Virus record (IMG/VR): IMGVR_UViG_3300023297_000020
Span: 1-43,310 of that record
Length of the DNA stretch: 43,310 bases
Direction: 5' to 3' (one strand)
Origin: a virus
In this document: one piece after another, positions 1-43,310 of the stretch
How the letters are laid out: every line of letters begins with the position of its first letter
How positions within the stretch are numbered: the stretch's first letter is position 1
Position numbers and translations under genes: made by a program
The notes under the pieces: generated by a model
What the model was told of the DNA's origin: nothing
Database searches by the model: none
What the model saw: only the letters and a program-made list of their open reading frames with translations

Positions 1-690
1 AAAGCTGTGTGAACACCTGAAATTAGTCAAGACCTTCAAGCTTATCACGCTATTGACGCAGAGCAAGAATTGACAACTATGTTGTCTGAGCATGTGACGA
101 TGGAGATTGACCTTGAAATCTTAGATATGTTAATTGTAGCGGCTGACACAACTGAATATTGGTCTGCAAATCCAGGCGTTGAATATAACGCTAACACTGG
201 TGCTTTTGCGGCTAACTCACAATACTACATCTCTGACAAAACAACTTGGTACCAAACTCTTGGTATTAAATTACAAAAAGTATCAAATCAAATCCATGCG
301 AAAACAATGAGAGGCGGAGCTAACTTTATAGTTGTTTCTCCTGACGTAGCAACAATCATTGAATCTATGCCTGGTTATAATGCTGATACAGATGGTAATC
401 AAATGCAATTTGCAATGGGTGTTAAGAAAATAGGTGCTTTGAATAACAGATTAACTGTTTACAAAAATCCTTATATGAAAGAAAACGTAATTCTTATTGG
501 ATATCGTGGTAGCACATTCTTGGAAACAGGTGCCGTATTTGCGCCATATATTCCATTGATTATGAGTCCACTCATCTATGATCCTGATACTTTCGTTCCA
601 CGTAAAGCGGTAATGACCCGTTATGCGAAGAAAATGGTCAGACCTGAATTTTATGGAAAGATCATTGTACACGGATTGAACACAGTATAG
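1..690 (+). CDS. 23: Major capsid protein gp23 (3' part)
   Basis: C-terminal part of the T4-type major capsid protein, the subunit of the head shell. The reading frame is open from base 1, so the gene begins outside the window. It reads KAVWTPEISQDLQAYHAIDAE, close to the conserved gp23 stretch around WTPE..QDL.AYH.IDAE, and continues with the capsid domain. The Trp of WTPE is encoded by TGA at bases 10-12, one of the clearest signs that TGA is sense here. It ends with TAG and is followed directly by a strong terminator. An in-frame ATG at 70 is internal, not the start. Seen: frame and motif. Known: gp23 is preceded by portal, protease and scaffold genes, which should lie upstream. Confidence 0.93.
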
Positions 691-720
691 ATAAACGTTT
701 ATACTATATAGACTTAAAAA

Positions 721-754
721 TAGACAACCAATTTCTTGGTTGTCTATTTTTTTT
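721..754 (+). terminator. Rho-independent terminator after gp23
   Basis: A perfect 11-bp stem (721-731 with 736-746), a TTTC loop and a run of eight T. It ends the capsid transcription unit. Confidence 0.92.
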
Positions 755-868
755 ATTAATTATTTTAAAATAAAGATACGACAAAGTAATACCATCTAAC
801 ATTTTTTATGATAGCAAAAAAAACAAAGTGATATGCCAAGTTTTTTTGAACTTTCTTCGTGTAGCCTT

Positions 869-883
869 ATATTTATATATAAC
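869..883 (+). promoter_or_regulatory. Late-promoter-like TATATTTATATATAA box
   Basis: An AT-rich box resembling the T4 late promoter (TATAAATA). It ends one base before the Shine-Dalgarno sequence AAGGAGA of the next gene, so a transcript would have a very short leader. The same type of box recurs before other modules in this window. Confidence 0.4.
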
Positions 884-896
884 AAGGAGAAATTTA

Positions 897-2819
897 ATGG
901 CAAAAAAAAGAAATAGGACTGCTAAATTTACTAAAGTGGAATGTATGGAATGTCATGAAATGTTTTATACAAATGTTTTGGCACAACATATTAAACGGAC
1001 CCATTGTCTTTCGGAATATATAAAGAAATATGGTGAATTCCGTAAAAATAAATTAAATAAAAATAAACCTGCAAAAAGGAAGGTAAATAGAGTTATATGT
1101 AAAATATGTCAAAAAAAATTTACTACCGTTGGATTATCAGGACACTTATCTGATACTCACAATATGACTACTGAAGGATATATTGAAAAATATGGCGAAT
1201 TTAGGCCTAAATTTTTAGATTATAATAAAAGAGCAAAAGAAAACGGAGTAGTTTGTTTGGTTTGTAATAAAGAATTTGGTTCTGAAAGATTATTAACCTA
1301 TCATATAAAAAAAGAACATCATATTACGAAACAACAATATGTCATTGATTATGTATATAAAGGGAATATTCCGAAATGTAAATGTGGATGTGGGGAAAAA
1401 GTTAAAACGTTAAACCAGCCACCATACAATAATGACTTTATAGCCGGACACAACTCTATTGGGGAAAATAATCCTAGGTTCAATGTAAGAGTAAAAGCAG
1501 AAACTAAGATAAAAATGAAAAACCGTGCTATTAGTCGGATGGGAATTTCGGATAAAAAAAATACAATACCTGAGAATAAAATTAAAGAATTATTGGTAAA
1601 TTTAAACAAAGAATTTATACAACAATATCCAACAGATTATGGTGTCGTAGATTTTTATATAGTTGACGACAATATGCTTGTAGAGGTAGACGGAGAATAT
1701 TGGCACCCAATGAAGAAAGAACATCTTAATTTTCAATTAATATCAGGAGCAATTTCAGATAAAAATAAGTCAAATTTACATAAACTTTATAGAGTTAGAG
1801 AGAATGATATTGACAAGATAACAACATTGAATGATATAAAAAAATTCAATAAGCATCCAGATTTGTCCATATTAAATAGACAAATTATAATGGAAAAAGA
1901 ATATTTTAAACATTATATTGAAAAAAATGGTAAAGATAAATTAGAAAAATATATTAGTTTATTATTAAAATTCGTAAGAGTATTTCAGCCAGAATTCCCA
2001 TACCCAAAACAAACTGATGATGTGAGCATTATAATAGATAAAATAAAAAAATATGACTTGACGAATATAATTAAAGATAATGTATTTAGAAATAATTGTT
2101 CATTAATAGGAGTCGGATATTTAAAGGCACACCACAAATCTTATTGGAACTCAAATTATAAGGATAAGAAAACCCCAGTAGAGGCTTGGCTTGATGATGA
2201 TATTATGAGAAAAATAATTAAATACCGTATTGGTATAAATGATAGTAATGAAATATTTGATTTCTCACTTCATCAGTTGATAATGGGGTTGTCTGCCGCA
2301 AGGTATACCATTTCATTTTTTAAGCCAATGCTTGCCGCCGCAATATATTTGCATATATTGGGCAGTAATGCCACACCAACAGTAATTGACCCATGCTCGG
2401 GGTTTGGCGGTAGGTTGTTAGGATTTAAATCAATATATCCTAATGGAAAATATATTGGGATTGAACCGAACAAGGAGGCTTATAATGAATTGGTTGAGTT
2501 AAGTAAGAATTTTAATAATATTGAATTACACAATTGCAAGATGGAAGATTATACAGGGCCAAAAGATTGTGATTTAACATTTACATCAATACCATATTTT
2601 AATCTTGAAGAATATAGTGGTAATAGTTATTATAGTTCATTTAGTGAATGGGAAAATACATTTATAAAATCATTACAAACATTTCAAAATAAAGAAATTT
2701 GTATGTCCAAAGATATTGCCGATAAATTGAATTTTAAGTATAAATACAAAATATCCAATAATACTTCGCACTTTGATAAAAAAAATAAAGTTAAATATGA
2801 AGTAATTACAGATATGTAA
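897..2819 (+). CDS. Composite zinc-finger / Vsr-like endonuclease / DNA methyltransferase
   Basis: A 640-residue mobile-type protein. The start at 897 is chosen for the AAGGAGA at 884-890; an upstream in-frame ATG has no ribosome site. The N-terminal 145 residues hold three CxxC...HxxxxH fingers (first: C16, C19, H31, H36), each followed by a YIxKYGEF-like stretch in the first two. Next comes a CKCGCG segment. A Vsr/EDxHD-like nuclease core lies near residues 245-270 (VEVDGEYWH). The C-terminal part is a Rossmann methyltransferase with motif I DPCSGFGGRLLG near 495 and TSIPYF near 562, where TSPPYF is usual. All Trp codons are TGG and there is no in-frame TGA, unlike neighbouring phage genes. 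This suggests arrival from a standard-code genome. Function inferred: homing endonuclease carrying its own modification domain. Confidence is good for the domains and low for activity. Confidence 0.75.
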   Translation: MAKKRNRTAKFTKVECMECHEMFYTNVLAQHIKRTHCLSEYIKKYGEFRKNKLNKNKPAKRKVNRVICKICQKKFTTVGLSGHLSDTHNMTTEGYIEKYGEFRPKFLDYNKRAKENGVVCLVCNKEFGSERLLTYHIKKEHHITKQQYVIDYVYKGNIPKCKCGCGEKVKTLNQPPYNNDFIAGHNSIGENNPRFNVRVKAETKIKMKNRAISRMGISDKKNTIPENKIKELLVNLNKEFIQQYPTDYGVVDFYIVDDNMLVEVDGEYWHPMKKEHLNFQLISGAISDKNKSNLHKLYRVRENDIDKITTLNDIKKFNKHPDLSILNRQIIMEKEYFKHYIEKNGKDKLEKYISLLLKFVRVFQPEFPYPKQTDDVSIIIDKIKKYDLTNIIKDNVFRNNCSLIGVGYLKAHHKSYWNSNYKDKKTPVEAWLDDDIMRKIIKYRIGINDSNEIFDFSLHQLIMGLSAARYTISFFKPMLAAAIYLHILGSNATPTVIDPCSGFGGRLLGFKSIYPNGKYIGIEPNKEAYNELVELSKNFNNIELHNCKMEDYTGPKDCDLTFTSIPYFNLEEYSGNSYYSSFSEWENTFIKSLQTFQNKEICMSKDIADKLNFKYKYKISNNTSHFDKKNKVKYEVITDM

Positions 2820-2820
2820 A

Positions 2821-2853
2821 AAAAAAGAGCGGATTTGTTTTCGCTCTTTTTTT
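2821..2853. terminator. Bidirectional terminator between convergent genes
   Basis: Stem AAAAAAGAGCG (2821-2831) with CGCTCTTTTTTT (2842-2853) around a 10-base loop. The A-run and T-run allow termination in both directions, between the gene ending at 2819 and the minus-strand gene ending at 2878. Confidence 0.85.
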
Positions 2854-2877
2854 CGTATATGGGGATTATTTTTCTTC

Positions 2878-3090
2878 TTAAAACATTGTAAAGACATCAT
2901 CATCCTTTATAAGCATCCATTTATGGTGTCCTGTATTATTATATGCATGTTCGATCGTTTTACTTTCATATCCAGTTAATTCATTATATAATGCAAGAGC
3001 TTCTTTTGATGTTAAATGATAAGCATGTATTTTTCTTTTGTCTTGATCATCCACTATAGACCATTTAGTATTTTTTGTTATTTTGCTCAT
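2878..3090 (-). CDS. Small hypothetical protein
   Basis: 70 residues, not recognised. It has a GGGAGAAATAA ribosome site before the ATG and its own TTGACA/TACTAT promoter at 3143-3170. Charged, no membrane segment, two Trp codons, both TGG. It is the last of three minus-strand genes between the capsid and neck genes. The promoter type suggests early expression by host RNA polymerase (inference). Confidence 0.6.
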   Translation of the reverse strand: MSKITKNTKWSIVDDQDKRKIHAYHLTSKEALALYNELTGYESKTIEHAYNNTGHHKWMLIKDDDVFTMF

Positions 3091-3142
3091 TTATTTCTCC
3101 CTTTGTTTTTTTTATCTCTTTCACTCTCTCACTTACATAACT

Positions 3143-3170
3143 ATAGTATTCTTATTGGTGGTTTTGTCAA
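3143..3170 (-). promoter_or_regulatory. Sigma70-like promoter
   Basis: On the minus strand: TTGACA (3165-3170), 16-base spacer, TACTAT (3143-3148), then AGTTATGTAAG. Nearly identical to the promoter at 4066-4093, including the downstream extension. It drives the 2878-3090 gene. Confidence 0.7.
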
Positions 3171-3182
3171 GTTTATTTTAAT

Positions 3183-3476
3183 TTAGTTAAGATTTTTAAA
3201 TAATTCTGGATAGTCAGCCAATACTTCTGTTGGAATTGTTTTTCTTTCGGATAGTGCTTTTCTTACTATAAGGAATCTGTCATAATCAACATCTTTTGGA
3301 TATTTTTCAGTAACCCTTATTATTTCAGATGACATTATTGTTTTCTTTTTGTATTCATCTATAATTCCACGTTGTCCCAAATCATATAATCCATCACCTT
3401 TATCCTTGTATGCTTTTGCAAACTCTTTCTTTGTCATTTCATAAGGTTGCTTTGCAATTTCTTTGCTTTCTTTCAT
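3183..3476 (-). CDS. Small hypothetical protein
   Basis: 97 residues, not recognised, Lys/Glu-rich and predicted helical, with no in-frame TGA and no Trp. A GAGGAGAT ribosome site lies 4-5 bases before the ATG. It follows the 3490-4014 gene by 13 bases, so the two form an operon from the promoter at 4066-4093. Confidence 0.6.
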   Translation of the reverse strand: MKESKEIAKQPYEMTKKEFAKAYKDKGDGLYDLGQRGIIDEYKKKTIMSSEIIRVTEKYPKDVDYDRFLIVRKALSERKTIPTEVLADYPELFKNLN

Positions 3477-3489
3477 TTGTATCTCCTCT

Positions 3490-4014
3490 TTATTTTATTA
3501 AATATCTGTAATGTGGTCTTTGTACTATTCCGCTTGCAATGATTGTCCATGCTCTAACAGTTTTTTCGCCATCAGTTAATGTAGTTTCTATATTAACGCC
3601 AACGTGTCCTGTTTTTGTTTTAAGGTTATCAATGTTGAGTCCTTTTTTATTAATTCTAAATGCGAGTTTTTCAATTGATTGGGTGTAATGTTTTTCTGCT
3701 TGTTCGATATTTTTCAAAACATATTTATGAAATCCCATTTGGACAATTCGTTTAACAGCATCTTGTTTTAAAGAATATGTTTTTGCATATTTAGTATTGT
3801 AAAAGTTTTTTGGGAAGGTCATGTAATCATCTCTAAATCGGCTAGTACGTAATATGGGAATTAATCCAAGATATTCGCACCAATCTTCATCATTCCAAGA
3901 ATTCATTTCTTCTGCTCTAACAAAATCGTTTCTTGCCCATTTTTTAGTTAATTCTATATATTGTACCTGAAGATTTTGCGTTTCTTTCAGTAAAATGTTA
4001 ATTAACTTTTTCAT
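3490..4014 (-). CDS. Hypothetical protein, first gene of minus-strand operon
   Basis: 174 residues, not recognised. The start at 4014 is preferred over an upstream in-frame ATG because AAAGGGAGCGG sits just before it. Basic and aromatic-rich, with all Trp codons TGG. No signal peptide or membrane segment is seen. Position and promoter suggest an early accessory gene. Confidence 0.6.
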   Translation of the reverse strand: MKKLINILLKETQNLQVQYIELTKKWARNDFVRAEEMNSWNDEDWCEYLGLIPILRTSRFRDDYMTFPKNFYNTKYAKTYSLKQDAVKRIVQMGFHKYVLKNIEQAEKHYTQSIEKLAFRINKKGLNIDNLKTKTGHVGVNIETTLTDGEKTVRAWTIIASGIVQRPHYRYLIK

Positions 4015-4065
4015 TTCCGCTCCCTTTGTTTTTTTAATCACTTATTCTCAATCACTTACATAACT

Positions 4066-4093
4066 ATAATAGCTTTATAGAAAGTTTTGTCAA
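4066..4093 (-). promoter_or_regulatory. Sigma70-like promoter of minus-strand operon
   Basis: TTGACA (4088-4093), 16-base spacer, TATTAT (4066-4071), followed by AGTTATGTAAG. It is the best consensus promoter in the window and fires away from the neck genes. Confidence 0.75.
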
Positions 4094-4157
4094 GTATTTT
4101 TTTAATTTTATTATAAATCTATCTTTAAGATAAAATTATCGAAAAAATATACAAAAC

Positions 4158-4170
4158 AAATATTTATATG
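4158..4170 (+). promoter_or_regulatory. Late-promoter-like box before the neck gene
   Basis: AAATATTTATATG lies about 67 bases upstream of the gp13-like start, on the opposite strand to the sigma70-like promoter at 4066-4093. It matches the recurrent ATATTTATA motif of this phage. Confidence 0.4.
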
Positions 4171-4236
4171 TAAGATACACTATATATACTATACATTTAA
4201 GAATGTAATGTATAGTATTAAAGTAGGAGAAAATAT

Positions 4237-5421
4237 ATGGGAACACCACAAGCACAAGTTTGAGACGGAACCACTGGAGATATATCGGGCTCAACACCAT
4301 TTGGATTATTTGATAACCAAACATCGTTTCAAAATGATGGCCCAAAATTTGCTACTTTCGGAGCAAGAAAGTTAGGCTATCCAACTGTAGAAGTGGAGAT
4401 TACATCAGGTTCATTTTATGAAGCATTTGAATGGTCAATAATGCAATACTCAAGACAAGTAAATGAGTTCAATATTAGAGAAAATTTAATAAACTTACAG
4501 GGCTCACCAGCAACAACAAATTTTACTCATAATAACGTTGCGATGAATACAACTAACTTATCACAAATAATAAGATTAGCAACGCCATACGGCACCGAAG
4601 CCGGAAGCGGTGGCAATATTCCATTATATACGGGTAGTATTTCTGTAATTGCAGGACAACAAGACTATGATCTGAATGTATTATGGGGAGCGGTTTCAGC
4701 AAGTGGCGACACAATGGAAATAAAAAAGATTTATCATAATGATATACCGGCAGTCACAAGATTCTTTGACCCTTATGCGGGCACTGGTATGGCATCGCAA
4801 GGAATGACGGATGCTTGGGGATTTGGCGGAATGTCACCAGCAATTACTTTTACAATGATGCCAATATATGCTGACTTGTTAAGAATGCAAGAAATTGAAA
4901 TGAGTCGTGACGTTAGGTGGTCGCATTATAGTTTTCAAATTAGACCATTTAATAAATTAAGATTGTTTCCAATACCAACATCAAATTGCACATTATGATT
5001 TGATTATATTCTTGAGGAAGACAGAAATGACCCTTCTGGTAGAGGGTATACTGGTTCGTTAACAAGCGGTACTGGTTCAGTAGCAGACTTCTCGAACGCA
5101 GGATTTGAGTGGATGGATTACGACAACATTAATACAGTTGGTAAGCAATGAATTTTTGAATATGCATTTGCTGAAGCAACTCAAATGTTAGGATATGTTA
5201 GGGGTAAATATTCTGGAATTCCAATTCCAGATGGCGAAGTTCAATTGGATGGTGACACATTACGTTCTGAAGCAGAATCAGATAAAACAGCATTGATTGA
5301 ACAATTAAGAGAAAGCCTTGAAGAAGCAGGCAAAAGACGACAAATGGAGAAGTCTCAGGAAGAATCTGAATTCTTAATGGAAAGTTTAAAGAAAATACCA
5401 TTTAAGGTGTACATAGGATAA
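4237..5421 (+). CDS. 13: Neck protein, gp13-like
   Basis: 394 residues if TGA is Trp. Read with the standard code it breaks at TGA codons in VWDG, LWFDY and KQWIF. The N-terminal part holds LGYPTVEVEITSGSFYEAFE, resembling the gp13 stretch in which LGxPxxEVxI precedes a helix. The end holds GKYSGIPIPDGEVQLDG and a Lys/Glu helix, also as in gp13 proteins of marine T4-like phages. TAGGAGA precedes the ATG at 4237. Role (family knowledge): connects the filled head to the tail. The gp14-like and gp15-like genes further on support the assignment. Sure of T4-type neck protein, moderately sure of gp13. Confidence 0.8.
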
Positions 5422-5450
5422 ATAAAAAAATAAAAAATAGGAGTACATAA

Positions 5451-5723
5451 ATGAAAAAATCAGAAGTTAGAACAATGATACGAAATCTTGTAAAAGAAGT
5501 AAAATCGAACAGTACAGTGGTTGGAGTATTAGATAATGTTGATTTGACAAAACCAGTTAAATTAAAAAAACCTGTAAATAAAAAGGAAGCAAAAATAATC
5601 TTTAAAATCACAAATTGCAACAGAAAAACAAAAAGAGTATATATAGAACCAATTTCGGGAATTAAATTAATGCATTTTAAGCCCCAAGAACTTGTCTCAA
5701 TTAAAGATATTGAAAATATATAG
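5451..5723 (+). CDS. Small protein with MKKSE leader (member 1)
   Basis: 90 residues. It begins MKKSEVRTMIRNLVKEV, the first of a cassette of small proteins sharing this leader. The rest is basic, with a beta-rich tail, and is unrelated to the other members. AGGAG precedes the ATG. Function unknown. The leader is an amphipathic helix that could act as a capsid-targeting signal, which is inference. Confidence 0.75.
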   Translation: MKKSEVRTMIRNLVKEVKSNSTVVGVLDNVDLTKPVKLKKPVNKKEAKIIFKITNCNRKTKRVYIEPISGIKLMHFKPQELVSIKDIENI

Positions 5724-5735
5724 GAGATAAATAAG

Positions 5736-5990
5736 ATGAAGAAATCAGAATTAAGAAAAATAATTAAAGAAGTTATACAAGAAGCAAGTTCAATTAAATT
5801 AATTCCGAAGCATATGTATAGATTAAAGCAAATAGACTTGGATTGAGATGTTGGCTTGTGTAGATATGTTGGACATTTTACGAAGAAAGGAAGTTATTAT
5901 AAATTTACTAATTTTAAAACTGGCAAGTCATTTAATATACACGACAGTCATTTAAAAAATTATAAAATAGTAGCTGTCGGGAAAAGGTAA
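5736..5990 (+). CDS. Small protein with MKKSE leader (member 2)
   Basis: 84 residues with one TGA-Trp (LDWDVGL). Leader MKKSELRKIIKEVIQE; the body is basic and beta-rich. AGGAG lies just before the ATG, and the gene follows member 1 by 12 bases. It would be cut to about 35 residues with standard stops. Function unknown. Confidence 0.7.
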
Positions 5991-6040
5991 GTCATATAAT
6001 TACTGAATTGTTACCTGAATTAAAATAAAGGAAGAATAAA

Positions 6041-6316
6041 ATGAAAAAATCAGAATTAAGATTAATAATTAAAGAAGAAATGAAAAAGTCTGAAATCAAG
6101 AAAATGATTCAGCAAGATTTAGGCAAAATTAAAGGCGTAAGATATGTTGAAAAATGATTAGATGGGGCAATAGTAGCACTTCATGGAAAAGATAACAACA
6201 TACGTAAAAAACTTAAATCTAAACTTGAAAAAATAGGATATTCTGTTAGTTCTATTGGAATCGGATTTGATTATAATTCTAATGAACAACAACTATACAT
6301 TAAAAAAAATATATAG
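6041..6316 (+). CDS. Small protein with doubled MKKSE leader (member 3)
   Basis: 91 residues, one TGA-Trp (EKWLDGA). The leader occurs twice in tandem: MKKSELRLIIKEE, then MKKSEIKKMIQQD. The body (about residues 28-91) alternates beta and helix and ends in a short beta segment. The tandem leader suggests growth by duplication of the leader unit. Function unknown. Confidence 0.7.
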
Positions 6317-6326
6317 GAGAACATAA

Positions 6327-6563
6327 ATGAAAAAATCAGAAATTAGAAGTATGATAAAAGAAGAACTCCAAATGATAAATGAAGGCAACAAAGGGAAAAA
6401 AAATGTAGGTGGGCTTATAACATTCTATCCTTCAGATTTTAAAAATAAATCATTCTTTGACGATTTATTAAGTCAATTTGATATTTTGTCTGGCGAAGGT
6501 AATGATTGGAAAGGCGATCCAAAATTACTTACCATTTATGTAAAAAAGGTGGAGTGAGAGTAA
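6327..6563 (+). CDS. Small protein with MKKSE leader (member 4)
   Basis: 78 residues. Leader MKKSEIRSMIKEELQM. With TGA as Trp it ends VEWE and stops at TAA 6561-6563, which overlaps the ATG of the next gene (TAATG). This overlap supports TGA being read through here. Function unknown. Confidence 0.7.
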
Positions 6564-6679
6564 TGAAAAAGTCAGAAGTTAGGACAATGATTCGTGAGGT
6601 GATTCAAGATACTATGGATGATATAATTATTTGGAATGATAAAGCACTTCGCTCTTCAAAATGATATGTTTGGTTTTAA
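6563..6679 (+). CDS. Very short protein with MKKSE leader (member 5)
   Basis: 38 residues, one TGA-Trp (SSKWYVWF). Leader MKKSEVRTMIREVIQD followed by only about 20 residues with an aromatic end. It starts in the TAATG overlap with member 4. It may be a truncated member of the cassette. Confidence 0.6.
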
Positions 6680-6701
6680 AAAATTATAAGGAATAAGAAA
6701 T

Positions 6702-7388
6702 ATGAAGAAATCGAAAATAAAAGAAGCAGTATCTCAAGAAGAACGCAAAAGGTATGTAAATTTCGCAAAAGGATTAAAACAATACTTGATGAAAAATGAC
6801 CTAAAAGGATTCAAAATAAGTGTTAGTGTGTCAAAGTCAAAAAGACCAAATCCGTATATTGCTGTTGATATGTTTAATTGAAAAGAAAATCCAATGCCAA
6901 ATGATTTGCGATTAAAAGCATATAAAGCAATTACTGGAAAAAGTACAAGCGAAAAAAATATTGTGTATGGTAATATAACGCAAAATAGAATTGCATTAAA
7001 TTATGGAACATGGAAAGAAATATTTAAGGATAAAATAAAAGAATCGCAAACTATGAAGAAATCAGAAGTTAGACAAATGATAAAAGAAATGATAAATGAA
7101 GATAAAAATTTAGGACACTACTCAGAAGACCATGGAGTAACATATGTGGATTCTAATTTTATTAATAAATCAAGTGGAATGTTATCTAATTCTAAATTAA
7201 AACATATGGGATTTGGCGAATTTTATATAGACACACCAAACGGAGAAATACAATTTGCAAGACAAAATAAAAAAATTGATGGATTTGTTGGCAGAGCACA
7301 TAAAATATATGATGACAAAAAGGGAAAATTAGTAAAACAATTAATTGCTATAATGCTTAAAAATAAACGAATAGAACAAGTAAGTTAG
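6702..7388 (+). CDS. Fusion of two leader-type small proteins (member 6)
   Basis: 228 residues with TGA as Trp (MFNWKEN). It begins with a divergent leader, MKKSKIKEAVSQEE. At about residue 118 a complete second leader appears, MKKSEVRQMIKEMINE, followed by a different globular part. It looks like two cassette members joined by loss of a stop. The internal ATG at about 7053 lacks a good ribosome site. Function unknown. Confidence 0.65.
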
Positions 7389-7398
7389 GAAATAAACT

Positions 7399-7890
7399 AT
7401 GCCATTATTTAATAGAGTACGAGACATTTCATTATTTGATCATATAAATCGTGAATTGATTATTGATATTATTGATACAGTGATAACAGTATATAAAATA
7501 AATGCTTACGAGAACAAAGAAGACTTATATGGTGAGACATTAAATATGGTTTATTTTCCAGATGTTACTGTTGCAGGCTTAATTGAACATGACCCACCTG
7601 ATGTTGAAAACGAGGAATTTGGAGTTGATATAAATCAAGGAATTACTATTAAGTTTCACAAAAATAGTTTAGAAGATTTTGGATTGTATCCAGAGATTGG
7701 AGATATTATTGTTTGAAATGAACATTCATTTGAAATAACTGCCGCAATTGAAGACCAATTTATCGGCGGGCAAACAGACAGAAAGCATTCAATTTTATGT
7801 TCGTGTGCAAGAGTTAGAGAAACAATTGCGAGGGTAGAAGAAATACAAGAAGCGGTTGCAGACGCACATGACAGCATATATGGCGAATAG
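7399..7890 (+). CDS. 14: Neck protein, gp14-like
   Basis: 163 residues; the frame crosses a TGA after GDIIV (GDIIVWNEHSFEI). The pattern YGE....YFP..., followed by an FGVD segment and a GDII...FEI ending, resembles T4-type gp14 neck/head-completion proteins. It sits between gp13-like and gp15-like genes, as expected for the neck module. Known role: closes the portal and joins the tail. Assignment rests on motif pattern and position, not an alignment. Confidence 0.65.
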
Positions 7891-7902
7891 GGAATGTAAA
7901 TT

Positions 7903-9015
7903 ATGGCTATAAAAGATAGGCACAAGAATACAACTAAAAGAAATGATGATAGGTTCCAAGATATTAAAATAGATTTGCGAGACATTGACGCTTCTATAAA
8001 ATATTATTTTGACAATATTATATTACCTAAAATAGATACAGGGTATGGATTAATTGATGTTCCAATTATTTACTCAACTCCATCAAGATGAACGTCTGTT
8101 CAGAAATATGGAACTTTTAGAGACAAAGACGGGAAAATAATGGCACCTATGATTACATATAAAAGAACTGGAATCGCTAAAAATGATGATATGCCTGTCA
8201 ATAAGATAAGTGCCGAAAACCCACAGTTGTTTTACACTTATGAAGAACAATATAATTCAAAAAATAGATATTCACAATTCTCCAAATTAACAGGGCTTAC
8301 ACCATCAAAAAAAATACACAATGTCGTTGTCCCTGATTATGTAGTGTTATCATATGATATTATTATATGAACAGATAAATTAAAACAAATGAATAAAATA
8401 ATTGAGATTATGAATTATTATGCAGGAAGTTATTGGGGAACAAATAAATGAAAATTTAAGTCACAAATAGATGATTACTCTGATTCAAGCGAAGTTGGCT
8501 CTGATAGTGCAAAAATAATAAAGTGGAGTTGTTCGCTTACATTAAATGGATATATCGTTCCTGATATATACGCAAAACATTTGCCAAATACGACTACATA
8601 TTCGCCCGAAACAATAGCGGTAAGTTTTGATGTTGTGGATAACCTTAAAGAAGCAGAATTAGCACCTAGAGGTATTGGGTCTAATACTTCGGGAGAGGGT
8701 TTGCCTGGTTTGAGTGAAGTTTTAATAAGGCTTTTACAATATATTGATAAGCAAAATTCAAAAACGGCAGACATTCCAGTAGTTGATACAAATATAGCAA
8801 TATTTAGCAATGCAACGCTTGCCGTATCGCCAACGGGCGATTTTACAACAACAGTTGATGATTTTATGTTCTTTGTAAATGGTGTTTTTTTGGACCCAAA
8901 TGTAATAACAAGTTTTGTTCAATCTGGTGATGATGCAATCCTAACAATAGATGGTTCAACGGCATGGCTATTTAATATAGATGATGAAATAATAGCAATA
9001 GGGAAATTTAATTAA
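7903..9015 (+). CDS. Tail-completion (gp15-like) structural protein with C-terminal fibre-like module
   Basis: 370 residues with four in-frame TGA-Trp codons. Residues about 35-220 have the layout of marine T4-like neck/tail-completion proteins: VPIIYSTPSRW, a basic PMITYKRT strand, NRYSQFS, and VPDYVVLSYDIIIW. Distant similarity to gp15 (tail sheath stabiliser) is inferred from layout and position. The last 75 residues are a separate module (TVDDFMFFVNGVFLDPN...SGDDAILTI) that is repeated in the next gene. Its stop overlaps the next ATG by one base. Confidence 0.6.
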
Positions 9016-9305
9016 TGAAATTAATAGAAGAAATAAATTATATTAAACATATAATAAGAAAAAAAGCATATTCTGTAACAAATATTACGGCTATATTTGA
9101 TGCAGTAATAACGCCATCAACAAGCAATCTTGAAACAACTGTACAAGATTTTCAATTTTTTGTAAATGGTGTAAAAATTAATCATAATATTATTGAAAGT
9201 TTTGAACAGTCTGGCAATGATGCGATTTTAACAATAAATAATACACAATCTGGATGATTATTTAATTCAGATGATGATGTAATAGCGATAGGGAAATTTA
9301 ATTAA
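9015..9305 (+). CDS. Small protein repeating the preceding C-terminal module
   Basis: 96 residues, one TGA-Trp near the end. After a basic N-terminus it repeats the module at the end of the 7903 gene: TVQDFQFFVNGVKINHN, then SGNDAILTI, ending VIAIGKFN as the upstream copy ends IIAIGKFN. A recent tandem duplication is likely, since the 3' DNA is also similar. Probably a beta-rich virion attachment module; exact role unknown. Confidence 0.7.
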
Positions 9306-9306
9306 T

Positions 9307-10362
9307 ATGAAAAAAATTAGAATAGACCAAATAGATAGTGGAAGTTTGTGGCCATCGGCATCCTTAGCGGTATCCGCTTCATATGCTGAAACAGCAAGTT
9401 ACGCCTTAAATGCGGGCGGTTCATTGGATTTAACAGATAATTACGTTCCAATAAGAAGCTCAAATACATTAGTTGATAGTATTATAAGTCAGTCTGGAAC
9501 GACTGGTGTTGAAATTTCTGGTTCTGTAACGGCTAGTAATGCACAAATTAATGGAGTTATGGAACAAGGGGTAAATGTTAGTGCTAATGGCGATTATTCT
9601 CATGCTGAAGGTAAATCTACAACTACTAATGGCGCTTATTCTCATGCTGAAGGATATTACACAAGTGCTTCAGGATATGGCCAACATGTAGCTGGTAGAT
9701 ATAATATATCTCAAGGAAATCCAAGTTCTTTTGTAAATACAGATTATGCATATATAATTGGTAATGGAACTAGTAATGTTTTAAGAGCAAATGCTTTAAC
9801 TTTAGATTGATTAGGTAATTTAACGTTAAGTGGTTCTGTAACGGCTAGTGCCTTTTCTGGAGACTTAGCAGGAACGGCAAGTTATGCAGTTACGGCATCT
9901 TATGCAGAAAATGCCGGCGATACAGAAATTTATAATGAAAATTCTCAATTAATGTCTGGAAATTACACCTATTCTGGGTTAGTAACGAGCAATTTGCCAA
10001 CCGCTATAGCTGTAAATTTTGGCGATGTTGTATTTGTTAGTGCAAGCGGCGAACTTGCTAAGGCAAATGCCAGTAGTTCGGCAACATCATTTGTATTTGG
10101 AATGGTTGTTGTTAGTGCATTATTAGGCAATACGCCAACGATACTTAGATCTGGATATGTTAGAAATGATGATTGAAATTTTACTATTGGCGGCGCACTT
10201 TATTTAAGTGCTTCTGCTGGCAGTATTTCGCAAACAAAACCAGCCGAAGAAGGGCAATGAATAAATGCACTTGGTATTTCGTATGATACAGGGCGTATTC
10301 AATTTAATCCAGGGAATGTATTATCAGAAGTTAATCTAGATACATATTTTATTGTTAAGTAA
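9307..10362 (+). CDS. Tail-fibre/adhesin-like protein with SHAEG head repeats
   Basis: 351 residues, several TGA-Trp codons. It carries ASYAETASYAL and TASYAVTASYAENAG repeats, typical of long phage fibre proteins. It also has two YSHAEG units (about residues 95-125), the signature of trimeric YadA-like head repeats. The C-terminal part is Ser/Ala-rich and beta. Inferred role: host recognition or virion decoration. No chaperone or peptidase domain is visible. It lies one base after the stop of the module-duplication gene. Confidence 0.75.
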
Positions 10363-10430
10363 AAAAAATTAGCTTTGAAGTAAAATCCAACTACTTATAA
10401 ACAAGTGAAACAAAAAGGATTGGAGAGTAA

Positions 10431-10778
10431 ATGAAAGATGAAGAAATGATTGATATTGAAGAATTAATTGAAGAAATGATTGATGAAAAATTAAATGACG
10501 AACATATTGAAAATATTAACGAAACATTTAATTTTATGGAAAATTTATTTAACAATACAATGAAAGAGTTGAGTATATCACAAGACGAAATTGACAAAAT
10601 ATCTAAAGAAAATGGTTACTATCCTGCTGAGAAATTCGAGGGTAAGATATTTAACAAAGCAACACATGTAATGTGGATTATGGAACATCATAACGAATCA
10701 GTTAAAAAGCTTGATGAAGTTAAATGGCATTTGTCTGTAATGAATAAATTTATTAAAGATTATAAAACTTTCATGTAA
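10431..10778 (+). CDS. Small acidic helical hypothetical protein
   Basis: 115 residues. The first 30 residues are almost all Asp/Glu/Ile/Met/Leu, followed by amphipathic helices. GGAGAG precedes the ATG. Trp codons are TGG only. Not recognised. Confidence 0.65.
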   Translation: MKDEEMIDIEELIEEMIDEKLNDEHIENINETFNFMENLFNNTMKELSISQDEIDKISKENGYYPAEKFEGKIFNKATHVMWIMEHHNESVKKLDEVKWHLSVMNKFIKDYKTFM

Positions 10779-10808
10779 TGTAATTATTATTGATGCTTTT
10801 AGATTTTT

Positions 10809-10824
10809 GCATATATATATAGAC
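10809..10824 (+). promoter_or_regulatory. Late-promoter-like box upstream of the tRNA
   Basis: GCATATATATATAGAC, about 65 bases before the tRNA 5' end. If used, it would place the suppressor tRNA under late control. A TATAAT at 10879-10884 is too close to the mature 5' end to be its promoter. Confidence 0.35.
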
Positions 10825-10886
10825 GTAGAATGAAATAGAAATCATAAAGAAAAAGCAATTAGAATGAATTAAAAATTTTATAATGT

Positions 10887-11199
10887 AGGGAGTTGGTATA
10901 GTAGGTGATTACGGCGGGCTTTAGCTATATAACAAATTGGAGCGTATACATAGAAATGTGTATATTGAATTCTCTCAAATTCGGGGAAACCTTTGAAATG
11001 GCAATCCCGAGCTAAGCCTTAATATAAGGAAAGTGTAGAGACTTAACGGGAGAACATCTAAATTATTTTTTTATAATATGATGAAGAGAAAGTCCAGACC
11101 ACAAACAATTTTTAGAATTGGTAGTGAAAACTATAGTGGTAAGCAAACCCGTATCCGTCCAAGGAGTCAAAGTGGGTTCGAGTCCCACACTCCCTGCCA
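10887..11199 (+). tRNA. tRNA-Trp(UCA), UGA-decoding, interrupted by a group I intron
   Basis: 5' exon 10887-10921, 3' exon 11144-11199 with CCA encoded. Acceptor AGGGAGT (10887-10893) pairs with ACTCCCT (11189-11195), then G73 and CCA. D-stem GTA/TAC with AGTAGG in the loop. Anticodon stem GCGGG/CCCGT. T-arm GTGGG-TTCGAGT-CCCAC. After splicing the anticodon loop is CTTCAAA, anticodon UCA, which reads UGA (and UGG). A1-U72 and G73 fit bacterial tRNA-Trp identity. Odd: the variable region (11153-11171) is 19 bases, as in Ser/Leu/Tyr tRNAs, so charging by TrpRS is inferred from identity bases and codon context. Confidence 0.88.
10922..11143 (+). ncRNA. Group I self-splicing intron in the tRNA anticodon
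   Basis: 222 bases. Conserved core elements in order: P (10977-10992), Q (11003-11018), R (11033-11050, GTGTAGAGACTTAACGGG) and S (11084-11095, AAGAGAAAGTCC), resembling the cyanobacterial tRNA-Leu intron. P7 is GACTT (11040-11044) with AAGTC (11090-11094). P1 pairs exon GCTT (10918-10921) with GAGC (10940-10943), giving the required U-G at the 5' site. P10 pairs TTG (10937-10939) with CAA of the 3' exon (11144-11146). The intron ends in G (11143). It contains no reading frame. Insertion is between positions 34 and 35, so the anticodon exists only after splicing. Confidence 0.9.
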
Positions 11200-11289
11200 T
11201 TTTGTAAACGCAAACATACCAATCATTTAACAAATTAAATTAAAATCAAAAAAAATAATTTCTTCAATACTTATTAGAGAAGGGGTTAA

Positions 11290-12117
11290 ATGTATAAAAT
11301 GAATAACTTTAATGAAGACTTAGACAAAAAAACTAGCGGAAGGCGTGGCACTACTGGAACAAAATGAATTACAAATGGTAAAAAAAATAAATTAATTCAA
11401 CGAGAAGATATAGAGAAATGATCAAAAGAGGGCAAATGATATGTTGGCAGAATTATAAATGGTGCAACCTTATCAAGTATAATACATAACAACAAAAAAA
11501 GAATAGACTATAATATTGATTGTTATAATTTTAATGCATCAATATTAATTCCTTGAAAAAATCAGATAAATGCAAATGATGTTGTCTTTTATGTTTATAA
11601 AACAACAAACACAATTAATAACAAAATTTATATTGGGGTAAGAGGTTCAAAAAATATTAATACAGATTTATATATGGGTTCTGGCAAATTAATTAACAAA
11701 GCTATAAAAAAATATGGCAATGGCAATTTCAAAAGAGAAATATTATATGAATTTATAACTGAAAAAGAAGCCTATGACAAAGAATTTGAACTAGTTAATA
11801 TAAATTTTATTAAAAAAGGAAATACATATAATATTAATATAGGTGGATACGGTGGTTTTACGTCGCATTCGGAAAAGACTAAACAAAAAATGAAAAATTC
11901 TGCAAGGGGGGCTCATGTTGGGAACAAAAATTCTCAATATGGAACGAAATGAGTTTGAGACCCAAAAACAGGCGAAACAAAAAAAATTACAAAAAAACTT
12001 GTAGATGAATATCTTAGTAAAAATACCAATTGAGAATTTGGCAGACCAAGACATACAGCCAAAACAAAGCAAAAAATTTCAAATAGCATGATGAGAAGAA
12101 ATGCTATTAAAAAATAA
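11290..12117 (+). CDS. GIY-YIG homing endonuclease (Seg-like)
   Basis: 275 residues, open only with TGA as Trp (about nine TGA codons). The catalytic GIY-YIG segment is FYVYKTTN...NKIYIGV near residues 97-117, followed by YMGSGKLI and KYGNGNF. The C-terminal part has a KTKQKMKNS DNA-binding repeat (NUMOD3-like), later echoed by KTKQKISNS. It starts 90 bases after the intron-split tRNA. A GAGAAGGGG ribosome site supports 11290; an in-frame ATG at 11299 is possible. Inferred role: free-standing homing nuclease acting on this locus or spreading the tRNA/intron region. Dense TGA use means long residence in this recoded phage. Confidence 0.85.
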
Positions 12118-12129
12118 TTTAGAAATAAT

Positions 12130-12157
12130 TTGACAAACCCCAATAACGTATTATAGT
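12130..12157 (+). promoter_or_regulatory. Sigma70-like promoter of the nuclease/methylase pair
   Basis: TTGACA (12130-12135), 16-base spacer, TATAGT (12152-12157), about 30 bases before the start at 12187. The promoter type matches the minus-strand accessory genes rather than the virion genes. Confidence 0.7.
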
Positions 12158-12186
12158 AGTATAGTAAGTTAAATAAAGGGGGCTTT

Positions 12187-12738
12187 ATGTCTGAATTTCA
12201 TATTAAAAATGCTAAAACGGCACAAATGGTCGGTGAGTTTGTTTTGCGAGACGATGAAACTAAAAATTTTATAAAATGTAAGTTAAACGACAAAATCGAA
12301 AAAGAAATACTAACAAATAATAACGGTAGGGTTTATTTATTTACCATTAATGGCAAAATAGCCAAAATAGGTAAGTCAGCAAGTAAAGGTGGTATTAAAG
12401 CAACAATGAACTTTTATGAAAATTCAATGAGCGGCGCTCCAGGCCCAAATAGATTTATTATGCAATTATTAATTAAAGACGAATTAGAAAAAGGAAACAA
12501 AGTGGGAATTTATCTAATACAAGTTCCTGAAACATATGCAAATATTCCATCATTATCTACTATTATAAACAAATTGGTTCCTATTGACCCAATGGTATGT
12601 GAAGATGATTGCAAAAGAGAGTATAAAAATAAAATCGGTAGATATCCAATATGGAACTTCCAAGAAAATCACAAAACATTTCCTACAAGATATGAGATTT
12701 TGTATGCCGAATATAGAATAAAGAAAACAAAAATATAG
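12187..12738 (+). CDS. GIY-YIG/T5orf172-like nuclease, candidate restriction endonuclease
   Basis: 183 residues. GRVYLFTINGKIAKIGKS (about residues 55-72) has the shape of a GIY-YIG core (VYLF...AKIGKS), followed by an SGAPGPNRF segment. An AAAGGGGG ribosome site precedes the ATG, and the gene has its own promoter. It ends 8 bases before a Dam-family methylase, the usual layout of a type II restriction-modification pair. Its single Trp is TGG and there is no in-frame TGA. The restriction function is inferred from the weak nuclease motif and the neighbour. Confidence 0.5.
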   Translation: MSEFHIKNAKTAQMVGEFVLRDDETKNFIKCKLNDKIEKEILTNNNGRVYLFTINGKIAKIGKSASKGGIKATMNFYENSMSGAPGPNRFIMQLLIKDELEKGNKVGIYLIQVPETYANIPSLSTIINKLVPIDPMVCEDDCKREYKNKIGRYPIWNFQENHKTFPTRYEILYAEYRIKKTKI

Positions 12739-12746
12739 GGAAGTAA

Positions 12747-13640
12747 ATGGCTAAAATAAAAACAACAATTAGATATGCAGGCGGTAAGTCAAAAGCAATC
12801 AAACATATAATCAAACATATCCCCAATAATATTGATACGATTGTATCTCCCTTTGTTGGTGGCGGTTCATTAGAAGTATATTTGGCAAATGAATTAAATA
12901 AGAAAGTTATAGGCTATGACGTGTTTGATATATTAGTTAATTTCTGGCAAATACAATTAAGCAATCCAGTTGAGTTATATAACGAATTGAATAAATTAAA
13001 ACCAACAAAAGATGTGTATGATAAAATCAAAGACAAACTAAAGAAATGGGGTAAATCACAAAATTTGTTTTTAGAATTAAAAACAACCTATTACAATGAC
13101 AATCCAATAGAATTGACAGACATACAGGGAGCGGCATATTATTACTTTAATCACAATCTATCTTATGGCCCAATGTATATGGGTTGGCTGTCGTCTATAT
13201 ATAAAGATAATGAAAAAAAATATAAGGCAATGATAAATAGAGTTAAAAACTTTAAGTGTAGAAATCTATCAGTATATCAATCAGATTTTGAAAAAGTATT
13301 AAAGAAACATAATAATGATTTCTTATATTTAGACCCTCCGTATTTACTTGGAGAGAGTAAAGATAACAAAATGTTTAAGGGTATGTATCCCAATCCCAAT
13401 TATGCAATACATCATAATAACTTTAATCATAAAAAGTTAAGAGATTTGCTATACAACCATAATGGAGGATTTATATTAAGCTATAATAATTGCGAAAACA
13501 TTAATGAATGGTATGAAGATTTTGATATTTATTACCCAGAATGGATGTATTCATACGGGCAAGGAGAAACAAGAATTGGTAAAAATAAAACAAACAACAA
13601 TCCAAAACAATCACACGAAATATTGATTGTTAAAAAATAA
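12747..13640 (+). CDS. DNA adenine methylase, Dam (D12) family
   Basis: 297 residues. N-terminal RYAGGKSKAIKHI (the SAM-binding FAGGK-type motif), SPFVGGGSLEVYLA (motif I region) and YLDPPYLLGE near residue 195 (catalytic DPPY). These define an N6-adenine methyltransferase of the alpha type. All Trp codons are TGG. Cotranscribed with the preceding nuclease-like gene, so it probably protects DNA from that enzyme. It could instead be an orphan methylase guarding the phage against host restriction. Confidence 0.9.
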   Translation: MAKIKTTIRYAGGKSKAIKHIIKHIPNNIDTIVSPFVGGGSLEVYLANELNKKVIGYDVFDILVNFWQIQLSNPVELYNELNKLKPTKDVYDKIKDKLKKWGKSQNLFLELKTTYYNDNPIELTDIQGAAYYYFNHNLSYGPMYMGWLSSIYKDNEKKYKAMINRVKNFKCRNLSVYQSDFEKVLKKHNNDFLYLDPPYLLGESKDNKMFKGMYPNPNYAIHHNNFNHKKLRDLLYNHNGGFILSYNNCENINEWYEDFDIYYPEWMYSYGQGETRIGKNKTNNNPKQSHEILIVKK

Positions 13641-13727
13641 ATTATAAATATTAAAATAATATATACTTTCGTTCTATACCAACATATATATTATTAAGTT
13701 ATGGAATATTTTATATAAGGTGATAAA

Positions 13728-13901
13728 ATGAAAATTACAAAAGAACAAATTCATAAACTTATTGAAGAATCAAAAATTGAACAAGCAGAAAATGATATAA
13801 GATTTAAGCATAATTCAACTGCCAAGACAAAAGATATAATGCCACTTCAAAACAAAGCATTTCTAAAATCAATTGACGCTGTTATGGAATATTTGAAATA
13901 A
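13728..13901 (+). CDS. Short protein with leader-like N-terminus
   Basis: 57 residues. It begins MKITKEQIHKLIEES, a looser version of the MKKSE leader. The AAGGTGATAAA ribosome site is repeated before the next gene. Not recognised. Confidence 0.6.
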   Translation: MKITKEQIHKLIEESKIEQAENDIRFKHNSTAKTKDIMPLQNKAFLKSIDAVMEYLK

Positions 13902-13910
13902 GGTGATAAA

Positions 13911-14159
13911 ATGAAAAAACAAGTATTAAAAAGAATTCCACCTGGCGATAGGTGAGCAGAGACTTCGGATGTTGGTGTTTCAGAGCACGTTTTTCCTGAA
14001 ATAATTGTTGGTGACACATTAACCAAAGCATTAGGTTTTATTTATAAAAAGTATGATATAAGATTGTTTGAAGTTGATGCTAAAGCTGGCATTGTAAGTA
14101 TAGATGATGGCAAAAAAGCGATAGAAGAAATTGAGGTTGATTCATTATATGATGAGTAA
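13911..14159 (+). CDS. Small hypothetical protein
   Basis: 82 residues, one TGA-Trp (GDRWAET). Beta-rich and acidic towards the C-terminus. It starts 9 bases after the previous stop with the same AAGGTGATAAA leader. Not recognised. Confidence 0.6.
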
Positions 14160-14206
14160 AGTTTTAATATTTTTTTTTACTATAATTGTAAAAATTAGAA
14201 TAATTT

Positions 14207-14236
14207 ATTCCATATATCATAAATTATATATGGAAT
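14207..14236. repeat. Perfect 10-bp inverted repeat
   Basis: ATTCCATATA (14207-14216) and TATATGGAAT (14227-14236) around a 10-base loop. No T-run follows, so it is not a standard terminator. It could be an operator or an RNA hairpin before the 14302 gene. Confidence 0.5.
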
Positions 14237-14301
14237 CACAAGTCAAAAAACAAAAAATTTTTAGGAAATAAGAATAATAACAAAATAAAAAGGAGCTTAC
14301 A

Positions 14302-14556
14302 ATGACAAACGAAAAAATTAAAGAAGAGGACATCAAATTAATTCAAAAACTTAGGACAGATTTTCAACAAGTTGCATTAACTCTTGGGCAATTAGAGTTA
14401 CGAATAGTTGATATGAACACACAGAAAAAAGTTTTATTAGATGAATATGCAAAATTAAAAGAAAAAGAAAAAGAAATCGCAGAAACATTTTTGAAAAAAT
14501 ACGGCGAAGGTCAATTAAACCCTACTACTTGGGAATTCGAAAAAAATACTGAATAA
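14302..14556 (+). CDS. Small coiled-coil protein
   Basis: 84 residues, almost all predicted helix with heptad-like Leu/Ile spacing (about residues 10-65), rich in Lys/Glu. AAGGAGC precedes the ATG. Its one Trp is TGG. Possibly a virion assembly helper; not recognised. Confidence 0.65.
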   Translation: MTNEKIKEEDIKLIQKLRTDFQQVALTLGQLELRIVDMNTQKKVLLDEYAKLKEKEKEIAETFLKKYGEGQLNPTTWEFEKNTE

Positions 14557-14600
14557 CTACTCAATATGCAAAGAAAATATGCAGTTACGTGTTTGAAAGA

Positions 14601-14616
14601 GATATTTATATAAAAG
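14601..14616 (+). promoter_or_regulatory. Late-promoter-like box before the sheath module
   Basis: GATATTTATATAAAAG, about 65 bases before the MKKSE gene at 14682 and the sheath gene. Nearly identical to the box at 25691. Confidence 0.45.
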
Positions 14617-14681
14617 AATATTTTTATTAAAAACACGATAAAAAGTTTTTTAAAAAAAACAAAAATAGGAGACATTTGAAA

Positions 14682-14987
14682 ATGAAGAAATCAGAAATTA
14701 GAGAAATGATTAAAAAAGAAGTAAAGGTGAATACACTAAATGAAGGGTTGCTTGAGTTAATAGCTGGGCAATTAATTACTAAATTACTTCAAACAAAAGA
14801 AGGCCGTGATAAAATGGCCAACAATGTTGGCGAGACTATGAAAAAGAAAGCGGAAAGTTTAGAACAAGAAGATAAAGAAAAATTTTTAGCAGTAATTTCA
14901 GATTTTCAAAAAGACATTAGAAATGGTAAAATTAAAAATTATAAACAATATAATAAAGAACTTCTTGGTTTAGCAAAGAAGTTATAA
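14682..14987 (+). CDS. Small helical protein with MKKSE leader
   Basis: 101 residues. Leader MKKSEIREMIKKEVKVN, then a hydrophobic helix (LLELIAGQLITKLL) and a Lys/Glu helical body. The start at 14682 is chosen to match the family; a TTG two codons upstream is possible. It precedes the sheath gene in the same unit. Function unknown. Confidence 0.7.
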   Translation: MKKSEIREMIKKEVKVNTLNEGLLELIAGQLITKLLQTKEGRDKMANNVGETMKKKAESLEQEDKEKFLAVISDFQKDIRNGKIKNYKQYNKELLGLAKKL

Positions 14988-15012
14988 AAAAAACAAAAAG
15001 AGGAGAAAAAAA

Positions 15013-17289
15013 ATGTCAGAAAGAATAGTAAGTCCTGGTGTATTTATAAACGAAAATGATTTGTCGTATTTACCACCAGCACTCAATGAAGCGGGGGGGG
15101 TAATAATTGGGCCTTTCTTAAAAGGACCAGCATTTTATCCAACCGTATTGACAAGTAGAAACGAAGCCATTCAAAAATTCGGAAATACCTATGATAAATT
15201 TTATACACCATATGCAGTTCAAGAATATTTAAAAAATGCAGGAAGTGTGCAAGTTGTTAGGGTTCTTTGAGAGGAAGGCTATCAAGCAGACACTATCGAG
15301 TTTAGTGAAGTGGACACTTCATATTGTATTTTAGCGCCAACAAGTGCTACTGATGGCACATTGGGAATAACTCTTGGGGATGTATCGAGCAGTGGCGCTT
15401 TAGAATTTACATTGTCAGCATCAGTATATGGAGAAATTGGATATACAGCATCACTTAGTTCGGCAGACTCCAATTACATTGTAAACTTATTTGGCACAAG
15501 CCCATGAGGTGATAAAATGGTGTATGTACAATCAATATTTGATAAAGCAATTGAAACAATAACAGGAACAGACATAACGGCTTCGGTAAATACAAACGGC
15601 CTTAACTTTGACGAGCAAGGTTATTCAGAAGCAACAACCCCATACATCATTTCACAAAAGGTAGACGACACGTCACAAAATTTATTCCAATTTCATTCAT
15701 TATCAGACGGAGATTACACAAATGGAGAAATTAAGATAGGTATTTTTGATGTTAAGCAAGCCGTAGCAGGAGTTTCCGAGTACGGAACATTTGGCGTAGT
15801 AGTTAGAAAACTTAGCGATACAGATAACTCACCGAAAGTATTAGAAACTTTCACAGAATGTTCTATTGACCCACTTGCAACAAATTATGTTGCTAAGAAA
15901 ATTGGCAATAGATACGGAACATTTGCCGCAGATGCAAATGGCGAGACAAAATTAAGAATGGTTGGAGATTATGAGCCAAAAAGTGCTTATATTCGTGTAA
16001 AAATGGTAGAGGCAGTTGATAGAGGCGGAGTTTCAAAGGGTCTTGTACCTTTCGGATTTGCCGCACCTTACGTACCTTTTACAGCTTCAGCAAACCCACC
16101 AGCAATGCATTATATTACGTCATCAATAGAAAATGACGCAGTAAATGCAAAAATATATAAAGGCGTTGATCTTCATTCAGATTATGAAGATGATAACAAA
16201 CAATTCTTAAAAGCAATCCCAAATGATTGAGTGGGGGGAAATAATCCCTTCCATTTGGAAGATACAATTTCAGGCTCAAATGAAGACCCAGTTTCCCTAG
16301 CCTCAGATTCATCTTACAAACAATTTACAATTCCAATGCAAGGCGGATTCGACGGGAAAAACCCATCAAATAGACTTACCACATCTGGCAGTCCATCAAC
16401 ATTAATGGGATTTGATACAAGCGACCATACATCTTCGGGAAGTATGTCTTATAAAAAAGCATTTGACACTGTATCAAATAAAGATGAAATCGTAATGAAT
16501 TTATTGGCCGCACCTGGTGTTAACTTAGTTGACCAAAGCACCCTTTATCATTATGCGAAAAACATTTGCGAAGATAGAGGCGATACATTCTTTATAATAG
16601 ATTGCGGCAGTAGCACTCAGGGCGTAGCAGACGCAGTTTCGCAAACAACAACACTTGACAGTAGTTATGCGGCAACATATTATCCTTGGGTAAAAATTGT
16701 AGATACAAATACAAATAGATACGTTTGAGTTCCACCTTCAGTGGTTATTCCAGGCGTTATTGCATTTAATGACAAGATTGGATACGAATGGTATGCTCCT
16801 GCTGGACTTAACAGAGGCGGACTTACTTCGGTTATTGAAGCGAAAACAAGACTTACACATTTAGAGAGAGATGATTTATATACAGCAAGAATTAACCCAA
16901 TTGCATCATTCCCTAATATTGGTACAGTTGTTTGAGGTCAAAAAACATTACAAGCACTTGCGAGTGCAACTGATAGAATTAACGTTAGAAGACTTTTAAT
17001 TAAAATGAAAGAATATGTTAATTACGTAAGTAAGCAATTAAACTTCCAAAACAATACAAATTCAGAAAGACAAAAATGGGTTAATATGATTACTCCATAC
17101 ATGGAAAGTATTCAATCTAAAAATGGTCTCTATGCATTTAAGGTTGTAATGGATGATACAAATAATACACCTGATGATATTGATAGAAATATTATGAGAG
17201 GTGAAATATGGATTCAACCTTCAAGGGTTGCCGAATTCATTATAATTGACTTTAATATTACTCGCACTGGGGCAACTTTTGGTGCATAA
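15013..17289 (+). CDS. 18: Tail sheath protein gp18
   Basis: 758 residues if TGA is Trp; five TGA codons break it otherwise (LWEEGY, SPWGDK, NDWVGG, YVWVPP, VVWGQK). The N-terminus SPGVFINENDLS and the C-terminal sheath domain (a VVIPGVIAFND segment, APAGLNRGG, ARINPIASFPNIGTVVWG, NVRRLLIKMKE) are the signature of contractile sheath proteins. T4 gp18 is somewhat shorter; the extra length is in the central protruding domain. Forms the contractile outer tube. AGAGGAGA precedes the ATG and a strong terminator follows. In T4 the tube gene 19 is next; here a 4-kb minus-strand island separates them. Confidence 0.95.
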
Positions 17290-17344
17290 CAATATTTACA
17301 TAGGTTAAATATAAACAATACTTATGGATTTAACTCCATAGGAC

Positions 17345-17372
17345 CCCGAGCCTTACGAGGCTCGGGTTTTTT
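17345..17372 (+). terminator. Terminator after the sheath gene
   Basis: CCCGAGCCT (17345-17353), TACG loop, AGGCTCGGG (17358-17366), then six T. GC-rich against an AT-rich background. Confidence 0.95.
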
Positions 17373-19122
17373 ATTTTAATATCATTTCATACTTTAGACT
17401 TCCACAATCCCAAACCCTATCGTATCCATTTAATTGCATGTTTTGCCATTCAGTTAGATTTTCGTCAAATACGCTTAATTTACTCTTTAATACATTTTTT
17501 CTAAAATTAAATCTATGTTTTAATGGCGCGCCATATCTTTTTGGTGCGGTATACCAATAATTGGGCGTCCCATCCGATACTTTTTTGAACCCTAACTTTT
17601 CATACAAGTTGCCTTTACTCCATCGTCTGTCAGCATACGAAATGATTTTTGTTGGATTGTAATTTTTGATAAAATATGATAAAAGTTTTGACGCCCCACC
17701 AACGACTGCAACATTACTATCAGAAACAAATCTACTTAATTCATAAGAATTACTTTTATCTTTTTTATTTCCTAACGCAATTCTAGGTCTACCGAAAGTC
17801 ATAACCGAAACCAATTTATTTTTATGAAATAATCCAAGTTTATATTTTGATTTATCTTCACCCTGTAAATGAAAATTAATTAAAAATTTATTTTTTTCTG
17901 TTGGTGATATTTCTTTTATTTCACAATTTCTTGCGTATACTCTATCTATATTTATATTGACGCCAAGAATTGCTTTTAATCTGCTCATTACTATTTCTTT
18001 TTTTAAGGCCCATTCCACATCGAATATGTGTATCAAATCAATTCCTAAATTATGGCATATATTTGTTTTTTCTAAATGATAAGTTTTACTCTTTTTGCCA
18101 GATAATTCTGAATGCCAATATAATCCATTAATTTCTATTGCAATATTCTTATTTGGGATATAAATGTCAAGCTCCTTACCATCTAAAATATCTCTAACAT
18201 TTGTTAAAATTTTATAATTGGGCAAAATTTCTTTAATAAAGGATGCGATTTCATCTTCAACCATTGAAGTTCCATATTTAATATTATAACAATCTGGGCA
18301 TGAAGGTATATGATTTTGATGTATGTGGTCTTCAAATATTTTTTTACATTTTAAGCATTGAAATTTATATAATTCATTTTTATCTTGCGAAATATAATCA
18401 TTAACATTGAATAAAGGTATTGTTCTTAAAAATTTATTTGGCTTTTTATACAAATTATTGAAATCAGCAATTCGTCTTTTTTTTAATATTGCTTCTTTTA
18501 CTGATAAGATTTGAGAAACGTTTAATACATTGTTGTCTTTAAGATATTCTTTAAATTTATCTGATTTAAATCCAATTTTGTTTTCCTCCAATGATTTCAT
18601 AAGTTTCGCTTCAGTATTTGGGTGTATGCCTTTTCCATATCTGGATTTTAATGTATCTAACCATTTTTTTCTATTGTTATAATTTTCATCACCATATCTT
18701 TCTAATTTTGTTGTTTTATTTTTATCAAGATTGTTGTAATTTTTATCACCATATTTTAATAATCTCGTTTCTTTTCCCTTTTCAATCATATTATCATAGG
18801 CGCCATTATTTCTATGTTCTATAATTTTATCTTTTACAGATTGTAATTGTGCTGGTGAATTTACACCATATTTTTTATTAAAGGTTTCTTTAATTTTCAT
18901 AGCCCTTAATTCTTTTAAGTCGTCAGCCGCACATTGGTTGGAGCAATATATTCTTTTTGATTTTTTACCAACGATAAATATTTTATTACAACTTTTACAT
19001 TTAATTTCTTTATGTCTATAATCATCATAGCAAATTTTACTACAAAATTGTTTTGGTCTATTTATATATGTTTTGAATTCATTTTCACAGTTTTTACATT
19101 TAACTATTTTTGTTTTGTTCAT
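17371..19122 (-). CDS. Vsr-type (EDxHD) homing endonuclease with zinc ribbons
   Basis: 583 residues. Start at 19122 chosen for CGGGAG ten bases upstream. The N-terminus has two zinc-ribbon-like units (VKCKNCENEF...FCSKICYDDY and IKCKSCNKIF...YCSNQCAADD). Then come YGVNSPAQ-type repeats (KYGVNSPAQLQSVK, LKYGDKNYNN, ERYGDENYNN), a CxxC...CPDC ribbon, and a Vsr-like nuclease core (ELDIYIPNKNIAIEINGLYWH, near residue 350). An acetyltransferase-like or DNA-binding tail follows. Family knowledge: I-Bth0305I-type homing endonucleases of phages. It faces the sheath gene and occupies the gp18/gp19 junction. All Trp codons are TGG, so it reads in either code. Confidence 0.85.
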   Translation of the reverse strand: MNKTKIVKCKNCENEFKTYINRPKQFCSKICYDDYRHKEIKCKSCNKIFIVGKKSKRIYCSNQCAADDLKELRAMKIKETFNKKYGVNSPAQLQSVKDKIIEHRNNGAYDNMIEKGKETRLLKYGDKNYNNLDKNKTTKLERYGDENYNNRKKWLDTLKSRYGKGIHPNTEAKLMKSLEENKIGFKSDKFKEYLKDNNVLNVSQILSVKEAILKKRRIADFNNLYKKPNKFLRTIPLFNVNDYISQDKNELYKFQCLKCKKIFEDHIHQNHIPSCPDCYNIKYGTSMVEDEIASFIKEILPNYKILTNVRDILDGKELDIYIPNKNIAIEINGLYWHSELSGKKSKTYHLEKTNICHNLGIDLIHIFDVEWALKKEIVMSRLKAILGVNINIDRVYARNCEIKEISPTEKNKFLINFHLQGEDKSKYKLGLFHKNKLVSVMTFGRPRIALGNKKDKSNSYELSRFVSDSNVAVVGGASKLLSYFIKNYNPTKIISYADRRWSKGNLYEKLGFKKVSDGTPNYWYTAPKRYGAPLKHRFNFRKNVLKSKLSVFDENLTEWQNMQLNGYDRVWDCGSLKYEMILK

Positions 19123-19248
19123 AGTAATAACACTCCCGTTCTCTTTGAATATAATTATGGTGTAAATTGTTTTTATTAAATAATAATTCACTATTTATTT
19201 TAAGCATAAAGTATAATTTCACTTTCAATATTAACTTAAGTTAAATAG

Positions 19249-19280
19249 AAAAGAGAGAACGGTTTCCTATTCTCTCTTTT
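19249..19280. terminator. Bidirectional terminator
   Basis: AAAAGAGAGAA (19249-19259) pairs with TTCTCTCTTTT (19270-19280) around a 10-base loop. It lies between the frameshifted gene and the homing endonuclease on the minus strand, so the latter needs its own promoter; no convincing one was seen. Confidence 0.75.
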
Positions 19281-19307
19281 TGTTATTATATGGCTAAACT
19301 TAAAGTT

Positions 19308-19768
19308 TTAAATACTTATCATATTTATTTTTTTTGATTTCGTTTTTGACAAAAACTCCATTAAGTCTTCGAAGGTTATTGAAGTAAAATCGAAATCTAC
19401 ATTATTTGGAATTATTATATAGTCAAATATATTTATTCTTGTATCTTTTCTACAAGATACTCATTATTGTTTTTGCAATATCCATTAAAGGATATATTGT
19501 ATTTCATATTATCTTCAACAAACTCTATACTTATGTGGGCAGGCATATGACTATCCCCAATCATTAAATCAATAATGTTATTACATGTATTGTTATTTAA
19601 AATGTTTTTCCCTAATTTGAATTCAAGTTTTTCTAGTATTTTATACGCTATTTCTAAAATATTCTCCTCAAATTCTGGAAATTCTGGATTCAATTTGTCA
19701 TATAGTGGACTTCCACCACCATCTATATACCCCACACCAACAGACATTACTTTTTTTATTTTTTTCAT
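19308..19768 (-). pseudogene. Hypothetical gene with a one-base frameshift
   Basis: From ATG 19768 (AGGAGG seven bases upstream) the frame runs 111 residues and stops at 19433. The next frame continues seamlessly as DTRINIFDYIIIPNNVDFDF to a stop at 19308. Together they give about 153 residues. The break is at the four-base T run 19446-19449 (minus-strand AAAA). Five A would give YLVEKDTRINIFDY without interruption. It may be a real loss, a sequence or assembly error, or a -1 frameshift. The N-terminus has GVGYIDGGGSPLYD. Family not recognised. Confidence 0.55.
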
Positions 19769-19849
19769 TTGCAACCCTCCTTTGTTTTTATTAATAATAT
19801 ATATTATGAAATAAGATAAAACTTTATTTTTTCTTTCTTTTTTTTGTTA

Positions 19850-20644
19850 TTAATAATTTGTTATTACTACATGGGTGCTATCTGTATTAAACCTATTCCT
19901 AATGTTTACTCCATACTTTACATCATATTCTGCAACGTTAAAGCCGTTATACATTTTAAGTATTTCTGGTTCTTTATTAATTACCAACATAAACTTTGCT
20001 TTGTGTAATGCTTTAAGACTATCGCATAGTTTTCGCTGTTCTCCCATAGTAAATTCATTTCCAGGAGAGTAAGTTTTGAATACTTTAGTATATGGAGGGT
20101 CAAGAAATATGAACGTTCCTTCATTATCTTCATTAATAATAATATTAACAGCATGTTCGTTCTTAATGTCGGTTGTTTTGAGTAATTCCAAATGCTTATT
20201 GGTTATTTGATTTGATAACCTTTTGTAATGTCCGAATGGAACGTTAAACTCACCGCTTTTATTAAACCTTCGCATACCGCTAAACGCTAATTGATTGACA
20301 TAAAAGAAGCGTATCGCCCTAGTCATATTGGAGTGGTTATGTAACCCACCTCTATCTAACGCTCTAAGTTCATAATATTTTTCTGACATAGCATCGTGAT
20401 TTTCATTTAATAATTCCAATTCAGATATACTTTTTAAGAATTTAGAGTTGGTGGCATTTTTATAAAAGTTTATTAAATCGTAATCTCAATCATTAATGAT
20501 TGAATTTTTATGTTCTAAATGGAAATATAACGCTCCGCCCCCAACAAAGGGCTCGACGAATCTTTCTATATTTTCTGGTAACATTTGAATTAAATGTTTT
20601 AATTCTCTGCGTTTGCCTCCGGTTCACTTAATCATAGGTCTCAT
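19850..20644 (-). CDS. DNA adenine methylase, Dam (D12) family, containing TGA-Trp codons
   Basis: 264 residues. It begins MRPMIKWTGGKRRELKHLI, where the conserved Trp of the KWxGGK motif is TGA; a second TGA is in INDWDYD. FVEPFVGGGALYFHLE is the motif I region and FIFLDPPYTKVF near residue 160 is the catalytic DPPY motif. N6-adenine methyltransferase. Read with standard stops it loses its first 75 residues, including the SAM site. The start lies one base after the stop of the upstream nuclease-like gene (TAATATG), so translation is coupled. Likely the modification partner of that gene. Confidence 0.9.
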
Positions 20645-20645
20645 A

Positions 20646-21257
20646 TTATTGTGTATTCTCCATTTTTATTATTTTTTGTCCTAATTTTTTAAAAGTAGTA
20701 TAATACTCTTCTTTTGTTATTTTGAAATCTAATATTTCAAACAAGTCTTTCATATAATATATATCAGTTTTTAATTTATTAACTATCTTTTTCTCAGGTC
20801 CATACCAACAAGTTAAGCATCCTGATATTATTTTTTCATTATATTTTTTTTCAAAATAATTGGTTACTTGTTTTATTTTTTCATCTGTTATTTTACTTTT
20901 TTCACTATCTAAATTCATGTTTGTTTTTAATTCGAAATAATAACGTTTATTATTTTTTTTAAAAATCATATCAACATTTTTTTTGCCCTTTGTTTTGATG
21001 CTATTTTTATCATTAAGTTCATAAATATCAAAAATAGTTTTTTCCTCTAATTCTGTATCTTTAGCAAGAAGAATTAAATCTCCAACTATTTTCTCAAATT
21101 TTTTTCCAAATCTAATACTTTGGGATTGTGTTAATTTTATCCCTAATAATTTTGATATATTGTAGTCGTCCGATTTCTTATTTGTTAATGCCTTAATGTT
21201 GGCCTCATTTAATACAACCTTTTCTAACAAACTTATATCTATATTGCATTCCCTCAT
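20646..21257 (-). CDS. PD-(D/E)XK-like nuclease, candidate restriction endonuclease
   Basis: 203 residues. VDMIFKKNNKRYYFELKTN (about residues 95-113) fits a PD-(D/E)XK core: Asp, about 13 residues, then E-x-K. The preceding helix (SIRFGKKFEKIVGDLILLA) could supply the first acidic residue. Cotranscribed and translationally coupled with the Dam-family methylase, as in type II systems. AGGGGAC precedes the ATG. Its single Trp is TGG, so unlike its partner it is complete under either code. Restriction role is inferred; the target site cannot be told. Confidence 0.65.
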   Translation of the reverse strand: MRECNIDISLLEKVVLNEANIKALTNKKSDDYNISKLLGIKLTQSQSIRFGKKFEKIVGDLILLAKDTELEEKTIFDIYELNDKNSIKTKGKKNVDMIFKKNNKRYYFELKTNMNLDSEKSKITDEKIKQVTNYFEKKYNEKIISGCLTCWYGPEKKIVNKLKTDIYYMKDLFEILDFKITKEEYYTTFKKLGQKIIKMENTQ

Positions 21258-21311
21258 ATTGTCCCCTATTTTTCATATAAAATATTAATACGTCCCTATT
21301 CAAACATAACT

Positions 21312-21317
21312 ATTATA
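21312..21317 (-). promoter_or_regulatory. Probable -10 element for the restriction-modification operon
   Basis: Minus-strand TATAAT followed by AGTTATGT, the same extension seen after the -10 boxes at 3143 and 4066. No good -35 is visible at 16-18 bases. Confidence 0.45.
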
Positions 21318-21449
21318 TAAAATCCCCAAAACAGAGTTTTTTGTTAAGTATTATTGGAAGATTATTGCCAAAAAATTTACATTTTGTCTATTTATTAATA
21401 TACAGAGTAATGTATATAATTATTAAAACAAAAAAAAGGAGAATGCAAA

Positions 21450-21941
21450 ATGGCAGAAAATATACTAGACGTTAACGAAATGTTATTTGATAAGTTTGAG
21501 CCAAGATTAAAGAATAGATTTATATTAGAAATAGATGGAATACCTTCATTTTTAATTAAAGGTGCGGCGAGACCAAGCATAACTATTGATGAGGTTGAAT
21601 TGCCTCATATTAATATAACAAAATATTCTATGGGTAAAGTTTCTTATGACGAAATTAGTTTAACTTTATATGACCCAATATCACCATCAGGTGCTCAAAT
21701 TGTAATGAATTGAATTAGAGCACATCACGAAGCTGAAACAGGCAGAGACGGATACGGAGCAATGTATCAAAAGGATGTAACTATACTTGAATTAGGACCA
21801 GTTGGCGATAAAATTAGTGCTTGGACATTAAAGAAAGCATGAATTAAAAGTGCAAACTTTGGCGAATTAGATTGGGGAGATGCAACAGCACAAGAAATCA
21901 CGATTTCTCTCCGCTACGACTACCCAGTAATGGAGTATTAG
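21450..21941 (+). CDS. 19: Tail tube protein gp19
   Basis: 163 residues, the same length as T4 gp19, if TGA is Trp (VMNWIRAHH and KKAWIKSA). KNRFILEIDGIPSFLIKGAARPS is the conserved N-terminal strand of T4-type tube proteins. The C-terminus has IKSANFGELDWGDATAQEI and SLRYDYPV, also typical. It forms the inner tube inside gp18. AAGGAG precedes the ATG. It is followed not by other head genes but by a repeat and an HNH endonuclease. Confidence 0.92.
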
Positions 21942-21943
21942 AT

Positions 21944-21999
21944 ATGATTAAGCGGTTCTTAAATCTTTTTACTGCTTAATCATAAAAGATTGTTAAAAA
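21944..21999 (+). repeat. Hairpin repeat, copy 1 (after gp19)
   Basis: ATGATTAAGC (21944-21953) pairs perfectly with GCTTAATCAT (21974-21983). The 26 bases 21974-21999 recur exactly at 23067-23092. The copy encodes MIKRFLNLFTA and a stop, resembling the end (MIKRYTKFLCKA) of the 22896 protein. This looks like the leftover 3' end of a duplicated gene. Confidence 0.8.
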
Positions 22000-22006
22000 C
22001 AATATT

Positions 22007-22040
22007 CCTCCATATATATAATTGTATGGAGGATTTTTTT
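22007..22040 (+). promoter_or_regulatory. RBS-masking hairpin with an internal late-promoter-like box
   Basis: CCTCCATA (22007-22014) pairs with TATGGAGG (22025-22032). The 3' arm contains GGAGG, the ribosome site of the HNH gene at 22041. The 5' arm and loop contain TATATATAA (22013-22021), like the phage's late promoters. Read-through transcripts would hide the ribosome site, while transcripts starting inside the hairpin would not. T4 I-TevI is known to be controlled this way. The following T-run could also make it a weak terminator. Confidence 0.6.
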
Positions 22041-22835
22041 ATGGAAAAATTTAAGTGTAAAAGATGTAGCCGAATATTTGATAACTATAATAGTCTTAGG
22101 AAACATGTGGGTTGGCTTCATGGAATTAAATCAGAGGATTTTCATTTAGAATTTTATCTAAATGGAATAAGACCAACATGCAAATGCGGATGTGGAGAAG
22201 AAACTAACTTTAATTCGCATGGGTTTTGCGATTACAAAAGAGGACACATTTCAAGAGTAAAAAATAATTGGGGCCATAATCCAAAAGCAATTGAACATTC
22301 CGCAGAAACAAGAAGGCAACAATATAAAGACGGCGTAAGAGAGCCTTGGAATAAAGGATTGGACATTACAGACGAACGTGTTAGATTAAATGCCGAAAAT
22401 TCAAGAAAAACAATTTTAGCTGATAAAGATTTATTAAAAAGAAAATCAGAACGTATGAAAAAAATGTGGAAAGATGGCGTGCTTAAAGTTGAATATGGTG
22501 CGGAATCTCCCGCATGATGTGGCGGTAATAGTTCAATAAATGCGGCATGTCACGGAAGTAGAAAATTATATAATGAATGAAAATTTCCAATATTAAAAAA
22601 ATATGAATTCAAATGTTCAAAGTGTGGTGCTGGCGGCAAATTAGATGTTCATCACAATCAAATAATAATGTCAGAAATAATAAATATTATTAGAAAAAAG
22701 AACAATTTTGATGATAAGTTAGACAGAACTAAATTTATTGATGCAATTATAAATTATCATACGGACAATGAAATATCAGGCGTTGCATTATGCAGAGAAT
22801 GCCACCGAGAACTTCACAATAGTTTTAATTTCTAA
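22041..22835 (+). CDS. HNH homing endonuclease
   Basis: 264 residues with two TGA-Trp codons (PAWCGG, NEWKFP). N-terminal C2H2-type finger FKCKRCSRIFDNYNSLRKHVG, then CKCGCGEE, a NUMOD3-like KRKSERMKKMWKDG repeat, and a C-terminal HNH: CSKCGAGGKLDVHHNQ with CRECHRELHN. The finger and CKCGCG parts resemble the N-terminal half of the 897-2819 protein, so the two nucleases share building blocks. Start at 22041 chosen for the GGAGG in the hairpin. Inserted after gp19 and flanked by repeated DNA. Confidence 0.88.
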
Positions 22836-22868
22836 TAAAAAAAACAAGAGTTTGCGATTTAAATTAAG

Positions 22869-22890
22869 CATATATATTTGTATGGAGGTT
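22869..22890 (+). promoter_or_regulatory. Late-promoter-like box plus ribosome site, without hairpin
   Basis: CATATATATTTG followed by TATGGAGG. It closely matches 22011-22032 before the HNH gene but lacks the complementary CCTCC arm. It appears to be the unmasked version of the same element. Confidence 0.5.
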
Positions 22891-22895
22891 ATTTG

Positions 22896-23072
22896 ATGGG
22901 TATATTTAAGAAAATTTTTAAGAAGAAAAAAGAACAAATTTTATGGACAGTAAGAAGAAATTGCTCCGAAAATGACGTAGTGGATGCATGGATTAGGGAT
23001 AAAAATGATAATTATATTCCAATAGACTTACTTATGATTAAGCGATACACGAAGTTTTTATGTAAAGCTTAA
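22896..23072 (+). CDS. Small protein with basic amphipathic N-terminus
   Basis: 58 residues. It begins MGIFKKIFKKKKEQ, like the starts of the 23196 and 23894 proteins. Its last 13 codons lie inside the hairpin repeat copy 2. Possibly membrane- or nucleic-acid-binding through the basic helix (inference). Not recognised. Confidence 0.65.
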   Translation: MGIFKKIFKKKKEQILWTVRRNCSENDVVDAWIRDKNDNYIPIDLLMIKRYTKFLCKA

Positions 23073-23092
23073 TCATAAAAGATTGTTAAAAA
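23034..23092 (+). repeat. Hairpin repeat, copy 2
   Basis: ATGATTAAGC (23034-23043) with GCTTAATCAT (23067-23076); 26 bases identical to copy 1. Copies 1 and 2 bracket the HNH gene and the small gene at 22896. Confidence 0.8.
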
Positions 23093-23098
23093 TATTAG

Positions 23099-23122
23099 CT
23101 CCGCCTTGTGCGGAGTTTTTTT
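23099..23122 (+). terminator. Rho-independent terminator
   Basis: CTCCGC, CTTGT loop, GCGGAG, then seven T. It ends the gp19/HNH unit. Confidence 0.9.
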
Positions 23123-23195
23123 ATATAAAAATAAGAGTTTTTGAATTTGTTTGAAATACATATAGATAGAAATAAAAGTATAGGGGGTTACATTG

Positions 23196-23477
23196 ATGAA
23201 GTTTTTAGATAAGGTTGTAAAGTTGTTTAAGAAAACCTCGCCATTTGACGACCCGACATATATTCCTGATTGACTAAATTTTGACTTTAATACTATGGAC
23301 TTAAAAACATATGACATTTACGGAAACGTAGCACAAGAAGAATTTACGATGGTAATCACAGAACATGGAAAGTGGATAGGCATAGACAATATTAATTGGA
23401 AAGCATATCCAGTTGCCGTATTGGGAGTCAAGCAATATACATATAGGGAATGTTTGACAGTAAAAAAAAGAAAATAA
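23196..23477 (+). CDS. Small protein with YDIYGN motif (member 1)
   Basis: 93 residues, one TGA-Trp (IPDWLNF). Basic amphipathic start MKFLDKVVKLFKK, then LKTYDIYGNVAQEEFTMVI and a beta-rich C-terminus. GGGGG lies about 9 bases before the ATG. The YDIYGN motif recurs in the 23894 gene. Function unknown. Confidence 0.7.
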
Positions 23478-23511
23478 AAGCTTATAACGAAAGAAAAAGT
23501 ATGGAGAAATT

Positions 23512-23910
23512 ATGTCAAAAATAAAAGCATTTACGATTTACGGTGATGAGTTTATGACATCTAAAGATAAATATAAATTAGTTGGTTTAACCGTTGTCAA
23601 AACTACTTGGCTTCAAAGAACAAAGTCAATGGATTTTGGTTGGGGCAATGGTTATGTTGTTGTTGATAAATATCATCCAGCATATGGCAAAAAGTATCTT
23701 GAAGGAGTGGATGTTCATGGCGGCATTACATATTCAGAAGAAATGAATGATAAAAAAATTGGGGATTTATATGTAAAACATGGTTGGTGTTTTGGATTTG
23801 ATACAGCACATGGGAATGATTCGTTAACAGTTTATAATAAAAGATATGTAATAAGTGAAACAATGAGATTAGCAAAACAATTAGAGGAATACAATGAGCT
23901 TTCTTTCTAA
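23512..23910 (+). CDS. Conserved phage hypothetical with related FTIYGD motif
   Basis: 132 residues, near its N-terminus KAFTIYGDEF, a variant of the YDIYGN motif. The core GWGNGYVVVDKYHPAYGK...VHGGITY...GWCFGFDTAHGND resembles a hypothetical family common in phages; its activity is not known to me. All Trp codons are TGG. It overlaps the next gene by 17 bases. Confidence 0.75.
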   Translation: MSKIKAFTIYGDEFMTSKDKYKLVGLTVVKTTWLQRTKSMDFGWGNGYVVVDKYHPAYGKKYLEGVDVHGGITYSEEMNDKKIGDLYVKHGWCFGFDTAHGNDSLTVYNKRYVISETMRLAKQLEEYNELSF

Positions 23911-24493
23911 ATTATTTAAGAAAAAAACTTCTTTTTGTGCTACTAAGGGGAATTATGTTAATACAATGGCAAGTACAGCACCGACGTGGGACGTTCCAAT
24001 GCCAGCAAATTCTAATGCATTCTGTAAAAGCGTAGATGATTTGATTAATGAATTGAAAAATAATGATTATATGTCTAGAACATGCAAGTATTCTACTTAT
24101 GATATTTATGGAAATAAAATTGGCGAAATGGACGTTACGGAAACAGTTGACGCACAATCTATAACAAGTGGAAGTGTGGCTAGTTTGTGGACTATGGTCT
24201 CAAACAATGTATTGGCCATAGATGAAGCACGTAAAATGGCAGGTTACGTAAAACTTAAATGGCAGGGAAAAATGATTACACGCAAGAAAGATGAAATAGA
24301 AATGCCACTTAAAAAGTTAATGCTTGATTTGGGCCGTAAATTGGCATCCGAAAGAGAGTACGACATTTATGGAAATGAAATGAATATCATACACCAAAAA
24401 AAGCATAATTATTTGCATCATAATGCTGAATATAATCTTCAAAGGGCAAGCAAATTTGGCGTTGGCAATTTGAAAGGCGGGCATTTAATATAA
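23894..24493 (+). CDS. Protein with two YDIYGN motifs (member 2)
   Basis: 199 residues. Basic amphipathic start MSFLSKLFKKKTSF as in its neighbours. STYDIYGNKIGEMDV lies near residue 73 and REYDIYGNEMNII near residue 158. A helical middle segment separates them. Starts inside the previous gene (ATG 23894), suggesting coupled translation. All Trp are TGG. Function unknown. Confidence 0.7.
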   Translation: MSFLSKLFKKKTSFCATKGNYVNTMASTAPTWDVPMPANSNAFCKSVDDLINELKNNDYMSRTCKYSTYDIYGNKIGEMDVTETVDAQSITSGSVASLWTMVSNNVLAIDEARKMAGYVKLKWQGKMITRKKDEIEMPLKKLMLDLGRKLASEREYDIYGNEMNIIHQKKHNYLHHNAEYNLQRASKFGVGNLKGGHLI

Positions 24494-24517
24494 AAAAACA
24501 AGAAAAAAGTAATAACA

Positions 24518-24530
24518 TAATATATATAAG
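24518..24530 (+). promoter_or_regulatory. Late-promoter-like box before the baseplate module
   Basis: AATATATATAAGA, about 55 bases before the gp26-like start. Confidence 0.35.
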
Positions 24531-24583
24531 AAATGGGTTATGTAAATCAATAAAACAAACCAAAATGAATATAGGAGAAAGTT

Positions 24584-25369
24584 ATGGCAGAAGAAAAAGC
24601 AACATTTCCAACAGAAATGATAGAGTTACCGAGTAAAGGGTGATTATATCCAGCGGAACATCCACTAAATAAAGGGTCAGTAGAATTAAGATACCCAACG
24701 GCGGCAGATGAAGATATATTAACATCAAAAAATTTAATACAGAAAGGTATCGTTTTGGATAAGTTTATTGAGGCAATATTTATCGGTGATAAAAATGTAT
24801 TAAACGATATGCTTTTGGGCGATTATGATAAAGTAATGATGGCTGCAAGAATATTAGCATACGGTGGCAAGTATGATACAAAAATTAATTGTCCGAATTG
24901 CGGAACACGTAATGATATTTCAATTGATGTAATGAAATGGGAACACGTATCGATGAAGGAAAAAAATTATACTATCGGGAAAAATGAATTCACATTTAAG
25001 TTACCAGTAAGTAAGAAAGAATTAACATTTAAGTTATTAACTTACAAGGATAGTAAGGATGTTGAAATTGAATTGAAACGTATGAAAAAACTTTATGGTG
25101 CGACAGGCGTACAACCAGAAATGACGAGTAGATACAAATATATGATAACTGCAATAGATGGCGATGCAGATAGAAGGACTATTAATTTATTTGTTGATAA
25201 AGAATTTCTTTTGCAAGATTCACGTGATTTTAGAGATTATCTTTTGACAATAGCACCTTCTGTAAATACAAGTTATGATTTCGTATGCGTTGAATGTAAT
25301 TTTGAAGATATCATTGAGGTGCCGCTTGATGCGAACTTTTTTTGGCCTACCAAACATTCAAGGAAATAG
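24584..25369 (+). CDS. 26: Baseplate hub assembly protein, gp26-like
   Basis: 261 residues, one TGA-Trp (SKGWLYP). The start resembles T4-type baseplate (gp26-family) proteins: ELPSKGWLYPAEHPLNKGSV, then TAADEDILTS. It has a zinc-binding pair CPNCG (near residue 106) and CVEC (near residue 235), and ends VPLDANFFWP. AGGAGA precedes the ATG. Role: assembly of the baseplate hub (family knowledge). The family call is from motif memory and position before the tape measure. Confidence 0.7.
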
Positions 25370-25637
25370 GGAATTAACAGGAAAAGAATCATCAGCAATA
25401 ATGATGTCAAAGCGTAACTTGTATAAGGAAATATTTAATTTAAGTTATTATAGCAAAGGTGCATTTAATTGAGAAATAATTTATAATATGCCAATATGAG
25501 TAAGAAGCTTAAATATTAAATTCTTAAATGACGCACGTGAAGCAGAAAACAAACAAGCAACCGCTTCTGGTTCTGGTTCTGGAAAAACTATAGCAAGACC
25601 GCCTAAATTAGGCAAATCGGTCTCAAGACCTAAATAA
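25329..25637 (+). CDS. Small tail/baseplate assembly protein overlapping gp26
   Basis: 102 residues with two TGA-Trp codons (FNWEIIY, IWVRSL). It starts in the +1 frame inside the last 41 bases of the gp26-like gene, next to a seven-T run (25337-25343). In other T4-like phages a short MP..LR protein with a YNMPIW-type motif follows gp26 in the same way. Whether it starts at ATG 25329 or by frameshift from gp26 cannot be decided from sequence. The Ser/Gly/Lys-rich end looks flexible. Confidence 0.65.
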
Positions 25638-25642
25638 AAGAG

Positions 25643-25667
25643 AGCCCAGTGAAAACTGGGCTTTTTG
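25643..25667 (+). terminator. Rho-independent terminator
   Basis: AGCCCAGT, GAAA tetraloop, ACTGGGCT, then a T-run. Confidence 0.93.
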
Positions 25668-25690
25668 TTTTTCAAAAAAATTATTATTTT

Positions 25691-25706
25691 GATATTTATA
25701 TACAAT
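25691..25706 (+). promoter_or_regulatory. Late-promoter-like box before the tape-measure unit
   Basis: GATATTTATATACAAT, following the terminator and about 33 bases before the 25739 start. One of the clearest copies. Confidence 0.5.
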
Positions 25707-25738
25707 AGATGCGTACAATTATATATAGGAGATAACTT

Positions 25739-25915
25739 ATGAGTAAAGTTGATAATTTCATAGACAAATTCTTTGATAGAATTAAAAAGAAACAAGCAGA
25801 CAAAATAATAAAAAATTTTAAAAAGACCAATCCTGAGCTAGGCAAGAAGCTAGATCAAATCCATCAAGCGTCTCAAGAATTGGAAGACTTTCTTAATAAA
25901 AGTTCCAATAAATAA
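25739..25915 (+). CDS. Short helical protein before the tape measure
   Basis: 58 residues, Lys/Asp/Asn-rich, fully helical. AGGAGA precedes the ATG. Short helical genes at this place are common in T4-like phages, possibly tape-measure helpers. Not recognised further. Confidence 0.7.
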   Translation: MSKVDNFIDKFFDRIKKKQADKIIKNFKKTNPELGKKLDQIHQASQELEDFLNKSSNK

Positions 25916-25925
25916 GGAAATGTAA

Positions 25926-28900
25926 ATGGCCGACATTATAGAAGTAAAGCACGAAGAAACCCTTTTGACCTTAACTGAATCCAGAAGACAAGAACTTGAA
26001 AAACAGAGTAAGATAAAAGATGAAATATCCAAGCAAGACGAAAAAATATTGGAGATGGAAAAGGAAAAGGATAAATGACAAGAGAAGACAAGAGCGGAAA
26101 ACGAAAAAATACTTAAAGATTTGAAAGTGCAAAGGGCATTTAATTCTAAAGATTTAAAAGTTTTACAACAAAAAGCAAAAGCAGAAGAGGACAAACTTAG
26201 TTGGGCGTCAGGAATGAAAAGTTACGCATTGAAAATGTCGAAAGAACTTAAAAAACAAAATCGTTCTGTTGAAATTGGATTGGACTTGTCAACAAAACAA
26301 GCTTTGTTAAATAAAATACAAGATTCTTATGCTAATGGCGCAAGTGAAGAAGCAATTAATCAAGGCAAAGGTGCGAAAATTCTTTATGAGATGCAACAAA
26401 GGTTAAACGACGAAGCTGAAGCTGGCAATGTAATAGACAGAAGCAAGGCCGCATTGTTAGAGGAGTACGCTCAACAAATGGGCACAAATTTAGAATCAAT
26501 GAGCGAAAGCCAACGTAAGTATGCCGAAGGAATAATTGCACCTTTCCAAATCGCACATCAAAAATTATCTGACATGACAGGGGAAAATTTAGAAAGTTTA
26601 GTAAATGTAAATTCTCAATTAAGCGAAATGGCCGGAAGATGAGACAAAACGAAAAAGGGCGTTACAGATGTTAAAGATTTAGTTTCTGGATTGCTTAATA
26701 ATCCTGCGTTATCAGCAAGTATATTTGGGTATGAGGTTGGAAAAAAAGCCATAGAGCTTGGTAAATCATTTGGTGATATATTAAATACTGGAATTAGTGT
26801 TGAAAATGTAATAGGTGAAATGGGATTAAGTATGGGTACGGCTACCTTAGCAAGTTTGAAATATGGAGCGTCGGCCAAAGAAGTTTTAGAAGCAACGAAA
26901 GCTATAACTCAAGAAATGGGTTCGATTGAACATGCCACTCACGAAAATGTTAAAGGTGCCGTTAAATTAATGAAACTTTATGATATGGATGCGAGTTCTG
27001 CGGCAAAAATAACAAAAGAATTTTCACAAATAGGTAAATTAACTGGACAAACAAATGAAGAATTGCGCTCATCAGTGGCAGAAATGGCTAACTTGAGCAA
27101 AGTTGCACCAACGGCAGTATTTGAAGATTTATCAAGTAATGCCGAAGCAATGGCAAAATGATTAGACGCAAGTGGCAAGAATATGATTGGACTTTCTGTA
27201 TCATCAAGACAATTGGGATTATCCATGGGAGATACGTTAGCAATGACAGAAGGTATATTGGATTTTGAAAGTTCAATTGAAAAGCAAATGACGGCATCGG
27301 TAATGACAGGTAGAAGTTTTAATTTTGAGCAAGCAAGAATGTTAGCATTTGCTGGTGACCACGAAGGTGCGTTGAAAAATATAGTTTCACAATTAGGTAC
27401 AGAACAAGAGTTCTTACAAATGAATGCATACCAAAGGCAATCAATGGCTGATATGTTAAATACATCGGTTGGTAGTTTAAAGGATATGATTATAAATCAA
27501 AACAAACTTGGAAAAGAAACTGGAAAATATAGCAAGCTTTTAGAAGAAATAGGCGGAATAGTGAAGGGCGGGTTTTCGCTTATTAACAAAGACAATATTA
27601 TTATGATGGGCTCTTTAGTAGGTACTATAAAAAACTTAGGTCTTGATAAAATTATTGGGCAAACAAAAGTATGAATGGGATTAACGACAGGTGTTAAAAA
27701 TCTTTGAGGAAAAGTTGGAGCTTTGATGCCTGGCGGTAATGCGCTTAAACAAGCACAAAAATCATATTCTGATAAACAAATAGGAATTGGACTTGGCGGA
27801 AAGAAAGCAAAAGATTTATTAGCCAAAAAAAGTCTAAAACTTGCCAATAAAGAAGCCAAATCACAGACCGCTAATGCAGTCAAGGCAAAAGCTAAAACTG
27901 TAGCCCAATCAAAAGCTGAAACTGTAGCCCAATCAAAGACCGCCGGCGTAACTAAGTCAAAGCTTGGTGCAGCCGCAAGAGGCAAAGATATAAAAACGAC
28001 ACCAGCAACGAAGGGTGTCGGTAGCAAAGTAACTAAAGTCGATAAATCTGGTGGTAAGGGTGGAGTTGCAGGGTGAATAAAGAGTTGAGATGGCGTTAAA
28101 TGAGAAACTTTAGGTAAGATAGCAACAGCACTTTTGATTATTGGAGTTGCAATATTTGGGTTTGGAAAAGTAATAGCATCATTACCAACAGATCCAGCGC
28201 AATATCTTGCGGCAGGAGTAATGATGGTTGGGCTTATGGCTTCAATTTGGGCTATATCAAAAATATCAAAAAAGATTGACATGAAGAGTCTTGTTAGGGG
28301 TGCGGCCGCAATGGTACTTATAGGCGCCGCATTGATTCCATTTGCATTTGCTTTAAGTTTGATGGAAGGTGTTAGCTGAAAAACACTTGCGATTGCCGGC
28401 GTAGGATTAGTTGGACTTGCGCTCGTAGTTGCAGGGCTTGGTGCAATTATGCCTCTTATATTATCGGGAGCATTGGCGTTAGGTGCTATGGGATTGGCAT
28501 TGATTCCATTTGCATTTGCTTTAGGTTTAATGGAAGGCGCTAGCTGAAAAACACTTGCAATAGCAGGGGCAGGCATAGTAGGTCTTGGCATTATAGTATC
28601 TGGACTTGGTGCAATTATGCCTCTTATTTTAGCAGGGTCAATAGCGTTAGGTGCTATGGGATTGGCATTGATTCCATTTAGTGTTGCTATGAGTAAATTA
28701 CAAGGTGTTAAATGAGAAAATCTTAAGGGAGCAGGCAAAGCATTGAGCGGACTTTCTTGGGCTATAATAAAACTTGGTGCAATAATGGCAACTGGTGTCG
28801 GCGCTTTAGTTTTTGGAGCTGGTATTTTGGCATTAATTAGTTTAAGTGGTGCGTTAATGAAGTTTGGCACAGCTTTAGGAGTTCTTTCAAAAAATGCAGA

Positions 28901-29207
28901 TGGTGTAAATTATTTAGCGAGCTCATTAAGTATGCTTGCACAGTCAATGCAAGAATTGGCTGGAGTAAATGATAGTCTTAATGATATAAAGCCAGTATTA
29001 AAAACAATTCATAAAATTGAAACAGCGTTTGACCCTACAAAAGTAAATGGGCCAGCGACAGTAACAGCAACAGAAACAAAACAACAGTCAATAAAATTTG
29101 ATGAGTTAATTAATCAAATAAAATTGTTAAGAAAGGACGTACAGCAGGGTATGACCATGGATGGCAGAAAAGTAAGTAGGGCAATAGCAAATACAACTGG
29201 AAATTAA
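25926..29207 (+). CDS. Tail tape-measure protein (gp29 role)
   Basis: 1093 residues if TGA is Trp (nine or more TGA codons, including the repeats). Layout: coiled-coil N-terminus (residues 1-130), long helical region, Lys/Ala-rich low-complexity linker (about 615-700), then a hydrophobic part. In this part a unit ending LGAMGLALIPFAFALxLMEG(V/A)SWKTLAIAG recurs about three times (28300-28720), with membrane-helix-like segments. This is typical of tape-measure proteins, which set tail length and can form a membrane channel. It is the largest gene in the window and lies between baseplate assembly genes as expected. Confidence 0.85.
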
Positions 29208-29219
29208 TAGGAAGAAAAT

Positions 29220-31298
29220 ATGGCATTTATTGATATAAAAACTGAATTCTCAAACGGTAACTTTGGAGTAAAAGAAACATCAACACGTCCACAAACAGAA
29301 GAGATATTTACAAGTGGATTGTTTGATACTTTAGGCGAGAACAATATTATTTTTTTGAAATCAGCAACAATAGTGAGTAGATATGTAAAAGATTTGGGCG
29401 ATACAAGTAATGAAGATATTCAAAAACCATTTACGGTTGAAATAGGGAACCAAGAAGACACAACGTATAATGCACCCCCACCATTGACAGGACTTGATAC
29501 AATAGAAAAAAATATTGAAACTGAATATAAGAGTGGGCAAAGTGCTCCGTATATTCCAAAGATAGATGTACCAAAAGGTGGATTTCTTGGTACTGGTGCT
29601 GGCGGAGGAGTTGGCGAAGCTCTTGGCGATTTTGTTGATAGAGCGACAAAAGATGTAATATGGATGGCAAAATATTTAAATCCAGTTGGTAAGAATTTCT
29701 TTGGTGAGACTGGCGGATTTTGGTTTTTAGCAAATCAACAATTCTTACAAACATTTAGTGCAAGAACAAGTACTAAAATATATAATCCATTTTCACTCTT
29801 TAGAGTGCGTGGGTTATCACCTCATTATCAACTTCCAAGCTTTATTGATATAAAAAGAGACTTTCCATGAGGAAACCATCATTACACCAAATGAATGGAA
29901 CAGAAAATTGAGAAAGAACCAAATACCGTAACTCCCCCAATACCGAATGCGTTCACAAGAGCCGTTTTGGCAGTTACAGCGGCACTTGGAGTTAAAACGG
30001 ACGACAGAACTTTATTTGAAAGATATATAGAAGATGGGGGGATTTCAACAGAATTAAGTTCAAACAATACGTCCAAGTATAACGCTAAAAATTTATTTTA
30101 TAATGAAGGTTCGCAAGCATTTATAAATCCTTGGTCTTATAGTAAAGATAATCTTACTAAAACTCAATTTCCGAAAATTTATGTCCGAGATGATGGTTCT
30201 CCATACATCACAAGAAAAAATGAAAATCCTGAGCTAACAAGTCCGAGGGCGAAAGCTCCTGGTGGGGGAAGTTTCTTGACAGATTGAATTCAACTTTATG
30301 ATGCATCATCACTTGCTCCAGAATTCACAGATTTTAAAAAAGATTGACCAGATGCAAAGGATGTAGCGACAACGACTGCACATAAATATTTTGCATATGA
30401 TTACGAACAGATAGGGCAAGTAGCAAGAGGTGAATTAAAAAAATATAGTGCCATAGATTTTATACATCCAGATGGTGCCAAAAATGTTAAAAGTATTAGG
30501 CAAATTACTTCGGGCAGTAGATTATCATATACTAATTTTGGTTATTCGCAATATCAAAAAGATTTAGATATTCGTAAAATGGGGAGTATGTTTGGCGAAG
30601 GTGGCGATGTAAGTAAAGTTGAGGGTAATGATTGAAGAGATGCTGTTGATAAAATTAATATGCTTGATTATGACGACCCAGATATAGATAAAAAGACTGG
30701 CCTTATGAAAAGCGGTCTAAAGGATGTTATACCATTTAAAATTCATGATATTTATAATGATAAATATATAATATTCAGAAGTTTAATTACTTCAATTGTT
30801 GACTCTCCTAAAGCAGAATGGTCAGAAAAAAGTTATGTTGGCAGACAAGATAAAGTACATATCTATACAGGCGTAAGTAGAAACTTTAACTTTAGTTTGA
30901 AAGCAATGGCATATTCATTAGCAGAAATGAAACCATTATGGAGAAAATTAAATTATTTAATTGGATTACAATACCCACATAAGACAAGCGAAGAAAATCC
31001 AAAAATGATTGCTCCATTTATTAAATTGACACTTGGTAGTTTTTTGAAGGATACATACGGATATATTAACTCTCTTACAATTACTTATCCAGATGATTTC
31101 CCATGGGAGCTTGGAGGATATACTGCCGATGATGGCTTTCCAGATGGCGTAGCCCCACTCGATTATAATATACAATTGCCAATGGGTTTTGAATTAACTA
31201 TTGATTTTACAATTATACCAAATAAACTATTACATTCGACTTCTCAACATATATTTGGCGCACCAGAAACTTGATTCCCAAAAGTTACTAGAGGTTAA
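29220..31298 (+). CDS. Large baseplate/tail-tube-cap structural protein
   Basis: 692 residues, several TGA-Trp codons (FPWGNHH, TKWMEQK, LTDWIQL, KDWPDAK, NDWRDAV, ETWFPK). The C-terminal third has FKIHDIYNDKYIIFRSLITS, SYVGRQDKVHIYTGVSRNF and LKAMAYSLAEMKPLWRKLN, then LTITYPDDFPWEL. This pattern is found in large structural proteins next to gp53 in marine T4-like phages. Position between tape measure and gp53 suggests a tube-cap or baseplate role (gp48/gp54 region), which is inference. The N-terminal half is Gly-rich and less conserved-looking. Confidence 0.65.
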
Positions 31299-31313
31299 TG
31301 GAGGTAATTAATA

Positions 31314-31586
31314 ATGAATAGATATAGATACACAAATCAAAAAAATAGTAAATATTCCACTACAAAATATCCCAAGATAGAACCACGTGAAGATGATATT
31401 GTAATAGAAGTTAAATATGGAGATAGACTTGATTTATTTGCAGGGCAATATTATAGTGATAGTACTTTATGATGGATTATAGCGAAAGCAAATGGATTGC
31501 CTGGCGATTCATATTATATAAGCACAGAGCAAACAATAAGAATACCAACTGATTATATTGATATAATTAAAACATTAAGAGGTTAA
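31314..31586 (+). CDS. 53: Baseplate wedge protein gp53 (short, LysM-like)
   Basis: 90 residues, one TGA-Trp (TLWWIIAKANG, where WW is TGA-TGG). The motif YGDRLDLFAGQYYSDSTLWW with IPT near the end is the LysM-like core of T4-type gp53. Shorter than T4 gp53, as in many marine relatives. GGAGGTAATTA precedes the ATG. Role: joins baseplate wedges (family knowledge). Confidence 0.8.
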
Positions 31587-31587
31587 T

Positions 31588-33756
31588 ATGCCACAATTAT
31601 GAGTAAAAAAAATTCAACCTGAAATTGAAGAAGAATTAAACAAAAGAAAAAAATATTTAAGTTATAATTTCGGAGAAGGATTAAGTGATAATGATTATCA
31701 ACAATGGAATGCGAAAACGCCTTGGATTACTGTATATTCAAATGTTTTAGAAAGAAAACAAAGTCCAGAAATTACATTGATACTTGAAGGTAATATAAAT
31801 GGCAAAACAAAACGCTGAAGAGACCAAGAAAGTGATTACGATGGGGGAAAACTTGCCAAACAAAACACATTTAGAGGATTGCTTTCAATCGGAGGGAAAG
31901 ATAGAGAAACGTTTGATGAAATATATAAAAATGATTTATCGGACCCATATGCATTAAGGCCAGTACCTACTTTGGAAGGATTGACCGTTGAAAATCTTGA
32001 TGATAAAGGTGCAGTTAGAAAATCAACAATTGAATTTACATGTTATACATTTCAACAATTAGAAGATATGGAAAAATTATATATGTCGCCAGGTGCGTCT
32101 ATCGTCGTACAATGAGGATGAAATACAACAGAAAGTTCGGTTGAAGCAGAAACATTTGAAAATAAAAGCGAACTATATAAATCTGAAACCATTAAGAAAA
32201 AAATACGAAGTTCTGGCGGAAATTACGGAGCGCTTCTCGGCGTGATTGGAAAATTTAGTTGAAACATACAAGATGATGGAAGTATTGCATGCTCAACGGA
32301 GATAGTTTCGAGAGGGTATATTGAGCCATTTGAAAATATAAAAGAAAATTCAAAAACCCTTTTTGATGATGAAGATGCAAGAACGATTACCGATGTACTT
32401 GAGGGTATTGGTAATAATGATTATTTGGTAGAATTAGATTCAAGTGCAACCTACGAAGATTATCGAACTAACTTTGGGGATAAATTGAAACCATTGTTTC
32501 TTGACACAGAGTATAAAGGCGAAGCAATACAATACGATCAGAAACATTATTTATCTATTCAATTCATATTTAATTTAATTAATATATTTTATTCTGATGA
32601 TGCTGGTTATAATGGCGAAGTTTTCAAGAATAAATGATTTACAAAAAAGGAAGTGCTTACTAGTGGAGGATCATACAATAAAACTACTGAACTTCCAGTT
32701 CTTATAGGCAATAGAACAGATTCGCCAATTCTTAGGTCATTAGACAGAGATATATTTATAATACCAAGAGAAAGAATGAACCCAACACTTAAGTTGGCGG
32801 ACAAGACAAGTGGATATTGGGGAAAGATTGGCGTAAAAACCTGAAAAGGATATGCTGGAGTTGATAGTACTGGGTGAATTGCAGAACCCGTCGATCGTAT
32901 ATTGGTTAATTTGGAGGTGGTCAAAACTGCTTTTGAGAATTCGAATACATATGCAGATGCGGTAAAAAATATTTTAGCACAATTAAATGAGTTCTCAAAT
33001 GGATTTTGAGAATTAAAGCTTGAAAATGATGATGCTGGATTCGTAAGGATAGTAGATAAAAATTTTGATCCAACAGAAATTGACGAAGTAAATGATACAT
33101 ATAAATTTCCAGCAGTTGGGCAATATTCAATGGCACAAAGTGTTACCGTTGCATCGGCTTTGCCCGACCAAATGAAAAATGCGGCGGCGTATAGTGGAGT
33201 TGGTAATCAAAACTCCAAAACCAAATCTGGTTTTGGAACTTTATATGGCAATATAAGAGATGACTATAACAAAGGATTTGGAGGCATAACAAGATATCCT
33301 GGAACAATAAAAAAATCCACGGCAAACGAAGAGAACGAAAAAGCTATCAAATTTACTAAAAAGGGAAAATATTTCACAAATGTTAAAATTGATTCAAAAT
33401 ATTGGGCGTATATCGCAACCCAGTGAGGACTTTCCGAAGATAACACTGCTGGATATACAAGCGCACTATTAATTCCATTAGACTTATCATTAACAATAGA
33501 TGGCATTGAAGGGTTGGAATATGGCAATGTAATAGCAATTGATTATTTGCCAGAAAGATATAAAAATAATTCTGGGTTTATCATCACAAGCATTTCGCAT
33601 AATATAGGTAGAGACGGTTGAACAACAACTCTCGGAACTCAATTTAGAGTTACACCAATCAAAAATACAACAAATGAAACTAAAGACAAGATTAAATTGA
33701 ATTATTGAAATTATATTCCGGTAAACGGTTCAAGACCATCCAGACATAGGGAATAA
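31588..33756 (+). CDS. Large baseplate hub-type structural protein
   Basis: 722 residues, ten or more TGA-Trp codons, the densest in the window. It starts one base after the gp53 stop. Early beta domain (VYSNVLERKQSPEITLILEG, RPVPTLEGLTVENL), a long middle, and a C-terminal segment GLEYGNVIAIDYLPERYKN followed by FIITSISHNIGRDGW. This resembles the end of phage hub/late-control-D-type proteins. No lysozyme motif is seen. Hub role inferred from position next to gp53 and this C-terminal pattern. Confidence 0.6.
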
Positions 33757-33758
33757 TA

Positions 33759-34286
33759 ATGGGACATACTAACGGAAATAAATTTTTATTAAACGACTTA
33801 CCTTATATTGGAATATATAGTAAGGGTCCTGATGATAATTATTATACAGGCGACTCATATATTTTTGGTGTTTCAAAACTCTTAACATTAATTAATATAG
33901 AGAGTATTGGGTATAGAGTTGGCGATGAAGATTACGATAAACTTGAAAGTACATTTTCACAAAGGGAAATAAATTATGCAAAGGATTTCTACCCAACTAT
34001 TACTGAGGCCAATATTAAGAAAGAATTTATATATAGATATTTTGCACAACAATGAAACGATTTGAATGCTCGTATAATAGAAATTAAAGGCGACCAATTT
34101 AGCGAAATTGATAAAGGGTTTTATAGAGCGATTAAATTAAAATGAATGGTTGCTGGAGATATCGCAAAAGTTTCAAGTAAAAATTTAGATGAAATTAATA
34201 GAATATCAAAAACAATGCCAAAAATTAGTTCAAAGTTAAACAACACAATAGAGTTATATAATTTACAACGTACAGATATAATTTAA
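33759..34286 (+). CDS. Tail/baseplate-module hypothetical protein
   Basis: 175 residues, two TGA-Trp codons (QQWNDLN, KLKWMVA). It starts 2 bases after the hub-like gene, so it belongs to the same unit. Helical second half. Not recognised; probably a baseplate component or assembly factor. Confidence 0.65.
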
Positions 34287-34304
34287 CGTTTCGGCAAAAA
34301 AGCA

Positions 34305-34316
34305 TATATTTATAGA
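34305..34316 (+). promoter_or_regulatory. Late-promoter-like box
   Basis: TATATTTATAGA, 22 bases before the polymerase-like gene. Confidence 0.4.
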
Positions 34317-34337
34317 AAATATAATAAGAGGTTATAG

Positions 34338-35663
34338 ATGCAAATTATTCATACTACAAAACAATTAAACGATATTGAGTTAGAGAACGATATTATTGTA
34401 ATACCAATTCTTAACAATAATGTTGAACACGCAAGTATTAATCCACTTTGCGTATTGTATGTGTATGAACTCAAAACAAAAAATGAATACATTTTATCCT
34501 TTACTCATATTGATACAAAATCACACTTAAAATTAAACGATTTGAAAGCATTGAACATAAATAATATAAAATACGTCTATGATAAAAAGGAGATGCTCCA
34601 GATATATGAATTTGAAGGTCTGGTTGATATTTCACTTATGCAGTACCTCAGGATAAACAGAAACATAAATATTGAAAAACTTTTAACGAAAGCGCATCAC
34701 TTTTTTTACAAACAATATGAGACATATAAATCAAACAATCGATTAGTTCCAATTGTTAAGCACCTCGAAATGTGTACAAACTTGGTTAATAAATTTATAC
34801 CAATGATTAACAAACATACCGATAGTAGAGAATTTCAATTTTATAATGAAGATGCGTCAATAGCGTTTAGCAAGCTTGAGTCTAATGGATTGTATGTAGA
34901 TAAAGATAAATTAATGCGTAGCTTTGGGTACAATGTCGCAAAACATATTACAGACAACAAAGTTTATACGAAGTATAATTTTAACACTATCACAGGAAGG
35001 CCTTCAAATGCTTTTGGCGGAATCAATTATGCGGCACTAAACAAATCAGACGAAAGCAGAGAATGTTTTATTAGTAGATTTGGCAAAAGTGGAACTTTAG
35101 TTGAACTTGATTATGTTGCCTGCCATTTATATTTGATTGCTGATATTATTGGATATGAATTCCCAGATGGGCTAACGGGGCATGAGTATATGGCATCACA
35201 ATATTTTAATGTTAAAGCCCCAACACAAAAAATGATTGACAAATCAAAAGGTATTACATTCAAACAGATGTATGGCCATATTAGTAAAGAGTATGAGCAT
35301 ATTGAATTTTACAAACAATTAAAAGAATTTATTAATGTAATATGGATAGAACATTACTCAAATAAAGATGTTATTCCAGTAATTGAAAGAAAAACTTCAG
35401 TTATAGATAACAAACAAAAGTTGTTTAATTATTTTGTTCAGAACTATGAAACAAAGAGAAATATTCCCTTAATGATAAAAGTGAATGAATTACTTGAGAA
35501 TTACAAAAGTTGTTTAGTGTTGTATACTTATGACTCATTTTTAATTGACTATCATGTTAGCGATGGCAAAGAACTTATAAAAGCAATAAGAGATATTTTA
35601 ACAGAAGATGATAGATTCCCAGTTAAAATTAAACATGGCAAAAATTATAAAGTCATTAAATAA
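34338..35663 (+). CDS. Family-A DNA polymerase-like protein
   Basis: 441 residues. Polymerase-like motifs in order: TITGRPSNAFGGINYAALNK (near residue 220), motif A-like ELDYVACHLYLIADI (254), motif B-like KGITFKQMYGHI (302) and motif C-like YTYDSFLIDY (395). This is the palm order of Pol I-type enzymes. There is no visible 3'-5' exonuclease, and the finger region is short. T4 itself replicates with a family-B polymerase, so this is an additional or diverged enzyme. It has no in-frame TGA and its Trp is TGG, unlike the flanking virion genes. Role unknown; activity depends on the motif C acidic residues, which look incomplete (YDS rather than HDE). Confidence 0.7.
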   Translation: MQIIHTTKQLNDIELENDIIVIPILNNNVEHASINPLCVLYVYELKTKNEYILSFTHIDTKSHLKLNDLKALNINNIKYVYDKKEMLQIYEFEGLVDISLMQYLRINRNINIEKLLTKAHHFFYKQYETYKSNNRLVPIVKHLEMCTNLVNKFIPMINKHTDSREFQFYNEDASIAFSKLESNGLYVDKDKLMRSFGYNVAKHITDNKVYTKYNFNTITGRPSNAFGGINYAALNKSDESRECFISRFGKSGTLVELDYVACHLYLIADIIGYEFPDGLTGHEYMASQYFNVKAPTQKMIDKSKGITFKQMYGHISKEYEHIEFYKQLKEFINVIWIEHYSNKDVIPVIERKTSVIDNKQKLFNYFVQNYETKRNIPLMIKVNELLENYKSCLVLYTYDSFLIDYHVSDGKELIKAIRDILTEDDRFPVKIKHGKNYKVIK

Positions 35664-35685
35664 AAAGATAAAATTTTGAAACTTT

Positions 35686-35699
35686 GATATTTATTATTG
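35686..35699 (+). promoter_or_regulatory. Late-promoter-like box
   Basis: GATATTTATTATTG, about 30 bases before the 35730 gene. Confidence 0.4.
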
Positions 35700-35729
35700 T
35701 AAGTGAAAATATAATAAGGGAATAGAATT

Positions 35730-37634
35730 ATGGACAATGTATCTGAATATATAGAAAGTATAACTGAAAGAGTTATCATAAAGACAAATAACGCTTTGAT
35801 AGATTGAAGTGAAGCCGAACATATATTGGCTTTGGAAGAAATTCTAATAGAAGATGGCATTCCATTTTACCTTATAAACGAATTAGTACTTCAATTACAA
35901 AAAACCCCAAATCAATTGACTGAAGAAGAAGATTCGCCCGCCACAAAAAAAGCAAAAAAATTAAAATACGTTTATAAAGGTGGCGATGTGTGATTGGATA
36001 AAGAGAATGGCAAAGTGGTTGCAAAAAATTCTGCTGATGGTGAAACTTTGGAAGATTGAAGCGAAGTAGACCAAAAAAATGCCGAAAAGGGGAAGGAACC
36101 AGAGAAAATAGAGCCAAAGGCCGGAACGTCAACGGACCCTAATAGCGATGGGAAGTCAGACACTCCTGACGATAAGCAAGCTAATGGCAACACAAATATA
36201 AAAGAACCTAAGAAACCTAAAGAAGTAGTAATTAAAGGGAAAACAAAAACATTAACGCCAGGCGACCCAACAAGTGATAAAGTTTGGAACGAAGATTTGG
36301 CAATTAGTGATGATGATTTTGTTAAAAATATGAAAAAGGCCGGAGTAGCGATAAAAGAACCACCATTTAAAATTGATGCAGAAAAATTTCAAGCAAATAT
36401 TCCAACAAAATATAGAAAGTTATTAGAACGTATAATGAGCGTTACACCTTCTAAAGAAACTGGAGGAATTAGTGCTTTTACTGGAGAAAGTGCTGGTGCT
36501 GGGACTATTAATTCTCAAGCTGGAGAGATATTAACAATGGTCGCAGTAGCATTCAAGCCAAGAGAAGATTGGTCAGAATTTGCTAAAACAATAGAAGCTT
36601 ATATAGCAGGGCAAGGCAAAGATTTACCTGAAAATAAAAAAGATAAAAATTCAATTGTTAAATTGAGCTGGATTGATGCGGCTACAAAGTCAGCGGAATC
36701 AATTGAAAGAGTTATTGCAGACAAATATGGCGAAGGTGCTAAGGTTATGACTGCCGTTTGAGATACAGAAAAAGATTTTAAATTAATAGGTGGGCAAAAA
36801 TACAAAGATAACAAAGGTTATAGTACAGATATATATCTTAAAGTAAAGGACGCAAACGGTGATGAGGAACTTTTAGAAGTTTCATTAAAAAAAGATACTG
36901 AAACTTTTTTATTGAATTCGACTATTAGTCAAGTATATGGCGAAGGTCATGATTTAACAAAAATGGCAACAGATTATAGACATGAAACAAACAGCGAAGT
37001 TGTAAAAGCAATAAAAAATAATATTTTTACAGACAAGGAACTTGCAAAATTTCCAAAATTAGCCAAAAGAGTTCAAGCCATATTAGAGAATTATGAAAAC
37101 AATAAGCCACAAGTATATGCAGACACGTATGCGGTGTACCAGGCTATAAGTGTAAAGGCAAAAGCGGGAAACAAAACTTCTAAGGTGTTCATGGATAATG
37201 ATAGAAAAAATTATACAGATACACGTACTAAAATAATATCAAGTATGGTTGATGGTGATGAAGCAAAGAAAGCAACACTAAAAATGATTGATGAAAAATT
37301 ACCACTTAGTTCTGTAGCTGACAATGAAGAAGTTATTGTTTTAGGTGATATTTATATAGACGGCCCAACATTAAAGAAAATTCTTGGAACCGATGATATT
37401 TCAACTTTACGTAAACATATTGTCCCAGCAATGCGCCCAGCGAAAGGGGGCTTGCCAGCAACGCCAATATTAATCTATAAGACTGACAACGTTAATGACA
37501 AACCAATTACAATCGCTACGCTCAAAACAAGACAAAAGCCAAGAGGCAGTGGTAGCTTTTTATTTGACGTTAAGTTGCATAAAGATTTTATTAAAAAAAT
37601 TAAAGATATTAGAGACCAAAAGAATCCAGAATAA
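35730..37634 (+). CDS. Large virion-associated protein of unknown function
   Basis: 634 residues, at least four TGA-Trp codons (LIDWSEA, DVWLDKE, LEDWSEV, AVWDTEK). Acidic helical N-terminus, a Pro/Lys/Asp low-complexity linker (about residues 70-185), then a long globular part. Segments LLEVSLKKDTETFLLNSTISQVYGEG and, at the end, PKPRGSGSFLFDVKLHK-like sequence match my memory of large conserved proteins in marine T4-like phages whose role is unsettled. TAAGGGAATAG lies before the ATG. TGA density suggests late expression. Confidence 0.6.
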
Positions 37635-37656
37635 ATATAATTAGGAAATAAATAAT

Positions 37657-38064
37657 ATGAGCAAACAATATGTAAAAAATCAACTGCTATGCACATTTAG
37701 CAAACCAAAATATTTAGAGCAAAATATTAAAGATATTAAAACTCAATATAATTTGATTAATGAGAAGATTATTGCAATACAAAACATTGAAAACGAAGAT
37801 GAATTATTTTGTATTTATAATATTGTTGTAGAAGATAGAAACACAAACTATCCAAATACAATATTAATACATAGAAAAAGAAAGACTAACACATTATATA
37901 CAATTAACAGCTTAAACTCTTTGATTTGACTTTTAAATGATGGTAAATTTAGCCATGATTTCATTGTACCATGAGAAAATTATAGAAATACTTTATTGTT
38001 AATTCGTGATAATGACTTATTAAAAATTGAAACAAAATTATACAAAACTTTTAAGTTCGATTAA
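37657..38064 (+). CDS. Conserved phage hypothetical protein
   Basis: 135 residues, two TGA-Trp codons (LIWLLND, VPWENYR). Layout: CIYNIVVEDRN, NTILIHRKRKTNTLYTINSLNSLI, then WENYRNTLLLI. The same layout occurs in a hypothetical family of marine T4-like phages near recombination genes. Function unknown. TAGGAAATAAATA precedes the ATG. Confidence 0.7.
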
Positions 38065-38075
38065 GGAGAAAGTTA

Positions 38076-38315
38076 ATGAAAAAATCAGAAATAAGAGCAA
38101 TGATAAGAGAAGAATTAAATACAAATAAAGAATATATTGTTTGAGGCGTTCCACATGGGAAAACTGATGAGGAAGTTCTTTATACAAAAGCTAAAAGCGA
38201 AGGCGAAGCCAAAAAAGTTGCCAAAATATTGTCTACAAAATATGGTGCAAAAAAAACAAGAATTCAAATTCTTGATTTAACAACCAAGATTGATTTCTCT
38301 AAAGTTGTTTCGTAA
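38076..38315 (+). CDS. Small protein with MKKSE leader
   Basis: 79 residues, one TGA-Trp (YIVWGVPHG). Leader MKKSEIRAMIREELN; the body (about residues 18-79) looks like a compact alpha/beta domain (IVWGVPHGKTDEEVLYTKAK, then a helix and a strand). AAGGAGAAAG precedes the ATG. Far from the main leader cassette at 5451-7388, showing that the leader is genome-wide. Confidence 0.7.
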
Positions 38316-38330
38316 TATTTAGGATATATA

Positions 38331-38384
38331 ATGGCGCAAGTATATGTGGCGGCGGCAAGACCAAATGTTTGGCCGAAATATTAA
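38331..38384 (+). CDS. Possible 17-residue peptide
   Basis: MAQVYVAAARPNVWPKY, with AGGA six bases before the ATG. Base composition is more GC-rich than its surroundings. It could be a genuine micro-gene or chance. Confidence 0.3.
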   Translation: MAQVYVAAARPNVWPKY

Positions 38385-38427
38385 TATTGCTTGATGCAAT
38401 GAAAATAAAAACAAAACAAATAAATAA

Positions 38428-38440
38428 GTATATTTATTAG
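38428..38440 (+). promoter_or_regulatory. Late-promoter-like box
   Basis: GTATATTTATTAG, merging into the AGGAG ribosome site of the 38452 gene. Confidence 0.35.
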
Positions 38441-38451
38441 GAGAAAATAAA

Positions 38452-38778
38452 ATGAACAATAACAGTTTTAAGAAATTATTAAAAGAATATAGAAGTAAAA
38501 TGTTGTCCGAAGGATATAGCGAAAGTAGCTTATTAAAAGATTTAGCAGAAGATGCTTTTAATACGGTTGGGTTATGACTTGAAATTGACATGACCGAATT
38601 TATGGATGGCGATAGCAAAACGCAAATTGAATTTATCGAAGATAGCCTTGATAACTTTATAGAAGATATTTATGATGATGTTGGCGATTCATTGCCAGAA
38701 GACACCAATGTTGATAAGTGGTTAAAGAAAAATAGAAAGAAACTTATCTTATTAATACGCAAAGCTTTAAACAAATAA
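38452..38778 (+). CDS. Small acidic helical protein
   Basis: 108 residues, one TGA-Trp (GLWLEID). N-terminus MNNNSFKKLLKEYRSKMLSE is again an amphipathic basic helix, a distant variant of the leader type. The middle is strongly acidic, the C-terminus basic. Not recognised. Confidence 0.65.
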
Positions 38779-38792
38779 AAGGAGAACACAAA

Positions 38793-39119
38793 ATGAAAAA
38801 ATCAGAATTAAATGAAATTAGAAACATTATGAGCGAAGAGAAATTCCAGTCTAAGCTTCCTACTCAGCTAAAAGCTTCGGGAGTCAAATGATTACCCAAT
38901 ACTGGTGCTAACTCTAAACCTAATATAATTAGCAATGTTAATGCTGGCAATACTGGCTTAAACAAATGAGTTAAGACGCTTAATAGTGACATCAAAAAGT
39001 TAGAGAAAAACAAAGATGACAAAGCATTATGGCTTAGTATACATAATGATTTATGAACAATTATAGCAATTGCGCAAAAGACACAACATTCGGCGGAATA
39101 TGGAACGCCAAAAAAATAG
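38793..39119 (+). CDS. Small protein with MKKSE leader
   Basis: 108 residues, three TGA-Trp codons (VKWLPN, NKWVKT, DLWTII). Leader MKKSELNEIRNIMSEE, then SNVNAGNTGLNKW and a helical end. AAGGAGAACAC precedes the ATG. A different frame downstream (39053-39247) also looks coding, so the true 3' end is uncertain. Confidence 0.6.
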
Positions 39120-39247
39120 AGAACCATAAACAAGGTTATTTTATTGATATGCAAAAGTTTAACGAAGTAAATAAAAATACAAAAATAACAAGAAAAAACG
39201 ACGCAAAGAGATTCAGAGCTATATATATTATAGTCAAGGTTACATAG
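39053..39247 (+). other. Overlapping reading frame, possible continuation of 38793 gene
   Basis: 64 codons without a ribosome site. The part after 39119 (KIENHKQGYFIDMQKFNEV...) has protein-like composition. Either a frameshifted extension of the 38793 gene or chance. No other gene covers 39120-39311. Confidence 0.3.
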
Positions 39248-39311
39248 TTACAAAAGTAATGAATGGTAAATGACAAAAAATAAAAAAACAAAAGAAAAAA
39301 GGAGAAAAAAA

Positions 39312-40085
39312 ATGGGAATTAACACTGATTTTTTAAAGAAAAGGCTTAATCAATTACAATCCAAACGCAACGTACAATCAAACATCTGGAAACCTACCTC
39401 AGGAGAAACACGTATTAGAATCGTACCTTACAAATTCAATAGAGAGAACCCTTTCATTGAGTTGTATTGGCATTATGGTTTTAATAACAAAAACTATGTA
39501 TCACCATTTTCATTCGGAGATCCGGACCCAATTCAAGAATTCGCTGAAAAACTTAAGTCAACAGGCGAGAGCGACGATTGGAAAAATGCAAGAGCCCTTG
39601 AACCCAAATTGAGAACTTATGTTCCAATTATAGTAAGAGGCGAAGAAGAAGAAGGCGTTAAATATTGGGGATTCGGAATTAAAATTTACGAAGCATTGTT
39701 AAAATTAATTTCAGACCCAGAATGGGGCGACATCACGCACCCTAACGCAGGAAGAGATATTACCGTTGAGTTCAAAACTGCAAAAGAACTAAAAAAGGAT
39801 TACCCAGAAACAACTATTAGAGTTAGTCCTTCACAAACTAAACTTACATCAGAAGCAAAAGAACTTAAAAAGTTTTTAAATGACCAAATAGAAATCACAC
39901 AAGTTTATGTAGTTTCTACTTATGATGAACTTAAGAAAGAACTCGGTCTTTACTTGAATGGCCCAACAGCCGAAGAGGAAAGCGTAGATGAAGCAACTTC
40001 AACACCAGAATTAGAAGACATCGAAGATTCAACTGATGATGATTTAGATTCTGTAATGGACGATTTCGATAGCTTGGTAGATTAA
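39312..40085 (+). CDS. 32: Single-stranded DNA-binding protein, gp32-like
   Basis: 257 residues. N-terminal basic segment (KKRLNQLQSKRN), then the core segment PTSGETRIRIVPYKFN, PFIELYWHYGF and YWGFGIKIYEALLKL. It ends in an acidic tail (ELEDIEDSTDDDLDSVMDDF) as in T4 gp32, which uses it to recruit replication proteins. The zinc-binding cysteines of T4 gp32 are absent, as in many marine relatives. AGGAGA precedes the ATG. No TGA codons. First gene of the recombination block with UvsX. Confidence 0.88.
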   Translation: MGINTDFLKKRLNQLQSKRNVQSNIWKPTSGETRIRIVPYKFNRENPFIELYWHYGFNNKNYVSPFSFGDPDPIQEFAEKLKSTGESDDWKNARALEPKLRTYVPIIVRGEEEEGVKYWGFGIKIYEALLKLISDPEWGDITHPNAGRDITVEFKTAKELKKDYPETTIRVSPSQTKLTSEAKELKKFLNDQIEITQVYVVSTYDELKKELGLYLNGPTAEEESVDEATSTPELEDIEDSTDDDLDSVMDDFDSLVD

Positions 40086-40113
40086 AAATAAAAAAACAAC
40101 GGGAGTATTACAA

Positions 40114-41220
40114 ATGGGTAAAACAGATAGAAATGCTTTAACATCAGCTTTGCATGACGCATTAAATAAAAAACACAAAACACAAAAGGTTGCATACTTT
40201 CTTGACGATGATATTTATACTCCAACAGACGTGAGGGACTGATTAGGCACCGGTTCCTCCGTTCTTGATTTGGCCATATCAAACATCCCAAATGGCGGTG
40301 TTCCATATGGACGTATAACAGAATTACAAGGATTAGAAAGCTCAGGCAAATCATTAGTAGGTGCGCACTTACTTGCATCATGTCAAAAACAAGGCGGAAT
40401 AGCTGTATATATAGATACAGAAACGTCAGTTTTTAGACCATTTTTGGAAGTAATTGGCATTGATTTGAAAAAACTATTATATATTAGATTGAGCTTAGTG
40501 GAAGATATATTTGAAACAATTGAAAGCATGATAACCAAAGTAAGAGAGACCGATAAAGATATTAAATTAGCAATCTTGGTTGACTCACTTGCTGGTGCAA
40601 CAACAAAGGTTGAAATGGAAAGTGATTTTGATAAAGATGGTTGGTCTACAGCTAAAGCAATTATTACATCAAAAGCAATGCGTAAAATAACTGATATGAT
40701 TGGCACTCAAAATATAGCACTTATTTTTACTCAGCAATTAAGAGTAAATTTAGGAGTTACATTTGGGGACAAATATACCACAAGTGGCGGTAAAGCACTT
40801 GGTTTCCATTCCAGTGTACGTATTAGACTTGACAAATCAACTAAGATATTTAATAAAATGAAAGACGTTATTGGAATGAATATTCGAGCAAAGATTGCCA
40901 AGAATAGATTAGGTCCACCATTAAGACAAGCAATTTTTCAAATTTATTTTGATAGGGGTATAGACGATCTCAGTTCTTGGCTACAAACATTGAAAGAAAG
41001 AGGCGTTGTTACGAGTGCTGGAGCTTGGTATTCAATACCACTTGAAGATGGTACGATTAAAAAATTTCAATCAAAAAGTTGGGGCGATATGCTTTCAAAA
41101 AAAGGTATGTATGATTATGTTTATGGACTTTTATGCGATGCGTGTATTATGAAGTATAAACCCAAAGAAGTAATTGATATTGATGAAATAGAAATCTCAG
41201 ACGAACATGTAGAAAATTAG
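40114..41220 (+). CDS. uvsX: RecA-like recombinase UvsX
   Basis: 368 residues with TGA as Trp at VRDWLGTGSS, a position needed to join the first 52 residues. Walker A GLESSGKSLVG near residue 72, ILVDSLAGAT (Walker B) near 155, IFTQQLRVNLG (L2 region) and the KALGFHSSVRIRL strand. Mediates strand exchange and recombination-dependent replication on gp32-coated DNA. GGGAG lies 10 bases before the ATG. The single TGA means even this early-type gene needs the recoded tRNA. Confidence 0.95.
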
Positions 41221-41231
41221 GATTTCTCGTA

Positions 41232-42296
41232 ATGTTAATGAAAAAAAGTTACGCTGATATTCTAAAAGAATTATCTAAAGATAAGAAGCCAGAAAGTATC
41301 AATAGTAAAGTTCTAATAATAGATGGCCTTAATACCTTTCTCAGAGCTTATGCAGTTTCGCCAGCATCTAACGACGATGGGGCTCATATTGGTGGCATTT
41401 CTGGCTTCTTATATTCAATAGGTTATGCAATTAAAAGATTTACACCGACAAGATGTGTTATAGTTTTTGATGGCGTTGGCGGTTCGCAAAGAAGAAAGAA
41501 ACTTTTCCCAGAATACAAAGCCCATAGACATCCAACCAAAAAGAAAACCAAATACAACAGAGCGTATGATTTCCAAGATGACGTTAATGATGATAAGATG
41601 AAAGAGCTTCAGTTAGAACGTCTCATTGAATACTTGCAAGCGTTACCTGTTACACTTATCAGTATTGATAACATTGAAGCTGATGATACAATTGCGTATA
41701 TAACTGCATTAAGAAAAGATGCAAATTATATTATTATGTCAGCCGATAGGGATTTCCTACAATTGGTTAGTGATAGGGTAAAGGTATGGAGCCCTACAAA
41801 AAAAGAAGTTTACACAGTGGCGAAAGTACTTCATGAGTATGGTATACATCCAAATAACTTTGCTTTATATAAAGCAATAAATGGAGATGTAAGCGATAAT
41901 ATTCCTGGAGTTAAAGGTTTCGGCTTATCAACTATAAAAAAATATTTTGAATTCTTAGAAGAAGAGAAACAATATTGTTCTGATGATTTAATTACAGAAG
42001 CAAAGAAATATGAGAAGTCAAAGAAATGTCAGACAATGGTTAAAAATAAAAAAGTTTTAGATAGAAATTATGAATTAATGCAATTAGAAACATCAATAAT
42101 ATCCGGCAAATCAAAATTAGATATATTGGCGTTATTAGATAATCAAATTACTGAACTAAATAAGTATCAAATCCACCTTTTGTCATTGAAAGATAAACTA
42201 TTTATGGTAATAAAAAATATTAACACCTGAATTTTATTATTCAATAAGTTAAACTTATTTGCCATAAAATATAACAAAGAATTAGACGGAAGATAA
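41232..42296 (+). CDS. rnh: RNase H / 5'-3' exonuclease (T4 rnh, FEN family)
   Basis: 354 residues. Acidic metal-site motifs: VLIIDGLNTFLRAY, VIVFDGVGGSQRRK, DNIEADDTIAYI, SADRDFLQL and NGDVSDNIPGVKG (helix-hairpin-helix). It removes RNA primers from lagging-strand fragments. With standard stops it would end at TGA 42228; reading that as Trp adds 22 residues to TAA 42294-42296. Start 41232 (AGG ten bases upstream) or 41238. Follows uvsX by 11 bases. Confidence 0.9.
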
Positions 42297-42330
42297 AATA
42301 TTTTATAGATTTTTTTATCTTTTGACTTTT

Positions 42331-42346
42331 TGATATGTATATATGA
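42331..42346 (+). promoter_or_regulatory. Late-promoter-like box
   Basis: TGATATGTATATATGA, about 20 bases before the 42368 gene. Confidence 0.35.
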
Positions 42347-42367
42347 GAAAGGTTATGGAGTGGAAAT

Positions 42368-42517
42368 ATGAACAAAAAAAATGTTAAGATTAACGAGGAC
42401 GCATTTCACGATTTAAAAGTGTATTGCGCCGTAGAGAACAAAAAAATTTATGAGGTGGCTTCTGACCTCATTAAAGAAGGGATTGCAAAAGAGAAAGAAG
42501 CAGAAAGGAGCAAGTAA
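42368..42517 (+). CDS. Tiny ribbon-helix-helix-like protein
   Basis: 49 residues: VKINEDAFHDLKVYCAVENKK, then IYEVASDLIKEGI, an Arc/CopG-like strand-helix-helix pattern. Its stop touches the next ATG (TAAATG). It may be a small DNA-binding regulator of the methyltransferase downstream (inference). Confidence 0.6.
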   Translation: MNKKNVKINEDAFHDLKVYCAVENKKIYEVASDLIKEGIAKEKEAERSK

Positions 42518-43310
42518 ATGAAATTAATACAAGGTGATTGCTTAATCGAGATGCAGAAATTAGAAGATAATAGTGTAGACTCTATTGTTGTTGATCCACC
42601 TTACGGTATATCATTTATGGGAAAAAAGTGGGATTATAACGTTCCAAAAGTTGAAGTCTGGCAGGAAGCTCTAAGAGTTTTGAAAGCAGGTGGACACGCT
42701 TTGGTAGCTTGTGGAACGAGAACTCAGCATAGAATGGCAGTTAATCTTGAAGACGCTGGCTTTGAAATACGTGATATTGTGGCTTGGGTATATGGTTCGG
42801 GATTTCCAAAGAGTTTGAATATAGGAAAAGCAGTGGATAAATTACAGGGTAATGAGAGAGAAGAAACTGATTATGTTGCACCAGATGGGAAAAAGAGATG
42901 GGGTGGAAATTCTTTTAGCGTTGGAGAAGAACCAGATGGTCGTGGAATAAATAAACATACCAAAGGAAACTCTAAATACGAAGGTTGGGGAACAGCTCTA
43001 AAACCTGCGATGGAGCTGTGGACACTATGTAGAAAGCCTTTATCTGAAAAAACTATAGCTAAGAATGTGCTGAAATATGGGACTGGTGGAATTAATATTG
43101 ATGGGTGCAGGGTAAATCTTAATGGGGAAAAACAACCAACGGGAAGTGGGAATAGTTGTGGTGAAAATGCTACCAGTTGGGATGTTGCTAAATCAAGTGG
43201 CGGAAATGGCGGTAATAAAACAAGTTCACTCGGTCGTTTCCCAGCCAACCTAATCCACGATGGAAGTGATGAAGTGGTTGGGCTGTTTCCTGATAGTAAT
43301 GGTAGCGGTA
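42518..43310 (+). CDS. DNA methyltransferase (beta-type), truncated by window end
   Basis: At least 264 residues; no stop within the window. It begins MKLIQGDCLIEMQKLEDNS and VDSIVVDPPYGISF (catalytic DPPY near residue 27), then GGHALVACGTRTQHRM and LKPAMELWTLCRKPL. This motif order (DPPY before the SAM motif) is that of N4-cytosine/N6-adenine beta-class enzymes. All Trp are TGG, and the DNA is visibly richer in G and C than its neighbours, suggesting recent transfer. The target is unknown. No restriction enzyme is visible in the window for it. Confidence 0.9.
   Translation, partial: MKLIQGDCLIEMQKLEDNSVDSIVVDPPYGISFMGKKWDYNVPKVEVWQEALRVLKAGGHALVACGTRTQHRMAVNLEDAGFEIRDIVAWVYGSGFPKSLNIGKAVDKLQGNEREETDYVAPDGKKRWGGNSFSVGEEPDGRGINKHTKGNSKYEGWGTALKPAMELWTLCRKPLSEKTIAKNVLKYGTGGINIDGCRVNLNGEKQPTGSGNSCGENATSWDVAKSSGGNGGNKTSSLGRFPANLIHDGSDEVVGLFPDSNGSG

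What the first reader, a model, noticed from the sequence alone, without database searches (positions are those of the whole stretch)
10887..11199. UGA-decoding tRNA whose anticodon is created by group I intron splicing
The exons join to a tRNA with anticodon UCA, while the intron (10922-11143) sits between bases 34 and 35. P1 (GCTT/GAGC with terminal U-G), P10 (TTG/CAA), P7 and the final G all agree on the splice sites. Unspliced precursor cannot read UGA. Splicing could therefore be a control step for every TGA-containing gene of the phage. The tRNA and intron families are known; this arrangement as a gate on recoding is my inference.
Basis: partly seen in the sequence, partly recalled or inferred. 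Interest (0 to 1): 0.95.

Follow-up and report, generated by a model that had tools for sequence, protein, structure and literature searches.

The report
Intron-split phage tRNA with two anticodons
A phage that reads the stop codon UGA as tryptophan encodes the needed tRNA with a self-splicing intron cut into its anticodon, and the tRNA also carries a second, tryptophan-type CCA anticodon loop that recurs in other recoded phages and may be how the host enzyme recognises and charges it.

Summary
Removing 10922-11143 gives a tRNA with anticodon UCA. The removed piece is a group I intron (Rfam RF00028, 67.5 bits, cut-off 50). A sister phage (L005) has the same tRNA without the intron, exons abutting exactly at 10921/11144. 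TGA encodes Trp. So UGA decoding from this gene requires splicing.

The 'gate' is not supported as a conserved control: the sister is recoded without the intron, and the intron belongs to a large family in phage tRNA anticodon loops, mostly tRNA-Leu(UAA). It is best read as a mobile intron.

The long variable arm carries a Trp-anticodon-like loop (U-CCA-A). From two scans blind to the variable arm plus intron-bearing cases, all 37 distinct ARAGORN-called long-variable-arm UCA tRNAs have it, against 0 of 21 short ones and 12 of 306 other long variable regions; its stem covaries. One further candidate (L405) lacks it. I propose a two-anticodon tRNA-Trp: UCA reads UGA, CCA helps TrpRS recognise it. 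The architecture is shown; the function is inferred. Here the arm is short (3 bp).

The parts
10887..10921 (+). tRNA 5' exon: acceptor 5' strand AGGGAGT, D arm, anticodon stem GCGGG, loop C32-U33-U34
   Evidence: ARAGORN intron mode; intronless homologue L005
10922..11143 (+). group I intron, 222 nt, ends with G
   Evidence: Rfam RF00028 67.5 bits; P3, P5, P6a, P8 supported by pairing in 57 related introns; exact absence in L005
10918..10943 (+). P1 (GCTT 10918-10921 with GAGC 10940-10943, terminal U-G at the 5' splice site); P10 guide TTG 10937-10939 pairs exon-2 CAA 11144-11146
   Evidence: sequence. Most tRNA-Leu introns of the family have TTT at this place, facing exon AAA; the window has TTG facing CAA
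10970..11054 (+). P3 10970-10976/11048-11054, P4 10980-10985/11006-11011, P5 10990-10991/11000-11001, P6a 11017-11020/11026-11029; P7 5' strand 11040-11043
11055..11140 (+). P8 11055-11058/11080-11083; P7 3' strand 11091-11094; P9 11098-11102/11136-11140; P9.2 11121-11125/11130-11134
11144..11199 (+). tRNA 3' exon: C35-A36-A37-A38, anticodon stem, variable arm, T arm, acceptor 3' strand, G73 (11196), encoded CCA (11197-11199)
11154..11165 (+). extra hairpin in the variable region: TCC-GTCCAA-GGA, with CCA (11159-11161) in the loop; L005 has TCCG-GTCCAA-CGGA
   Evidence: predicted in the minimum-energy fold of the spliced tRNA; paired insertion in L005; TCCA in 37 of 37 long-variable-arm UCA tRNAs
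11290..12117 (+). GIY-YIG endonuclease-like gene just downstream, with 7 in-frame TGA; its own translation needs the spliced tRNA
   Evidence: code-4 ORF; Pfam SegE_GIY-YIG E 4.4e-4, below the curated cut-off

Best explanation
The locus encodes a phage opal-suppressor tRNA-Trp. A mobile group I intron of a family specialised for phage tRNA anticodon loops interrupts it between U34 and C35. Self-splicing joins U34 to C35-A36 and so makes the UCA anticodon that decodes TGA as Trp in structural and replication genes of a T4-like phage. The mature tRNA carries a second, Trp-like anticodon hairpin (U-CCA-A) in its variable region. Because TrpRS reads C34-C35-A36 as a main identity element and the decoding anticodon has lost C34, I infer that the extra CCA loop keeps or restores recognition by host TrpRS while the UCA loop works on the ribosome. 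Shown: exons, intron, empty allele, TGA as Trp, extra arm and its recurrence with covarying stem. Inferred: self-splicing in vivo, charging with Trp, use of the CCA arm by TrpRS, intron mobility.
For: Spliced tRNA and intron borders; Rfam hit; natural intronless allele with the same junction; TGA aligns to Trp; Trp identity elements A1-U72, G2-C71, G3-C70, G4-C69 and G73 present in the window tRNA, matching the bacterial Trp set in PMC9976931. Intron family found mainly in phage tRNA-Leu(UAA) and other tRNA anticodon loops, so mobility rather than dedicated control. Extra arm: 37/37 distinct long-variable-arm UCA tRNAs have TCCA, 0/21 short ones; stem pairs 165/185 against a shuffled mean of 95 and maximum of 114 in 1000; 12/306 other long variable regions contain TCCA at all; among 1596 distinct tRNAs only two non-UCA ones show a comparable hairpin, both with loops unlike a Trp anticodon loop. 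34 of 37 have G73, and 34 of 37 have A1-U72 or G1-U72. In L300 the segment from the CCA arm to the 3' end matches ordinary phage tRNA-Trp(CCA) at 82-89%.
Against: In this window the extra arm is only 3 bp with a 6-nt loop (TCC-GTCCAA-GGA), weaker than the 5-bp, 7-nt arms of most relatives, and G5-C68 and A9 of the bacterial Trp set are absent. Short-variable-arm UCA tRNAs with A1-U72 and G73 also exist (8 of 21), so the extra arm is not required everywhere. L405 has a long variable region without TCCA (ARAGORN calls it Phe). The family shares ancestry to an unknown degree, so recurrence is not a count of independent origins. No expression, charging or splicing data.
Confidence: 0.62

Rival explanations
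1. Regulatory gate: splicing is a regulated step that times translation of TGA-containing genes.
For: UGA decoding from this gene logically requires splicing. TGA use is uneven: 82 of 178 Trp codons are TGA in window genes, 16 of 36 in the adjoining replication genes, but 11 of 123 in the distal region of the same virus (heterogeneity exceeded by 0 of 2000 permutations). Processing ribozymes beside suppressor tRNAs have been proposed as a code switch (theta ribozymes, PMC10879173).
Against: The closest relative is recoded and intronless. The intron family mostly interrupts tRNA-Leu(UAA). The TGA partition can arise from the timing of transcription of the tRNA gene alone. Nothing in the sequence points to a regulator of splicing.
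Confidence: 0.12
2. The extra arm is an ordinary class II variable arm (Ser, Leu, Tyr or Sec type) and its CCA is inherited by descent without function in charging; the tRNA might even be charged with Ser.
For: Some members have Ser/Leu-like or tRNA-Sec-like D arms (sequences); G73 is shared by Ser, Sec and Trp; some bacterial tRNA-Sec genes also contain TCCAAA in the variable arm (found by a pattern that required it).
Against: Loop is fixed as N-U-C-C-A-A-N in 36 of 37 while the stem changes with compensation; other long variable regions lack it; A1-U72 or G1-U72 dominates; TGA aligns with Trp, and the frequency of Ser at TGA did not reach the listed residues.
Confidence: 0.15
3. The CCA arm is the original decoding anticodon (UGG) and the UCA arm the added one, so that one tRNA reads both Trp codons by switching which arm stacks on the D arm; or the CCA arm is a decoy for host anticodon nucleases.
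For: The CCA-to-3'-end half of L300 resembles ordinary tRNA-Trp(CCA); in L145 both arms are perfect 5-bp/7-nt anticodon arms.
Against: U34 of a UCA anticodon is generally able to read UGG too (own knowledge), so a separate UGG reader gains little; no evidence for a nuclease.
Confidence: 0.08

Closest known systems
Group I introns in bacterial and plastid tRNA-Leu(UAA) anticodon loops (between U34 and A35)
   Same: Same position, U-G at the 5' splice site, terminal G, small intron without an internal ORF; the anticodon is created by splicing there too (general knowledge; review PMC3984707)
   Different: Here the tRNA reads a stop codon and lies in a phage. That 2014 review states that all phage introns then known were in protein genes.
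Phage opal (UGA) suppressor tRNA-Trp of code-4 phages (crAss-like and others, PMC7886860, PMC12386605)
   Same: UCA anticodon, TGA read as Trp, TGA concentrated in parts of the genome
   Different: Interrupted by an intron and so missed by default annotation; extra CCA anticodon-like arm not described in the papers I could read
Theta ribozymes next to phage suppressor tRNAs (PMC10879173)
   Same: A ribozyme matures a suppressor tRNA and a code-switch role is suggested
   Different: That is an HDV-like cleaving ribozyme at a tRNA end; this is a splicing intron inside the anticodon
Lak megaphage tRNA introns (PMC6784885)
   Same: Introns in phage tRNA genes of recoded phages
   Different: That paper calls them enigmatic; no intron class is given in the passages I read

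Membership tests
Group I intron | Conserved core (P3, P4-P6, P7, P8) recognised by the family covariance model | tested here: met
   RF00028 67.5 bits, cut-off 50; pairing in 57 relatives
Group I intron | U-G pair at the 5' splice site in P1, terminal G, P10 with the 3' exon | tested here: met
   sequence; natural empty allele gives the same borders
Group I intron | Self-splicing with guanosine cofactor | not testable with these tools
   needs in vitro splicing
UGA-decoding tRNA-Trp | Cloverleaf with anticodon UCA | tested here: met
   ARAGORN on spliced sequence
UGA-decoding tRNA-Trp | Bacterial Trp identity: G73, A1-U72, G2-C71, G3-C70, G4-C69 | tested here: met
   sequence against Table 1 of PMC9976931; the further elements G5-C68 and A9 are not present
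UGA-decoding tRNA-Trp | C34 of the CCA anticodon as TrpRS identity element | tested here: not met
   decoding anticodon is UCA; CCA occurs instead in the extra arm
UGA-decoding tRNA-Trp | Class I variable loop of 4-5 nt | tested here: not met
   19 nt in the window, 21 in L005
UGA-decoding tRNA-Trp | TGA codons of the genome stand at Trp sites | tested here: met
   226/398 W
tRNA-Sec | Extended acceptor and long D stem with 4-nt loop, selenocysteine machinery | tested here: not met
   window tRNA has a 7-bp acceptor and ordinary D loop with GG; TGA stands at Trp sites throughout many genes. SelA/SelB were not searched for
Two-anticodon UCA tRNA (class proposed here) | Variable-region hairpin with U-CCA-A in the loop | tested here: met
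   present in window and L005, but as a 3-4 bp stem with 6-nt loop rather than 5 bp and 7 nt

The most novel reading that the evidence does not exclude
A class of phage stop-codon-reading tRNAs separates two jobs that one anticodon normally does: a UCA anticodon arm decodes UGA on the ribosome, and a second Trp anticodon arm (CCA), sitting in the variable region, is what host TrpRS recognises for charging. This window shows a compact member whose decoding anticodon is in addition made by group I splicing.
Probability: 0.5. Interest if true: 0.93.

Novelty: new variant of a known kind. Interest (0 to 1): 0.82.

Why it matters
Three reasons. First, if the second CCA arm drives charging, decoding and amino-acid identity sit on different arms of one natural tRNA, which would bear on how genetic codes change and would offer a design for orthogonal suppressor tRNAs; it is directly testable with purified TrpRS. 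Second, intron-split suppressor tRNAs are invisible to default ARAGORN and to default Rfam filters, which may explain some recoded phages that seem to lack a suppressor tRNA, a mismatch noted in PMC7886860.

Tried and rejected
Default ARAGORN and default-filter Rfam gave nothing. blastn of the spliced tRNA in named phages gave only short T-arm matches. blastn of the intron gave partial matches to a 735-kb uncultured phage, Pelagibacter phage HTVC120P (between two capsid-annotated ORFs) and crAss-like phages; useful for kinship, not for function. L021, the next nearest recoded relative, showed no tRNA of this kind, but its contig is partial. A scan of bacterial genomes with a pattern requiring TCCAAA mostly returned alphaproteobacterial tRNA-Sec-like genes; I do not count these. 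Two of its hits look like members of the class: one in a 1.48-Mb Bacteroides neonati contig and one in a small Coriobacteriia MAG contig. Selenocysteine was considered and rejected for the window tRNA (7-bp acceptor, TGA at Trp sites in many genes). Clustering the 37 tRNAs outside the variable region by single linkage merged 34 of them, so it does not tell how many independent origins there were. Literature search for a two-anticodon tRNA found none, but only openly licensed papers are searchable; Borges et al. 2022 could not be read.

Full report
WHAT IS THERE. The window is a whole IMG/VR record of 43310 bases from a T4-like tailed phage: head-tail adaptor, tail sheath, tail tube, baseplate, UvsX, single-strand binding protein and RNase H-like exonuclease families were recognised. 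Under the standard code many genes are broken by TGA, under code 4 they are whole. Residues aligned to TGA codons in standard-code relatives are W in 226 of 398 cases; the same figure for TGG codons is 653 of 1000 and the runner-up is F in both. TGA therefore means Trp.

THE SPLIT tRNA. ARAGORN finds no tRNA by default but in intron mode finds one, 10887-11199, anticodon UCA, with the intron at 10922-11143. The intron matches Rfam Intron_gpI at 67.5 bits when the short region is searched with permissive filters; with default filters it is missed. An intronless homologue in contig L005 aligns to both exons with no base between them, which fixes the junction independently of any model. Between the two tRNAs the anticodon stem pair 31-39 changes from G-C to U-A and the variable-arm stem gains one base on both sides, as expected for real helices.

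THE INTRON FAMILY. Of 209 places with the last ten bases of this motif in the loci from two scans, 105 were called as tRNA genes with an intron ending there: 65 tRNA-Leu(UAA), 12 called Tyr(ATA), 7 Met, and others; four were called UCA, one of which (L138) looks like a shifted call. Fifty-seven distinct introns aligned with the window intron support P3, P5, P6a and P8 by pairing beyond shuffled controls; P4 and P7 are too conserved to tell and P9 and P9.2 were part of the selection motif. In 33 of 43 tRNA-Leu introns the guide reads TTTGAG, facing exon AAA; in the window, L090 and L175 it reads TGGAG, facing exon CA. So the intron looks like a mobile element adapted to anticodon loops that begin CUU, and tRNA-Leu(UAA) is a likely source. 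That route is inference.

IS IT A GATE? Splicing is needed for UGA decoding from this gene, and no other UCA tRNA was found in the window or in 37.5 kb of adjoining sequence of the same virus. But the closest relative, L005, has an intronless tRNA and still carries TGA in UvsX and six TGA in the endonuclease gene next to the tRNA. Most UCA tRNAs of the class are intronless, and the intron family is commonest where no recoding is at stake. TGA use is partitioned: 46% of Trp codons in window genes, 44% in the adjoining replication genes, 9% in the distal region of the same virus. That fits a tRNA that becomes available during infection, but does not need splicing as the timer. Replication genes such as DnaB-like helicase and ribonucleotide reductase also contain TGA, so the tRNA must be ready before late genes. 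I rate a regulated gate at about 0.12.

THE SECOND ANTICODON. The tRNA has a 19-nt variable region. Its predicted hairpin, TCC-GTCCAA-GGA, exposes CCA. Other UCA tRNAs with the same intron family (L090, L145, L174, L175) show the same thing, in L145 as ACGGT-CTCCAAA-ACCGT, a perfect Trp anticodon stem-loop. I then scanned IMG/VR with a pattern that fixes the UCA loop and the T loop but leaves the variable region free, recorded a prediction, and repeated with a different T loop. Pooled with the intron-bearing cases, all 37 distinct ARAGORN-called UCA tRNAs with a variable region of 15 nt or more contain TCCA there, and none of 21 with a short one does. With a 5-bp stem and 7-nt loop assumed, 165 of 185 stem positions pair, against a mean of 95 and a maximum of 114 when the 3' flanks are shuffled among sequences. 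The loop reads N-U-C-C-A-A-N in 36 of 37. Of 306 other tRNAs with long variable regions in the same loci 12 contain TCCA anywhere, and among 1596 distinct tRNAs only two non-UCA ones have a similar hairpin. One further candidate, L405, has a long variable region without TCCA; ARAGORN labels it Phe, so it is outside the 37, and I count it as a likely exception. 27 of 37 loci bearing such tRNAs gain more open coding from reading TGA than from reading TAG, some show the reverse.

WHAT THE ARM IS FOR. Bacterial TrpRS identity comprises G73, A1-U72, acceptor pairs 2-71 to 5-68, A9 and C34-C35-A36 (PMC9976931). A UCA anticodon loses C34. The tRNAs of this class keep G73 and A1-U72 or G1-U72 (34 of 37) and display CCA elsewhere. 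In L300 the stretch from the CCA arm to the 3' end matches ordinary phage tRNA-Trp(CCA) at 82-89%, and the D arm plus first arm matches an unannotated tRNA-Trp in Bacillus phage Eldridge, so a tandem duplication of the Trp anticodon arm is a simple origin, followed by C to U in the first copy. My best reading is that the first arm decodes UGA and the second satisfies TrpRS, perhaps by alternative stacking of the two arms on the D stem. The architecture is shown; this division of labour is inference. In the window the arm is short, so its function here is less certain than in the 5-bp members.

LIMITS. No RNA or protein data; host unknown; genome incomplete; sampling by exact patterns; kinship among the 37 tRNAs not resolved; literature search limited to openly licensed papers.

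Noticed in passing
IMG/VR loci L062-L260: Group I introns of one family are widespread in phage tRNA anticodon loops, mostly tRNA-Leu(UAA); default tRNA finders miss such genes. Some calls such as Tyr(ATA) are probably another tRNA with a shifted boundary.
   Followed up: partly
window 10838-10868 and L005:6162-6917: Just upstream of the tRNA the window keeps a short stretch (AAATCATAAAGAAAAAGCAATTAGAATG) resembling the 3' end of the endonuclease gene that abuts the intronless tRNA in L005; it looks like a remnant left after loss of that gene.
   Followed up: no
window 11290-12117; L052:6085-6915: Endonuclease-like genes are among the most TGA-rich genes (7 TGA, 0 TGG; and 3 TGA, 0 TGG), even within the otherwise TGA-poor distal region.
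   Followed up: partly
L053:3757-5178: The same virus encodes a tRNA nucleotidyltransferase (CCA-adding enzyme family, PHROG E 1e-58).
   Followed up: no
L054:17695-20000 and L055: In relative G001 a ribonucleotide reductase-like region is broken into several TGA-rich pieces with endonuclease-like or intein-like ORFs between them.
   Followed up: no
L303, L363, L312: Loci with a two-anticodon UCA tRNA where reading TAG opens more coding sequence than reading TGA; possibly doubly recoded phages or genomes with an unused UCA tRNA.
   Followed up: no
L435 and L446: A two-anticodon UCA tRNA lies in a 1.48-Mb Bacteroides neonati contig, apparently a prophage.
   Followed up: no
L169, L344, L366: Trp(CCA)-type tRNAs with class II (Ser-like) backbones and long variable arms occur in phage contigs.
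   Followed up: no
window 28329-28679: Direct repeat of about 184 bp at 85% identity inside the tape-measure-like gene.
   Followed up: no
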